Source of the DNA: Deltaproteobacteria bacterium
GTDB lineage: Bacteria; Myxococcota; Myxococcia; Myxococcales; Anaeromyxobacteraceae
NCBI GenBank assembly: GCA_016214955.1
Contig: JACRMN010000011.1
Coordinates: forward strand, 123,897-187,896
Reading direction: 5' to 3'
Length of the DNA stretch: 64,000 nucleotides
The translations under genes were made by a program, and so were the position numbers. Below are positions 1 through 64,000 of this stretch, piece by piece; the first letter of the stretch is position 1, and each line of letters opens with the position of its first letter. The notes below the pieces were generated by a model that was given only the letters and a program-made list of their open reading frames with translations, was not told where the DNA came from and did no database searches.

Positions 1-386
1 CCGCTGCCCCACCTGTCAGCGCGGAAGGGGAGGAGAGCTACCGGAAGGCGTTCACCTCGGCGGAGCGGAAGTACCAGGGATCCAACTACCTCGGTGCCGT
101 GGCCGACTACCGCCGCGCCCTCCTGTTCCGCGAGACCAGCGAGGCGCAGGCGGGGCTGGGGCGGGCCCTCTTCGACGCCAGCCAGCCCGGACCGGCGCTG
201 GCCGCCCTGCGCCGGGCGGTGGAGCTGGACCCGGCCAACGCCGACGCCTTCCTGACGCTGGGAGAGGTGTACCTGCTCGACGACCGGCCCCGGGAGGCCC
301 GGGCGGCCTACGAGCGGTACCTGGAGCTGGCGCCCGACGCCCCCGAGGCGCGCGAGGTGCGAGCGGTCCTGGAGCGGATGCGCTAG
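1..386 (+). CDS. TPR-repeat protein, C-terminal part (cut by window edge)
   Basis: The frame is open from the left edge (codons in phase from base 3) to a TAG at 384-386, so the N-terminus lies outside the window. The visible 127 residues hold two to three tetratricopeptide repeats: ALAALRRAVELDPANADAF and ARAAYERYLELAPDAPEA are textbook TPR helices. TPRs bind other proteins; no enzymatic domain is visible in this part, so the role cannot be named. An internal GTG at 99 is not needed as a start because the TPR pattern continues upstream of it. A hairpin follows the stop. Confidence 0.8.
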   Translation, partial: AAPPVSAEGEESYRKAFTSAERKYQGSNYLGAVADYRRALLFRETSEAQAGLGRALFDASQPGPALAALRRAVELDPANADAFLTLGEVYLLDDRPREARAAYERYLELAPDAPEAREVRAVLERMR

Positions 387-400
387 AAGAGGGGTGCTCC

Positions 401-424
401 GGGGCAGGCACTTCCGCCTGCCCC
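401..424 (+). terminator. Perfect hairpin after the TPR gene
   Basis: GGGGCAGGC (401-409) pairs perfectly with GCCTGCCCC (416-424) over a 6-base loop, 14 bases after the TPR stop. There is no U-tract, so it may be a factor-assisted terminator or a hairpin in the tsaD leader. Confidence 0.45.
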
Positions 425-439
425 GGCTCCGTTCCGGTC

Positions 440-496
440 ATGAAAGTCCTGGGCATCGAGATGAAGTGCAGCGCCCGCCCGCCGAGGCGACCGTGA
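440..496 (+). other. 18-codon leader ORF that duplicates the start of tsaD
   Basis: ATG at 440 opens a frame reading MKVLGIEMKCSARPPRRP and stopping with TGA at 494-496. Its first seven codons match the first seven of tsaD (VKVLGIE at 493-513) at the DNA level with only 2 of 21 bases different, but in another reading frame. The TGA overlaps the GTG start of tsaD (GTGA, 493-496), so ribosomes ending here are placed on the tsaD start. It is either a remnant of a 53-bp partial duplication or a functional coupling leader. Whether it is translated is unknown. Confidence 0.4.
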
Positions 497-1494
497 AGGT
501 CCTGGGCATCGAGACCTCCTGCGACGAGACCGCTGCCTCCGTGGTGGAGGACGGGCGGCGCGTGCTCTCTGACGTGGTGGCCACCCAGATCGAGCTGCAC
601 CGCAAGTGGGGAGGCGTGGTGCCGGAGCTGGCCTCGCGCAACCACGTGATGCAGGTGCTCCCGGTGGTGGACGAGGCGCTGGCGCGGGCCGGGGTGAAGC
701 CGGCCGAGCTGGACGGCATCGCGGTGACGAGCGGGCCGGGCCTGGTGGGGGCGCTGCTGGTGGGCGTGCAGGTGGCCAAGGCGCTCGCCGAGGCCTGGCA
801 GAAGCCGCTCGCCGGCGTGAACCACCTGGAGGGGCACCTGCTGGCCGCCTTCCTCTCGGAGACGCCGCCCACCTTCCCGTTCCTGGGCCTGGTGGTCTCG
901 GGCGGCCACACCTCGCTCTACGCCGCCGAGGGCTTCGGCCGGTACCGCCTGCTCGGCGCCACCCGCGACGACGCCGCCGGCGAGGCCTTCGACAAGGGGG
1001 CGAAGCTGCTCGGCCTGCCCTACCCCGGCGGCGTGGCCATCGACAGGCTGGCGCGCCAGGGCGACGAGCTGGCGGTGCGCTTCCCCAGGGCCATCGTCAA
1101 GGGGGCCGACCTGGACTTCAGCTTCTCCGGCCTGAAGACGGCGCTGCTCCACCACGTGCGCAAGCACGGCGTGCCGGAGGGAAAGGCCCTCGCCGACCTC
1201 TGCGCCTCCTACCAGGAGGCCATCGTCGGGGCGCTCACCCACAAGCTCTTCCGCGCCGCGCGCCGGCTCCAGTTTTCCCGGGTGGTGCTGGCCGGTGGCG
1301 TGGCCGCCAACTCCCGGCTGCGGGCGGCGGTGGTGGAGCGGGCCGCCGAGTACGAGGAGCTGTCGGTGTTCCTGCCGGCGCCGAAGCTCTGCACCGACAA
1401 CGCCGCCATGATCGCCGTGGCCGGCACCGAGGCGCTGAGGCGCGGCGAGCGCCGGGGGCCCGACCTGGCCGCGGACGCGAGCTGGCGGCTGTGA
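493..1494 (+). CDS. tsaD: tRNA N6-adenosine threonylcarbamoyltransferase TsaD
   Basis: TsaD (Kae1/YgjD/OSGEP family) transfers threonylcarbamoyl from its AMP ester to A37 of ANN-reading tRNAs, working with TsaB/TsaE in the cytoplasm. The protein opens with the ASKHA signature VLGIETSCDETAASVV, followed by the metal-binding histidine motif SRNHVMQVLPVVDEAL, the VVSGGHTSL loop, GEAFDKGAKLLGLPYPGG and a C-terminal AGGVAANSRLR...TDNAAMIA segment. Its 333 residues are the usual length. GTG at 493 is chosen because it gives the family N-terminus; an in-frame upstream extension has no family similarity. The stop overlaps the GTG of rsmA by 4 nt, so the two are translationally coupled. Confidence 0.96.
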   Translation: MKVLGIETSCDETAASVVEDGRRVLSDVVATQIELHRKWGGVVPELASRNHVMQVLPVVDEALARAGVKPAELDGIAVTSGPGLVGALLVGVQVAKALAEAWQKPLAGVNHLEGHLLAAFLSETPPTFPFLGLVVSGGHTSLYAAEGFGRYRLLGATRDDAAGEAFDKGAKLLGLPYPGGVAIDRLARQGDELAVRFPRAIVKGADLDFSFSGLKTALLHHVRKHGVPEGKALADLCASYQEAIVGALTHKLFRAARRLQFSRVVLAGGVAANSRLRAAVVERAAEYEELSVFLPAPKLCTDNAAMIAVAGTEALRRGERRGPDLAADASWRL

Positions 1495-2399
1495 CGCGCT
1501 ACCCGAGCCCGCGGGCGCTCCTCGAGAAGTACGACCTCCAGGCCAAGAAGAGCTGGGGGCAGAACTTCCTCGGCGACCAGGAGATCCTGGACGAGATCGC
1601 GGAGCTGGCACTCCCCGAGCCGGGGGAGAGGGTGGTGGAGCTGGGCGCGGGGCTGGGCCACCTGACGGCGCGCCTCCTGCTCCGCGGCGCCCGGGTCATC
1701 GCGGTGGAGCGGGACAGGGACATGGCGCGCGTGCTCCGCGGGGAGCTGGGGGAGCGGATCCAGCTCCTGGAGGCCGACGCGGTGAGCCTGGACTACCGGG
1801 CGTTGGCTTCGGCCCCGACCCCTGCCCTGAGCGAGGGTCCGCCTCAGCGGGCCCGAGTCGAAGGGCCGACCCCGGCCCCGACCCCGACCCCGACCTCGAC
1901 CCCGAAGATCGCCGTGGTGGGGAACCTGCCCTACCACCTGACGAGCCCGATCCTCTTCTCGCTCCTCGACCAGGCCGAGGTGGTGTCGCGCGCGGTCTTC
2001 CTCCTGCAGCGCGAGGTGGCGGAGCGGCTGGCGGCGCACCCGGGGACCAAGGCGTGGGGGCTCCTGTCGGTGCTCCTGCAGCACCGGGCCGAGGTGCGCG
2101 TGGCGCGGCGCGTGCCCGCCGGCGCCTTCCTGCCGCCGCCCAAGGTGGAGAGCGCAGTGCTGGTGGCAGAGCTCCACGCGCCGAGGGCGCCGGTGAAGGA
2201 CGAGGTCCGCTTCCGCAGGCTGGTGAAGGCCGGCTTCGGCCAGCGGCGCAAGACCCTCGCCAACGCCCTCAGGGCCGCACGCCTCGCGCCCGACGAGCCG
2301 CTCCGCGCGGCGCTGGCCGCGGCCGGCATCGACCCGGGCCGGCGCGGCGAGACGCTCTCGGTGGAAGAGTGGGCGGCCCTGGAGCGGGCGCTGGACTGA
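1491..2399 (+). CDS. rsmA: 16S rRNA (adenine1518/1519-N6)-dimethyltransferase RsmA/KsgA with an in-frame insertion
   Basis: RsmA dimethylates two adjacent adenosines in helix 45 of 16S rRNA during 30S maturation. Seen: KKSWGQNFL near the N-terminus, SAM-binding VVELGAGLGHLT, the acidic motif VIAVERD, the catalytic NLPYHLTSPIL motif and the C-terminal helical domain (FGQRRKTLANALR). The protein is 302 residues. Between LLEADAVSLDYRAL and the NLPY motif sits a Pro/Thr-rich stretch of about 30 residues that ordinary KsgA proteins lack; it is encoded by a copy of a dispersed palindromic repeat (1811-1905). Start GTG at 1491 overlaps the tsaD stop. Confidence 0.95.
   Translation: MTRYPSPRALLEKYDLQAKKSWGQNFLGDQEILDEIAELALPEPGERVVELGAGLGHLTARLLLRGARVIAVERDRDMARVLRGELGERIQLLEADAVSLDYRALASAPTPALSEGPPQRARVEGPTPAPTPTPTSTPKIAVVGNLPYHLTSPILFSLLDQAEVVSRAVFLLQREVAERLAAHPGTKAWGLLSVLLQHRAEVRVARRVPAGAFLPPPKVESAVLVAELHAPRAPVKDEVRFRRLVKAGFGQRRKTLANALRAARLAPDEPLRAALAAAGIDPGRRGETLSVEEWAALERALD
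1811..1905 (+). repeat. Palindromic repeat plus hexamer tail, copy A, in frame inside rsmA
   Basis: A core at about 1821-1868 (CCCTGAGCGAGGG, an inner stem GGGTCCGC-CTCA-GCGGGCCC, then CCCGAGTCGAAGGG) is followed by a tail of CCGACC-type hexamers to 1905. The same core and tail occur in reverse orientation upstream of a DsrE gene (23741-23850) and in the Ser/Thr kinase gene (51749-51850). Here it is read as PALSEGPPQRARVEGPTP followed by a Thr-Pro run. Confidence 0.85.
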
Positions 2400-2567
2400 C
2401 TACCCTCCCGCGGAGGCGGGAGCCGGCTTGGCGGCGGGGCGGGGGCTGCGGCGCTCGGGGCCGCGCCAGGTGCGGCGAGGAGCGGCGCGGTAGTAGCCCT
2501 GGAGCGCGTGGAACCCGCACGTCCCGCCGACGAACTGCGGGCGGCTGCAGCCCTTCACCCTGCACAT
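2400..2567 (-). CDS. Small Cys-containing protein of unknown function
   Basis: This 55-residue protein has no recognisable family. It begins MCRVKGCSRPQFVGGTCGFH, whose three Cys and a His suggest a small metal-binding knuckle, and ends in a basic, Pro/Ala-rich tail. ATG at 2567 is preferred because GAGGAGG lies 6 nt upstream as a strong ribosome-binding site; a longer frame to 2660 exists without such support. The stop codon abuts the rsmA stop, so the genes converge. The function is unknown and expression is unproven. Confidence 0.5.
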   Translation of the reverse strand: MCRVKGCSRPQFVGGTCGFHALQGYYRAAPRRTWRGPERRSPRPAAKPAPASAGG

Positions 2568-2672
2568 CGCCGCCTCCTCGCTGCTGCTCCGGTGCTCCAT
2601 GGGCGCCCACCCGCAGATTGTTACCCGCCGCCCACGCCCTGCAGTCGGATGGGCGCCCATGTCCTTCCGTAG

Positions 2673-2954
2673 CTAGCTGCTGATCCTCCGGGCCGCCGAG
2701 AGCAGCAGGCTCATGTTGCGGGCGCCGTTCTCGCCCAGGTAGCGGCGGAAGGCGCCTGCATCGAGCCGCATCTTGCGGATCGTCTCCTCGACGACGGCCT
2801 CGTAGCTGCGCGCGCTCGGCTTGCGGAGCTCGAGCGCGATCTTCAGGATTGCCCGGTGGTAGGCGGGGTCGATCTCGGGGCCCCCCACCCTCGCCGACGC
2901 CGGCGCGCCACGGCTCACCGCCCTCGCCGCCGACCGACCTCGCGTAGCCGCCAT
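2673..2954 (-). CDS. Conserved-looking small protein of unknown function
   Basis: A 93-residue soluble protein: basic N-terminal third (MAATRGRSAARAVSR), then a predicted helical domain PAYHRAILKIALELRK...SYEAVVEETIRKMRLDAGAFRRYL. I do not recognise a family. The start at 2954 is chosen because GGGGGAGG lies 8 nt upstream, and a promoter-like TTGACC-N17-TACTGT (2997-3025) overlaps the alternative upstream ATG at 3005. Single gene, read towards the small Cys-containing gene. Confidence 0.6.
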   Translation of the reverse strand: MAATRGRSAARAVSRGAPASARVGGPEIDPAYHRAILKIALELRKPSARSYEAVVEETIRKMRLDAGAFRRYLGENGARNMSLLLSAARRISS

Positions 2955-2996
2955 CCGCCGCGCCTCCCCCGGGGTCAGGCCCCGCTGGACGGCGTG

Positions 2997-3025
2997 ACAG
3001 TACATGACACGACATGAGGGGTCAA
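2997..3025 (-). promoter_or_regulatory. Candidate sigma-70 promoter for the gene ending at 2673
   Basis: On the minus strand TTGACC (3020-3025) and TACTGT (2997-3002) are separated by exactly 17 bases. The predicted transcript would begin just before the ATG at 2954, supporting that start. Confidence 0.45.
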
Positions 3026-3189
3026 CGGGCCCAGCATCCTTCCTGAAATCGGATGCTTGGCGGGCGCGGCGCCGGGGCGCTCTGATCTAAGGATCATGGC
3101 CTGTATGATCCAAAGATCGCGCCCGCTCCCGAGGCCACGGACGTGGACACCCCGCGAGACGCTGTGGCAATCTCCCGCGCTCTTCCAGG

Positions 3190-3834
3190 ATGGAGCGAGC
3201 CCGCTACATCGTCGTCGAGGGGCCCATCGGCGCCGGCAAGAGCACGCTGGCCACGCTGCTGGCCGAGCGGATGGGCGGCCGCCTGCTCGCCGAGCCAGTG
3301 GAGGAGAACCCGTTCCTCGCCAGCTTTTACGAGGACCCGAAGAAGCACGCCTTCCAGACCCAGCTCTTCTTCCTGCTGTCGCGCTTCCAGCAGCAGCAGC
3401 AGCTCTTCCAGCAGGATCTCTTCAGCCAGGTCACGGTCTCCGACTACCTCTTCGCCAAGGACCGCATCTTCGCCTCGCTGACGCTGGAGCCGGCCGAGCT
3501 GGCGCTCTACGAGCGCGTCTACGAGCTACTCGGGCCACGGGTGGTGAAGCCGGACCTGGTGGTCTACCTGCAGGCCCGGGTGGACGTGCTGCAGGCCCGC
3601 ATCAAGAAGCGGGGGCGCGACTTCGAGCGGGCCATGGACCCCGCCTACCTGGAGGCGCTCTCCAAGGCCTACGGCGACCACTTCTTCCACTACGACGAGA
3701 CCCCGCTCCTGGTGGTCAACGTCAGCGACCTCGACCTCACCGCTCCGGGCGAGGAGGTCGAGCACCTCCTCTCGGTGATCCGCAAGCACCGCAAGGGCAC
3801 CCAGCACTACCTGCCGATGGGGACCCGAGCCTGA
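3190..3834 (+). CDS. Deoxynucleoside kinase (deoxyadenosine/deoxyguanosine kinase family)
   Basis: Phosphorylates deoxynucleosides in the salvage pathway. The 214-residue protein has the P-loop [12 protein letters not shown] near the N-terminus, the [15 protein letters not shown] segment typical of dNK enzymes, the [11 protein letters not shown] motif (DRS/DRI region that helps bind sugar and base) and a lid region [13 protein letters not shown] at 3190 puts the P-loop at residue 11, as in relatives. The specific substrate (dA, dG, dC or dT) cannot be read from the sequence. It is followed by panB after about 115 bases, with no coupling. Confidence 0.9.
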
Positions 3835-3950
3835 AGGAAGGGAAGACTGACGCAACGGACCTTGGCGCCGGCGACTCCGGCAGGGTAGATTGTCCTTCTC
3901 CCCCAATGGGCGGGACCCGAGCCTCTACCGGGCCTGCACCGGAGGTCGAG

Positions 3951-4859
3951 ATGTCCAGCCAGACTGCACCGCGCAAGCGGGTCACCGTCAACGACCTCGC
4001 TCGCATGAAGGCCGCCGGCGAGAAGATCGCCGTGGTCACCGCCTACGACGCCACGACCGCGCGCCTCGCGGAGCAGGCCGGCGTCGACTGCATCCTGGTG
4101 GGCGACTCCCTGGGGATGGTCTTCCAGGGGCACGACTCCACCCTGCCGGTGACCCTCGACCAGATGGTCTACCACACGGCCTGCGTGCGCCGGGGCCTGC
4201 AGCGGGGTGCCGGCCGGGCCCACCTCATCGCCGACCTGCCCTTCGGCAGCTACCAGGCCAGCGTCGACGACGCGGTGAAGAGCGCCGCGCGGCTGGTGGC
4301 CGAGGGCGGCGCCGAGGCGGTGAAGCTCGAGGGCGGCCGCGACTTCTCCGAGGTGGTGCGCCGCGTGGTCCGCGCCGGAATCCCGGTGATGGGCCACATC
4401 GGCCTGACCCCGCAGGCGGTCCACAAGCTCGGCGGCTACCTGGTGCAGGGCAAGGACGAGGAGCGGGCCCAGCAGCTGCTGCGCGACGCCCAGGAGCTGG
4501 AGGCGGCAGGCTGCTACTCCATCGTGCTGGAGTGCATCCCCTCCGAGCTCTCCCGCTTCATCACCGGCCGGCTCTCCATCCCCACCATCGGCATCGGCGC
4601 CGGGCCCCACTGCGACGGCCAGGTGCTGGTGATGAACGACCTCATCGGCCTCGACGAGACCTTCAAGCCCAAGTTCGTGAAGCGCTTCGGCACCGTGGGC
4701 CAGGCGCTGCAGGGCGCGGTGGCGGCCTACGTGGAGGAGGTCCGCGGCCAGACGTTCCCCGCCGAGGAGCACAGCTTCCACGCCCCCAGCCTCCGGCTGC
4801 TCCACGCTGTGGAGGAGGAGCCGCGCGACGACGCCCAGGTGGTGGGGGCGCCGGTCTAG
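3951..4859 (+). CDS. panB: 3-methyl-2-oxobutanoate hydroxymethyltransferase PanB
   Basis: PanB makes ketopantoate from 2-oxoisovalerate and methylene-THF, the first step of pantothenate/CoA synthesis. Hallmarks seen: [18 protein letters not shown], the metal-binding [42 protein letters not shown] and [15 protein letters not shown]. At 302 residues it is slightly longer than E. coli PanB, with a short extra tail. ATG at 3951 has GGAGGTCGAG just upstream. It is the first gene of a panB-panC-smpB run. Confidence 0.97.
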
Positions 4860-4913
4860 GGCATCCACCCGCCGCTTGCGGCCGCCGGGCCCCTGCGCCA
4901 TCCTCGCGACCCC

Positions 4914-5771
4914 ATGTCGGCACCCGAGCTCATCCGCGACCCTCGCGAGTGGCAGCGCCGCTGCCGCGAGGCGCGCCAGGCAGGTCGCCGAATCGCGCTG
5001 GTCCCCACCATGGGCTACCTGCACGACGGCCACCTCTCGCTCATGCGCGAGGCCCGGCGGCGGGCCGGGGCCGACGGCCTGGCGCTGGCCACCATCTTCG
5101 TGAACCCCACCCAGTTCGGGCCTCAGGAGGACCTCTCCCGCTACCCGCGCGACCTGTCCGGCGACCTGGCGAAGTGCGGCCAGGCCGGGGTGGACCGGGT
5201 GCTGGCGCCCGAGGCCAGCGCCGTCTACCACCCGCTCCACGAGAGCTGGGTGGACGTGACGTCGGTGTCTCAGGGGCTCTGCGGCGCCTCGCGCCCGGGC
5301 CACTTCCGCGGCGTGGCCACGGTGGTGATGAAGCTCCTGCACCTCTCCCACCCCGACGTGGCCCTCTTCGGCGAGAAGGACTGGCAGCAGCTGCAGGTGA
5401 TCAGGGCGATGGTCCGCGACCTGGACCTCGACGTCGAGATCGCCGGCATGCCCATCATCCGCGAGCAGGACGGCCTGGCCATGTCCTCGCGCAACGCCTA
5501 CCTCTCCGCCGAGGAGCGGGTGCGGGCCCTCTCGCTCTCGCGGGCCCTCTTCGAGGCCGGGGCGCGCGCTCGGGGCGGCGAGCGCCGGGCCGCCGCGCTG
5601 CAGGCCGGCGCCCGCGCCGCGCTGGAGGGGGCCGGCGTGCGGGTGGACTACGTCGAGGTGGTGCAGCCGGAGACGCTGCGGCCGGTGGCCGAGGCGGCCC
5701 CGGGGAGCCGCATGCTGGTGGCGGGCTTCGTGGGCCGCACCCGCCTCATCGACAACGTGGGCCTGCCATGA
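4914..5771 (+). CDS. panC: Pantothenate synthetase PanC
   Basis: PanC condenses pantoate and beta-alanine with ATP. Seen: the HIGH-type motif in VPTMGYLHDGHLSLM, FVNPTQFGPQEDL, RPGHFRGVATVVMKL, the ATP-binding FGEKDWQQLQVI and the KMSKS-equivalent DGLAMSSRNAYL. 285 residues, the normal length. The gene starts 54 bases after panB, and its TGA overlaps the smpB ATG by 4 nt (ATGA), so panC and smpB are coupled. Confidence 0.97.
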   Translation: MSAPELIRDPREWQRRCREARQAGRRIALVPTMGYLHDGHLSLMREARRRAGADGLALATIFVNPTQFGPQEDLSRYPRDLSGDLAKCGQAGVDRVLAPEASAVYHPLHESWVDVTSVSQGLCGASRPGHFRGVATVVMKLLHLSHPDVALFGEKDWQQLQVIRAMVRDLDLDVEIAGMPIIREQDGLAMSSRNAYLSAEERVRALSLSRALFEAGARARGGERRAAALQAGARAALEGAGVRVDYVEVVQPETLRPVAEAAPGSRMLVAGFVGRTRLIDNVGLP

Positions 5772-6256
5772 AGAAGGGCGGCCGCAAGGGCGGCCCGCCC
5801 GAGGGGGCGCAGGTCGTCGTCCAGAACCGCAAGGCGCGCCACGACTACTCCATCGAGGAGCAGGTGGAGGCGGGCCTCGCCCTCACCGGCAGCGAGGTGA
5901 AGTCGCTGCGGGCCGGCAACGTGGCCCTGGCCGACGCCTATGCGCTGGTGAAGAACGGGGAGCTCTGGCTGGCGAGCTGCCGCATCGGCGAGTACCAGCC
6001 CGCCTCCTATACCGGGCACGCGCCCACGCGCGAGCGCAAGCTGCTCCTCCGCCGCGCCGAGATCGACAGGCTGGCGGGCAAGGTGGAGAAGGCCGGCTAC
6101 ACGCTGGTGCCGCTCTCGCTCTACTTCAAGGACGGCTGGGCCAAGGTGGAGCTGGGGCTCGCCCGGGGGCGCACCCACGAGGACCGGCGCGACGCCATCG
6201 CCGAGCGGGAGCAGCGGCGCGAGATGGACCGGGCCATGTCGCGCCGGCGGCGCTGA
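5768..6256 (+). CDS. smpB: SsrA-binding protein SmpB
   Basis: SmpB binds tmRNA and brings it to stalled ribosomes for trans-translation. The 162-residue protein carries the family core: VVQNRKARHDYSIEE, GLALTGSEVKSLRAG, the WLASCRIGEYQ strand, and the C-terminal VELGLARGRTHEDRRD with a basic tail (AMSRRRR) that acts in the ribosomal A site. It overlaps the panC stop (ATGA). No tmRNA gene was found next to it. Confidence 0.97.
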   Translation: MKKGGRKGGPPEGAQVVVQNRKARHDYSIEEQVEAGLALTGSEVKSLRAGNVALADAYALVKNGELWLASCRIGEYQPASYTGHAPTRERKLLLRRAEIDRLAGKVEKAGYTLVPLSLYFKDGWAKVELGLARGRTHEDRRDAIAEREQRREMDRAMSRRRR

Positions 6257-6274
6257 GCGCGGGGCGCTCCGCGC
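6256..6274 (+). terminator. GC-rich hairpin directly after smpB
   Basis: GCGCGG (6257-6262) can pair with CCGCGC (6269-6274); a nested AGCGC-GGG-GCGCT is an alternative fold. There is no U-tract. It lies at the end of the panB-panC-smpB run. Confidence 0.35.
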
Positions 6275-6362
6275 GCGTGCGCCGACCTGCGGCGCTGTCG
6301 CACACCGGCGCATTGCCATGAACGCGGCACGGGGCTCGGCTGGCGGTACGCGACCGTGGTGC

Positions 6363-6368
6363 TACGCT
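6363..6368 (+). promoter_or_regulatory. Candidate -10 box (TACGCT) for the HD-GYP-like gene
   Basis: TACGCT ends 13 bases before the ATG at 6382. It is one of several TAnnnT boxes placed very close to first genes in this window, implying a very short 5' leader. No clear -35 is seen. Confidence 0.35.
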
Positions 6369-6381
6369 GACCCATACTCGG

Positions 6382-7290
6382 ATGCTGGAGCGCACCACGC
6401 TGACCCGTGACCTGGTCGATTGCCAGGGACGCATCCTGGCCCCTCGGGGCACGGAGATCACTCCCCGTGCGATCGCCGAGGTGGCCGCCAGGACCCGGCC
6501 GCTGGCCGGCAGGCCGCTGGTGGACTCGGTGGTGGCCGAGGACCTGCCCCAGGCGATGGCCGAGCCGGTCTACAAGCACATCTTCCGCCTGCGCACCGCC
6601 CAGGCCGAGGTGGCGCGGGCGGTGCTGGCCGCCGAGCTGCCCGGGCCGCTCCACGACGAGCTCCGCCACCTGCGCGACGCCGACTGGCCCCGCTACCGGC
6701 ACGCCGTGGCCACCGCCGCCGTGGCCTCGCGGATGCTCCACTCGGCCCTGGGCGACGCCGACGCCGTCCCCGGGCTGGTGGCGGCGGCGCTGCTCCACGA
6801 CCTGGGCATGCGCCACCTGCCGGCCGGGCTCCTGCGCAGCAAGGAGCCCCTCGACGCCGACGGGGTGCGGGAGGTGGCGGCCCATCCTCTGCTCGGGGCC
6901 TGGCACCTGGCCGCGGTGCTGGGGCGCCACCCGGCAGTGGAGGCGGCCCTGGGCCACCACTGGCGACAGGGCCGCGGCTACCCGCGGCTGGCGGTGGCGC
7001 CGCCGCGCTCGGTGGACGTGGTGGCGGTGGCCAGCGCCTTCGTGGCCCTGACCCACCCGCGCCCCTTCCGCACCGTCGTCTACGACGCCCGTGGGGCGGT
7101 GGACCTGCTGGTGGCCGACGCCCAGGCGGGCGAGGGCGACGTGGACGCGGTGAAGCTGCTGGTCCACGCGCTGCGCGGGGCGCACGGGCAGGTGCGGGAG
7201 ATCCGCTTCGGCCGGCAGCGGCTGGAGCACGCGCCCGGCGAGGCGGCGCACCCCTCGCTGTCGCGCCAGCTGGCGACGGCGCAGGCCTGA
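6382..7290 (+). CDS. HD-GYP-like phosphohydrolase domain protein
   Basis: HD-GYP proteins typically hydrolyse cyclic di-GMP. In this 302-residue protein the pattern is: upstream His (RYRHAVATAAV), the HD pair in ALLHDLGMRHLP (about residue 138), a later His in VAAHPLLGAWHL and GHHWRQGRGYPR (about 192-203), which matches the HHE..DGxGYP loop with some changes. The N-terminal 90 residues (TLTRDLVDCQGRILAPRG) resemble the leader segment of other bacterial HD-GYP proteins. No receiver or membrane segment is visible. The altered GYP loop leaves open whether it is active or only binds the nucleotide. Confidence 0.78.
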   Translation: MLERTTLTRDLVDCQGRILAPRGTEITPRAIAEVAARTRPLAGRPLVDSVVAEDLPQAMAEPVYKHIFRLRTAQAEVARAVLAAELPGPLHDELRHLRDADWPRYRHAVATAAVASRMLHSALGDADAVPGLVAAALLHDLGMRHLPAGLLRSKEPLDADGVREVAAHPLLGAWHLAAVLGRHPAVEAALGHHWRQGRGYPRLAVAPPRSVDVVAVASAFVALTHPRPFRTVVYDARGAVDLLVADAQAGEGDVDAVKLLVHALRGAHGQVREIRFGRQRLEHAPGEAAHPSLSRQLATAQA

Positions 7291-7482
7291 CGGCGCCGGC
7301 CAGGGCCGAGCTGGCAGCGGCCGCTCCTGCCGGACGGGCCGCGGGCGCGGGCACCCCGGCGCACCCTGCCCGCAGTGACAACAGCGCACTGGACGGGAAG
7401 CCCCGGAGCGCGCCCAATGGGCGCCAGGGTCGCCCGCCGCGCGGCCAGAGGCGGCGGCGGCGCGGCAGGGCGGGGGGGCTCC

Positions 7483-10400
7483 ATGGGGGAAGCGGAGGCC
7501 TCGGCCACTCACCCGGACCTCGCCTGGCTGGAGGCGCGGATCGGCCCGGCCGCCGCTGCCTTCCACCAGTCCTACCTGGATCACGGCGGGGCGACGCGCG
7601 CCGAGGTGGAGCGATGCCTGGCGGCGCACGGCGGCCTTCCCTTCGAGGAGGGGCTGAGGGCGGCGGAGCAGTGGCTCGGGCCAGCCCTGCTGCGAGAGGC
7701 GGTGAGCCGCCTGGGCTTCGAGCGCTTCTGCCACGGGCTCGCCGCCCTGCCGCGGGTGGGGCTCTCCACGGACGGCAGCTTCCCGTTCCTGCTCTCGCCG
7801 GCAGAGGCACGGCTGCTGGTGAGCGCCGTCCCGGCGCAGGTGCTCTGGCGTCGCATGCTGCTGGTCGCCCACGGTTCCGAGCCCGATACCGGCGCGCCGG
7901 TGGCCACCTCCGACGAGGCGGTGCAGCGCTTCCGCGCCTACAACCTCGTCCACGCCGCCCTGCTCGAGGAGATCCTGGCGGTGGCCCCCGTCGACCGCGA
8001 GAAGGCCGATCGCATCCTCGGGCTGGTGGACCGGGTGGTGGTCGACTTCGCCTTCCTCTTCGAGCAGGTGAGCGACGAGGCGCGCCAGGTGGCCGGTACC
8101 TGGCAGCGGCTGCGGAGCCAGATGCAGGCCGACCTGGCGCGCGAGCCGGTGCGGGGACCCATCTCCGGCGAGGCGGTCAGGCGCCTGCAGGCCTTCGAGG
8201 ACCCGCGCCACCTCGACGACGTCACCACCGTCCACGGGCTGAAGCGCTACCTCCACCAGCAGGGGCTGCAGCTTGCCTTCCGCATCTTCCGCCCGGAGCT
8301 GGGGGCCAACCGCTCGGTGGACCTGCTGGTGGCCAGCGAGCGCGAGATCCTCGTCTCCGAGCGGCCCATCCGCTACCTGCAGCTCGAGGCCTGCGATCCG
8401 GTGGGCCCGGCCCGCCTCCCCTTCGCGGTCTCCCTGCTGGCCGAGGCCCTCGGGCGCCAGCTCCTGCTCGGCCGCAAGCTCCCCTCCGTCACGGTGATGG
8501 GATACGGCAACGAGTTCCAGATCTACGTCCGCTACCGCAACCACCCCGCCTTCCTCCGGCTAGACCTCTCGCCGCCGCTGCGCGGCGGCATGCTGGACCT
8601 CGAGTACTACGCGGTCAGCCAGTACGAGATGGCCCAGCACCCGGACCTCTCCCTGCAGGGCATGCAGCGGGTGCTGCGCACGCTCGAGCTCGACGTCTCC
8701 AAGGACGGTTTCCGCCTCAAGGCCCGCTACGACAAGGAGCGGGCCAGCGACATGGGCGACATCCTGGCCAAGGTGCGGGCCCTCTTCGAGCTCCTCCCGT
8801 ACCTCATGGACGTGGACTGGGTCATCGGCGATCTGGACTACCCGGTCGGCGTCCGCGCCGAGGTGGCCGCCGCGTGGGCCGGCTTCTTCGGCCGCTGGGC
8901 GGTGCTCCCCTGGCCCGAGGTCCTGGCGTCGGGGCGCCGCAAGGTGGTCCTGGGCGTCGAGGCCGACGCCGCCGGGCCGCGAGAAGTCACCTGGGACGGA
9001 CGCGGACACTACCGGGACCGGCTCGGCGACGCACCGGCGGGGCGCTTCGGCGAGGCGCTCGGCGCCGAGCTCGAGCGGCGCGGCCTGGCCGCCATGACCG
9101 CCGGGGTCGCGGCCCCTCGCGCCCCCTGGGGCCAGGCGCTCCTCGACGAGGCGGTGCTGCGCCCCCTGGCGGAGGCGGTGGCCCGCGGCGAGGCGCAGGA
9201 GGCACCGGGCGGATTCGAGCCGGTACCCGCCGATCGCTTCCAGCGCGAGCACGAGGCGGTGCGCCTGGCGGAGATCCTCGACGAGGGCGGCCCGGCGCTG
9301 GAGCAGGCGGTGCGCCTGGCGGGGCTGGTGCGGGCCGTCGAGCGGCAGGTCCGCTTCCGGACCAGCGGGAGCGTCCAGGGCTACGCCGTGCAGAGCGCCG
9401 CGCTGCCCGTCGCGCCCCGGCCGGTGGGGCTCTTCGTCCTGCGCGACGCCCAGGGGATCGTCCGGCTGGCGCTGGCGGCCGCGGGCGGCGTCCTCTACCG
9501 CCGCCGGCGGGCCCCCGAGGAGGCCTGGAGCCGGCCCGACGACCTCGCCGCCGACGATCTGATCCGCCGGCTGCGCGGGTTCAACTACCTCGTCAGCGGC
9601 CCCGATCCCGCCTGCTCGCCGGAGGATGTCGAGGCGCTGCGCGGGGCCTTCCGGGAGCCCAGCCCCAGGCCCGTCCCTCGGCTGGCGACCGGCGAGCGGA
9701 TCATCCCCGCCACGGTGGCCTCGCCCGGCAGGGCCACCGGCTTCGCCTGCTTCCTCACCGCCGGGCTGCGCCCCGAGGAGCTGGAGGGTGCGGTGCTCGT
9801 GGCCCGCACCATCCGCCCCGAGGACGCGCCCTGGCTGCGCCGCGCGGCGGGCGTGCTCTCCACCGGCGGCGGCATCCTCAGCCACGCCGGGCTCATCGCC
9901 CTCGAGCTCCAGAAGCCGGCGGTCATCGTCGCCGGGCGCTGGTCGGGCGGCGCCGGCACGCGCGAGGTGCTCCTCTACCGCCGGCCCGTCTGGCGCGAGG
10001 AGGAGCTGACCCGGGGCCGCTACCGGGTGGTGTGCCGGCTCGAGCCCCGCGAGGTCGAGGAGGCGATGGAGCCCGGCGACCTGCTGGTGGTGGACGCCGA
10101 GCGGGGCAGCCTGGGGGTGCTGGGACGCGATGCCCACGCAGTGGCCCTGCACCAGGACCTGCGGCTGCTGGAGGTTGCCTCGGCGGCGCTGGCGGTCACC
10201 GCCTCCGACGCCGAGGTCCTGGCGAGCCGGGGGAGGCTGCTGCGAGCCGCCCACCAGCTGGAGCGCCTGGTGGCGCGCCTGGCCGATCCGGCCCTGGCCC
10301 GCCACGCCGCCCGGGAGCTGCTGGCGCGGCCGCGCGCCCCGGAGGCGCCCGAGGGGCGGCGGCAGCGGGCGCGGCTGCTCTCGCTCCTGCTCCAGAGCCC

Positions 10401-11919
10401 GACCTGCGGGGCCGAGGCGCGCGGGACCGCGACGGCCCTGCTGCACGAGCTGCGCGCGCGCCTCTCGGCGAGCACCAGCGCCGCCCTCGCCGAGGTGCCC
10501 CGCCTGGCGACCCCGGCCGAGGTGCTCTTCTCGCGCCTCGGCGTGCTCCGGCTCGGGGAGACGTTCGCCGACGCCCGGGAGCTCCTGGCCGAACCATCCC
10601 CCGGACCCGAGCCGGCAGACGGCGAGCGGCTGGAGGAGGTGTGCCGGCAGCGCCTCGAGGAGCTGTGCGCCGCCATGGCCAGCCGGGCCGGAGCCGCGGC
10701 CCGGGAGCCCGCCCAGGCCTGGCGGCTGCGGCACCTGGTGCCTCGCCTGCAGCAGGTGATGGCGACGCTGGGCCGGCCGGCGAGCGCGGGGCCCTGGCTC
10801 CCGCCTGCCGCCGAGGGCCCGGCGCCGGCGCTGCAGCCGCTGGTGCTGGAGGAGGGCGCGGGAGGCATCGAGCTCGCCGCCCGGGTCGGCGCCAAGGCGG
10901 CCGGGCTGGGGGAGATAACCCGGGTGCTGGGGCGGGGCGCGACGCCGCGCTGGTTCGCGGTCACCGACGCGGCCTTCCGGAGGGCGCTCGAGCAGCCGCT
11001 GCCCGAGGCGGTCCGGGCCGCACTGGAGCTCGGCCCCTGCGAGCTGGGCGCCGCCATCGCCGCCATCGCCGGCCGCACCCGCTGGAGCGCGCGGCGCCAG
11101 GCAGACGGCATCCGCGAGGCCTGGCTGGCGGCGCCGCTTCCCGAGGAGGTGGCCCGCGAGGTGACGGCCGCATACGCGGCGCTGGCCGGGCCCGGCCAGG
11201 AGCCCGAGGTGGCCGTCCGCTCCTCGGGCCGGGAGGAGGACACCGAGCTCTCGTCCTGGGCCGGGCAGTTCGACACCTTCCTCTGCGTGCGCGGCGCGGC
11301 ATCGGTGCTGGAGCACCTCAAGCTTGCCTGGGCGGGGTTCTGGACGGAGCGCGCCGTGGAGCAGCGCCGGCTCATCGGCGAGGCGCCGCTGGGCGGCGGC
11401 GGCGGCGTGGTGGTGCAGCGCATGGTGGACTCGCGCGTCTCCGGGGTGCTGCACACGGTGTGCGCCGCCACCGGCCAGCTGCGGGAGATGGTGATCAACG
11501 CCGGCCTGGGGCTCGGCGAGGGAGTGGTCTCGGGGGCGGTGGAGGTGGACACCGTCCTGGTCTCCAAGGACGGCGACCTCTTCTCCGACGAGGTGCGCCT
11601 GCGCTACCGGGTGGGGGACAAGCGGGAGCGCGTGGTGCGCGACCCGGACCGGCCCGCGAGCACGCGCCGCCAGGAGACGCTCTACCACCAGCGCTTCCGC
11701 CCGGCGCTGGAGTACGTCGAGATCTGCGAGCTCGTCCGGGCTGCCGCCCGCCTGGAGGAGGCGTTCCTGGAGCCGCTCGACATCGAGTTCGCCATCGAGG
11801 GGCGCGACCTGCGCATCCTCCAGGTCCGGCCGGTTCCGGTCTTCGCGGCCGCCTGGAGGGACTCCTCGGCGCACCACCCGCTTTGCCCGGCCCCGCCGGG
11901 AAGGAGGCGAGAGTCATGA
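7483..11919 (+). CDS. PEP-synthase-like protein with swapped domain order
   Basis: Relatives transfer phosphate between ATP, a mobile phospho-histidine domain and pyruvate/PEP. Here the mobile domain comes first: GGGILSHAGLIALELQKPAV with the phospho-acceptor His near residue 801. The ATP-grasp/pyruvate-binding domain follows at about 1130-1470 (VGAKAAGLGEI, EVAVRSSGREED, and LQVRPVPVF at the end). In PEP synthase, PPDK and rifampin phosphotransferase the ATP domain is usually N-terminal. The first about 750 residues match no family I know, and no PEP-binding TIM barrel is visible. ATG at 7483 (1478 residues) is chosen; a GTG at 7375 would add a low-complexity leader. The stop overlaps the next gene (ATGA). 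Confidence 0.75.
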   Translation: MGEAEASATHPDLAWLEARIGPAAAAFHQSYLDHGGATRAEVERCLAAHGGLPFEEGLRAAEQWLGPALLREAVSRLGFERFCHGLAALPRVGLSTDGSFPFLLSPAEARLLVSAVPAQVLWRRMLLVAHGSEPDTGAPVATSDEAVQRFRAYNLVHAALLEEILAVAPVDREKADRILGLVDRVVVDFAFLFEQVSDEARQVAGTWQRLRSQMQADLAREPVRGPISGEAVRRLQAFEDPRHLDDVTTVHGLKRYLHQQGLQLAFRIFRPELGANRSVDLLVASEREILVSERPIRYLQLEACDPVGPARLPFAVSLLAEALGRQLLLGRKLPSVTVMGYGNEFQIYVRYRNHPAFLRLDLSPPLRGGMLDLEYYAVSQYEMAQHPDLSLQGMQRVLRTLELDVSKDGFRLKARYDKERASDMGDILAKVRALFELLPYLMDVDWVIGDLDYPVGVRAEVAAAWAGFFGRWAVLPWPEVLASGRRKVVLGVEADAAGPREVTWDGRGHYRDRLGDAPAGRFGEALGAELERRGLAAMTAGVAAPRAPWGQALLDEAVLRPLAEAVARGEAQEAPGGFEPVPADRFQREHEAVRLAEILDEGGPALEQAVRLAGLVRAVERQVRFRTSGSVQGYAVQSAALPVAPRPVGLFVLRDAQGIVRLALAAAGGVLYRRRRAPEEAWSRPDDLAADDLIRRLRGFNYLVSGPDPACSPEDVEALRGAFREPSPRPVPRLATGERIIPATVASPGRATGFACFLTAGLRPEELEGAVLVARTIRPEDAPWLRRAAGVLSTGGGILSHAGLIALELQKPAVIVAGRWSGGAGTREVLLYRRPVWREEELTRGRYRVVCRLEPREVEEAMEPGDLLVVDAERGSLGVLGRDAHAVALHQDLRLLEVASAALAVTASDAEVLASRGRLLRAAHQLERLVARLADPALARHAARELLARPRAPEAPEGRRQRARLLSLLLQSPTCGAEARGTATALLHELRARLSASTSAALAEVPRLATPAEVLFSRLGVLRLGETFADARELLAEPSPGPEPADGERLEEVCRQRLEELCAAMASRAGAAAREPAQAWRLRHLVPRLQQVMATLGRPASAGPWLPPAAEGPAPALQPLVLEEGAGGIELAARVGAKAAGLGEITRVLGRGATPRWFAVTDAAFRRALEQPLPEAVRAALELGPCELGAAIAAIAGRTRWSARRQADGIREAWLAAPLPEEVAREVTAAYAALAGPGQEPEVAVRSSGREEDTELSSWAGQFDTFLCVRGAASVLEHLKLAWAGFWTERAVEQRRLIGEAPLGGGGGVVVQRMVDSRVSGVLHTVCAATGQLREMVINAGLGLGEGVVSGAVEVDTVLVSKDGDLFSDEVRLRYRVGDKRERVVRDPDRPASTRRQETLYHQRFRPALEYVEICELVRAAARLEEAFLEPLDIEFAIEGRDLRILQVRPVPVFAAAWRDSSAHHPLCPAPPGRRRES

Positions 11920-14201
11920 TCCGCGGCGACGACGCCCTTCGCTACCACGGCGGGGATCGGCCCGGGAAGGTGGAAGTCAAGGCCACCAAGCCGTGCCTGA
12001 GCCCGCGAGAGATCCGCCTCGCCTACCTCCCGGGGGCCACCCACCCGGCGGCGGAGATAGCCCGCGACCCGGCGGCCTCCTACCGCTACACGGCGCGCGG
12101 CAACCTGGTGGCGGTGGTCAGCAACGGCACCGCCGTCCCCGGCCTCGGCGCCGTCGGCGCGGCGGCCGCCAAGCCGCTGCAGGAGGGGATGGCCGTCCTC
12201 TTCAAGACCCTGGCCGACATCGACGTCTTCGATCTGGAGCTGGACACCGAGGACGTGGAGCAGTTCGTGGGCGCCATCCGCATGCTCGAGCCCACCTTCG
12301 GCGCGGTCAACCTGAAGGACGTGCGCGCGCCCGAGGGCCTGGCCATCTACGATCGCCTCGCGGAGACCATGCACATCCCGGTCTTCCACGAGAACCTCTA
12401 CGGCACCGCGGTGGTGGCCACGGCTGCGCTCATCAACGCCCTGGACCTGGCCGCCAAGAGGCTGGCGCAGGTGCGCGCGGTGATCTGTGGCGCCGGGACG
12501 GTGGGGCTGGGCTGTGCCCGCCTGCTCTCGGCGCTGGGGCTCCCGGCCGAGAACCTCCTGCTCTACGACGTGAAGGGGCTCGTCCACCCGGAGCGCGAGG
12601 ACCTCAACCCCTACCAGCGCCTCTTCGCCCGCCACGGACCCCGGACCCTCGCCGAGGGGGTGGCCGGCGCCGACGTCCTCCTGGGTGCGGCCGCCGGGGG
12701 GATCTTCGACAAGGAGATGGTGCGCTCCATGGCCCGCTTCCCGGTGGTGCTGGCCCTGGCCATGCCCGACCCGGAGATCGACTACCAGGCCGCCCGGGCG
12801 GCGCGCCGCGACGCCATCGTCGCCACCAGCCGGAGCCAGGACCCGAACGCCGTCGTCGACCTGCTGAGCTTCCCCTACATCCTTCGCGGGGCGCTCGACG
12901 TGCGCGCCTCGCGCATCAGCCTGGGGATGCTGCTGGCCGCGGCCCGGGCGCTGGCGGAGCTGGCCCGGGAGGAGGTGACCGAGGAGGTGAGCCGCGCCTA
13001 CGGCGATGCCACCTTCACCTTCGGCCCCGAGTACCTGCTCCCCAAGCCCATCGACGCCCGCATCCTCATCCGCGAGTCGCGGGCGGTGGCCCGCCAGGCG
13101 GTCGAGGAAGGGCTGGCCGGCGTGCCCTTCGGCGCCGAGGGGTACGAGGGCGCCCTCAACGTCCGCATGGGCACCGCCCGCGGGTTCATGCGCCGCATCA
13201 TCCTCAAGGCCAGGCAGCACCGGTGCCGCCTGGTCATCCCCGACGGCACCGACGAGAGCGCGCTCCGCGCCTGCCGCCTGCTCGTCGGAGAGGGCATCGC
13301 CAGCCCCGTGCTCCTGGGGCGGGAGGAGGAGATCCGGGCCGCCGCCCAGCGGCTGGGCCACGAGCTGGAGGGCGTGACCCTGGTGGACCCGGCGCGCAGC
13401 CCCAGCCTCGAGGCCTACGCCGAGGAGTACCTTCGCCTGCGGGCGCGGCGCGGCGTGATGCCGGACCTGGCCCGCAAGCGGCTCGCCGATCCGGTGACCT
13501 TCGCGGCGCTCATGGTCCACGCCGGCGACGCCGACATGATGATCGGCGGAGGCCAGGTCCACTTCGCCGAGTCGATGCGAAAGGTGCTGGAGGTCATCGG
13601 GCCGACGCCCGGCGTGCGCCGCGTCTCGAGCGTCCACCTCGTGCTCCGCCCCCGGGGCACGTACCTGATGGCCGACTGCGCCATCAACATCGCGCCGGGC
13701 GCCGAGGACCTGGCCGAGATCGCGCTCCTCTCGGCCGGCCTGGCGCGGCTCCTGGGCATCGAGCCGCGGGTGGCCATGCTCTCCTTCTCCAACTACGGGG
13801 GGGTGGAGCACCCCCTGGCGCGCCGCGTGCGGCAGGCCACCGACCTGGCCAGGCAGCGGGCCCCGGATCTGGTCATCGACGGCGAGATCCAGCTCGCCAC
13901 CGCCCTCGACGAGGCCACCCGCCGCCGCTACTTCCCCTTCTCCGAGCTGCGGCAGGACGCCAACGTCCTGGTCTTCCCCGACCTGCAGGCAGGCACCCTG
14001 GCCCTGCACCTGCTGCAGAAGCTCGGCGACGCGGTGACCGTCGGGCCCATCCTCACCGGCACGCGGCGCCCCTTCCACGTCCTGCAGCACGCCAGCACCG
14101 CCGAGGAGCTCTTCCACGTCGCCGCCGTCGGGGTGGTGCAGGCGGCGGAGCAGAAGATGCTGCGCTCCGAGGGAGCGGCGGGGCCGCCGCTGGACGAGTG
14201 A
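11916..14201 (+). CDS. MaeB-type malic enzyme/phosphotransacetylase homologue with altered active site
   Basis: Domain order is that of NADP malic enzyme MaeB: malic domain about 1-180, NAD(P)-binding Rossmann domain ([16 protein letters not shown]) about 185-430, and a C-terminal phosphotransacetylase-like domain that is regulatory in MaeB ([15 protein letters not shown]...[13 protein letters not shown]). 761 residues fits. The usual catalytic residues differ: the lysine of the EGKGVLF motif is Met (EGMAVLF, residue 92), the metal-ligand Glu of NLED is Lys (VNLKDV, 134), and FHDDQHGTA is FHENLYGTA with N160 replacing the second metal-binding Asp. Malate decarboxylation is therefore doubtful. 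It is coupled (ATGA) to the PEP-synthase-like gene. Confidence 0.88.
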
Positions 14202-14221
14202 CGGGGGCGCCCGGGCCGGAC

Positions 14222-14569
14222 CTACCCGGCCGGCTGCTCGTCCACGCCCGAGAGCCTGCGCAGCGTCTCCCAGGAGTAGATGCCGCTGCCGTGGCCGTCG
14301 GACCACTGGATCTGGACGGCGTAGCTCCCCACCGCTCGCACCTCCAGCGGCCGGATGTCGGCCGGGATGCTGGCGGTGTCGAGGATCTTCTTGCCGGTAC
14401 CCTCCTCGATGCAGCCGGCGCAGGGGCAGGAGTCGCGCAGCCGCAGCGAGGGCACCACCGCCAGCACGCCGGGCCAGGCGATGAGGAACTCCTGCTTGTC
14501 GTTGACCTCGATGGACTGCGGCGGCTCGGTGGTCGCCTTCTTGAACTGGATCTGGTCGAGGAGGCCCAT
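14222..14569 (-). CDS. DUF971 domain protein
   Basis: A 115-residue cytosolic protein of the DUF971 (gamma-butyrobetaine hydroxylase N-terminal-like) family. It has the typical order: QSIEVNDKQEFLIAWP, LRLRDSCPCAGCIEE with three Cys that in relatives bind a metal, IRPLEVRAVGSYAVQIQWSDGH and a GIYSWETLRRL ending. Family members are often found near iron-sulfur cluster genes, but their biochemistry is poorly defined. ATG at 14569 gives the family start. It is the last gene of the reverse run pckG - NRDE - DUF971 and converges with the malic-enzyme homologue. Confidence 0.85.
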   Translation of the reverse strand: MGLLDQIQFKKATTEPPQSIEVNDKQEFLIAWPGVLAVVPSLRLRDSCPCAGCIEEGTGKKILDTASIPADIRPLEVRAVGSYAVQIQWSDGHGSGIYSWETLRRLSGVDEQPAG

Positions 14570-14616
14570 GCGCGCCCATCCATGGCGGGCCGCGGCCCGG
14601 CAGTCAAGCGGATCGG

Positions 14617-15360
14617 TCAGGGAGACCGGCGCACGGCCAGGTCGAGCAGCAGCCGGGAGCGATCCTCCAGCGGCGCCGTGCAGGGCGGGCCGTCGGCCAC
14701 GTACAGCTCCGAGTGGGCCAGCGACGGGGCCAGGCGCAGGATGGTGGCGGAGCGGGTGCCGTAGAGATCGCCCATGTGGAGGCAGGGGAAGTCGCGGGCC
14801 GGCTCGCCGTGGGTGGCGAGCAGCTCGCGCAGCCGCGCCGGCGCCAGGTCCATGGGCCAGTGGTCGCGCAGCCACTCGCCCCGCGGACCGCGGCCGAAGG
14901 GGTCGGCCTCGGTGATCAGGTGCAGCCCCGGGCCCACCTCCTCCAGGGCCGCCTGCGCGCCGTCGTAGCGCCACAGGAAGCCGCCGGCCCCCTGCAGCAC
15001 CAGCAGGTGGAAGGGGTTGTAGCGCTCCACGTCGGTGGCCCGGGCCCGATCGCGCGCCGCGGCCACGCTGCCCGCCTCCAGCGCCCCGCTCACCAGCGCG
15101 CCGCGGGAGCGGCGGTTGGGCTCGGGGAAGCGCCCGTCGGGCGCGTGGAAGTTGGTGATGGCGACGAAGAGGCCGCCCTCCGAGATCCCGATCCAGGTGC
15201 CGCCGTGCTCCACGTCGCGCGGGGCGGCCGCGCGGACGCCGCCGGGCAGATCGCGCAGCGCCCAGCTCTCGGCCGGGCGCCGCAGCCTCTCGTCGCGGTT
15301 CGCCGCCACCACCAGCGGCCAGCGTCGGTCGGCGCCGACGGCGGCGGCGATGGTGCACAC
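14617..15360 (-). CDS. NRDE family protein (TANGO2-like)
   Basis: The 247-residue protein starts VCTIAAAV and carries the naming motif AANRDERLRRPAESW, then GGTWIGISEGGLFVAITN, NPFHLLVL and a late GTRSATILRL segment, the order of NRDE/TANGO2 proteins. An N-terminal Cys after the initiator is typical of Ntn-hydrolase-like folds, but no reaction is firmly assigned to the family. GTG at 15360 is the start; it lies 6 bases after the pckG stop, so it is probably co-transcribed with pckG. Confidence 0.88.
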   Translation of the reverse strand: MCTIAAAVGADRRWPLVVAANRDERLRRPAESWALRDLPGGVRAAAPRDVEHGGTWIGISEGGLFVAITNFHAPDGRFPEPNRRSRGALVSGALEAGSVAAARDRARATDVERYNPFHLLVLQGAGGFLWRYDGAQAALEEVGPGLHLITEADPFGRGPRGEWLRDHWPMDLAPARLRELLATHGEPARDFPCLHMGDLYGTRSATILRLAPSLAHSELYVADGPPCTAPLEDRSRLLLDLAVRRSP

Positions 15361-15366
15361 GGCGGC

Positions 15367-17154
15367 CTACTTGCCGGCGACCCGGCGGGCGCCCTTCACG
15401 GCCGAGAGCAGCATCTGGCGCTGCATCTCCAGCTGCGGAGGCAGGGTCTTGCCCAGGCTCTCGAACCAGGGGGCCTGCGACTCCAGCTCGGTCTCCCACT
15501 CGGCCAGGTCGATGCGGGTGGCGGCGGCCACCGACTCGGCCGGCGCGTCGAGGCCCCGGAGGTCGAGGTCGCCCTCGCGCGGCGTCCAGCCGAGCAGGGT
15601 CTCCTGCGCGCCCACCTTCCCCTGGCAGCGGTCGATGACCCACTTGAGGACGCGCATGTTGTCGCCGTAGCCCGGCCAGAGGAACTTGCCCTCCTGGCTC
15701 TTGCGGAACCAGTTCACCAGGAAGACCTTGGGCGGCTGCGGGATGCGCGACTGCATGTCGAGCCAGTGCTGCAGGTAGGTGCCGGCGTCGTAGCCGATGA
15801 AGGGCAGCATGGCCATCGGGTCGCGGCGCACGCCCTCCTTCAGGCCGGCGGCGGCGGCGGTGGTCTCGGAGCCCATGGTGGCGCCCAGGTAGACGCCGTG
15901 GGTCCAGTTGAAGGCCTGCATCACCAGCGGCACGGTGGTGGAGCGGCGGCCGCCGAAGATGAGCGCGCTGATGGGCACGCCCTGGGGGTCGTGGGCGAAG
16001 CGCGAGAGCGCCGGGTTGTTGTCCATCGGCGCGGTGAAGCGGCTGTTGGGGTGGGCCGCCTTGTCGGCCGAGCCCTTCTTCCAGGGGTGGCCCTTCCAGT
16101 CGGTCAGGTTCTCGGGGACGGCGCCGTCCATGCCCTCCCACCAGATGTCCATGTCCGGCGTCAGGGCCACGTTGGTGAAGAGCGCGTCCTTCTCGACGCA
16201 GCGCATGGCGTTGGGGTTGGTCTTGTAGTTGGTGCCCGGGGCCACGCCGAAGTAGCCGAACTCGGGGTTCACGGCGTAGAGGCGGCCGTCGGGGCCGACG
16301 CGCATCCAGGCGATGTCGTCGCCCACGGTGCGGATCTTCCAGCCCGGGAAGGCGGCGGGCGGGATGAGCATGGCGAAGTTGGTCTTGCCGCAGGCCGAGG
16401 GGAAGGCGGCGGCCACGTAGCTGACCTCGCCCTGCGGGCTCTCGGCCTCGAGGATGAGCATGTGCTCGGCGAGCCAGCCCTCGCTCCGGGCCAGGTAGCT
16501 GGCGATGCGCAGCGCCAGGCACTTCTTGCCGAGCAGCGCGTTGCCGCCGTAGCCGGAGCCCACCGACCAGATGGTGTTGTCCTGGGGGAAGTGGCAGATG
16601 AAGCGGCGGTCGGGGTTGCAGTCGGCCACCGAGTGCATGCCCTTGTTGAACTCGGTGCCGTTGCCCAGGCGGTCGAGGGCCACCTTGCCCATGCGCGCCA
16701 TGATCCGCATGTTGAGGGCCACGTAGACCGAGTCGGTCAGCTCGATGCCGACCTTGGCGAAGGGCGAGTCGTGGGGCCCCATCACGTAGGGCACCACGTA
16801 CATGGTGCGGCCCTTCATCGCCCCATCGTAGATGCCGCGGAGCTTGGCGTAGGCGTCGGCGGGGGCCATCCAGTTGTTGGTGGGGCCGGCCTCGTCCTTG
16901 GTGGGCGTGCAGATGAAGGTCAGGTGCTCGACCCGGGCCACGTCGCTCGGGCTGGAGCGGTGGTAGTAGCAGCCGGGCCGCTTCTTGTCGTTGAGGGGCA
17001 CCAGCACGCCGGTGGCCACGGCCTCGTCGATGAGCCGCTTCTTCTCGGCCTCGGAGCCGTCGCACCAGACGATGCGGTCGGGCTGGGCCATCTTGGCCAT
17101 CTCGTCGACCCAGGCGATGAGATGGGGATTCGACGTCGGAACGTTCGCAGGCAT
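15367..17154 (-). CDS. pckG: Phosphoenolpyruvate carboxykinase (GTP)
   Basis: Converts oxaloacetate plus GTP to PEP, the gluconeogenic exit from the TCA cycle. The 595-residue length and motifs are those of the GTP enzyme: the P-loop with the reactive cysteine in AAFPSACGKTNFAML, RIASYLARSEGWLAEHML, RTVGDDIAWM, NPEFGYFGVAPGTNYKTNP, ISALIFGGRRSTTVPLV, and the C-terminal lid region. ATG at 17154 has GAAGGGG about 9 nt upstream. It heads the reverse operon pckG-NRDE-DUF971 and lies near other enzymes of the PEP-pyruvate-citrate node. Confidence 0.97.
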   Translation of the reverse strand: MPANVPTSNPHLIAWVDEMAKMAQPDRIVWCDGSEAEKKRLIDEAVATGVLVPLNDKKRPGCYYHRSSPSDVARVEHLTFICTPTKDEAGPTNNWMAPADAYAKLRGIYDGAMKGRTMYVVPYVMGPHDSPFAKVGIELTDSVYVALNMRIMARMGKVALDRLGNGTEFNKGMHSVADCNPDRRFICHFPQDNTIWSVGSGYGGNALLGKKCLALRIASYLARSEGWLAEHMLILEAESPQGEVSYVAAAFPSACGKTNFAMLIPPAAFPGWKIRTVGDDIAWMRVGPDGRLYAVNPEFGYFGVAPGTNYKTNPNAMRCVEKDALFTNVALTPDMDIWWEGMDGAVPENLTDWKGHPWKKGSADKAAHPNSRFTAPMDNNPALSRFAHDPQGVPISALIFGGRRSTTVPLVMQAFNWTHGVYLGATMGSETTAAAAGLKEGVRRDPMAMLPFIGYDAGTYLQHWLDMQSRIPQPPKVFLVNWFRKSQEGKFLWPGYGDNMRVLKWVIDRCQGKVGAQETLLGWTPREGDLDLRGLDAPAESVAAATRIDLAEWETELESQAPWFESLGKTLPPQLEMQRQMLLSAVKGARRVAGK

Positions 17155-17266
17155 GTGGTGTGACCCCTTCGGCGGAGGGTTAGGGGGGGCTACCCTACCC
17201 GAAACGGGCCCGGTTGATCCACCTGGGTGTCGAGGGACGCAGCCGATCGGCTCGACGCGAAGTGTC

Positions 17267-17296
17267 TTGACGATCCGTGCGGGCGGGTCCGAGAAT
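17267..17296 (+). promoter_or_regulatory. Candidate sigma-70 promoter for the secreted-protein gene at 17325
   Basis: TTGACG (17267-17272) and GAGAAT (17291-17296) are 18 bases apart, about 30 bases before the ATG with its GGAGG ribosome-binding site. Confidence 0.45.
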
Positions 17297-17324
17297 CGCA
17301 GGTATCCCGCTGGAGGCCGTCACC

Positions 17325-17699
17325 ATGAAGCGCATCGCGCTGGTCGCCGCATCGCTGGTCGCCGTATTCACCTGTAGTGACGTGGCGCAGGCCCAGGCCA
17401 CCAGCTCGAACGAGACCGTGGCGTTCGAGGCCGTGGACGGCTTCGATCGCACATCGTACGGGGGCGTCCTGGATGTGACCGGCGTGGTCCGGGGTGACGG
17501 AGCGGCGAGCAGGCTCCGGCTCATGACCAGCTACACCGATCCCGAGAAGGTTGCGGGCTGCGAGCGGATGGCGCTGCTGGCGATGAGCCGCCCCGGCTAC
17601 TACGTGCTGGCGGTGAACCAGACCGTTCTTCGCGCGGCGGACGGGACGCTCGCTGGGCGCTACTTGGTATCGTGCGGCCTCTCCAGGACGGTTCCCTAG
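17325..17699 (+). CDS. Secreted protein of unknown function
   Basis: Begins with a clear Sec signal peptide: MKRIALVAASLVAVFTCSDV ending AQAQA, with likely cleavage around residue 24. The mature part, about 100 residues, is small and beta-rich by appearance (SYGGVLDVTGVVRGDGAASRL), with two Cys (in VAGCERM and VSCGL) that could form a disulfide. I recognise no family. ATG at 17325 has GGAGG 8 nt upstream. It lies 9 bases before the DxDGDG-repeat lipoprotein gene and is probably co-transcribed with it. Confidence 0.75.
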   Translation: MKRIALVAASLVAVFTCSDVAQAQATSSNETVAFEAVDGFDRTSYGGVLDVTGVVRGDGAASRLRLMTSYTDPEKVAGCERMALLAMSRPGYYVLAVNQTVLRAADGTLAGRYLVSCGLSRTVP

Positions 17700-17708
17700 A
17701 TCGCCTCC

Positions 17709-19361
17709 GTGACGAGGTTCCTCCCCACCCTCCTGGTCCTGGCACTCGCCGCCTGCGGGGGACGGTCGCCCGGGCCCGTCGCGGCGGCGCCTCCGGTGCG
17801 CGTGGATGCCGACGGGGATGGCTTCGCGGCGGCCGGTGACTGTGACGACCGGGACCCGCTGGGCTGGCGCACGGTCCAGGCCTACAGGGACGGCGACGGC
17901 GACGGCCACGGTGCCGGCCTGCCGCTCACCCTCTGCATCGGCGCCTCGCTCCCGGCCGGCTACGCCACCAGCAGCGGCGACTGCGATGACGCCGATCCGG
18001 CCCGTTGGCAGCAGGGCGCCCATTTCGTCGATGCGGACGGAGACGGCGTGGGGGCGGGCGACCGGGTCTCGCTGTGTGGGGGCGCCGGCCCACCGCCCGG
18101 CCACTCCGACCGGACCGGCGACTGCGACGACTCCGATTCGAGCCGCTGGCAGGAGCTCCCGTACCTTCATCGCGACGCGGACGGGGACGGCTTCACCGTG
18201 GCGAACGCCGGCGTGGTGTGCACTGGCGCCGCGCTGCCCCGGGGATACCTGGTCGAGCCCGCAGGAGAGGACTGCGACGACGTCAACCCCATGATCCAGC
18301 GCGCCATGGCGCTGTACGCCGACCCGGATGGCGATGGCGTGGGCGCCGGCGCGGCAGTGAGCATGTGCGTGGGGACCCTGCTGCCCCGGGGGTGGGTGGA
18401 GCGCGGTGGCGACTGCGCCCCCGGCGACGCGAGCCGCTGGCAGGAGCTCCCCTACACGCACCGTGACCAGGATGGCGATGGGTACGCGGTGGCCGAGAGC
18501 GGGTCGGTCTGCGCCGGCGCGTCGCTCCCGGCCGGCTACCTGACGTTCCCAGGGTACGGTCCCGACTGCGACGACACCGACCAGGCCCGGTTCACGCTGC
18601 GCGACGGGTACCTGGACGCCGACGGCGACGGCACGGGGGCGGGACCGCAGCTGTCGCTCTGCAGCGGGGCGGCGCTTCCCGCGGGTCACGTCGCTACCGG
18701 CGGCGACTGCGCGCCCGACGATCCGCTGCGCTGGCGCGCGGTGACCTACTCCCACCGGGACGCGGACGGCGACGGCCACACCGTGGCCGAGGCGGGAACG
18801 CTCTGCACGGGCGCCGCGCTGCCGGCGGGCTACCTGACCTCCGCCGGCGCCGGCCCCGACTGCGACGATGCCAACCCCGAGGTCTTCGCCTCGCTCAGCG
18901 GCTACCCGGACGAGGATGGGGACGGCGCGGGCGCTGGTCCGGCGGTGGCCTTCTGCACCGGAGGCTCCCTCCCGGCCGGCTTCGCTGCCTCCGGGACCGA
19001 CTGCGCGCCTCGCGACCCGGCGCGCTGGCAGATGCTCGCCTATTCGGGCGTGGACCGGGACGGAGACGGCTTCACCGCGCGGGAGGCGGGCCAGGTCTGC
19101 GCCGGGGCGGCGCTCCCGGCTCCCTTCCGGGCGGCCGCCAGCGGCAACGATTGCGACGACGCCGACCCGGCGCTGTGGCGCTGGGTGGTGCTGTATCCCG
19201 ACGCCGACGGCGACGGCATCGGCGCGCCGCCGCGCGACGCGCATTGCCTCGGGGCCACCATCCCGGCGGGCTCGTCGCTCCAGGGCTGGGACGCGAACGA
19301 CGGCGACCCGGCGGTGCAGCGCGCGCCCGGCGAGGAGGAGATCTTCACCGTCCTCTTCTGA
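17709..19361 (+). CDS. Lipoprotein with 11 DxDGDG/MopE-type metal-binding repeats
   Basis: Signal peptide with lipobox (LLVLALAACGG) marks it as a lipoprotein. The remaining about 530 residues are eleven repeats of 40-50 residues, each opening with a calcium-binding-type loop (DADGDG, DPDGDG, DRDGDG) and closing with DCDD or DCAP plus a conserved Trp. The units alternate: one type reads HRDADGDGHTVAEAG then CTGAALPAGYLT, the other YLDADGDGTGAGPQLSL then AALPAGHVATGGDCAP. This resembles the MopE-type putative metal-binding motif and thrombospondin-3-like repeats. The likely role is a surface adhesive or metal-binding protein. Start GTG at 17709. Confidence 0.85.
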   Translation: MTRFLPTLLVLALAACGGRSPGPVAAAPPVRVDADGDGFAAAGDCDDRDPLGWRTVQAYRDGDGDGHGAGLPLTLCIGASLPAGYATSSGDCDDADPARWQQGAHFVDADGDGVGAGDRVSLCGGAGPPPGHSDRTGDCDDSDSSRWQELPYLHRDADGDGFTVANAGVVCTGAALPRGYLVEPAGEDCDDVNPMIQRAMALYADPDGDGVGAGAAVSMCVGTLLPRGWVERGGDCAPGDASRWQELPYTHRDQDGDGYAVAESGSVCAGASLPAGYLTFPGYGPDCDDTDQARFTLRDGYLDADGDGTGAGPQLSLCSGAALPAGHVATGGDCAPDDPLRWRAVTYSHRDADGDGHTVAEAGTLCTGAALPAGYLTSAGAGPDCDDANPEVFASLSGYPDEDGDGAGAGPAVAFCTGGSLPAGFAASGTDCAPRDPARWQMLAYSGVDRDGDGFTAREAGQVCAGAALPAPFRAAASGNDCDDADPALWRWVVLYPDADGDGIGAPPRDAHCLGATIPAGSSLQGWDANDGDPAVQRAPGEEEIFTVLF

Positions 19362-19366
19362 GCCAC

Positions 19367-20977
19367 TCAGCTCTGCTTGAGCTTGTCGCGCAGGAGGTCG
19401 CCGAGCGTGCCGAAGCCCTTGCCGCCCTTGCCCTTGGGCGCGGTCTTCATCCAGGCCTGGGCCTCGGCCCGCTCCTCGGCGGCCTCGGCCTGGGTCTTGG
19501 ACATGCGGATGCGGCCGCGCTCGTCGATGTCGAGGATCAGGCACTTCAGCTCGTCGCCGACCTTGAAGGCCTTGCGCAGGTCGGCGCCGCGGGGCGTGCC
19601 GGTCTCGGCCGAGGGGACGAGCCCGCGGCCGCCGGCGAAGCGCACGAAGAGGCCGAAGGGCTCGATCTTGTCCACCGTGGCCTGGACCACGTCGCCGACG
19701 CGCGGCGGCGGCGGCGGCTGCTTCACCTCGCCGGCCGGCTGCCCCTCCCTCTTCTCCGCCTCGGGGCGCGGGCTGAGCGACCGGACCGAGAGGCCGATGC
19801 GCTCCCCCTTCTTGGGATCCTGGTCGATGCGCAGCACCTGGACCTTCACCTGGTCGCCGGCCTTGAGCAGGTCCTGGGGCTTCGAGACCCGATCCCAGGC
19901 GAGCTCGGAGACGTGCACCAGCCCCTCGATGCCGCCCAGGTCCACGAAGGCGCCGTAGTCCTGCACGCTGGTGACCGTGCCCTCGAACACCGCCCCCTCG
20001 GCGAGCTGCTCGCGGGTCCGCTTGGCCTTCTCGGCCCGCTCCTCCTCGAGGAGGGCGCGGCGGGAGAGGACCGCGTCGCGGCCGTCGGCCCGCTGCACCT
20101 TGAAGGTGAGCTTCTGGCCCACGAAGGCGGCCGGGTCGCCGACGAAGCGGATGTCGATCTGGGACATGGGGCAGAAGGCCCGCTGCCCGTGGACCTCCAC
20201 CTCCAGGCCGCCCTTGTTGGCCGCCTTGACGAAGCCCTCCACCGGCAGGCCGGTCTGCGCCGCCTGGATGAGCTGCTCGCGCCCTGCCTGGCCGGTGTTG
20301 CTGCGGTGCCCCTTGGAGACGATGACGCCGCGCTCGCTGGCGTGGATCACCACGCCGTCGATGATGTCGCCCTCGCGGGCGGTGACGTTGCCCTCGGCGT
20401 CCTGCAGCTCGACGGTCTCGATGAGCCCCTCGGCCACTCCCTGGCCCAGCTCCAGGAAGGCCACGTCGCTGCCGAGCTGGATGATCTTGCCGGCCACCTT
20501 CTCGCCCACCTGGAAGCGGCGCCGCGCCGGCGCGGCCGCCTGGCTCTCGGCCAGCATGTCGGCGAACGAGCCCTCCTCGGTCACCGCCGCCTCGGGGGCC
20601 GGAGGAGGCTCTCCCGGCGGGAGCTGCGGGCCGGGCTCGACCCTGGCCTCGCGGGACGGCCGCTCGTCGCGGCGCCTGTCGCCGCGGCCGCCGCCCGGGC
20701 GTCCGCCCGGACCGCCGCGCCCCGGACCGCCGCCGCCGTGGGTGCCGCGCGGGCCGCCGCGACCGGGGCCGCCGGGCCGCTGGGGACGGCCACCGCCGCC
20801 CGCGGGAGGCGCCCCGCCGGCCTTCTCCTCGGCCAGCCGCTGCCACAGCGGGCGGTTGTCCTTCCTGGGCTCCTCGGCCGGCCCGGCCGCCGAGGGATCG
20901 GCAGGGGGGAGCGGCTCGACGACGCCCTTGCGGATGACGACGGGACCAGGGGACTCGGGATTCTTCGGATCGGCCAT
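19367..20977 (-). CDS. Four-S1-domain RNA-binding protein with RGG-rich N-terminus (RpsA-like)
   Basis: A 536-residue protein. Residues about 1-140 are low complexity, rich in Gly, Arg and Pro (repeated RGG/PGR blocks), like RNA-binding RGG tails. Four S1 OB-fold domains follow, starting at RFQVGEKVAGKI, GLPVEGFVKAANKGGLEVEV, GAVFEGTVTSVQDYGAFVDL and GDVVQATVDKIEPFGLFVRF; the third is the most canonical. It resembles ribosomal protein S1 but has four domains rather than six, so it may be a second S1-like translation or RNA factor. The -10-like TATAAC lies only 10 bases before the ATG. Confidence 0.85.
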   Translation of the reverse strand: MADPKNPESPGPVVIRKGVVEPLPPADPSAAGPAEEPRKDNRPLWQRLAEEKAGGAPPAGGGGRPQRPGGPGRGGPRGTHGGGGPGRGGPGGRPGGGRGDRRRDERPSREARVEPGPQLPPGEPPPAPEAAVTEEGSFADMLAESQAAAPARRRFQVGEKVAGKIIQLGSDVAFLELGQGVAEGLIETVELQDAEGNVTAREGDIIDGVVIHASERGVIVSKGHRSNTGQAGREQLIQAAQTGLPVEGFVKAANKGGLEVEVHGQRAFCPMSQIDIRFVGDPAAFVGQKLTFKVQRADGRDAVLSRRALLEEERAEKAKRTREQLAEGAVFEGTVTSVQDYGAFVDLGGIEGLVHVSELAWDRVSKPQDLLKAGDQVKVQVLRIDQDPKKGERIGLSVRSLSPRPEAEKREGQPAGEVKQPPPPPRVGDVVQATVDKIEPFGLFVRFAGGRGLVPSAETGTPRGADLRKAFKVGDELKCLILDIDERGRIRMSKTQAEAAEERAEAQAWMKTAPKGKGGKGFGTLGDLLRDKLKQS

Positions 20978-20987
20978 GAGGGCGCGG

Positions 20988-20993
20988 GTTATA
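20988..20993 (-). promoter_or_regulatory. Candidate -10 box (TATAAC) for the S1-domain gene
   Basis: TATAAC on the minus strand ends 10 bases before the ATG at 20977, implying a leaderless or near-leaderless mRNA. A GTGACA (21009-21014, minus strand) could serve as -35 but the spacing is only 15. Confidence 0.4.
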
Positions 20994-21008
20994 GCAGATC
21001 CGGCAGGG

Positions 21009-21036
21009 TGTCACGGGGGCCCTCGGGTGCCCCGCG
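21009..21036. repeat. 28-bp direct repeat, copy upstream of the AlkC-like gene
   Basis: This 28-bp sequence matches 22266-22293 at 26 of 28 bases, in the same orientation. Both contain TGTCACGG and CGGGTGCCCCGCG. The two copies flank the AlkC-like gene. Confidence 0.75.
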
Positions 21037-21089
21037 TCGCCCGGTTCGGAGGCCGCGTCGAGGGGGCGGTACGTGGACGGGGCCGGCGC

Positions 21090-21095
21090 TAGACT
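21090..21095 (+). promoter_or_regulatory. Candidate -10 box (TAGACT) for the AlkC-like gene
   Basis: TAGACT ends 8 bases before the ATG at 21104, placing the expected transcription start at or beside the start codon (leaderless). Confidence 0.4.
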
Positions 21096-21103
21096 CGCGT
21101 GCC

Positions 21104-22234
21104 ATGGCCGAGCCCTTCAAGAACCTGATCGACGCCGCCGGGGTGCGGCTCATGCGCCGGCACCTCACCCGCGCCTGGCCCGGATTCGACGGAGCCCGCT
21201 TCGAGGAGCGGGCGCGCGACGGGCTGGAGAGGCTGGAGCTGAAGGCCCGGGCGCTGCATCTCTGCGACGCGCTCGAGGCCACCCTCCCGGAGGACTTCGA
21301 CGAGGCCGCAGCCGTCCTCGAGGCCAGCCTCGCCCCGGTGCGCGACGGCGCGGAGCTCTCCGCCATGCGCGCCGGCGAGGAGGGCCTCGCCGGGTGGACG
21401 GTGTGGCCGCTGACCGAGTACGTGGCCCGGCGCGGGCTCGGCAGCCCCGTGCGCGCCCTGCGCGCGCTGCACGCGATGACCCAGCGGTTCACGGCGGAGT
21501 GGGCGGTCCGCCCGTTCCTCGTCGAGCACCCGGCCCTCGGGTTCGAGACGCTGCGCCGCTGGACGCGCGACCCGAGCCCGCACGTGCGCCGCCTGGTCTC
21601 CGAGGGGAGCCGCCCGCGCCTGCCCTGGGGCCTGCGGCTCCGGGCCCTCGTCGAGGACCCGTCGCCCACGCTGCCGCTGCTCGCCGCCCTGCAGGACGAT
21701 CCGAGCGAGTACGTGCGACGCAGCGTCGCCAACCACCTGAACGACATCGCCAAGGACCACCCCGGCCTGGTGGCCGACTGGCTGGAGCGCCACCTGCCCG
21801 GTGCGCCGCCCGCGCGCCGGGCGCTGCTCCGGCACGCCAGCCGCACGCTGGTGAAGCGCGGCGACCGGCGCGTGCTCGAGGCCTGGGGGCTCGGGGAGCG
21901 CTTCGCGGGCGAGGCGGCGCTCACGCTCTCGCCGCGGCGAGTGGCGGTGGGCGGCACGCTCTCGCTCACGCTGACCTTGCGCTCGACCGCGAAGCGGGCG
22001 CAGAGGCTGGCCGTCGACTACGCCGTGCACCACGTGAAGGCGCGCGGCGGCACCAGCGCCAAGGTGTTCAAGGGCTGGGTGACGGAGCTCGCGCCGGGCG
22101 AGAAGCGCGAGCTCGAGAGGCGCCACTCGATGCGCCAGGTGACCACGCGGCGCTACCACGCCGGGCGGCACGCGCTCGACGTGCGCATCAACGGACGGGT
22201 GGTCGCCGAGGCGAGCTTCGACCTCCACCTGTGA
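21104..22234 (+). CDS. AlkC-like DNA alkylation repair protein
   Basis: AlkC/AlkD proteins are HEAT-repeat DNA glycosylases that remove positively charged alkylated bases. The 376-residue protein opens AEPFKNLIDAAGVRLMRRHL, typical of AlkC, followed by helical repeats (DPSPHVRRLVSEGSRPRLPW, QDDPSEYVRRSVANHLNDIA). From about residue 285 there is a beta-rich segment (ALTLSPRRVAVGGTLSLTLT...RYHAGRHALDVRINGR) matching the immunoglobulin-like domain known at the C-terminus of some AlkC proteins. Start at 21104 is set by the family N-terminus. It is a single gene flanked by 28-bp repeats, divergent from the S1 gene and convergent with pspC. Confidence 0.88.
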   Translation: MAEPFKNLIDAAGVRLMRRHLTRAWPGFDGARFEERARDGLERLELKARALHLCDALEATLPEDFDEAAAVLEASLAPVRDGAELSAMRAGEEGLAGWTVWPLTEYVARRGLGSPVRALRALHAMTQRFTAEWAVRPFLVEHPALGFETLRRWTRDPSPHVRRLVSEGSRPRLPWGLRLRALVEDPSPTLPLLAALQDDPSEYVRRSVANHLNDIAKDHPGLVADWLERHLPGAPPARRALLRHASRTLVKRGDRRVLEAWGLGERFAGEAALTLSPRRVAVGGTLSLTLTLRSTAKRAQRLAVDYAVHHVKARGGTSAKVFKGWVTELAPGEKRELERRHSMRQVTTRRYHAGRHALDVRINGRVVAEASFDLHL

Positions 22235-22265
22235 CGGGCGACGCGCACGGGGCCGCCCCGCGGGA

Positions 22266-22293
22266 TGTCACGGAGGCCCCCGGGTGCCCCGCG
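22266..22293. repeat. 28-bp direct repeat, copy downstream of the AlkC-like gene
   Basis: Matches 21009-21036 with two mismatches, same orientation. It overlaps the last codons of the PspC-domain gene (stop at 22268). Confidence 0.75.
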
Positions 22294-23368
22294 GCAGCGA
22301 GGCGAGGAGGCGCTGCCAGACCGCCGGCGCATCCTGCAGCAGGGTCTGCCACTCGTCGGTGGAGTGCCAGACGAGCCAGGCGAAGAGGGCCGCGAAGGCG
22401 AGCCAGAGCAGGCCGTCGAGCCCCGCCAGGAACGGGTTGGTGCCGAAGCGGGTCCGCTGCAGTGCGTGGCGGGCGCGGCTGAGCGGGAGCCCGATGACTC
22501 CCGTGACCACCCAGATGACGAGGAGCGCTGCCCAGAGCGGAAGCCACTGCGGCTGCACGCCGACCGTGAGGTGGCCGTTGAGGAGCGCGGCGGTGGCGTA
22601 GAGCGAGAAGACGGCCACCGCCGCCGAGGCAGCCGCCAGCAGCGGCAGGAGCAGCCCCGCCGCCAGCTTCCGCTCGTAGGTGAGCGGCTCGCCGGAGCCG
22701 GGGAAGGGCTCGCCGAACTTGTGGCGCCACTCGCTGCGCAGGTGGTCGATGGCGCTCGCCACCTGCGAGCCCACCGGGCCGGCCTTGCGCCTGGCCTCGT
22801 CCACCAGGTTCTGGGCGCTGAAGGGGAGGCCCCGGGCGGCGGCCCGCTCCTCGGGCGTGCCGGCGGCGGGGATGACGAAGAACAGGACCAGGTAGACGAG
22901 CACGAGCAGGCCGTGCGTGAGGAAGGCCAGCACCACGGCGGCGGCGCGCACCAGGTTGGCGTCGATGCGGAAGTAGGCGCCCAGGCCGCTGCAGATGCCG
23001 CCCAGCAGGGCGCCCTCGAGCACGCGGTAGAACCGGCGCACCGGCGGCTCGGCTGCGGCCGCCGAGGTGACGCCGGCGGGCGCGGCGGGCTCGGCGGCAG
23101 GTGCGCCCTCGGCCGGGGAGCGCACCGGCCCCATCTCCTCGAGGGCGCGGGCCACCTCGGCGCTGCTGACCACGGTCTTGTGGGGCCCGAGGTGGTGGCG
23201 GCACTTCTCGGCGAGCGCCTGTTCCAGGTCGGCGACGATCTCGGCGCGGTCGGGGTCGGAGGCGAGCGCGCGCGCCGCCTGGTCCAGGTAGGCGCGCACC
23301 GCCTGGTAGCCGGCCTCCTCGAAGGCGAAGGCGTTGCCGCCGAGGCTGGCGTGGATGACCTTCTCCAT
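22268..23368 (-). CDS. PspC-domain membrane protein under PadR control
   Basis: Residues about 1-110 are soluble and acidic. A PspC domain follows near 115-170 (RFYRVLEGALLGGICSGLGA, then a membrane helix ending LVLFFVIP), then further membrane helices (LLLPLLAAASAAVAVFSLYA, WLPLWAALLVIWVVTGVIGL and LDGLLWLAFAALFAWLVW), 366 residues in all. PspC proteins take part in envelope-stress sensing. ATG at 23368 is two bases after the padR stop. The pairing of a PadR repressor with a PspC membrane protein is a common two-gene stress module; the signal here is unknown. Confidence 0.85.
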   Translation of the reverse strand: MEKVIHASLGGNAFAFEEAGYQAVRAYLDQAARALASDPDRAEIVADLEQALAEKCRHHLGPHKTVVSSAEVARALEEMGPVRSPAEGAPAAEPAAPAGVTSAAAAEPPVRRFYRVLEGALLGGICSGLGAYFRIDANLVRAAAVVLAFLTHGLLVLVYLVLFFVIPAAGTPEERAAARGLPFSAQNLVDEARRKAGPVGSQVASAIDHLRSEWRHKFGEPFPGSGEPLTYERKLAAGLLLPLLAAASAAVAVFSLYATAALLNGHLTVGVQPQWLPLWAALLVIWVVTGVIGLPLSRARHALQRTRFGTNPFLAGLDGLLWLAFAALFAWLVWHSTDEWQTLLQDAPAVWQRLLASLPRGTRGPP

Positions 23369-23370
23369 GG

Positions 23371-23697
23371 TCAGTCTCCCATCCGCTCCACGGTGGCGTG
23401 GAGCTTCTTCCAGTAGGCGTCGAGCTCGGCCAGCCAGGAGCGGCCGCGGGGCGTGAGCTTGTAGTACTTGCGCGGCGGGCCCGACTCCGACTCCACCCAC
23501 TCGTAGTCGAGGAGCCCCTCGCGCCTCATCTTCCCGAGGAGCGGGTAGAGCGTGCCCTCCTGCGTGGCGAACTCGGTCTCCGCGAGCCGGGCGAGGATGT
23601 CGGCCGCATAGACCTTGCTGGCCGAGACCACCTTGAGGACCAGGAACTCGAGGAGCCCTTTGCGGATGGCGCTGAACCTGTCGGAGTCAGGGGCCAT
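23371..23697 (-). CDS. PadR-family transcriptional regulator
   Basis: A 108-residue winged-helix repressor of the short PadR type: KGLLEFLVLKVVSASKVYAADILARL (recognition region), the TQEGTLYPLLGKMRREGLLDY wing, the ESGPPRKYYKLTPRG beta hairpin, and a short C-terminal dimerisation helix. It is directly followed by the PspC gene. A perfect 8-bp inverted repeat overlapping its own promoter (23704-23723) is a probable autoregulatory operator. The promoter position leaves almost no leader. Confidence 0.93.
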   Translation of the reverse strand: MAPDSDRFSAIRKGLLEFLVLKVVSASKVYAADILARLAETEFATQEGTLYPLLGKMRREGLLDYEWVESESGPPRKYYKLTPRGRSWLAELDAYWKKLHATVERMGD

Positions 23698-23703
23698 GAC
23701 AGG

Positions 23704-23723
23704 TACCTTGTTTAGACAAGGTA
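23704..23723. promoter_or_regulatory. Probable PadR operator (TACCTTGT-N4-ACAAGGTA)
   Basis: A perfect inverted repeat of 8 bp with a 4-bp spacer, starting 7 bases before the padR ATG and covering the -10 box. PadR operators are typically short palindromes in this position. Confidence 0.75.
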
Positions 23724-23737
23724 GCTGCGAATGTCAA
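23709..23737 (-). promoter_or_regulatory. padR-pspC promoter
   Basis: On the minus strand a perfect TTGACA (23732-23737) is 17 bases from TAAACA (23709-23714). The predicted transcription start falls within a few bases of the padR ATG, and the operator palindrome covers the -10. Confidence 0.65.
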
Positions 23738-23740
23738 GTG

Positions 23741-23850
23741 AAGGTCGGGCCTGGGGTCGGGGTCGGGGTCGGAGTCGGGGTCGGGGTCGGGTCGGAGTCA
23801 GCCCTTCGACTCGGGCCCGCCGAGGCGGGCCCTCGCCAGGGCAGGGGTGG
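23741..23850 (-). repeat. Palindromic repeat plus hexamer tail, copy B, intergenic
   Basis: Reverse-oriented copy of the element in rsmA: the hexamer tail (GGTCGG units) spans about 23744-23800, the core about 23801-23846 with the perfect stem GGGCCCGC-CGAG-GCGGGCCC and the CCCTTCGACTCGGGCCCGC flank. It sits just upstream of the padR promoter and of the DsrE gene. Confidence 0.85.
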
Positions 23851-23891
23851 AGGTCGCGGCCAGGCGCGGCTTCGGCTACCTTCCCCTCACC

Positions 23892-24236
23892 GTGCCCTCC
23901 CGCGTCGCTCTCTTCCTCTCCCACGCCGACGCCACTGCCCTGCGGCTGGCCGGCTCCTGCGCCCTGACCGCCGCCTCCATGGACCACCGCGTGGACGTCT
24001 TCGTCTTCGGCCCAGCCGTCCCGGCGCTCGTCGAGGCGGCCGACGAGCCCGACCACCCCGGCGCGCCGCTCCTGCGCGCGCGGCAGGCGGGCCAGGTGCG
24101 GCTCCTGGCCTGCTCGGCGAGCGTGGTCGAGGAAAAGGTCGACCCGGCCGGCGCCGAGCGGACCTTCGACGCGGTGGTGGGCTGGCCCACGGTCCTGGAG
24201 TGGAGCCGGGGCGTGGTCGATCGCTTCGTCTTCTAG
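23892..24236 (+). CDS. DsrE-like small protein
   Basis: A 114-residue single-domain protein with the DsrE/DsrF layout: a first strand VALFLSHADATAL, a helix (AGSCALTAASMDHRV), a second strand VDVFVFGPAV and a later strand with a Cys (QVRLLACSASVVEE) where active DsrE proteins carry the persulfide cysteine. GTG at 23892 is chosen because the fold begins there; an upstream GTG at 23847 lies at the edge of a repeat element. It precedes a cupin gene by about 20 bases and is probably co-transcribed with it. Confidence 0.65.
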   Translation: MPSRVALFLSHADATALRLAGSCALTAASMDHRVDVFVFGPAVPALVEAADEPDHPGAPLLRARQAGQVRLLACSASVVEEKVDPAGAERTFDAVVGWPTVLEWSRGVVDRFVF

Positions 24237-24256
24237 CAGGAGTCCCGGAGGTGCCC

Positions 24257-24622
24257 ATGACCTCGGCCCAGTTCACGGAGCTCATCACCGGCCTCCCCGA
24301 GGCCGACATCGGCGTGCCGGGCGTGCGCGCCTGGATCCTCGGCGGCCAGGGGCGGCAGGTGGCCTTCTTCGAGATCGAGCCCATCGGCGCCATCCCCGAG
24401 CACGCCCACGAGGAGCAGTGGGGCGTGGTGGTGGAGGGGGAGATGGACTTCACCGTGGGCGGCGTCACCCGGCGGCTGCGCGCCGGCGACAGCTACCACG
24501 TGCCGGCGGGCGCGCCTCACTCGGCCACCTTCCTCACCCGCTTCCGCGCCATCGACGTCTTCGCCACCGAGCGGCGCTACCGGGCCAAGGCGCCCCCCGC
24601 CGCGCCGGGCAGCGGGCGCTGA
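24257..24622 (+). CDS. Cupin-domain protein
   Basis: A 121-residue small beta-barrel protein. Cupin motif 1 is PEHAHEEQWGVVVEGEMDF (two His and a Glu as metal ligands), motif 2 is RRLRAGDSYHVPAGAPHSA with the fourth ligand His. Such single-domain cupins bind a metal and small ligands, and their reactions vary widely, so none is assigned. The ATG at 24257 has GGAGG 6 nt upstream. It converges with the homocitrate synthase gene. Confidence 0.85.
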   Translation: MTSAQFTELITGLPEADIGVPGVRAWILGGQGRQVAFFEIEPIGAIPEHAHEEQWGVVVEGEMDFTVGGVTRRLRAGDSYHVPAGAPHSATFLTRFRAIDVFATERRYRAKAPPAAPGSGR

Positions 24623-24625
24623 CCG

Positions 24626-30417
<5,792 letters not shown>

Positions 30418-30564
30418 CGAGGTTCCCGGCGCGGCCGGAGGGCCGTGCCGAGAGAAGACCACAGGTCGCGCCCCGCCGTCGACGCTTCGCGTCGTCGCCC
30501 CTGCCCGAAACGCGGGCGGGCCCCTGCTCGCGCGGCGGGCCCCCTCGGTGCGCCCGAAAGGCGA

Positions 30565-30593
30565 CGGGCCGCCCGCGCGAAGCGAGCGGCCCG
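30565..30593 (-). terminator. Hairpin after citrate synthase
   Basis: CGGGCCGC (30565-30572) pairs perfectly with GCGGCCCG (30586-30593), with an inner CGC/GCG pairing, 26 bases beyond the citrate synthase stop. The T content after it is low. It separates citrate synthase from the giant fusion gene. Confidence 0.45.
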
Positions 30594-30619
30594 CCTGGAA
30601 ACGGCTCGAAGCGGTGGAG

Positions 30620-31951
30620 CTAGTCCTCGGCGCCCTTGCGGCCGCCGTCCTTGGCCCACTGCTCCAGCATCTCGGTGGTCACCGACTTGGGCCGCTCGAT
30701 GGCGTAGCCCAGGCCGCGGTCCCAGGTGATGTTGGCGAGCACGCCGAGCGCGCGGCCGACGCCGAAGAGGACGGTGTAGAAGTCCCACTCGCGGACGCCG
30801 TAGTACCACTGGATGACGCCGGAGTGCGCGTCGACGTTGGGCCAGGGGTTCTTGGTCTTGCCGTGCTTGGTGAGGACGCCCGGAGCCACCTCGTAGATCA
30901 TGTTGACCAGCTGGAAGAGCGGGTCATTGGGGAGGTGCTTCTTGGCGTACTCGTTCTGGGCGGTGTAGCGCGGGTCGGTCTTGCGGAGCACGGCGTGGCC
31001 GTACCCGGGGATGACCTGCCCGCCGTTCAGGGTGTCCCAGAGGAACTTCTCGAGCTCCTCCTTGGTGGGCACCTTGTTGTTGAGCTTCTTCATCACGTTC
31101 TGGATCCAGCCCAGCACCTCCTGGTTGGCGAGGCCGTGCAGCGGGCCCGCCAGGCCGTTGAGGCCGGCCGAGAAGGAGTAGTAGGCGTCGGACAGGGCCG
31201 AGGCCACCAGGTGCGTGGTGTGGGCCGAGACGTTCCCCGACTCGTGATCCGAGTGGAGGATGAAGTACATCCGGGCCACCTCGTCGTACGGCGCGGCCAC
31301 GCCCATCATGTGGGCGAAGTTCCCGCCCCAGTCGAGCTTGGGATCGGCCGGGATGTGCGTGTCGGCCTTGTACTTCAGGCGGTAGATGTACGCGGCGATG
31401 CGGGGCAGCTTCGCCAGCAGGTTCATGGAATCCTCGTACATCGGATCCCACATGTCGTTCTTCTTGAGCCCGCCCTCGCCGTAGCGCTTGGCGAAGACCG
31501 AGTCGCGCTGCATCGACAGCACCGCGGTGGAGAACATCGTCATCGGGTGGGTGTCGCGCGGCATGGCGCGGAGCACGTCGAAGACGTACTGGGGCACCTG
31601 GGCGCGGGACTTCCAGTCCTCCACCACCTCCAGCGTCTGCGCCGCGGTGGGGACGTCGCCGGTGAGCAGGAAGTAGAAGAAGCCCTCGACGAACGGCTGC
31701 TCCTTGCCGGGGACCTTGGGCAGCGCCGCGAACGTCTCGGGGATCGTCTTGCCGCGGAAGCGGATGCCCTCGAACGGGTCGAGGTACGAGATGTCGGTGA
31801 CCAGGCTGCGGACGTCGCGGGCGCCACCGATGCACTGACCGATGTTCACCTTGTCGATGACGACGTTGCCGAACTCCTTGTTGAGCTTCGTGGTGCGAGG
31901 CCGGAACGCCTCGATCTTCTCCTGCAGTTTCGCCTTCAGGGTGGTGGCCAT
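30620..31951 (-). CDS. gltA: Citrate synthase, eukaryote-like type
   Basis: Makes citrate from oxaloacetate and acetyl-CoA. The 443-residue protein matches the mitochondrial-type family rather than E. coli GltA: LHSDHESGNVSAHTTHLVAS with the catalytic His, FSAGLNGLAGPLHGLANQEV with the second His, IPGYGHAVLRKTDPRYTAQ, and VDAHSGVIQWYYGV with the catalytic Asp. Geobacter species are known to have this eukaryote-like type. ATG at 31951 is preferred (GGAG 7 nt upstream); GTG at 31957 is possible. A promoter is visible upstream and a hairpin downstream, so it is probably monocistronic. Confidence 0.95.
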   Translation of the reverse strand: MATTLKAKLQEKIEAFRPRTTKLNKEFGNVVIDKVNIGQCIGGARDVRSLVTDISYLDPFEGIRFRGKTIPETFAALPKVPGKEQPFVEGFFYFLLTGDVPTAAQTLEVVEDWKSRAQVPQYVFDVLRAMPRDTHPMTMFSTAVLSMQRDSVFAKRYGEGGLKKNDMWDPMYEDSMNLLAKLPRIAAYIYRLKYKADTHIPADPKLDWGGNFAHMMGVAAPYDEVARMYFILHSDHESGNVSAHTTHLVASALSDAYYSFSAGLNGLAGPLHGLANQEVLGWIQNVMKKLNNKVPTKEELEKFLWDTLNGGQVIPGYGHAVLRKTDPRYTAQNEYAKKHLPNDPLFQLVNMIYEVAPGVLTKHGKTKNPWPNVDAHSGVIQWYYGVREWDFYTVLFGVGRALGVLANITWDRGLGYAIERPKSVTTEMLEQWAKDGGRKGAED

Positions 31952-32253
31952 GGGCACTCCGTGAGCGACGAGAATGGGTACAGCGAGCGCGTGTGAACGG
32001 GTGGCGCATCCTACAAGGGTCTAGTCGCGGGTGGCAATCGACTCGTGATGCAAACCTTCGACTTCATACGCCAATTGCTGAAAAGTGTCCCCGTTTGGGG
32101 TGGTTACGTGGATCACGCGCCTTTGTCGCAGCACCCAACCCGCGAAGGGCCACGAGAAATTCAACAGCCCCCCCTGCCAGGCGATCGGCAGAGGGGCCGC
32201 GGAGGGCGAAATCTGGAGGCGCGGCGGCCGGGCCGCGGGGCTCTGGACTGCGT
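31952..32253. other. 302-base intergenic stretch with the citrate synthase promoter and an AT-richer patch
   Basis: No gene is supported. The part next to citrate synthase holds its promoter. The patch at about 32041-32155 is visibly less GC-rich than the surroundings and contains a short CCCC-GTTT-GGGG inverted repeat; the open frames there have no recognisable product. The rest is GC-rich and lies downstream of the Cys-motif gene ending at 32254. Confidence 0.6.
32008..32037 (-). promoter_or_regulatory. Candidate citrate synthase promoter
   Basis: On the minus strand TTGCCA (32032-32037) and TAGGAT (32008-32013) are 18 bases apart, giving a leader of about 50 bases that ends in the GGAG ribosome-binding site. 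Confidence 0.5.
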
Positions 32254-32673
32254 CTAGCCCCGGCCGCGGTACAGCGCCGTGGCCACCTGGGCGGCCAGCA
32301 GGCCGGCATCGGCGGCGGGCCTGGCGGCCGCGGGCTCGGCTGCGGGGGCGGCGGGAACCAGGGACTCCTCCGTTTCCGCAGACCCCTTCCGCGCCTTGGG
32401 CGAGGCGCCGGAGCGGCAGGTGCGGCACCAGGGCTGGTTGCGGATGGCGCCGTCGGCCATCTTGCGCAGGCCGAACTGCGAGAGCGGCCGCATCTTGTGG
32501 CACTTCAGGCACATGAGAGTGAGGAAGACCTCGTTGCCGTCGGCGTCGTAGACCGCCGACTTGCGGCGGCGCGGCTTCTTCTCGGCGTCGGGGGCGGCGG
32601 CCCTCTGGGCAGGGCGGGCAGGCTCGAGATCACCCCTCGCGATGGCAGGGGCCACCATCACCTTCACGGCCAT
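32254..32673 (-). CDS. Small zinc-ribbon-like protein of unknown function
   Basis: A 139-residue protein. The central part has the arrangement CLKCHK...QPWCRTCRS, two CxxC pairs about 30 residues apart, as in a zinc ribbon or HNH-like treble clef (no catalytic HNH residues seen). The N-terminal segment is basic (EKKPRRRKSAVYDADGNEVF) and the C-terminal tail is Ala/Pro-rich and probably disordered. ATG at 32673 has AGGAG 8 nt upstream. Function unknown; DNA or RNA binding is a guess. Confidence 0.7.
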   Translation of the reverse strand: MAVKVMVAPAIARGDLEPARPAQRAAAPDAEKKPRRRKSAVYDADGNEVFLTLMCLKCHKMRPLSQFGLRKMADGAIRNQPWCRTCRSGASPKARKGSAETEESLVPAAPAAEPAAARPAADAGLLAAQVATALYRGRG

Positions 32674-32819
32674 GGAACACGCTCCTATTTCGTACGGGGC
32701 CGGCGCGCGGGAGGCGCCGGATCTGCCGAGGCTGCTGCGTAGCAGGCGGGTCTGACAGCCGGCCCGCTGGCGCACCCCACCTGGCGCGCTAGGATCAGGG
32801 GGTAGCCAGGAGGTTCGCC

Positions 32820-33110
32820 GTGAAGCCAGCCAACCGCTCCACCCTGCACGCCGCCGTCGCGGCGCTGGGCCTCGCCGGCCTGGGCTGCGCCCACGGAGCC
32901 GGCGCCCCCGCCGCCCCCGCCGCCGACAGGGCGGCCGCCCCCACCCGCGTGCTGATCACGGGCTCCCGCGTGCCGCGGATCGTCGACGCCGACCACCCGG
33001 TGCCCATCATCGCCTCGCCGGTGCGCATCTACACCCGCGAGCAGCTCGACCTCACCGGGAGGCCCGACCTGAACGCCGCGCTGCGCGACCTGGACCCCTC
33101 GGCGCGGTAG
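32820..33110 (+). CDS. Orphan TonB-receptor-plug-like lipoprotein
   Basis: A 96-residue protein with a lipoprotein-like signal (VAALGLAGLGCAHG). After a Pro/Ala linker, the remaining about 55 residues look like the start of the plug domain of a TonB-dependent receptor: VLITGSRVPRIVDADHPVPI, a SPV element, then YTREQLDLTGRPDLNAALRD and a final L-D-P. It stops before any beta-barrel. GTG at 32820 has a strong AGGAGG 6 nt upstream, which suggests a real gene rather than a fragment. It converges with acnA, whose stop is 7 bases away. Confidence 0.7.
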   Translation: MKPANRSTLHAAVAALGLAGLGCAHGAGAPAAPAADRAAAPTRVLITGSRVPRIVDADHPVPIIASPVRIYTREQLDLTGRPDLNAALRDLDPSAR

Positions 33111-33116
33111 CCGCCC

Positions 33117-35750
33117 TCAGGCCCCGGCGATCATCCGCCCGAGCACGAAGGGCAGGATGCCGCCGTGGCGCAGGTACTCCACCTCGGCGGGGAAGTCGAC
33201 GCGCACCGCCACCGGCACCTCCAGGGTCTGGCTGCCGCGGTGGACGCGCAGCACCGCTCCCTGGCGCGGGCGCGGCAGGCCGTCGAGCCCGGCGAGGTCG
33301 AAGCGCTCGGTGCCGTCGAGCCCGAGGCTCTCGGCCGAGGCGCCGGCCGGAAGCTCGAGCGGCAGCACCCCCATGCCCACCAGGTTGGCGCGGTGGATGC
33401 GCTCGAACGAGCGGGCAGCCACCGCCCGCACGCCCAGCAGCCGCGTGCCCTTGGCGGCCCAGTCGCGGGAGGAGCCGGTGCCGTACTCCATGCCGGCGAG
33501 CACCAGGAGCGGCACCCCCTCGGCCTGGTACCGGGCCGCGGCGTCGAAGATGCTCATCCGCTCACCCGTGGGCTGGTGGACGGTGACGCCGCCCTCCGCG
33601 CCCGGGACCATGCGGTTGCGCAGCCGCCCGTTGGCGAAGGTGCCCCGCACCATCACCTCGTGGTTGCCGCGGCGGGCGCCGTAGCTGTTGAAGTCGGCCG
33701 GCGCGACGCCCTGGGCCTGGAGCCAGCGGCCTGCGGGCGAGCCCGGGTCGATGCTGCCCGCCGGGCTGATGTGGTCGGTGGTCACCGAGTCGCCGAGGAG
33801 CGCCAGCGCCCGGGCACCCCGGAACGCCAGGGAGGGCGCCGGAGGCGCGCCGGCGGTGAAGCCGGCCAGGAAGGGGGGCTCGCGCACGTAGGTGGAGGCC
33901 TCGTCCCAGCGGTAGACCGCTCCGGTGGGCGCCGGGATGGCCTGCCAGCCCTTGCTCCCCGCCAGCGCTGCCGCGAAGCCGGCGGCGAAGCGGGCCGGTG
34001 GCACCGAGGCTCCGGCCAGCGCCTGGATCTCGGCGTCGCTGGGCCAGAGGTCGCGGAGGAAGACCGGCCGGCCGTCGCCGCCGGTGCCGATGGGCTCGCG
34101 GGTGAGGTCCAGGTCCACGGTGCCGGCGAGCGCGAAGGCCACCACCAGCGGCGGGCTCATGAGGAAGTTGCCGCGCACCGCCGGGTGGATGCGGGCCTCG
34201 AAGTTGCGGTTGCCGGAGAGGACGCTCGCCACCCACAGCCCCTCGGCGCCGATGCGCGCGGCCACCTGGGGCGGCAGCGGCCCGGCGTTACCGATGCAGG
34301 TGGTGCAGCCGTAGCCCACCGCCTGGAAACCCAGGGCGTCGAGGTCGCGCTGCAGGCCGGTGGACTCCAGGTAGCCGGTCACCTGTCGCGAGCCGGGGGC
34401 CAGCGAGGTCTTCACCCAGGGTGGCACCCGGAGGCCGCGGGCCACCGCCTTGCGGGCCAGCAGGCCGGCGGCCAGCATCACCTGCGGGTTGGAGGTGTTG
34501 GTGCAGGAGGTGATGGCGGCGATGACCACGTCGCCGTGGCGCGGGCGGCCCGGGGAGGCGGCCCTGGGCGGCAGCGCCTCGCGCACCCGGGCCGGCAGGC
34601 CGGCGAGGCCCACGCGGTCCTGCGGCCGGCTCGGGCCGGCCAGGCTCGGCTCCACCGCCGAGAGATCCACCTCGACGACGCGGCTGTAGTCCACGTGGCC
34701 GGCCTCGGGGATCCCGAAGAGCCCCTGGGCCGAGAGGTAGGTGCGCACCAGCCGGATCTGGTCCTCGCCGCGGCCGGTGGCCCGCAGGTAGTCGAGGGTC
34801 CGCTCGTCGGTGGGGAAGAAGCCCATGGTGGCGCCGTACTCGGGCGCCATGTTGGCGACCGTGGCCCGGGTGGCGGCGGGCAGGGCGCGGGCCCCGGCGC
34901 CGAAGAACTCGACGAACGTGCCCACCACCTGCGCGGCCCGCAGCCGCTCGGTGAGGGTGAGGACCAGGTCGGTGGCGGTGACCCCCTCGCGCAGCGCGCC
35001 GGAGAGGTGCACGCCCACCACGTCGGGCGTGAGGAAGGCGGCGGGCTGGCCGAGCATGGCCGCCTCGGCCTCGATGCCGCCCACGCCCCAGCCCACCACG
35101 CCGAGGCCGTTCACCATGGTGGTGTGGGAGTCGGTGCCGAGCAGCGTGTCGGGCAGGGCCCACTCCCCCTCGCGGCGCACCACCTGGGCCAGGTGCTCCA
35201 GGTTCACCTGGTGGCAGATGCCGGCGCCGGGCGGCACGATGCGCAGCGAGCGGAAGGCCTGGGCGCCCCAGCGCAGGAAGGCGTAGCGCTGGCCGTTGCG
35301 GTGGAGCTCCAGCTCCAGGTTGCGCTCCACCGCCTCGGCGCTCCCCCAGGCGTCCACCTGCACCGAGTGGTCCACCACCAGGTCCACCGGCACGCGCGGC
35401 TCGACCGCGCCCGGGTGCTTGCCGAGCCGCGCCAGCGCCGAGCGCATGGCCGCCAGGTCGGCGATGAGCGGCACGCCGGTGAAGTCCTGCAGCAGCACCC
35501 GGGAGACGACGAACGGGATCTCGGCGGTGCGCTCGCCGTTCGGGTGCCAGGCGGCCAGCGCCCGCACGTCCTCCTCGCGCACCCGGATGCCGTCCAGGTT
35601 GCGCACCAGCGACTCGAGGACGATGCGCAGCGACACCGGGAGCCGGTGCAGCCGGCCCAGGCCGGCCTTCTCCAGGCGGGGGAGCGAGCAGTAGGCCAGC
35701 CGGCGGTCGCCGACGACCAGGGCGTCCTGCGCCCCGAGGGGATCCTGCAT
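33117..35750 (-). CDS. acnA: Aconitate hydratase, AcnA type
   Basis: Interconverts citrate and isocitrate with a [4Fe-4S] cluster. The 877-residue protein matches AcnA/IRP-type aconitases: [34 protein letters not shown], the cluster cysteines in [12 protein letters not shown] and [12 protein letters not shown] (C-x2-C), [15 protein letters not shown], the swivel-domain [15 protein letters not shown] and [18 protein letters not shown] at 35750 has a strong GGAGG 7 nt upstream. It stands about 1.4 kb beyond the citrate synthase promoter region, both reverse, with two small genes between them. Confidence 0.97.
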
Positions 35751-35801
35751 GGCGAACCTCCGTGCAGGATCTGCCGGCGGCGCGGGTTGCGCGCAAGCCC
35801 C

Positions 35802-36179
35802 TCAAGGTGCGGGGCAGGCCACGCCCGGCGCCAGGGGCACGCAGGCGCCGGAGGCGTCGCAGGCCTTCACCACCGCGGTCTCGATGCAGTCGGGCCTGTC
35901 GGGCGGGCAGAGCTGGCAGGTCTCGCCGCAGCGCTTGCCGGCGCAGGGGTCGCGGCAGAGCGCGGGGGTGACCGTGGCGCAGCGCCCCTCGGGATCGCAG
36001 GCGGTGGGCGCGAAGGTGGGGCAGGTCCGGTCGGGGCCGCAGGGGTTGCACGGGTCGCCGCAGCGCTTCCCGGCGCAGTCGGCGTGGGCAGCGGGCTCCC
36101 CCGGCTCGGCAGGGCAGCCGGAGTGCTGCATGGTGGCGGCGGCAAGCGCGGCGGAGAGGAGGGTGAGGCGCAGGGTCAT
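35802..36179 (-). CDS. Secreted Cys-rich protein with two repeats
   Basis: A 125-residue protein with an N-terminal signal peptide (MTLRLTLLSAALAAATMQ). The mature part has about 19 Cys in two similar units, DCAGKRCGDPCNPCGPDRTC and PCAGKRCGETCQLCPPDRPD, each followed by an ACDxxGxC segment. Such disulfide-rich CxGKxC modules are frequent in secreted proteins of myxobacteria. Likely extracellular or periplasmic; role unknown. The reading frame extends further upstream, but ATG at 36179 gives the signal peptide. Confidence 0.7.
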   Translation of the reverse strand: MTLRLTLLSAALAAATMQHSGCPAEPGEPAAHADCAGKRCGDPCNPCGPDRTCPTFAPTACDPEGRCATVTPALCRDPCAGKRCGETCQLCPPDRPDCIETAVVKACDASGACVPLAPGVACPAP

Positions 36180-36334
36180 GGCGGTGGCTCCGGGGTGACA
36201 CCAGCAGTCCGCGTGCCACCGCCAAGCCCGCGGAGCGACGGCGGCCGGCGCCGGCGGCTCCCCGGGAATCCGCGGCCCACCTCGGAATTCCGAGGCCGGT
36301 CGCGCCGCCGGTGCGCTGCCGCGCCCCGCCGGTG

Positions 36335-36340
36335 TACGCT
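36335..36340 (+). promoter_or_regulatory. Candidate -10 box (TACGCT) for the methyltransferase gene
   Basis: TACGCT ends 11 bases before the ATG at 36352, the same box and nearly the same spacing as in front of the HD-GYP-like gene. Confidence 0.4.
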
Positions 36341-36351
36341 GCATTTCCGGA

Positions 36352-36984
36352 ATGAGCTCCAACCCCTGGTCGCTGGTCCCCGCCGCCGAGTACGAGAGCC
36401 ACATGGGGCCGCAGGGCGCCGACCAGCTGGCGCCGCTCTCGGCCATCCTCGGCAAGGCCCTGGCCACGCTCAGGCCCGCGCGGCTGCTGGTGCTGGGCGT
36501 GGCCACCGGCAACGGGCTCGAGCACGTGAACCCGGCGGTGACCTCCCGCGTGGTGGGCGTGGACGTGAACCTGCAGTACCTGGGGCTGTGCCGGCAGCGG
36601 CAGATGCGGCTCGGGTCGCGCCTGGAGCTGTACTGCGCCGAGGCCGAGAAGGTGCTGCTCGACGCCGGTGCCTTCGACCTCTGCTACGCCGGCCTCTTCT
36701 TCGAGCACGCCGACCCGGCGCGGCTGGCCGGGCGCATCGCCAGCTGGCTCGTCCCCGGCGGCGCCCTGCTCACCGTGCTGCAGCTCCCCGGCGCCGGCGG
36801 CGCCGCGGCGGTGCCGAGCCGCCACGCCTCCATCCAGGCCGTGGCCGAGCGGATGCACCTCGTCGCGCCGGCCGCGCTGGTGAAGGAGCTCGGCAAGGCG
36901 AAGCTGGCCCTGCGCCGCGCCTACGAGCTGCCGGTGGCCCACGGCCGCCGCTTCCACGTGGCCCTGTTCCAGAAGCCGAAATAG
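36352..36984 (+). CDS. SAM-dependent methyltransferase, class I
   Basis: A 210-residue Rossmann methyltransferase: motif I is RLLVLGVATGNGLEHV, then the acidic strand end VVGVDVNLQYL that binds the SAM ribose, AEAEKVLLDAG, the motif IV region FDLCYAGLFFEHAD and a post-II strand LVPGGALLTVLQLPG. The substrate cannot be told. Single gene with a -10-like box close to its ATG; a zinc-ribbon PspC gene follows after about 40 bases. Confidence 0.85.
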   Translation: MSSNPWSLVPAAEYESHMGPQGADQLAPLSAILGKALATLRPARLLVLGVATGNGLEHVNPAVTSRVVGVDVNLQYLGLCRQRQMRLGSRLELYCAEAEKVLLDAGAFDLCYAGLFFEHADPARLAGRIASWLVPGGALLTVLQLPGAGGAAAVPSRHASIQAVAERMHLVAPAALVKELGKAKLALRRAYELPVAHGRRFHVALFQKPK

Positions 36985-37022
36985 CCGCGCCTCCGCCGCG
37001 TACGGCGCGGGAGGAGGACGCC

Positions 37023-37352
37023 ATGCTCTGCCCGTACTGCCGCAGCGAGAACCAGCCCGGCGCGGTGAAGTGCGCCGCCTGCGCCAGCTGGATGACCGAG
37101 CACCCGCCGGTGCGCGAGTGGGTCCGGCCACAGGAGGGCCGGATGATCGCCGGGGTGTGCCGCGGCTTCGCCGATCGCTTCGGCCTGCCGGTGGCCGCGG
37201 TCCGGCTCGCCTTCCTGCTCACGCTCTGCCTGGGCGCCATGAGCCTGCTGGTCTACATCGCCTGCTGGATCGCCATGCCCGCCGCGCCGCGGCCGGCGCC
37301 GCTCGCGGCGCAGCCGCCGGCAGTGGGAGGCGCCGGGCAGGGGAGCGCGTAG
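37023..37352 (+). CDS. Zinc-ribbon plus PspC-domain small membrane protein
   Basis: A 109-residue protein. Residues 1-25 form a zinc ribbon (MLCPYCRSENQPGAVKCAAC, two CxxC pairs). A PspC domain follows: GRMIAGVCRGFADRFGLPVA and a hydrophobic helix AFLLTLCLGAMSLLVYIACW, then a Pro/Ala tail. It is probably a single-pass membrane protein linked to envelope stress. ATG at 37023 is preceded by GGGAGGAGG. It is a second PspC-type gene in the window, unlike the PadR-linked one. Confidence 0.85.
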   Translation: MLCPYCRSENQPGAVKCAACASWMTEHPPVREWVRPQEGRMIAGVCRGFADRFGLPVAAVRLAFLLTLCLGAMSLLVYIACWIAMPAAPRPAPLAAQPPAVGGAGQGSA

Positions 37353-37421
37353 GCCGGCGAGCGGCCCTCGGCGCGCCGAGGTGCGCCGGAGGACGGGCGC
37401 CCGCCCCGAAGCCGGACGGAG

Positions 37422-38033
37422 CTACAACATCGCCCAGATCACCGCCCCGGTGATCGCGAGCAACGCGCCGATGGCGGCCGCGCGCGCGGCTGGCGAGGTC
37501 AGCCGCCGCACCCAGAGCAGCGCCGAGATCCAGGCCGCCACCAGGGCCGCGCCCAGCAGCCAGCGGGCGGCGCTGCTCCGCGCCGGGGCGAGCAGCGCCG
37601 CGGCGGCGAAGGCCAGGGCCGCCAGGTTGCCGGTGATGGCCTCGGCCACCCCGGCGCGCACGGGCCCGAGGGGCGCCGCGGAGGCCAGCGCCACGAGCAT
37701 GGTGGTCACGTCGGCCCGCTCGGTGACGTAGACGTCGGCGTGGCGCCGCAGCCGGCCGTGGACGGCGAAGGCCTCCTCGTCCTCGCGCGCGCCCACCAGC
37801 ACGATGGTCGGCCGCCCCTGCCCCATGCGGACGAGCCGGTGGACGAGCTCGTAGGCGCGGACGCGATCGGTGGTGGCGTCGACGATCACCCGGTCGGCCC
37901 CGAACTCGCCGAGCACCTTCCAGGCGGCCGCGTGCTCTCGGACCGTGGAGAGGGTGGCGTCCATTCCCTGGGCGAGCTCGGTGATGGTGCGAGCGAGCTG
38001 GTCGCTGGGCGCGACGAGTAGGACGCGTTGCAA
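37422..38033 (-). CDS. Receiver-like domain protein with C-terminal membrane helices
   Basis: A 203-residue protein. The first about 120 residues have the strand/helix rhythm of a response-regulator receiver: VLLVAPSDQLARTITELAQG, DRVIVDATTDRVRAYELVHR (Asp at the end of beta-3), PTIVLVGAREDEEAF and ADVYVTERAD; the acidic pocket and conserved Lys are not clearly present, so it may be a pseudo-receiver. The C-terminal 80 residues contain about three membrane helices (NLAALAFAAAALLA, WLLGAALVAAWISALLWV, AIGALLAITGAVIWAML). Start TTG at 38033 is chosen for the AGGGGGG ahead of it; an upstream in-frame ATG gives unrelated sequence. Confidence 0.6.
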   Translation of the reverse strand: MQRVLLVAPSDQLARTITELAQGMDATLSTVREHAAAWKVLGEFGADRVIVDATTDRVRAYELVHRLVRMGQGRPTIVLVGAREDEEAFAVHGRLRRHADVYVTERADVTTMLVALASAAPLGPVRAGVAEAITGNLAALAFAAAALLAPARSSAARWLLGAALVAAWISALLWVRRLTSPAARAAAIGALLAITGAVIWAML

Positions 38034-38219
38034 GGTGGATCCCCCCTTGGCGCGCCCAGGGGCGCTGCAGGAACCTAGGCACGGCCCGCGCCGGGGCGCG
38101 AGACTCACTCGGGGCACCCGGTGCGGACGCCGGCCCTCCCTGGCCCGGTCTCCTCTGGCTCCTCCGGCGCGAGCGGCCCCGGTGGCGCGCCTCGGGCGCT
38201 GGGCCGTGCAGTGGCTGCT

Positions 38220-38462
38220 TCAGCGCGCGCTGGGGCGGCAGGAGGCGCCCTGCTGCCGGTCCGCCAGCTCGCAGCGATAGGTGCGGCCGTCGCAGGTGGC
38301 GAGCCAGGTCGCGCCGCGATCCTCGGATCGGTAGTCGGCAACGGTGACCTCGTCGGCGGGGCAGCCGATGCGCGCCGCCGACTCGCGCCGGAGCGTGGCG
38401 CCGGCGCAGGCGGAGGAGGCGAGGGCGAGGGCGAGGGCGAGGCGGAGGCGGCGGCGGGGCAT
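38220..38462 (-). CDS. Small lipoprotein of unknown function
   Basis: 80 residues: MPRRRLRLALALALASSACA is a lipoprotein signal with the lipidated Cys at residue 19. The mature part, about 60 residues, has the pattern RIGCPADEVTVADYRSEDRG then W-A-T-C-D-G-R-T-Y-R-C, with four Cys likely forming two disulfides. Short lipoproteins with this CPADEVTV...CDGRxYRC pattern look widespread in Myxococcota from memory. Function unknown. Confidence 0.7.
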   Translation of the reverse strand: MPRRRLRLALALALASSACAGATLRRESAARIGCPADEVTVADYRSEDRGATWLATCDGRTYRCELADRQQGASCRPSAR

Positions 38463-38561
38463 CGGGACCTCGCGGCTGTGGGGGAGACGCACGGAGAGTA
38501 TCAGCGCACATCGGGTGTGGAGACGCAATGCGGAGAAGTGCGGCGCGACATCGCGCATCCG

Positions 38562-38665
38562 GCCTCGACCCCGCCGACCCCGACCCCGACCCCGGCCCCG
38601 ACCCCGACCCCGACCCCGACCTCGACGCCGATCCCGACCCGGGCCGCGTCCACGTCCCCGACCGG
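38562..38665 (+). repeat. Hexamer tail (CCGACC-type), copy C, intergenic, without palindrome core
   Basis: About sixteen imperfect hexamers (CCGACC with CCGGCC and CTCGAC variants) between the small lipoprotein gene and the GNAT gene. It is the same tail type as in copies A, B and D, but no CTGAGCGAGG-type core is seen beside it. Confidence 0.8.
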
Positions 38666-38692
38666 GCCCACCGCCGCGCGGGCGCGTGCCGC

Positions 38693-38698
38693 TAGTAT
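38693..38698 (+). promoter_or_regulatory. Candidate -10 box (TAGTAT) for the GNAT gene
   Basis: TAGTAT ends 7 bases before the ATG at 38706, which would give a leaderless mRNA. Confidence 0.4.
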
Positions 38699-38705
38699 CC
38701 GCCGC

Positions 38706-39296
38706 ATGTCCCCGACCCGCCGCCCCGCCAAGGTAAGCGTCCATCCCCTCACCCCCGGGCGCTGGCCCGACCTGGTGAAGCTCTTCGGGCCCAGCGGCGC
38801 CTGCGCCGGCTGCTGGTGCATGTGGTGGCGGATGCCGAACGCGGCCTTCGCCGCCCGCCGCGGCGCGGACAACCGGCGCGCCCTCCAGCGCTACGTGCAC
38901 GCGGGCAACGTGCCCGGACTCCTCGCCTACCGCGGCGCGGAGCCGGTGGGCTGGGTGGCGGTGGAGCCTCGCGCCGCCTACTCGCGCCTCACCCGCTCTC
39001 GTCTCCTCGCGCCGGTGGACGAGAAGCCGGTCTGGTCCGTCACCTGCTTCTACGTGGACCCGGAGCACAGGGGACGGGGGCTGACACGCGCGCTCATCGA
39101 GGCGGCGGTGCGCCATGCCAGGGCGCGGGGAGCGCCGGCGGTGGAGGCGTATCCGGTGGCAGTGAAGAGCCGCGTGGACGACGACGTCGTCTACCACGGC
39201 GCCGCGTCCACCTTCGCGAAGCTGGGCTTCCGCGAGGTGGCGCGGCGCAGCCCTTCGCGGCCGGTGGTGAGGAAGGGGACGGGAAGGCGGGGGTGA
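38706..39296 (+). CDS. GNAT-family N-acetyltransferase
   Basis: A 196-residue acetyltransferase. The N-terminal half has an unusual GACAGCWCMWWRMP motif seen in a GNAT subfamily. The acetyl-CoA loop is VDPEHRGRGLTRALIEAAVR (RGRG, motif A), preceded by the strand VTCFYV and followed by a FAKLGFREVARR ending typical of the fold. The substrate is unknown. ATG at 38706 follows a -10-like box; the upstream region is a hexamer repeat array. Confidence 0.85.
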   Translation: MSPTRRPAKVSVHPLTPGRWPDLVKLFGPSGACAGCWCMWWRMPNAAFAARRGADNRRALQRYVHAGNVPGLLAYRGAEPVGWVAVEPRAAYSRLTRSRLLAPVDEKPVWSVTCFYVDPEHRGRGLTRALIEAAVRHARARGAPAVEAYPVAVKSRVDDDVVYHGAASTFAKLGFREVARRSPSRPVVRKGTGRRG

Positions 39297-39455
39297 CGGG
39301 AGCCTGGATCGGGCTGCGGAGCCTCCAGGCGCGGCTGGCGGGCGAGCGGCCAGCGCCTGCCGGTGGGGGACCCGGACCGGCGCCTGCTTCACGAAGGGTC
39401 ACCTGCCCGTTCGCGAACTTCCGAGCCTCGCGGCGGGCGCGCCGTCCTGGCGGGC

Positions 39456-40280
39456 CTACCGCGCCGGCTCGGCGGCGACGATGCCGGTGCCGGTGAGCCG
39501 CAGGTCGTTCCCCTGCACGCGCCCGAGGAGGCGCAGGAGCCCGTCGAGGATGGTGACGGGGTGGGGCGGGCAGCCGGGGATGAACAGGTCCACCGGCACG
39601 CCGTCGATGGCGCCCACCGCCCCGTCGCGGCAGACCGGGCTGCCGGCGAAGGGCCCGCCGGAGATGGCGCAGGCGCCCACGGCGATGAGCAGGCGCGGCG
39701 CCGGGGTGGCCTCCCATGTCTTGCGCAGGCCGGTGAGCATGTTCTCCGACACCGGCCCGGTGACCACCACGCCGTCGGCGTGGCGCGGCGAGGCCACGAA
39801 CTGCACGCCGAAGCGGCCCAGGTCGAACTGCACGTTGCCGGTGGCGTTGAGTTCCGCCTCGCAGCCGTTGCAGCCGGCCGCCGAAACCTGGCGCAGCTTG
39901 AGCGAGCGCCCGAAGACCCGCTGCATCTCGGCGCCGAGCGCCTGGGCCAGCAGCGGCACGTCGCCCCGCGCCACCAGCTCCTCCCGGGTCCGCGCCGCGA
40001 GCCGGTAGTCGCGGCCGAAGGCGATGGCGCCCTCGGGGCAGGCCTCCTGGCAGAGTCCGCAGAAGAGGCAGCGGCCCAGGTCGATGGAGAGGTCGCTCGT
40101 CCCGGCGCCCCCCACCGCCTCGGTGGGGCAGACGGCGGCGCACTCGGCGCAGCCCGCCTTGCAGCGGGCGGCGTCGAGCGCCGGCCGGCCGCGGAAGCGC
40201 TCGGGGAAACGGGCCGGCCCGTCGGGGTAGGCGATGGTCTGGCTGCCGAGCCGCAGCCGGGTGCGCAGGATGGAGATCAT
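39456..40280 (-). CDS. Ehr/Hyf-type small subunit: 2x[4Fe-4S] ferredoxin fused to NuoB-like domain
   Basis: Electron-transfer subunit of the membrane complex encoded upstream. Residues about 35-100 hold two ferredoxin clusters (ARCKAGCAECAAVCP and CLFCGLCQEACPEG). The NuoB/HycG-like domain follows with all four ligands of its [4Fe-4S] cluster: CNGCEAELNA, VGACAISGG and PGCPPHPVTI. In Hyf/Hyc complexes these are separate HycF- and HycG-type proteins; here they are one 274-residue chain. ATG at 40280 is about 40 bases after the large-subunit stop. It is the last gene of the seven-gene operon. Confidence 0.88.
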   Translation of the reverse strand: MISILRTRLRLGSQTIAYPDGPARFPERFRGRPALDAARCKAGCAECAAVCPTEAVGGAGTSDLSIDLGRCLFCGLCQEACPEGAIAFGRDYRLAARTREELVARGDVPLLAQALGAEMQRVFGRSLKLRQVSAAGCNGCEAELNATGNVQFDLGRFGVQFVASPRHADGVVVTGPVSENMLTGLRKTWEATPAPRLLIAVGACAISGGPFAGSPVCRDGAVGAIDGVPVDLFIPGCPPHPVTILDGLLRLLGRVQGNDLRLTGTGIVAAEPAR

Positions 40281-40320
40281 CGGCTCGCTCCGTGAGGCCC
40301 CGGCCGCCGCGAGGAGGGAT

Positions 40321-41841
40321 TCATAGGTCGTACCCGCAGTAGGAGAGGTTGAAGCTCTTGTTGCAGAGCGGGAAGTCGCTGATCTGCTCGCCGCGGAGCG
40401 CCAGCTGCAGCCCCATCCAGTTGTGGAAGGAGGGGTCCTTCAGCTTGTAGCGGGCGAAGCGGCCGTCGGCGCCGGTGGTGACGGCGTGCACCAGCTCGCC
40501 GCGCCACCCCTCCACCAGCGACACCGCCAGCCTGCCCGGGCGCGGCGCCGGGCAGGGGGCGCGCACCGGCCCCTCCGGCAGCTGGCGAAGCACCTGCACG
40601 ACGAAGGCGGCGCTGGCCCGGGCCTCGTCGAAGCGGATCCGGGCCCGGGCGTGGACGTCGCCGGCCTCGAGCGTGACCATCGGCAGGGTGGCGCTCGAGT
40701 AGGGCTCGAAGGGGTGGGTCTTGCGGGCGTCGACCTGCAGGCCGCTGGCGCGGCCGGCCGGCCCCAGCAGGCCCAGCGCCTGGGCGGTCTCCTTGGGGAC
40801 CACGCCGGTGCCGTCGACGCGGTTGCGGGAGGAGGGGCTGTCGAAGAAGAGCCCGGCCGCGTCCTCCACCCTGGAGAAGGCCTCCTCCATGCGCCCGGCC
40901 AGGCGGGCCGCGGCGTCGGACGGCAGGTCGAAGCGGACGCCGCCCGGCACCACCAGCCCGCGGCCGAAGCGGTTGCCGCAGATCTCGGCCAGGGCGTTGA
41001 GGAAGTCGGCGCGCAGCGCCCCGCAGTAGCTGGCGGTGGGCAGGAAGCCGATGTCGGTGGCCAGGGCGCCGAGGTCGCCGACGTGGTTGGCGAGCCGCTC
41101 CAGCTCCAGCGCCACCGCCCGCAGCGCGGCGGCGCGGGGCGGCACCTCCACGCCCGCCAGCCCCTCCATGGCGCGGGCGTGGCAGAGGGCGTTGCCCACC
41201 GCGGTGTCGCCGGCGACGGACTCGAGCAGCGAGACGGTGCGCGCCGTCGGGCCGCCCACCAGCATGCCCTCGGCGCCGCGGTGCTGGTAGCCGAGGACGA
41301 TCTCCAGGTGGAAGACGTGCTCGCCGTGGCACTGGAAGCGGAAGTGGCCCGGCTCGATGATGCCGGCGTGCACCGGCCCCACGGCCACCTCGTGCACCTC
41401 CTCCCCCTCCATGGCGAAGAAGGGGTAGCCGCCGGGGATGTCGGCCCGCGGCCCCTCCCGCCCGAAGGCGTCGGGCCCGGCGCCGCCGAGCCGGTGCTCG
41501 AAGCGCACCGGCTTGGGCCACGGATGTCCGCGCGGCACCACCCCGTACTGCTCGGCCAGCTCCCGCTCGAAGAGCTGCACGGCCGGGCACTCGGGGGCGA
41601 GGGAGGGCCACTCCTTCGTCACCGGCGCCGAGAGCAGGCCCAGCGTCCCCTCGCGGTCGTTGGGCAGCACCGCGGTGACGAGGAGCTCCCCTGCCTCCTC
41701 GCGGCCGTAGAGCGCGGCCACCCGGCCGCCGGCGGTGACCACGTCGGCCACCAGCCCCTGGAGGTCGTCGACCGAGAGGCGCGGCACCGCCCGGGCCTCG
41801 ACCGCCTCGCCGTTCTTCACCTGGAGGATGCGCGAGGACAT
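40321..41841 (-). CDS. HycE/HyfG-like large subunit lacking the NiFe cysteines
   Basis: 506 residues: a NuoC-like N-terminal domain (to about 125, ending in FERELAEQYGVVPRGHPWPK) fused to a NuoD/hydrogenase-large domain (HFRFQCHGEHVFHLEIVLGY, HRGAEGML). At the place of the N-terminal CGxCxxxH NiFe motif it reads ESVAGDTAVGN (about residues 205-215), and the C-terminus ends NLSYCGYDL rather than DPCxxC. All of the CxxC pairs for the metal centre are missing, so it is not a hydrogenase; this is the signature of energy-converting-hydrogenase-related (Ehr) complexes. It directly follows the NuoN-like gene (3-base gap). Confidence 0.88.
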   Translation of the reverse strand: MSSRILQVKNGEAVEARAVPRLSVDDLQGLVADVVTAGGRVAALYGREEAGELLVTAVLPNDREGTLGLLSAPVTKEWPSLAPECPAVQLFERELAEQYGVVPRGHPWPKPVRFEHRLGGAGPDAFGREGPRADIPGGYPFFAMEGEEVHEVAVGPVHAGIIEPGHFRFQCHGEHVFHLEIVLGYQHRGAEGMLVGGPTARTVSLLESVAGDTAVGNALCHARAMEGLAGVEVPPRAAALRAVALELERLANHVGDLGALATDIGFLPTASYCGALRADFLNALAEICGNRFGRGLVVPGGVRFDLPSDAAARLAGRMEEAFSRVEDAAGLFFDSPSSRNRVDGTGVVPKETAQALGLLGPAGRASGLQVDARKTHPFEPYSSATLPMVTLEAGDVHARARIRFDEARASAAFVVQVLRQLPEGPVRAPCPAPRPGRLAVSLVEGWRGELVHAVTTGADGRFARYKLKDPSFHNWMGLQLALRGEQISDFPLCNKSFNLSYCGYDL

Positions 41842-41844
41842 GGG

Positions 41845-43272
41845 CTAGCCCCCCACCAGCGACGCCGCGGCGTCGAAGAGCCCCAGGAGCCCGCGGGGCA
41901 CCCACAGGCCGAGGAGCAGCACCAGCGCCATCAGGGCCAGCGGCGGCCCGGCGGTGAGCGGCGAGTCGGCCAGCTCCGGAGGGGCGCGGCCGCCCGGGGC
42001 CTTGCCCTGCACCACCCGCAGGACCGTGGCCCCCATGCCCACGAAGATCACCGAGAGGAAGACGAGGAACAGCCCCGCCGCCCAGAAGTGGCCGCCGCGG
42101 ATGGCCCCGTTGAGGATGCTGAGCTCCGAGAAGAACGGGGCGAAGGGCGGCGAGCCGGTCACCGCCAGGAAGCCGGCCAGGAAGAGCGGGCCGGAGATGG
42201 GCAGCCGCTCGGCGGCGCCGCTCACCTTGTCCACGGTCTTGGCGCCGAAGGCCCGGTGGATGTTGCCGGCCGCCAGGAAGAGCACGCCCTTCACCAGGCC
42301 GTTGGCCACCATGTGGAAGAAGGCGCCCGAGGCGGCGGCGCCGCCCAGCCCCAGGCCCAGCGAGAGGATGCCCATGTGCTCGACGCTGGAGTAGGCCAGC
42401 ATGCGCTTCAGGTCGCGCTGCCCCACCATGAACACCGCCGCCAGCGCCATGGAGAGCAGGCCGATGGCCACCAGGCTGTCGGCGGCGAAGGCCCGCTCGC
42501 CGGCGGCGTTGCAGACGTGCAGCACCCGGACGATGGCCAGGAAGGCCAGGTTGGTGACGCCGCCCGAGAGGATGGCGCCCAGCAGGCCGGGGGCCTCGCC
42601 GTAGGCGTCGGGCTTCCACGAGTGGAGGGGGGCCAGGCCCATCTTGGTGCCGTAGCCCACCAGCAGGAAGACGAAGGCGGCGCGCACCCAGGGGCGCGAG
42701 AGAGACGGGCCGGCGGAGGCCAGGTCGCGCACCAGCAGCGAGTGCGGGCCGCCGGGCCCGGCCGAGGCCAGCGCCAGGAAGAAGGTGCCGAGGAGCGCCA
42801 GCGCGATGCCCAGCGAGCACACGAGCAGGTACTTCCAGGCCGCCTCGAGGGAGAGGGCGTTGTGGTTGAAGTAGATGAGGGGCGCGGTGGTGAGGGTGGT
42901 GATCTCGATGGCCACCCAGAGCAGGCCCAGGTGCTGCGAGATCGCCACCACCGTCATGGCCGAGAGCAGCACCAGCAGGCCGCCGACGAAGACCCGGTTG
43001 TCGCGGTCGGCGCGGCGCGCCAGGTAGCCCTGGGCGTAGACGGCGCAGACGAGGAACAGGGTGCTGGTGGTGCCGAGCACCAGCTTGCCGGGGGCGTCGA
43101 GCAGCAGCCAGCCGGAGAGGGCCGGAGCCGGCGGCTGGATCCAGGTGACCACCACCAGCAGCGCGTGGAGCGAGGCCCCGGCCAGCAGGGCCAGCGGCCG
43201 GCGCCGCTGGTCGGGGAGGGTGAAGGCGAGGGCCGCGAAGAGGAGAGGCGAGAGGGCCAGGAGGAGGAGCAC
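41845..43272 (-). CDS. HyfF/NuoN-like proton-translocating membrane subunit
   Basis: A 475-residue antiporter-like subunit with about 13-14 membrane helices. Channel residues typical of the family are present: WVAIEITTLTTAPLIYFN (Glu), GYGTKMGLAPLHSWKPDAYGEAPGLL (Lys and His), YSSVEHMGI and NGLVKGVLFLAAGNIHRAFG (Lys). This arrangement matches HyfF/MrpD-type proteins rather than the longer NuoL. It lies between the HyfE- and HyfG-like genes, with 3-base gaps on both sides. Confidence 0.88.
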   Translation of the reverse strand: MLLLLALSPLLFAALAFTLPDQRRRPLALLAGASLHALLVVVTWIQPPAPALSGWLLLDAPGKLVLGTTSTLFLVCAVYAQGYLARRADRDNRVFVGGLLVLLSAMTVVAISQHLGLLWVAIEITTLTTAPLIYFNHNALSLEAAWKYLLVCSLGIALALLGTFFLALASAGPGGPHSLLVRDLASAGPSLSRPWVRAAFVFLLVGYGTKMGLAPLHSWKPDAYGEAPGLLGAILSGGVTNLAFLAIVRVLHVCNAAGERAFAADSLVAIGLLSMALAAVFMVGQRDLKRMLAYSSVEHMGILSLGLGLGGAAASGAFFHMVANGLVKGVLFLAAGNIHRAFGAKTVDKVSGAAERLPISGPLFLAGFLAVTGSPPFAPFFSELSILNGAIRGGHFWAAGLFLVFLSVIFVGMGATVLRVVQGKAPGGRAPPELADSPLTAGPPLALMALVLLLGLWVPRGLLGLFDAAASLVGG

Positions 43273-43275
43273 GCG

Positions 43276-43923
43276 TCAGTCCTTCAGGGCCGAGAGCTTG
43301 GCGGTGTCGAGCGAGGCGAACTCGCGGTTGATGTGGAACATGACGATGCCCATGACGAAGACGGCGGCGAAGAGGTCGAGGAGCACGCCGGCCTCCACCA
43401 TCACCGGCATGAAGTCGCTGAGGAGGACGCCGAAGACGAAGACCCCGTTCTCCAGCACCAGGAAGCCCAGCACCTGGGCCACCGCCTTGCGACGCGAGAC
43501 CACCAGCAGGAGGCCGGTCCAGACGGTGGCCAGCGAGGTGGGCACCAGCAGCGGGTGCTTCTCGGGCGTGGGCAGCGGCAGGCCGCCGGAGAACGCGAAG
43601 GCCAGCGCCACCCCCACCGCCCCCAGCACCATCGAGGGCACGAAGCCGACGATGGGCTCCACCTCGCGCCGCACGGCGGCCTCGCGGATGGCCCAGCCCA
43701 TCATCAGCGGGATGGCGATGCCCTTCACCAGGAGCGCGCCCAGCGCCAGGGCCACGACGTGGGCGGTCTGGTGCTCGCCGGTGGCCAGCAGCACCGGCAG
43801 GAGCGAGAGCAGCGCCCCCTGCGCCGCCACCGCCCGGATGGCGGCGCCCAGGCGCGAGGAGGCCAGCGCGAAGAAGTCGATGACCACCACCAGGATGAAG
43901 ACGGTATCGGTCCAGCGGGACAT
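43276..43923 (-). CDS. HyfE-like membrane subunit
   Basis: A 215-residue, very hydrophobic protein with about six helices (VFILVVVIDFFALASSRLG, ALLSLLPVLLATG, MVLGAVGVALAFAFSGGL, LLDLFAAVFVMGIVMFHINR). It corresponds to HyfE, which combines features of NuoK and NuoJ-type small subunits. ATG at 43923 is given; GTG at 43932 overlaps the upstream stop as GTGA and is an equally good start nine bases earlier. Fifth-last gene of the complex operon. Confidence 0.8.
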   Translation of the reverse strand: MSRWTDTVFILVVVIDFFALASSRLGAAIRAVAAQGALLSLLPVLLATGEHQTAHVVALALGALLVKGIAIPLMMGWAIREAAVRREVEPIVGFVPSMVLGAVGVALAFAFSGGLPLPTPEKHPLLVPTSLATVWTGLLLVVSRRKAVAQVLGFLVLENGVFVFGVLLSDFMPVMVEAGVLLDLFAAVFVMGIVMFHINREFASLDTAKLSALKD

Positions 43924-43928
43924 GGCAT

Positions 43929-44837
43929 TCACCGGAGCAGGAGGACGAGGGCGAAGACCGAGAGCACCGAGGCGCCCACCAGCATCTGCGGCACCCGGGA
44001 GAGGCGGAGGCGGGCCATCACCGACTCGACGGTGCCCACCACCACCGCGAAGACCAGCATGCCGCCCAGGAAGGCCAGCAGCGCCGCCCAGGGGCTGTCG
44101 AAGTGGAAGCCCAGCGCCAGCCGCACCACCAGGGCCCCGAAGAGGAAGAGCTTGAGCGCCGCGCCGTAGAGGATGAAGGCGAAGTCGGGGCCGGAGTGAT
44201 CGAGCACCATCACCTCGTGGATCATGGTGAGCTCGAGGTGGGTGTTGGGGTCGTCCACCGGGATGCGGGCGTTCTCGGCCAGCGCCACCACGAAGAGCGC
44301 CAGCGCGGTGAGCAGCAGCGCCGGGCCGGAGGTGGACCAGGCGCTGCCCAGCCCCTCGCCCAGCATCTGCGAGAGCGAGAGGGCGCCGGTGGCCCGGGCC
44401 AGCACCACCAGGCACAGGAACAGCGCCGGCTCGGCCAGGGAGGCGAAGCTCACCTCGCGAGCCGCGCCCATGCCCTCGAAGGCGGAGCCGGTGTCGAGGG
44501 CGGCCAGCGCCGTGAAGAAGCGGGCCAGGCCCAGCAGGTAGGCGAAGAGGACGAAGTCGCCGCTGAAGGAGAGCATCGCCGGGGCGCCGCCGAAGGAGAG
44601 CAGCAGGCCGGCGGTGGCCACCGCTGCCAGGCCCACCACCGGGCCGGCGCGGAACACCCAGGTGGTGGTGGTGCTGTAGACCGCCCCCTTGTGCAGGAGC
44701 CGCCACAGGTCGAAGTAGGGCTGCAGCAGCGGCTGGCCGGTGCGGCCGGCCACGCGGGCCTTGACCCGGTTGATCACGCCGAGCAGGAACGGCGGCAGCG
44801 AGAGGAAGAGCAGGAGCTGGATGGCGGAGAGGAGCAT
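43929..44837 (-). CDS. HyfC/NuoH-like membrane-anchor subunit
   Basis: A 302-residue protein with about eight helices, homologous to NuoH/HyfC/EchB, the subunit that joins the hydrophilic arm to the membrane. Seen: INRVKARVAGRTGQPLLQPY near the N-terminus, GAVYSTTTTWVFRAGP, LDTGSAFEGMGAAREVSFAS, and the acidic loop ENARIPVDDPNTHLELTMIH characteristic of the family. ATG at 44837 is given; GTG at 44846 overlaps the upstream stop as GTGA, the same arrangement as in the next gene. Confidence 0.9.
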   Translation of the reverse strand: MLLSAIQLLLFLSLPPFLLGVINRVKARVAGRTGQPLLQPYFDLWRLLHKGAVYSTTTTWVFRAGPVVGLAAVATAGLLLSFGGAPAMLSFSGDFVLFAYLLGLARFFTALAALDTGSAFEGMGAAREVSFASLAEPALFLCLVVLARATGALSLSQMLGEGLGSAWSTSGPALLLTALALFVVALAENARIPVDDPNTHLELTMIHEVMVLDHSGPDFAFILYGAALKLFLFGALVVRLALGFHFDSPWAALLAFLGGMLVFAVVVGTVESVMARLRLSRVPQMLVGASVLSVFALVLLLR

Positions 44838-44842
44838 GCCGT

Positions 44843-46843
44843 TCACCCGGAGGCGTAGAGCCAGGCCAGCAGGCCGATGAGGCCGCAGAGGAGGAGCAGC
44901 GCCTGGAACTGCACCCGGCCGCCCACCAGGGCGGCGCGGGAGAAGCCGGCCAGGCGGGCCAGCGAGCCCAGGGCCGGGAGGATGCCGACGTCGAGGACGG
45001 TGTCCGGCACCGAGGAGGAGAAGGCGGCGCGCCGCGGGAAGAGGCCGGCGGGAGGGATCACCCGGGCGCGCGGGAAGAAGACCCAGCCGAAGCGAATGAC
45101 GAGTGCCTCGGCCAGCGAGGAGCCGGTGTACTGCATCCGCGGGGTGGGGGCGGTGAAGCCGCAGCCCCAGGTCTCGGCGGCCGGCTGCCGCGCGCCCAGG
45201 CTGCGCCGGCGCCAGAGCACCAGCACCGCCACCAGGAGGAGCAGCACCGCCGCCACCGCGCTGAGCCGCGCCGCCGAGCGCGCCGCCTCGGCCGCCGGTG
45301 CCGCCAGCGCCGCCTCCGGCAGGCGTGCCCACTGGGCCGCGGCCCGGGTCAGGGAGGGGATGACCAGCGCCGGGAGCAGGCCGATGGCGAAGCAGACGGC
45401 GGCCAGCGCCGCCATGGGCGCCAGCATGCTGGGCGGAGGCTCGTGCCCCAGCGCGGCGTGGGGCGAGCGGCCGTTGCCCAGGAAGACCGCCCCCACCACC
45501 TTGGCGAAGCAGGCCGCCGCCAGGCCGCCGATGAGCGCCAGCACCGGTACGCCCAGCGCCGCGGCGTGCGGGTGGGGCAGGGCGCCGAGGTCGAAGGCGG
45601 TGCGCACCGAGGCGAGCGCCACCAGCCACTCGGAGACGAAGCCGTTGAGGGGCGGCAGGCCGCTGATGGCGGCGGCGCCCACCAGGAAGAGCGCGGCGGT
45701 GCGGGGCATGGCGCGGGCCAGGCCGCCCAGGTGATCGAGGTCGCGGGTCTGCGTGGCGTGGACCACGGCGCCGGCGCCGAGGAAGAGGAGCGCCTTGAAG
45801 GTGGCGTGGTTCACGGTGTGGAGCACGGCGCCGGACAGGCCCAGGAGCACCAGCGCGCCGTCGCCCCGGGCCCGCCCGAGCAGCGCCAGGCCCGCGCCCA
45901 TGGCGATGATCCCCACGTTCTCCACCGAGTGGTAGGCGAGGAGCCGCTTGAGGTCGTGCTGCGCCAGCGCGAAGGCCACGCCCAGCACGCCCGAGACCGC
46001 ACCGACGGTGAAGAGCGCCATGCCCCAGGAGGCCGGCGGCGCCTCGAAGAAGCCGGTGACCCGCAGGAGGCCGTAGACGCCGGTCTTGAGCAGCACGCCC
46101 GACATCAGCGCCGAGACGTGGCTGGGCGCGGCGGCGTGGGCGCCGGGCAGCCAGAAGTGGAGCGGCATGAGGCCGGCCTTGAGGCCGAAGCCGCCCAGCG
46201 CCAGGCCGAAGAGCCACGGGGCCGCCGGGGTCGTGGCCGCCAGCCCGGCCATGCGGGCGAAGTCCCAGGAGCCGGCCTCGCGGGCCAGGAGCACGAAGAG
46301 GGCGAAGAGGGCCAGGTTCCCCACGTGCGCCGAGGCCAGGTAGACGAAGGCCGCCCGCTGCGCCTCCGGCTCCTCGTGGTCGGTGAGCACCAGCAGGAAG
46401 GCGGCCAGCGCCATCACCTCCCAGGCCAGCAGGAAGAGGATGGCGTTGGCGGCCATGCACACCAGCGCCATCGAGCCGGTGACGAGGCCGAACCAGATCT
46501 GGAGCCGCACCGCCCGGGCGCCGTGCCGGGCCTGCGGGAAGTAGCCCAGGCCGTAGACGGCGCCCGCCGCCGGGACGCCGAGCACCGGGAAGAGGAACAG
46601 GGCGGAGAGGGCGTCGAGCCGGACGGCGAAGCGGGCGAAGGGGGCCTGCCAGCCGACGTCGAGCGACGGCGGCACAGGCGAGGCCAGCGCCATCCCGGCG
46701 CCGGCCATGCCCAGGAGCGCGCCGAGGACCAGCGCGCCGGCGGCCAGCCGCTGGGCCCGATCCGGCTGCCGGCGGAAGGCGACGGACAGCGCCCCGCTCG
46801 AGGCGGTGAGGAGGACCGCCGCGATGGCGAGGGCCAGGCTCAT
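44843..46843 (-). CDS. HyfB/NuoL-like antiporter subunit, copy 1
   Basis: A 666-residue polytopic protein of the NuoL/HyfB family. Proton-channel motifs: LLAWEVMALAAFLLV (Glu), GLKAGLMPLHFWLPGAHAAA (Lys), AYHSVENVGIIAMG, and HATFKALLFLGAGAVVHATQ (Lys), followed by SGLPPLNGFVSEWLV. The C-terminal part carries WGCGFTAPTPRMQYTGSSLA, a segment found in HyfB-type but not NuoL proteins. ATG at 46843 overlaps the stop of the preceding homologue (ATGA). Confidence 0.9.
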   Translation of the reverse strand: MSLALAIAAVLLTASSGALSVAFRRQPDRAQRLAAGALVLGALLGMAGAGMALASPVPPSLDVGWQAPFARFAVRLDALSALFLFPVLGVPAAGAVYGLGYFPQARHGARAVRLQIWFGLVTGSMALVCMAANAILFLLAWEVMALAAFLLVLTDHEEPEAQRAAFVYLASAHVGNLALFALFVLLAREAGSWDFARMAGLAATTPAAPWLFGLALGGFGLKAGLMPLHFWLPGAHAAAPSHVSALMSGVLLKTGVYGLLRVTGFFEAPPASWGMALFTVGAVSGVLGVAFALAQHDLKRLLAYHSVENVGIIAMGAGLALLGRARGDGALVLLGLSGAVLHTVNHATFKALLFLGAGAVVHATQTRDLDHLGGLARAMPRTAALFLVGAAAISGLPPLNGFVSEWLVALASVRTAFDLGALPHPHAAALGVPVLALIGGLAAACFAKVVGAVFLGNGRSPHAALGHEPPPSMLAPMAALAAVCFAIGLLPALVIPSLTRAAAQWARLPEAALAAPAAEAARSAARLSAVAAVLLLLVAVLVLWRRRSLGARQPAAETWGCGFTAPTPRMQYTGSSLAEALVIRFGWVFFPRARVIPPAGLFPRRAAFSSSVPDTVLDVGILPALGSLARLAGFSRAALVGGRVQFQALLLLCGLIGLLAWLYASG

Positions 46844-48843
46844 GGCCGCCGCACCACCAGGTAGAGGGCCAGCGCCAGCAGCGTCACCACGGTGTAGAGG
46901 AGCTGGAGGTGGAGCCGCCCGGTCTGCAGCCGGCGCAGGGCCTGGAAGCGGGCACCGGCCGCCTCGAAGAGTGGGTCGAAGATGCGGCGGCGCGCCGGAT
47001 CCTCCCGGACCGAGGCCAGCGAGGAGCGCCCGGGGAAGAGGCCGCGCGGCAGCACCACCCGGGAGCGCGGCGCCAGCAGCCGCGGCACCAGGCCCGAGAG
47101 CAGGAGCTGCGCATAGGAGGAGCCGGTGTACTGCATCCGCGCCGTCGGGCCGGTGAAGCCGCAGCCCCAGGTCTCGGAGCGGGCCGGCGGCCGGGCCCCC
47201 AGCAGCCGGGAGCGCCAGGCCCAGAGCAGCGCAGCGGTGGCGCCGAGGCCCAGGGCCACCGCCCGCACCGGCAGCGCCAGCTCCCGGGTCGGGCCCTGCA
47301 GCAGGCCGCGCAGCGCCTCGACCGGCTGACGGGCCACGGCGGCGATGGCCGGCGCCGCCAGCGCCAGCGCCTCGGCCGGGAAGAGGGCCAGCCCCACGCA
47401 GCCGGCGCCGAGGAGCGCCATCGGGAGCCAGCTCGACGGCCCGGGCTCCTGGGCGTGGGCGGCGCCGGCGCTGCGCGGCGAGCCCAGCAGGGCCAGCCCG
47501 GCGAGGCGGGTGAAGGCCACGGCGGCCACGGCGCCCACGAGCGCCAGGGCGGCCAGCGCCAGGGTGGCGGCCAGCGGCGTTGCCGAGATCGGGGAGCGGG
47601 CCGCCTCGAGGAGGCCCAGGTAGAGCAGCCACTCGGAGACGAAGGCGTTGAGGGGCGGCAGCGCCGAGAGGGCCACCGCCGCCAGGAGGAAGAGGCCGGC
47701 GGTGCGCGGCAGGCGCGAGAGCAGCCCGCCCATCTGCTCGATGTCGCGGGTGTGGGCGGCGTGCGCCAGCGAGCCGGCGCCGAGGAAGGCGAGCCCCTTC
47801 ATCAGGGCGTGGTTCCAGACGTGGAGGAGCGCGCCGCCGAACGAGAGGGCGGCGCCCAGCGCGGAGCCCTGGGCCGCTGCCGCCAGGCCGAGCCCGATGC
47901 CCAGCAGCACGATCCCCATGTTCTCCACGCTGGAGTAGGCCAGCGCCCGCTTCACGTCCGACTGGCCCAGCGCCAGCACGATGGCCGCGAAGGCGCCCAC
48001 CGCGCCCAGCGCCGCCAGCAGCACGCCCCAGGCGAACGGCGCCGGCGGCAGGAAGGAGAGGGTGCGCAGCAGCCCGTAGACGCCCACCTTGATCATGGCG
48101 CCCGAGAGCAGCGCCGAGACGTGGCTGGGCGCGGCCGGGTGTGCCTCGGGCAGCCAGACGTGCAGCGGCACCACGCCGGCCTTGGTGCCGAAGCCGACCA
48201 GCGCCAGGCCGAACAGCAGCGTGGCCGGGAGCCCGGCCTTGCCGGCCAGCAGCTGGAAGGCCTCGAAGTCGAGGGCGCCGGCCTCGCGCCCCAGCATCAG
48301 GAAGAGGAAGAAGAGGAAGGCGGTGCCGAGGTGGGAGGCCACCAGGTAGGTGAGGCCGGCGCGGCGCACCTCGGGGTCGTGGTGGTCGAAGACCACCAGC
48401 AGGAAGGAGGTGAGCGCCATCACCTCCCAGGCCACCAGGAAGAGCACCGCCTGCCGGGCCGCCAGCACCAGCGCGATGGAGGCCAGCAGCAGGTTGTAGA
48501 AGAGCAGGAAGGGGCCCAGCGGGCGGCCGGCCGCCGCCTTCTTCATGTAGCCGTGGCCGAAGAGCGAGGCCGGCAGCGCCAGCGCGAAGAGCGCCACGAG
48601 GAAGAAGGCCGAGAGCGGGTCGAGACCGAGCCGCACCGCTGCCAGCGGGGCGCTCCAGGAGGCCTGGAGCGCGGCGGGCGGCCCCAGCCACAGGGCCCGG
48701 ACCGCGGCGGTGAGCCCCAGCAGGCTGCCGAGGGCGGCGCTGCCGGTGCCGAGGAGGAGCGCGGTGGCGCTCTGCCGGTTGCTGAGGAGGGCCGCGAATC
48801 CGCCTGCGACCAGGATGCCGAGTGCGAGGAGAAAGAGGGACAC
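46840..48843 (-). CDS. HyfB/NuoL-like antiporter subunit, copy 2
   Basis: A 667-residue paralogue of the next gene, with the same motif order: LVAWEVMALTSFLLVV, GTKAGVVPLHVWLPEAHPAA, AYSSVENMGIVLLG, NHALMKGLAFLGAGSLAHAA, ALPPLNAFVSEWLL and WGCGFTGPTARMQYTGSSYA. Having two HyfB-type subunits in tandem, besides the HyfF-type one, gives the complex three potential proton channels. Start GTG at 48843. First gene of the complex operon; the FHA-GAF gene lies 63 bases upstream on the same strand and could be co-transcribed. Confidence 0.9.
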   Translation of the reverse strand: MSLFLLALGILVAGGFAALLSNRQSATALLLGTGSAALGSLLGLTAAVRALWLGPPAALQASWSAPLAAVRLGLDPLSAFFLVALFALALPASLFGHGYMKKAAAGRPLGPFLLFYNLLLASIALVLAARQAVLFLVAWEVMALTSFLLVVFDHHDPEVRRAGLTYLVASHLGTAFLFFLFLMLGREAGALDFEAFQLLAGKAGLPATLLFGLALVGFGTKAGVVPLHVWLPEAHPAAPSHVSALLSGAMIKVGVYGLLRTLSFLPPAPFAWGVLLAALGAVGAFAAIVLALGQSDVKRALAYSSVENMGIVLLGIGLGLAAAAQGSALGAALSFGGALLHVWNHALMKGLAFLGAGSLAHAAHTRDIEQMGGLLSRLPRTAGLFLLAAVALSALPPLNAFVSEWLLYLGLLEAARSPISATPLAATLALAALALVGAVAAVAFTRLAGLALLGSPRSAGAAHAQEPGPSSWLPMALLGAGCVGLALFPAEALALAAPAIAAVARQPVEALRGLLQGPTRELALPVRAVALGLGATAALLWAWRSRLLGARPPARSETWGCGFTGPTARMQYTGSSYAQLLLSGLVPRLLAPRSRVVLPRGLFPGRSSLASVREDPARRRIFDPLFEAAGARFQALRRLQTGRLHLQLLYTVVTLLALALYLVVRRP

Positions 48844-48906
48844 CAGGCACGCGACCCTACCGCCGCAGCGCGGTGGGGCGCAAGGAATGGGAGCCGTCGC
48901 CCGGCC

Positions 48907-50463
48907 TCAGCGGGGCGCGGCGACCAGCCGCCTGGCGCCGGCCCGGCCCGGGGGCCCCAGCTCGAAGCCCGGGCCCGCCCTCTGCGCCATCTGCGGGCCG
49001 GCCATCACCTGCCCGCGCTCGGCGCTGGCGGCAAGCCGCAGCGCCGCCTCCACCGCCGCGCCCACGGCGCGGAGCTCGGGCCGCTCGACCTCGCCGAAGT
49101 TGCCCGCCAGCACCGGCCCCACCTCGACGCCGGCACACAGCCCGAGCCGCGGCTCCGGCCGCTCGGCCTCCAGCGCCGTCACCCGGTCGCGCACCGCAGC
49201 GGCGCAGCGCAGCGCCCGCTCGCCCGCCTGCGGGTCGGTGTGCAGCAGCCCGAACACCGCCACCACGCCGCCCGTCATGCGCACGTCCACCGCCGCCCCC
49301 TCCTCGAGGAGCAGGGCGCGCACCGCCTCCTGCGCCGCCAGCACCCGGGCGGCCACCTCGTCGGGCGGCCGCGCCGCCACCAGCGCCGCCAGGTCGACGA
49401 GCGCCACCCCCAGCACCGCCGCCTCGGAGCGCAGCCCCGGGGCCAGGAGGTCGCGGTCGGCGTCGAGCCCCACCAGCGCAGCGGTGGCCCCGGGCGCCAG
49501 GTGGCGCAGGAGCCGCTGCTTCTGCTCGTCGGCGGCGCGGGTGCGGTCGGCGAGGCGGGCCCGGTCCACCGCCATGGCGGCCTGGAAGCCCACCAGCGTG
49601 GCCAGCTCCAGGTCCTCGGCGGTGAAGGGCTCGGTGTAGCTGCGGTCGAGGAGCAGCGCGCCGAGGATGCGGTTCTCCGCCCAGATGGGCGCGCACATGC
49701 AGGAGCGGATGCCCTGGGAGATGACCGACTGGCTCTGGGAGAAGCGCTGGTCCTGCTGGGCGTCGAAGGTGAGGATGCCGGCCCGGGCCCTCAGCGCCGC
49801 CTGCACCACCGTGGCGCTGACCCGCGGCTCGGCGCCGGCCGGCTCCACCGCGTGCGGCACCATCTCGCCGCGCTCGTCGAGGAGCAGGACGCTGGCCGCC
49901 TCGGCGCCCACCGAGGCCGAGAGGGTGCGGAGGATGAGCCGCAGCGTCTCGTCGAGCGAGGTGTTGGAGGTGGAGATTCGCCCGATCTCGTTGATGACCT
50001 GGATCTGGCGGCGGGCCGAGACGGTGATGTCGCTGGGGCCGCGCCGCGGCATGGGGAGCACCACGCCGGGGCGCTCGGAGGGCGCCGCCGCCGGCTGCTG
50101 CCGGCCCACCAGGTCGGCCAGGTAGCGGATGACGGTGCTCTCGCCCTGGATGATGGCCCGCGGCTCGGCCACCTCCCCGCCGGCGCGCAGCTCGGCCTCC
50201 GTCTTGCCGAAGCGCAGCCGCATGCCGGCGCGCACCGAGGTCTCGTGGACGCGCTCGCCGTCCACGAAGGTGCCGTTGCGGCTGTCGAGGTCCACCACCC
50301 ACAGGTCGCCGCCGCGCCGCTCGAAGAGCGCGTGCATCGAGCTGATCCAGGGATCGGCGATCTGGACGTGGCACTCGGCCGAGCGGCCGACGACGGTGGG
50401 CACGTCGGGGAGGAAGTACACCGTCCCGCCGCAGATCCCGTTCACCACGAACAGCTCGGCCAA
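48907..50463 (-). CDS. FHA-GAF-adenylate-cyclase-like signalling protein
   Basis: 518 residues in three parts. FHA domain about 5-95 (VVGRSAECHVQIADPWISSM, LDSRNGTFVDGERV), which binds phosphothreonine. GAF domain about 155-310 (DETLRLILRTLSASVGAEAA, SCMCAPIWAENRILGALLLD). A class III nucleotide-cyclase-like domain about 340-505: VALVDLAALVAARP keeps one metal Asp, but the second Asp of the usual GDGxxAxFG motif is Gly (TGGVVAVFG, near 398), so catalysis is doubtful. Start is TTG at 50463. It is divergent from a Ser/Thr kinase, a plausible source of the phosphothreonine read by FHA. Confidence 0.85.
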   Translation of the reverse strand: MAELFVVNGICGGTVYFLPDVPTVVGRSAECHVQIADPWISSMHALFERRGGDLWVVDLDSRNGTFVDGERVHETSVRAGMRLRFGKTEAELRAGGEVAEPRAIIQGESTVIRYLADLVGRQQPAAAPSERPGVVLPMPRRGPSDITVSARRQIQVINEIGRISTSNTSLDETLRLILRTLSASVGAEAASVLLLDERGEMVPHAVEPAGAEPRVSATVVQAALRARAGILTFDAQQDQRFSQSQSVISQGIRSCMCAPIWAENRILGALLLDRSYTEPFTAEDLELATLVGFQAAMAVDRARLADRTRAADEQKQRLLRHLAPGATAALVGLDADRDLLAPGLRSEAAVLGVALVDLAALVAARPPDEVAARVLAAQEAVRALLLEEGAAVDVRMTGGVVAVFGLLHTDPQAGERALRCAAAVRDRVTALEAERPEPRLGLCAGVEVGPVLAGNFGEVERPELRAVGAAVEAALRLAASAERGQVMAGPQMAQRAGPGFELGPPGRAGARRLVAAPR

Positions 50464-50474
50464 GTTCGTTCCCC

Positions 50475-50516
50475 GAATTGGGTGCTGCGCCGGAGGGATG
50501 ATAGCCTATCCAATTC
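50475..50516. promoter_or_regulatory. Inverted repeat GAATTGG-N28-CCAATTC in the divergent intergenic region
   Basis: The 7-bp arms lie at 50475-50481 and 50510-50516, each exactly 11 bases from the start codon of its gene (TTG at 50463 reverse, ATG at 50528 forward). A smaller GATAG-C-CTATC palindrome sits at 50500-50510. It may hold paired promoter elements or an operator for the FHA-GAF gene and the kinase gene. Confidence 0.45.
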
Positions 50517-50527
50517 TGGAGCGGCGG

Positions 50528-52018
<1,491 letters not shown>

Positions 52019-52045
52019 CCCGCCGCGCCCGGCGGCCAGGAGCAC

Positions 52046-53071
52046 ATGAAGCCGCTCGCCGCCGCCCTCCTCCTCGCCCTCCCGGCATTCGTCGCTGCCC
52101 AGAAGCAGGCGCCCCCCGCGAAGCCCGCGGCCACCCCCAAGCCCACCGGCATCGCCCCGCCGGCGCGCGCGACGTCGCCGGCCGATCCCACAGAGCAGGC
52201 CCGCGCCAACTTCCGCAGGGGCACCGAGCTGTACCGGGAGGCCCGTTACCGGGAGGCCATCGCCGAGTTCCAGGAGGCGATGCGCCTCAGGCCCCACGGC
52301 GTCATCCACTTCAACCTGGCCCAGTGCCACGAGCGGCTCGGCGACCTGCCGGCGGCGCTGCAGGCCTACCACGAGTACCTGCGGGCGGTGCCCAACGCCG
52401 AGGACCGCGCCACCGTCCTCTCGGCCATGGCCAACCTGGAGGCGCGGCTCGCCGCCACCGGCGTGCAGCAGCTCCTCGTCTACACCGACCCGTCGAGCGC
52501 CGAGGTGCTGGTGAACGGCCAGTCGCGCGGCCGCACGCCGCTGGCGCTGGTGCTGCCGCACGGCAGCTACACCCTCACGCTGGTGAAGGCGGGGTACCGC
52601 ACCGTCACGCGCCAGGCGGTGCTCTCGCCGCGGGCCTCGGTGGAGATCGACGTGGTGCTTCCCAGGCTGCAGCCCGGCGAGGTGGCGGCGGTGCCGCCGT
52701 CGCTCGGCGGCGGGGGCCAGTTGCCCGGAGCCTCGACCCCGACCCCGCCCTCGACCGCGACCCCGACCGCGCCGCCCACCGCGACCGCGCCCCAGCCGCC
52801 TCCGCCGCGGCCCGGCCCGAAGCCGCGCCTCTGGACCTGGGTGGCGGCCGGCGCCTCGGTGGCCGCCCTCGGGGCCGGCGTCTACTACGGCTCGGCCGCC
52901 AGGAAGGCGCAGGACGAGCTGCGCGACGGCACGGTGCGCAGCTCCGCCGACGCCCAGAGGCTCCGGAGCGATGCCGAGTCGAAGGCGCGGAGCGCCAACA
53001 TCCTCTACGGCGTCGGGGCCGCGGCCGGCGTGGGCGCGGGCGCCCTCTTCTTCCTGGAAGGAAAGTTCTGA
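52046..53071 (+). CDS. TPR and PEGA domain protein
   Basis: A 341-residue exported protein. MKPLAAALLLALPAFVAAQK is a signal peptide. TPR-like helices follow (ARANFRRGTELYREARYREA, FNLAQCHERLGDLPAALQAY), then a PEGA domain (LLVYTDPSSAEVLVNGQSRG and HGSYTLTLVKAGYRTVTRQ), a Pro/Thr linker built from hexamer repeats, and a membrane helix near 260 (WTWVAAGASVAALGAGVYYG). Such PEGA/TPR proteins are common beside Ser/Thr kinases in myxobacteria and are thought to act at the envelope. Starts 27 bases after the kinase gene. Confidence 0.85.
   Translation: MKPLAAALLLALPAFVAAQKQAPPAKPAATPKPTGIAPPARATSPADPTEQARANFRRGTELYREARYREAIAEFQEAMRLRPHGVIHFNLAQCHERLGDLPAALQAYHEYLRAVPNAEDRATVLSAMANLEARLAATGVQQLLVYTDPSSAEVLVNGQSRGRTPLALVLPHGSYTLTLVKAGYRTVTRQAVLSPRASVEIDVVLPRLQPGEVAAVPPSLGGGGQLPGASTPTPPSTATPTAPPTATAPQPPPPRPGPKPRLWTWVAAGASVAALGAGVYYGSAARKAQDELRDGTVRSSADAQRLRSDAESKARSANILYGVGAAAGVGAGALFFLEGKF
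52732..52791 (+). repeat. Hexamer tail, copy E, in frame inside the PEGA gene
   Basis: CCGACC/CGACCG-type hexamers without the palindromic core, read as a Thr-Pro/Ala linker (STPTPPSTATPTAPPTATA). Only 0.9 kb from copy D. Confidence 0.7.
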
Positions 53072-55401
53072 TGCGCCGCCTGGCCCTCGCCGTGCTCCTC
53101 GCGCTCGCCGGCACCGCCTGCTCGGTGAAGACCGAGGGCGCGGCCTGCACCATCGAAGGCGAGAGCAACTGCCCTGCGGGGCAGGCCTGCGGGTACGACG
53201 GCAAGTGCAGCGAGGAGGCGGCGGGGTGCGGGACCATCTGCACGCAGCACTCGTGCAGCGGCCAGACGCTGCGCCGCTGCGAGCCGACGAGCGCGGTGTG
53301 CGCTGCTCTGCAGCAGAATGGGACCACCTGCGAAGCCAGCCAGGCCTGTGACGCCACCGCCGGCGCCTGCGTCTGCCGCGACAACGCCTGCACGGCGAGC
53401 AGCGGGCTCGCCACCTGCGACGCGGGCGGCAACCTCGTCACCTGCATGACGGAGAGCTCCACCCAGTGCAGGCTCGTGGATACCTCGGCCCCCTGCGGAG
53501 CCGGGTCGACCTGCCTTGGCTCTGCGGGCGGGGCCGCCTGCGTGTCGCTGGCCATCGAACTGCCGGCGGCCAACGCGCGCGTGGGCGGGCCCTCGGCGCC
53601 GAGCATCGCCGTCGAGGCCGCGTACACGGCGAGCAGCGCCAGCTTCAGCCGACCCGCAACCATCGAGCTGCTGGCAGACGGAAGTGCGCGCGGCACGCTG
53701 AGCTGGAATGAGTCGATCAGTCGCTACACGGGCACCTACGCGCCCCAGGCCGGCCTCGAGCAGAGCGTCGACCTGACCGTCCGGCTGGTGGCCGGCTCGG
53801 CGACCGCGGTGAGCCCCGCACGCCCGGTCGACGTCGATACCCTCGCACCGCGCGTGGGGACGCTCACGGCGAGCTGCACCCCCTCGCCCTGCCCGCGCGA
53901 CGGCGTCCTCGACGTGAGCGTCACCGTGACGGAGAGCCACCCCGGCCCGGTGACGGCCTCTCTCGACCTCGACGGGACCAAGAAGGTCCCCCTCGTCGGC
54001 GCCGCCGGCAGCTACTCTGGCCACCTCGCCCTCGCCGACTGGCCCTTCCCGCACTTCACCCAGCCCCTCGTGGTCCACGTGCACGCTGAGGACGAGCCGG
54101 GCAACGTCACCCCGCCAGCGCAGGAGGGAAGCGTATCGGTGCCCGACGGCATCACCCGGGCGCGCCTGGCCTACCCCTCCGGCGGCACCGACCCGGTGAC
54201 CTCACCGGCCATCCTGTCGAACGGCAACGCCATCGTGGGCATCGGAGTGCCCGGCACCAGCGCCACCGATCAACTCCGCGCCGTCGCCCCCGACGGCAGC
54301 GAGACATGGAAGCGGACTCTCTCCGTGAACACGGGCCTGGGGCGCGCGGTGACCGCCGCGCCGGCCGCGGGCGAACACCAGCTGTTCGTCGCCAGCGATG
54401 ACGGACGATTGTACCAAGTCACGCCCTCGGGGACCGTGGTCGGATTCCAGCCCGGCGACACTGATCTCGGAACCAATACTGGCGCGATGTTCACCCCTTG
54501 GCTATCGAGCCCGGGGACGACCACGACGGTCGACCATGGATTCTCTGCTGGTGAAGCCGCGCAGCTTTGGCAGTACTGGTCGAGTGGACGCAGGGGGCAG
54601 TCGACGCTGACAGACCGTACGAACGCGAGCGGCATCTGGGCCGGAGCAGTCACGGTCCTGGCGACGAATGCAGTCGCGCCTTCCGCGACCCTGCGTCGCT
54701 TCAACGATCCGCAGGGAACGAACCCGGCGGAGACCGGAACCCTGGCCCTCGTGGATGCCGCCTCTACCGCCTGCGACAAGGTCTCGGTGCCGCTGGCCGC
54801 CGACTCCGCCACCACCGCGCTGGTCGCCTGCGACAACCGCCAGCTTCACCGCGTCGACGTCTCGGCCGCCACGCTGGCGGGAGGCTACCTGCTCCAACTC
54901 CCCGGCGCCCCCTCCGGCTCGCCGGTGGTGCTCCCCGGCGGCGACGTCCTGGTGCCGCTGGCCACCGGCGAGATCGCGCGCGTGATCGCGCCGGCCACCG
55001 CGCCCGAGCTCGCCACCTTCGCCGCCCTGGCTGCCGGCGAGATCCCGCGCGGCCTGGCCATCGCGGCCGCCAACGGCCCCATCGCCCCCGCGACCGTCTA
55101 CGTCACCACCGGCAACGGGAAGCTCTACGCCTTCATCGTGGGCCAGGACCCGAGGACCCCGGCGACCGACCTCTGGCCGGCGGCGGCCATCGCCACGAGC
55201 GCCCTCGACTTCCCCACCATCGCCCCTGTGCCGTCCGGCGCGCCCGCCGGAACCCTGCCGACGCTGCTCGTGGGCTCGGCCGACGGCAGGCTGCTCCGCG
55301 TGGTGGTGGACGCGCCCCTCGACGCCGCCGCTCCCTGGCCCAAGGCCCACCACGACGTGCGCAACACCGGGAACTCCGCGACGCCGGTGAACGGACCGTG
55401 A
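53071..55401 (+). CDS. Large lipoprotein: Cys-rich region plus PQQ-like beta-propeller
   Basis: 776 residues. MRRLALAVLLALAGTACSVK is a lipoprotein signal with Cys at residue 17. Residues about 20-160 are Cys-rich (over 20 Cys; GYDGKCSEEAAGCGTICTQH). A beta-rich middle part about 170-360 looks like Ig-like repeats. From about 370 on, repeated blocks such as RAVAPDGSETWKRTL, LFVASDDGRLYQVTPSGTVV and VYVTTGNGKLYAFIVG are the signature of PQQ/beta-propeller-like folds. It ends WPKAHHDVRNTGNS, a motif often closing such proteins. ATG at 53071 overlaps the PEGA gene stop by 1 nt. Confidence 0.8.
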   Translation: MRRLALAVLLALAGTACSVKTEGAACTIEGESNCPAGQACGYDGKCSEEAAGCGTICTQHSCSGQTLRRCEPTSAVCAALQQNGTTCEASQACDATAGACVCRDNACTASSGLATCDAGGNLVTCMTESSTQCRLVDTSAPCGAGSTCLGSAGGAACVSLAIELPAANARVGGPSAPSIAVEAAYTASSASFSRPATIELLADGSARGTLSWNESISRYTGTYAPQAGLEQSVDLTVRLVAGSATAVSPARPVDVDTLAPRVGTLTASCTPSPCPRDGVLDVSVTVTESHPGPVTASLDLDGTKKVPLVGAAGSYSGHLALADWPFPHFTQPLVVHVHAEDEPGNVTPPAQEGSVSVPDGITRARLAYPSGGTDPVTSPAILSNGNAIVGIGVPGTSATDQLRAVAPDGSETWKRTLSVNTGLGRAVTAAPAAGEHQLFVASDDGRLYQVTPSGTVVGFQPGDTDLGTNTGAMFTPWLSSPGTTTTVDHGFSAGEAAQLWQYWSSGRRGQSTLTDRTNASGIWAGAVTVLATNAVAPSATLRRFNDPQGTNPAETGTLALVDAASTACDKVSVPLAADSATTALVACDNRQLHRVDVSAATLAGGYLLQLPGAPSGSPVVLPGGDVLVPLATGEIARVIAPATAPELATFAALAAGEIPRGLAIAAANGPIAPATVYVTTGNGKLYAFIVGQDPRTPATDLWPAAAIATSALDFPTIAPVPSGAPAGTLPTLLVGSADGRLLRVVVDAPLDAAAPWPKAHHDVRNTGNSATPVNGP

Positions 55402-55575
55402 AGTAGCCTCCCGCACCCGATTGCCTTCCCGCGCCACGAGGTGCCACGGCCGGGTGCGACGACGTGGACTCACCTCGGTCCCCCGGCCGCGAAATCGCTG
55501 CGCGGTCGCGCCGACCCCGGGGGGCCCGAGGTCACCCCTTCTCATCGCGCCCGGGCCTTGCCACCATGTTGCCCG

Positions 55576-56028
55576 ATGAGCTGGCCGCTGCTCCTCTCCC
55601 TCTCCGTCGTCCTCGCCGCGCCCCAGGGCTGGCAGCTCGTCGTGGCCACCGGGGGCGGCGCCGGCGGCCGCGGCAAGGGCGGCATCGAGCTGCGCAGCAC
55701 CGGCGAGCTCTTCGTGCGCCCCTACGTCGGCGCGCCCTGCGAGTTCCGGGTGAGCGCCGAGGAGATGGCGCGCGTCCGCGAGGCGGTGGAGGCGGCGCGC
55801 CCCTCCAGCTGGCGCGCCCGCTACGTGCTGGCCAGCAACCCCAGCGGCGCCGGCGACCAGTACGCCACGCTCCTCTTCCTCACCGCGGCGCGGGGGCGGA
55901 TCGAGGAGCAGTGGGGAACCGGCTGGTTCGACGACGCGAGGAAGCTGGCGCCGATGGACGCGCAGCGGCTGGCGGCGACGGGGCTCGCCTTGATGAAGAG
56001 CCACGCCTGCAAGCCGCGCCGCTCGTAG
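55576..56028 (+). CDS. Secreted small protein of unknown function
   Basis: 150 residues. MSWPLLLSLSVVLAAPQG is a signal peptide. The mature domain reads WQLVVATGGGAGGRGKGGIE, then GELFVRPYVGAPCEFRVSAEEMARVREAVE, ending with ALMKSHACKPRRS; two Cys could pair. The layout resembles small secreted proteins that carry a strand/helix unit after a signal peptide, but I recognise no family. ATG at 55576 is preferred as it gives the signal peptide. No partner genes are obvious. Confidence 0.7.
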   Translation: MSWPLLLSLSVVLAAPQGWQLVVATGGGAGGRGKGGIELRSTGELFVRPYVGAPCEFRVSAEEMARVREAVEAARPSSWRARYVLASNPSGAGDQYATLLFLTAARGRIEEQWGTGWFDDARKLAPMDAQRLAATGLALMKSHACKPRRS

Positions 56029-56126
56029 CGGCACCGCCCAGGCGTTGGCCTCGCGGGCCGTCACCCCCGAAGGGTCCCCCCCGGGATGTTTCGGTTTCAT
56101 GAAGCCTTCGTCGCGAAAATGCGCAA

Positions 56127-56154
56127 TTGCCAAACTCCGGGCGGTGGTTACGTA
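56127..56154 (+). promoter_or_regulatory. Weak candidate promoter for ftsH
   Basis: TTGCCA (56127-56132) and TACGTA (56149-56154) are 16 bases apart in a locally AT-richer patch (about 56090-56155), about 50 bases before the ftsH ATG. The -10 match is poor. Confidence 0.25.
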
Positions 56155-56201
56155 GAAGCCAGCGGGGCGCAGGCGCGCCGCCGGCCCCGCCCGGAGACCT
56201 C

Positions 56202-58037
56202 ATGAACAAGAAGACCCGCTTCAACCTCTTCTACGCGCTGCTGGCCGTGCTCGGCGTCCTCGCCGTCCAGGACCTCTTCGCCCGCTCCCAGGCCGTCGCC
56301 ACCATCCCCTACAGCCAGTTCCAGACCCTGGTGCGCCAGGGCGACGTGGAGAAGGTGGTCATCGGACCCGACCGCATCGAGGGGAGCCTGAAGAAGCCTC
56401 TCGAGGGGAAGAGCCGCTTCGTCACCACCCGCGTGGATCCCGACATCTCGAAGGAGCTGGACGCGGCCGGCGTCACCTACGCCGGCCGGCTGGAGAGCAA
56501 CCTCGTCCCCATGCTCCTCTCCTGGATCCTCCCGGTGCTCTTCTTCTTCGGCATCTGGATGGTGCTGGCCAGGCGCTTCCAGGGGGCTGGAGGCCCCGGC
56601 GGCGGCCTGATGGCCATCGGCAAGTCGAAGGCCAAGGTCTACGTGGAGACCGACACCCGCACCACCTTCGCCGACGTGGCCGGGGTGGACGAGGCCAAGG
56701 CCGAGCTCGCCGAGATCGTCGCCTTCCTCAAGGACCCGAGGTCGTTCGGCCGCCTCGGCGCCCGCATGCCCAAGGGCGTGCTGCTGGTGGGCCCGCCCGG
56801 CACCGGCAAGACGCTGCTCGCCAAGGCGGTGGCCGGCGAGGCCAGCGTGCCCTTCTTCTCCATCTCCGGCTCCGAGTTCGTGGAGATGTTCGTGGGCGTG
56901 GGCGCCGCCCGGGTCCGCGACCTCTTCGAGCAGGCGCGCAAGAAGGCGCCGGCCATCATCTTCATCGACGAGCTCGACGCCCTGGGCCGGGCCCGCAACG
57001 GCGTGGCCGGGATGTCGGGCGGCCACGACGAGAAGGAGCAGACCCTGAACCAGCTCCTGGTGGAGCTGGACGGCTTCGACGCCCAGAGCGGCCTGGTGCT
57101 GCTGGCCGCCACCAACCGGCCCGAGGTGCTGGACCCGGCGCTGCTCCGCGCCGGCCGCTTCGACAGGCAGGTGCTCGTCGATCGCCCCGACAGGCTGGGC
57201 CGCGTCCAGATCCTCGAGGTCCACGCCCGCAAGGTCCAGCTCGCCCCCGAGGTGAAGCTCGAGGAGGTGGCGGCCCTCACTCCCGGCTTCACCGGCGCCG
57301 ACCTCGCCAACCTGGTGAACGAGGCGGCCCTGGCCGCCACCCGGCGCGGCGCCGAGGCCACCGCCGTCACCCTGGCCGACTTCAACGCCGCCATCGAGCG
57401 CATCGTCGCCGGCCTGGAGCGCAAGAACCGGCTCCTCAACCCCAAGGAGCGCGAGGTGGTGGCCCACCACGAGCTGGGCCACGCGCTGGTGGCCGCGGCC
57501 CTGGCCGGCGCCGACCCGGTCCACAAGATCTCCATCATCCCCCGCGGCATCGGCGCGCTGGGCTACACCATCCAGCGCCCCACCGAGGACCGCTTCCTCA
57601 TGACCCGCGAGGAGCTGCTCACCAAGATGGCGGTGCTGATGGGCGGCCGGGCAGCCGAGCACCTGGTCTTCGGCCACCTCTCCACCGGTGCCGCCGACGA
57701 CATCTCCCGCGCCACCGACATCGCCCGCTCCATGGTGACCCGCTTCGGCATGGGGCCCCGGCTCGGGCCGGTGACCTACGAGTCCGACCCGGGCGGCTTC
57801 CTCGGGGGCATGGCCGGCCCGCGGCGGCTCTACGCCGAGGAGACGGCCCGCGAGATCGACATGGCGGTGCGCGAGCTCACCGACGGCGCCTTCCAGCGGG
57901 CCCGCCAGCTCCTGGTGCAGAACCGCGAGCTCCTGGCCGAGGGCGCGCGCCGGCTGCTGGAGCGCGAGACCCTCTCCGACGGCGAGCTGGCCGAGGTGCT
58001 GGGCCAGGTGCGCCGCGAGGTGCCGCGGGCGGCCTGA
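56202..58037 (+). CDS. ftsH: ATP-dependent zinc metalloprotease FtsH
   Basis: A membrane-anchored AAA+ protease that degrades unassembled or misfolded membrane proteins. The 611-residue protein has two membrane helices (about 8-26 and 108-128) around a periplasmic domain, the AAA module (Walker [14 protein letters not shown], Walker [39 protein letters not shown]) and the peptidase motif HHELGHALV (HExxH; the usual HEAGH is HELGH here) with the third ligand Asp in [12 protein letters not shown]. It starts [14 protein letters not shown] at 56202. Single gene; convergent with the histidine kinase. Confidence 0.95.
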
Positions 58038-58063
58038 CGCGCGGGCGCCACTCCAGCGGGTGC

Positions 58064-60250
58064 TCAGTCCGGCCGGGCGAGCACCTGCTGGACCCGCGCC
58101 ACCAGCGTCGCGGCCACGAAGGGCTTCTCCAGCAGCTCGACGCCGTGGTCGAGCACGCCGTGGTGGGCCAGCGCATCTTGGGTGAAGCCCGAGACGTAGA
58201 GCACCCGCAGGCCCGGCTGCCGCTGCCGCAGCCGCTCGGCGAGCTGCCGGCCGTCGAGGCCGGGCATCACCACGTCGGTGACCAGGAGGGCCAGCCCCTG
58301 CGCCGGCAGCGGCAGCGAGAGGGCGTCCTGCCCGTCGCCCGCCACCAGCACCTGGTACCCGGCGCGGCGCAGGGCCCGCTCGGCCACGTTGCGGACCAGC
58401 GCGTCGTCCTCCACCAGCAGCACCGCGCCGGAGGTGCCGGGGCTCGCCCGCCCCACGTCGGCCTCCCGGTCCTCTGCCGTGACCTCGGTGCGGGGCAGCC
58501 GCACGTGGATGGCGGTGCCGCGCCCGGGCTCGCTCTCCACCGTGATGGCGCCCTGGCTCTGCTTGACGATTCCGTGGACCGCGGCCAGGCCCAGCCCGGT
58601 GCCGCGCCCCCGCCCCTTGGTGGTGAAGAAGGGCTCGAAGAGGTGGGCGCGGGCCTCGGCCGACATCCCGCCGCCGGAGTCGCGCACCGTGAGGCGCACC
58701 CACTCGCCCGGGGCCACGCCGGCGGCGGCCGCCGCGCCGTCGAGCCGCTCGCAGGCCGTCTCGATGACCAGCCGGCCACCGGAGGGCATGGCGTCCCGGG
58801 CGTTGACCGCCAGGTTGAGCACCACCTGGCGGAGCTGGCCGGCGTCGGCGAGCACCGGCGCGGGCGCGTCGCCGACCTCGACCCGGAGGGCAATGCTCTC
58901 GGGCAGGAGGCGACGCACCAGCCGCTCCAGCTCCTGCACCACCTGGCCCAGGTCGAGGCGGGTGGGGGCGATGGGCTGGCGCCGCGCGAACGCCAGGAGC
59001 TGGCGGGTGAGCTCGCTGGCTCGCGCGCCGGCGTCGAGAACCGCCTGGACGTCGTCGGCGAGCGGCGGCGCGCCGCGCTCCATGCTCTCCTTCAGCCCCT
59101 CGCCGCCGCCGAGGATGGCGGTGAGCAGGTTGTTGAAGTCGTGGGCCACGCCGCCGGCGAGCTGGCCGACGCTCTCCAGCTTCTGGGCCTCGAGGAGCTG
59201 CTCCTGCAGCCGCCGCTGCTCGGTGATGTCCCGGGCGCTCACCACCACGCCGCGGAGCGCCGGGTCGGCCAGGTGGTTTCGCCCCACCGCGTCCACCAGC
59301 CGCCAGGTGCCGTCGCGGTGGCGCAGCCGGTAGGTGGCGCGGCTGGTGGCGCCCGGAGCCGCCAGCAGCCCCTCGAACCGGCGGAGCACCTGGGGCTCGT
59401 CCTCGGGATGGACGAGCTCCATGCCCGGGCGGCCCACCACCTCCGCCTCGGTCCATCCCAGCGCGGCGGTGCCGCCGGGGCTGAAGAACCGGATGACGCG
59501 ATCGGCGTCGAGGACGTAGACGACGTCGGTGGACTTCTCGATGAGGGCCCGGAACCGCTGCTCGCTCTCCCGCAGGACCCGCTCCCGCTCGGCGGCCCGC
59601 AAGGCCTCGCCGGCCCTGTCGAAGTTCAGGTAGAGCAGGCCGCAGACGAGCAGCACCTGGCCCGTGAGGGCGGTGAGGGTGATGGCCGCCACCGAGGGGT
59701 CCACGAAGAGGCCCGGCACCGGCCCCAGCGCCGCCAGCCAGGCGGCGCGCCCCAGGTAGGCGAGGGCCACGGCGCCGATCACCACCGAGACGGTGCGCTG
59801 CGTCGGGCTGCGGCGAGCCTCCGGGCTCCGCAGCGGGGTCAGCGCCGCGCCCAGGTGGAGGAGCGCCGAGGTGGCGCTGAAGGCGACGATGCGCGCGCGG
59901 ACGTCGGGCGCACCCCAGGTGAACCAGGCGAGCGCCGCCAGGCAGGCGGCGACCAGGCCGGGCTCCACCAGCTCCGGCGCCGCGGCCGGCAGGGCGTAGA
60001 AGCGCCGGAACCCGCGGCGCGTCAGCGCCGGGTGAAGCAGGAGCGCCAGGTTGCCCACCACGACGGTCAGCAGGTCGGGAAGGCGCCCGCGCAGCCCCAG
60101 GAGCACCATCCCCGCGGAGCCGCACACCTGGCCCAGCGCCCACTCGCGGAAGCCCGGGAAGAGTCGCTGCAGCGACGCGGCGTAGACCATCACGGCGGCC
60201 AGGGCCGCCAGCACGATCGCGGTTGCCACGAACAGCGTCGGGATGCTCAC
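58064..60250 (-). CDS. Hybrid sensor histidine kinase with PAS and receiver domains
   Basis: 728 residues. The N-terminal 220 residues contain about six to seven membrane helices (LFVATAIVLAALAAVMVYAA, LVAACLAALAWF). A PAS domain follows (about 235-345: DVVYVLDADRVIRFFSPGGTAALGW). The HisKA box is LAGGVAHDFNNLLTAIL, the ATP-binding domain has NLAVNARDAMP, DSGGGMS and GTGLGLAAVHGIVKQSQG, and the C-terminal receiver has LLVEDDALVRNV and the phospho-acceptor Asp in LLVTDVVMPGLDG. The sensed signal is unknown and no partner regulator is adjacent. GTG at 60250 is chosen for GGGGGGG just upstream. Confidence 0.88.
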   Translation of the reverse strand: MSIPTLFVATAIVLAALAAVMVYAASLQRLFPGFREWALGQVCGSAGMVLLGLRGRLPDLLTVVVGNLALLLHPALTRRGFRRFYALPAAAPELVEPGLVAACLAALAWFTWGAPDVRARIVAFSATSALLHLGAALTPLRSPEARRSPTQRTVSVVIGAVALAYLGRAAWLAALGPVPGLFVDPSVAAITLTALTGQVLLVCGLLYLNFDRAGEALRAAERERVLRESEQRFRALIEKSTDVVYVLDADRVIRFFSPGGTAALGWTEAEVVGRPGMELVHPEDEPQVLRRFEGLLAAPGATSRATYRLRHRDGTWRLVDAVGRNHLADPALRGVVVSARDITEQRRLQEQLLEAQKLESVGQLAGGVAHDFNNLLTAILGGGEGLKESMERGAPPLADDVQAVLDAGARASELTRQLLAFARRQPIAPTRLDLGQVVQELERLVRRLLPESIALRVEVGDAPAPVLADAGQLRQVVLNLAVNARDAMPSGGRLVIETACERLDGAAAAAGVAPGEWVRLTVRDSGGGMSAEARAHLFEPFFTTKGRGRGTGLGLAAVHGIVKQSQGAITVESEPGRGTAIHVRLPRTEVTAEDREADVGRASPGTSGAVLLVEDDALVRNVAERALRRAGYQVLVAGDGQDALSLPLPAQGLALLVTDVVMPGLDGRQLAERLRQRQPGLRVLYVSGFTQDALAHHGVLDHGVELLEKPFVAATLVARVQQVLARPD

Positions 60251-60401
60251 GACGTCCCCCCCCAGCACCCGACGCTAGCGCAACACCCCCGGTGCGAGCC
60301 ACGGCGGAAAGCGCCCAGGCGGGTGCGGCAACCCGTGCCCTTGTGCAAACGGGGAGGTGAGCCCGCCGGTGCGCCTCCGACACGCCCCGTGCGAGGCGGC
60401 G

Positions 60402-60980
60402 CTACCCGCCGGTGGAGGCGCGGGGAGCCGAGGGATCGAGCTGCGCCACCAGGTCGTCGATCTCGGCGCGCAGGCGCCGCAGCTCCCGGTTCACCTTCCC
60501 GAGCGACCCGACCGCGCCCCAGGCCGCTCCGGCCTGCGCCTGGATGGCGGCGCGCAGCGCCTCGGCCTGCGCCCGCGATGCGGCCCAGCTCGCCTCGGCC
60601 TCCACCCGCAGCTTCTCGCCCCGCGCCCGGAGCTCCGCCAGCCGCTGCGCCGACGACGGGTCGCTCACCGGGGCCGCCGTCCCTCCCGGTGCCGCTCCCT
60701 CGGCGGGCGCTGCCAGCACGCCCCGCACCAGGTCGTGGAGCACCGCCGGCTCGAGGCTGGGCGCCTGGCGCTCCCGCAGCCCCAGGAGCGCGAAGAGCGT
60801 GGCCTGGGTGATGTCCCGGTCGCCGTCGTGCTCGACCACCCGCACGTCGCTGCCGCGGGCGATGACCTCGGCGAGCTCCTCCAGCCGGACGTAGCGGCAC
60901 TCGAGCGTGTCGTAGAACTTCCGGTTGCGGTAGCGCTTGACGATCCGCGGGGCGCGGCCGGCGGCGGGGCGGGCGTGCAT
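60402..60980 (-). CDS. phaR: Polyhydroxyalkanoate synthesis regulator PhaR
   Basis: A 192-residue regulator. The PHB/PHA accumulation DNA-binding domain is at about 12-75 (RIVKRYRNRKFYDTLECRYV, then RLEELAEVIARGSDVRVVEH and DITQATLFALL). The C-terminal half is a long helical/coiled-coil region (AELRARGEKLRVEAEASW... VNRELRRLRAEIDDLVAQL). PhaR represses granule-protein and its own gene and binds PHA. ATG at 60980 lies directly after a consensus sigma-54 promoter (60994-61009), leaving only about three bases of leader; a PrpR-type palindrome is about 90 bases upstream. Confidence 0.9.
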   Translation of the reverse strand: MHARPAAGRAPRIVKRYRNRKFYDTLECRYVRLEELAEVIARGSDVRVVEHDGDRDITQATLFALLGLRERQAPSLEPAVLHDLVRGVLAAPAEGAAPGGTAAPVSDPSSAQRLAELRARGEKLRVEAEASWAASRAQAEALRAAIQAQAGAAWGAVGSLGKVNRELRRLRAEIDDLVAQLDPSAPRASTGG

Positions 60981-60993
60981 GGGCGGCGCGCTG

Positions 60994-61009
60994 AGCAACC
61001 GACGTGCCA
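60994..61009 (-). promoter_or_regulatory. Consensus sigma-54 promoter of phaR
   Basis: The minus strand reads TGGCACG-TCGG-TTGCT, a perfect match to the -24/-12 consensus with the right spacing. The predicted transcription start is two to four bases from the phaR ATG. Confidence 0.8.
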
Positions 61010-61069
61010 CGGCGGGTTCGGGGGCGAAGGGCGCGGAAAGAGGAAGCCGCGCTGCGTCGATCCGGTCGC

Positions 61070-61090
61070 CTGTTCCACGGCCTGGAACAG
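61070..61090. promoter_or_regulatory. PrpR-type activator site upstream of phaR
   Basis: Perfect palindrome CTGTTCCA-CGGCC-TGGAACAG, with the same 7-bp arms and 5-bp spacer as at 63007-63025. It lies about 60 bp upstream of the sigma-54 promoter of phaR and ends 14 bases from the prpR stop. Confidence 0.75.
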
Positions 61091-61104
61091 CCCCGTTCCG
61101 TCCG

Positions 61105-63006
<1,902 letters not shown>

Positions 63007-63025
63007 TGTTCCAGGCAGTGGAACA
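63007..63025. promoter_or_regulatory. PrpR-type activator site at the prpR start
   Basis: Perfect palindrome TGTTCCA-GGCAG-TGGAACA, immediately upstream of the prpR GTG, and about 145 bp upstream of the sigma-54 promoter of the rhodanese-like gene. A further half site (ACTGTTCCC) follows at 63028-63036. It could serve as an enhancer and in autoregulation. Confidence 0.75.
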
Positions 63026-63165
63026 CAACTGTTCCCAACCGAGAAGCCCCGACCCCGGGGAGCCGGAAGACCCCCAGCGAACCCGGTGCCGGACACCCCG
63101 AAAAACCCCGAAAAAGCGATGCCATGACAGGGATTTGAAAGGGCGGAAGGCGCAGGATGCTGCGC

Positions 63166-63181
63166 TGGCGCGCCACTTGCT
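63166..63181 (+). promoter_or_regulatory. Sigma-54 promoter of the rhodanese-like gene
   Basis: TGGCGCG (63166-63172), four bases, then TTGCT (63177-63181): a near-perfect -24/-12 element with the right GG-GC spacing, 35 bases before the ATG at 63217. Confidence 0.8.
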
Positions 63182-63216
63182 GACACGGCAGGCGAACCCG
63201 ACGCCCGAGAGGCTCC

Positions 63217-63528
63217 ATGAACACCTGGCACATCACCCCCCAGCAGGTCCGGGCCCGCGTGGCTCGCCACGAGGTGCTCCGCTTCCTCGACCTCCGCAGC
63301 GACGCCGACTGCAGCCAGTCGGGTGCCCAGCTTCCCGGCGCCCTCCGGCCCGGCGCACCGGTGGCCCACGGGTCGGCGGTGGTGCTCTACGGCCAGCACG
63401 GCTGGGAGGCCGGCATCCACGAGGCCGCGGAGCGGCTGCGTGCCCAGGGGCACGGCGACGTGCGCATCCTGGCCGGCGGATTCTCCGCCTGGGCCGAGCT
63501 GGGCCTGCCGGTCGAGAAGCGCGCCTAG
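63217..63528 (+). CDS. Rhodanese-like protein without the catalytic cysteine
   Basis: A 103-residue single rhodanese domain: RHEVLRFLDLRSDADCSQSG at the start, and AGGFSAWAELGLPVEKRA at the end, both family features. At the catalytic loop, where sulfurtransferases have VVYCxxGxRS, it reads VVLYGQHGWEAG, with Gly59 in place of the Cys. It is therefore likely a binding or regulatory protein, not a sulfurtransferase. ATG at 63217 has GAGAGG upstream. Its sigma-54 promoter and the PrpR-type site suggest PrpR control. It converges with the DUF1460-type gene, whose stop codon overlaps. Confidence 0.8.
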   Translation: MNTWHITPQQVRARVARHEVLRFLDLRSDADCSQSGAQLPGALRPGAPVAHGSAVVLYGQHGWEAGIHEAAERLRAQGHGDVRILAGGFSAWAELGLPVEKRA

Positions 63529-64000
63529 CGCGCTCCCGGCTCCTGCCGCATCTCCCCGGCGAGCAGCGCAGCGGCGCGCGCCGAGTTGTCCCGGATGGCC
63601 CACAGGCTCACGCCCACCACCGGCCAGCGCTGGCGGGCGGCGCGGGCCGCGAAGCGCGCCAGCGGCTCGTCCCGCACCCGCATCACCCCCGGCACGTCGC
63701 TGGCGTGGCGCAGCCGCCGCGCGCCCCCGGGCCCCTCCACCACCAGCCCGAGGTGGGTGACGCGGTAGGGGCGCCAGGGCCGGTCCTCGCGCACCACCAG
63801 GAGAATGGTGCCCGCCGGGATGCGGGGCGCCACCTCGGCCAGGTGGTCGAGCGGCAGGAGCGGCAGGGGGAAGGTGCCCAGCGGTCGCGCCGCCGGGTCG
63901 AGGCCCGGGAGCGTGGCGCCGGCCTTCTCGGCGGCGCGCCAGGTGCCGGGGGTGAGCCGCTTCTCGCCCGAGAGCGCCAGGTCGCCGCCCAGCGCGGAGG
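63525..64000 (-). CDS. DUF1460-type (amidase-like) protein, N-terminus cut by window edge
   Basis: The frame is open from the right edge to a TAG at 63525-63527 (which overlaps the rhodanese stop). The visible part, about 158 residues, contains PAGTILLVVREDRPW, THLGLVVEGPG, RRLRHASDVPGVMRVRDEPL and VGVSLWAIRDN, the typical order of the DUF1460/N-acetylmuramoyl-alanine-amidase-like (NlpC/P60-related) family. The catalytic Cys region would be upstream, outside the window. A short internal GTG start at 63833 is not needed. Confidence 0.75.
   Translation of the reverse strand, partial: SALGGDLALSGEKRLTPGTWRAAEKAGATLPGLDPAARPLGTFPLPLLPLDHLAEVAPRIPAGTILLVVREDRPWRPYRVTHLGLVVEGPGGARRLRHASDVPGVMRVRDEPLARFAARAARQRWPVVGVSLWAIRDNSARAAALLAGEMRQEPGAR

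Follow-up and report, generated by a model that had tools for sequence, protein, structure and literature searches.

An Ehr-type membrane complex with an emptied NiFe pocket and two HyfB genes in the Anaeromyxobacteraceae

What might a membrane complex do that is built like a hydrogenase but lacks the residues that would hold a NiFe centre, and why should it carry two versions of one of its pump subunits? The question is posed by seven genes within the window (the whole stretch of 64,000 nucleotides analysed here, from a member of the family Anaeromyxobacteraceae). The reading we prefer, at a rough probability of 55%, is that they encode a ferredoxin-fed, ion-translocating oxidoreductase with a soluble acceptor and alternative HyfB subunits. 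Complexes of this type occur in anaerobes and facultative anaerobes by the hundred, and the window's operon is not in itself unusual. The interest lies rather in the limits that can be set on their reaction, in the alternatives for HyfB, and in an operon partner with HTH and EIIA domains.

The operon and its family

As the initial annotation described them, the genes run in reverse orientation and encode HyfB, HyfB, HyfC, HyfE, HyfF, HyfG and a ferredoxin-NuoB fusion, here called EhrS (Table 1). They share one strand of a 5.3-Mb genome and are closely packed, neighbours overlapping or lying apart by 4 to 40 bases; the G+C content of the window is 74%. Pfam and NCBIfam domains in the operon are Proton_antipo_M (three times), NADHdh, and Oxidored_q2/HyfE, with Complex1_49kDa and 30kDa in HyfG and Fer4 and Oxidored_q6 in EhrS.

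Table 1. Genes of the Ehr operon and the gene upstream of it (positions within the window)
Feature	Position	Strand	Length (aa)	Remarks
HyfB1	46840..48843	-	667	C-terminal ND3-like loop (W559, C561) and lateral helix
HyfB2	44843..46843	-	666	Full-length, own intact ND3-like loop; ATGA overlap with HyfB1
HyfC, NuoH-like membrane anchor	43929..44837	-	302	
HyfE, NuoK-like region	43276..43923	-	215	
HyfF, third antiporter-like subunit	41845..43272	-	475	Without ND3-like extension
HyfG/EhrL large subunit, NuoC-D like	40321..41841	-	506	NiFe ligands absent
EhrS, fusion of 2x[4Fe-4S] ferredoxin domain and NuoB-like domain	39456..40280	-	274	
FHA-GAF signalling protein, directly upstream of HyfB1	48907..50463	-		Probably no subunit

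The FHA-GAF gene adjoins Ehr in much of the family, and in the window a divergent gene for a Ser/Thr kinase (50129-52018) lies beside it.

The Ehr family has been defined as relatives of group 4 hydrogenases without ligands for Ni and Fe (PMC6349859). The window's operon has the subunits of a group 4 hydrogenase-like complex, antiporter-like ones included, and its large subunit is devoid of Ni- and Fe-coordinating residues. By its predicted proteins, the seven-gene complex is a member of this known family, as had been proposed from the first; within the complex I superfamily it falls in the FHL/Hyf-like branch. Orthologues of HyfG occur in all 24 of the 24 genomes of the Anaeromyxobacteraceae, which excludes the operon as a product of chance. 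Beyond the family, scanning a single genome from each species gave at least 573 relatives in many phyla, those listed coming from Geobacteraceae, Planctomycetota, Verrucomicrobiota, Acidobacteriota, Spirochaetota, Elusimicrobiota, Omnitrophota and others. The core order HyfB-C-E-F-G-I is constant nearly everywhere among these loci. No relative was found when viral contigs were searched with HyfG. Several genomes of the family also carry a second, divergent Ehr operon, whose HyfG is about 45% identical to the main one; in three of them (G003, G004 and G023, loci L046 to L048) it lies beside the main operon in divergent orientation.

Among the closest described parallels is the Ehr cluster of Geobacter sulfurreducens (GSU0739-0745), which likewise has seven genes, encoding EhrA-1, EhrC, EhrL and EhrS among its subunits, and where the name EhrA-1 already implies a state with two HyfBs (PMC7894505). 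Like the window's operon it combines HyfB/NuoL-like and HyfE-like subunits with a large and a small subunit; the G. sulfurreducens genome has no Ech hydrogenase. The Hyc and Hyf complexes of Escherichia coli (formate hydrogenlyase, or FHL, and hydrogenase-4) are homologous subunit by subunit, down to the ND3-like loop at the C-terminus of HyfB, but in the window's complex the NiFe ligands and HyfD are missing, a second HyfB is present instead, and the ferredoxin domain is fused to the small subunit. The fold of the large subunit and the membrane modules are shared with respiratory complex I (NuoB/D/H/L/M/N), from which the complex differs in having no NuoEFG genes within its operon. Finally, MBS and MBX-type complexes of Pyrococcus are likewise complex I-like, without NiFe, and fed by ferredoxin, as the window's complex presumably is.

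The former NiFe pocket and its possible substrate

In group 4 [NiFe] hydrogenases the metal is held by two CxxC motifs, CGxCxxxH and DPCxxC. Neither is present in HyfG. In place of the first stands ESVAGDTAVGN (residues 207-217), in place of the second the C-terminus reads NKSFNLSYCGYDL, and the chain offers no other CxxC pair as a substitute, so the loss noted in the initial annotation survives a search for the NiFe cysteines elsewhere in the protein. Aligned to E. coli HycE, the four cysteines correspond to A210, T213, S500 and G503. All 98 of the HyfG homologues compared lack the full set: a single one has a cysteine at position 210, and none has one at 213, 500 or 503.

What took the place of the ligands is itself conserved. 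The pocket motifs GPVHAGIIEPGHFRFQC (155-171), E(S/T)xAGDT (207-213) and CNKSFNLSYCGxDL (493-506) are retained, and GPxHAGxIEPGHFRFxC, G211-D212 and the C-terminal SDFPxCNKSFNLSYxGxDL are invariant or nearly so among the 98 homologues. Evidently, the site has lost its NiFe ligands but is not decaying. The AlphaFold2 model of HyfG (pLDDT 87, though with the pocket loops 155-163 and 492-506 at low confidence in a model made without partners) finds its nearest solved fold in HycE of E. coli FHL (Z 39.2), with complex I at about 34.8.

Three residues with known roles in related proteins bear on the chemistry of the pocket: H38 and Y87 of Nqo4, which bind the quinone head-group in complex I, and E21 of MbhL, a glutamate that delivers protons in a hydrogenase (PMC7684303). 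The two quinone residues align with I162 and G211 of HyfG, both invariant in 98 of 98 homologues, so the complex I head-group residues are absent. E21 aligns with E163, also invariant. We infer from this pattern that the site is conserved and proton-coupled, and that it serves another substrate.

The small subunit, in turn, has kept the means to bring electrons in. EhrS has two ferredoxin motifs, C40-x3-C44-x2-C47-x3-C51P and C71-x2-C74-x2-C77-x3-C81P, and the NuoB-type cysteines C137, C140, C204 and C237; with all eight and all four retained, the electron-entry clusters are as intact as first supposed. The first motif (residues 40-51) is spaced CxxxCxxCxxxCP rather than CxxCxxCxxxCP, and its first three cysteines are conserved in 86-89% of homologues.

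Put together, these features suggest the following course. The donor would be soluble and of low potential, most probably reduced ferredoxin. Its electrons would enter the fused ferredoxin domain of EhrS and, to judge from the intact cysteine motifs, move on to the proximal cluster of NuoB type. They would then serve, in the former NiFe pocket of HyfG, to reduce a substrate other than protons at a NiFe centre, and as a rule other than quinone. The redox step would drive the translocation of ions through HyfC and the antiporter-like subunits, as homology and the invariant charged residues suggest, while HyfB1 and HyfB2 would most likely compete for a single place next to HyfC, giving two versions of the complex. 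The donor, the direction, the ion, the acceptor and the alternative assembly are all ones that we infer.

One might expect the donor and acceptor to leave traces in the genomes that carry Ehr. The sample consisted of 37 such genomes, most of them metagenome assemblies and possibly incomplete. Ferredoxin as donor is consistent with the presence of POR, a ferredoxin reducer, in 37 of 37, although this is weak support, since the enzyme is near-universal in anaerobes. Rnf was found in 12 of 37, with no clear pattern. HypD, which is needed for making NiFe centres, is absent from 12, the isolates Geothrix paludis and Rectinema subterraneum among them. Menaquinone synthesis was detected in 17 (MqnA/D in 14, MenD above the cut-off in 3). 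The other 20 divide into five with a full-length CydA, which may therefore use quinone, and 15 without. R. subterraneum lacks all of these: HypD, MqnA/D, MenD and full-length CydA. Since many of the genomes are metagenome assemblies, any single absence is weak, and it is the isolates and the overall pattern that carry the argument. With Ehr present in some genomes without HypD and without menaquinone synthesis, neither H2 nor quinone can be its universal acceptor; the acceptor must exist even where an organism makes no menaquinone and no NiFe centres.

Menaquinone is the acceptor that deserves the most consideration after a soluble one. A complex I-like ferredoxin:menaquinone oxidoreductase would fit the NuoD-like fold of HyfG, the use of quinone by relatives in complex I, and the presence of menaquinone synthesis in Geobacter, Geothrix and the window's own genome (which also encodes HypD and, at another place, a NiFe hydrogenase). 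Because that genome makes menaquinone, a quinone acceptor is possible in the window's organism. On the whole we think it unlikely, given that invariant residues of another kind have replaced the quinone ligands of Nqo4 and that 15 of 37 genomes have neither detectable menaquinone synthesis nor full-length CydA.

Perhaps formate, rather than ferredoxin, supplies the electrons. A soluble formate dehydrogenase partnered with Ehr has been proposed for Margulisbacteria (PMC6349859), and the Ehr subunits of G. sulfurreducens reach higher levels with formate than with hydrogen (PMC7894505). In about 100 loci, however, no family of formate dehydrogenases recurs beside the operon, and such a partnership seems to us quite unlikely.

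The complex might also be a sulfane or polysulfide reductase like the MBS of Pyrococcus, in which an open proximal [4Fe-4S] cluster would be the catalytic site. NiFe ligands and quinone residues are lost in both complexes, and among solved structures HyfF is closest to MbsH. We nonetheless regard this as very improbable. In MBS a shortened CxxC loop leaves the proximal cluster with three cysteines, and the counterpart of MbhL E21 has been lost (PMC7684303), whereas Ehr has four cysteines and E163: EhrS aligns without gaps to MbhJ across the loop, which is not shortened as in MbsJ. Equivalents of C85 and C385 are missing as well. That the complex has remained a hydrogenase, with a metal site of an unusual kind, is hardly credible: its overall resemblance to FHL and the residual conserved cysteines of HyfG (C171, C288, C493) are outweighed by the absence of a CxxC pair and by the retention of Ehr in genomes without HypD, two isolates among them.

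Two HyfB subunits

The duplicate HyfB had been taken as an extra proton channel. This is unsupported, in that both copies carry an ND3-like loop suited to a single site, and relatives keep just one of them. HyfB1 and HyfB2 are about 44% identical; the channel residues E140, K221, K252, K349 and E404 are kept in both, and the loop residues W559, C561 and Y572 in 110 of 110 HyfB sequences. The nearest solved fold to HyfB1 is HycC of FHL (Z 49.6). In FHL, the loop and the HyfB homologue lie directly at the junction with the homologues of HyfC and HyfG (PMC9474812), and in MBS only one of the two antiporter subunits has such a loop (PMC7684303). With one place to share, two loop-bearing HyfBs should be in competition unless one of them is displaced. 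Within the family, two relatives (G012, G013) retain copy 1 only and a third (G022) copy 2 only.

Could HyfB1, HyfB2 and HyfF nevertheless sit in one complex, as three antiporter modules that move more ions per electron pair? The two HyfB genes are adjacent and co-oriented in the window, second HyfBs have arisen several times, and the full set of channel residues in both copies would suit such an assembly. Its module count would be comparable with that of FHL-2, which also has three antiporter-like subunits, HyfB, HyfD and HyfF (PMC7384014), and the second loop could be displaced, with the extra HyfB stacking distally. Against this stand the intact loops in both copies for one junction and the sufficiency of either copy in relatives. 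Moreover, the more antiporter modules there are, the longer the lateral helix (PMC9474812). The HyfB tail after the loop cysteine has much the same length in two-copy genomes (109 and 104 residues) and in one-copy genomes (106), and HyfB1 is predicted to have a short lateral helix of about 19 residues (616-634). In Geobacter argillaceus, furthermore, the second HyfB forms a divergent unit with an EIIA gene of its own. A three-module complex thus appears to us a minority prospect. Because both HyfBs keep the single-site loop and relatives live with either copy, alternative, interchangeable subunits would be the better reading than an additive third pump, and the duplicate HyfB would be recast from an added pump into a case of interchangeable pump subunits. 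This reading leans on the architecture of the superfamily, as a search for a structure of an Ehr complex found none.

The tandem might have been a recent duplication, a possibility rejected by a tree of 110 HyfB sequences, in which the copies fall in different deep lineages: HyfB1 groups with copy 1 of loci from Zixibacteria, Planctomycetota, Myxococcota and Desulfobulbus, and HyfB2 lies elsewhere. Homologous operons with two HyfBs occur at four loci in Geobacteraceae and their relatives (L073, L077 to L079). The Geobacter HyfBs are sister lineages from a duplication of their own, and the window's pair is older. The Verrucomicrobiota/Desulfomicrobium pairs go back to a further separate duplication, and the tree forces at least four changes in all, the counts being approximate since the pairs at four loci (L033, L034, L048, L105) come from two operons.

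An HTH-EIIA partner and other neighbours

Outside the window's genus, most Ehr operons start with a gene that combines HTH_17 with a PTS EIIA type 2 domain. Upstream sequence was sufficient at 69 loci in many phyla, and at 45 of them such a gene adjoins a HyfB, usually immediately in front of it and co-oriented with the Ehr operon (L037-L043, L053-L130). The encoded proteins have an invariant histidine, resembling a phospho-acceptor, in GIAIPHxR. Of 40 genomes, 25 have strong full-length matches, 24 of them with the gene next to a HyfB. Among openly searchable papers, none was found that links Ehr with PTS EIIA. The relatives in Geobacter keep the gene, but it has been lost in the window's genome: the genus as a whole is without it, and elsewhere in the genome there is only a plain PtsN-like domain. 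So conserved a partner could lead to the physiological signal to which the complex responds. A wider proposal, which we offer as speculative and rather doubtful, is that, next to proton reduction at NiFe and quinone reduction, Ehr may give the complex I superfamily a third chemistry, in which a strictly conserved, proton-coupled pocket reduces a soluble metabolite. HyfBs would alternate in its membrane arm, and in most lineages a dedicated HTH-EIIA(Ntr) phosphorelay protein from the same operon would control its expression or assembly.

Other neighbours recur more locally. On inspection of the sequences, a gene for a SulP-type transporter lies a few kb from Ehr at five loci in unrelated phyla (L035, L056, L058, L081, L108), and a gene resembling glutamate dehydrogenase is found at or near the end of the operon in Holophagaceae (L104, L121, L127). 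Lastly, the genome has a pair of oppositely oriented NuoD-like genes separated by about 3.4 kb (L136; G000:C5:134703-139905). Most genomes of the family show the same arrangement, which suggests that two gene sets of complex I type adjoin each other.
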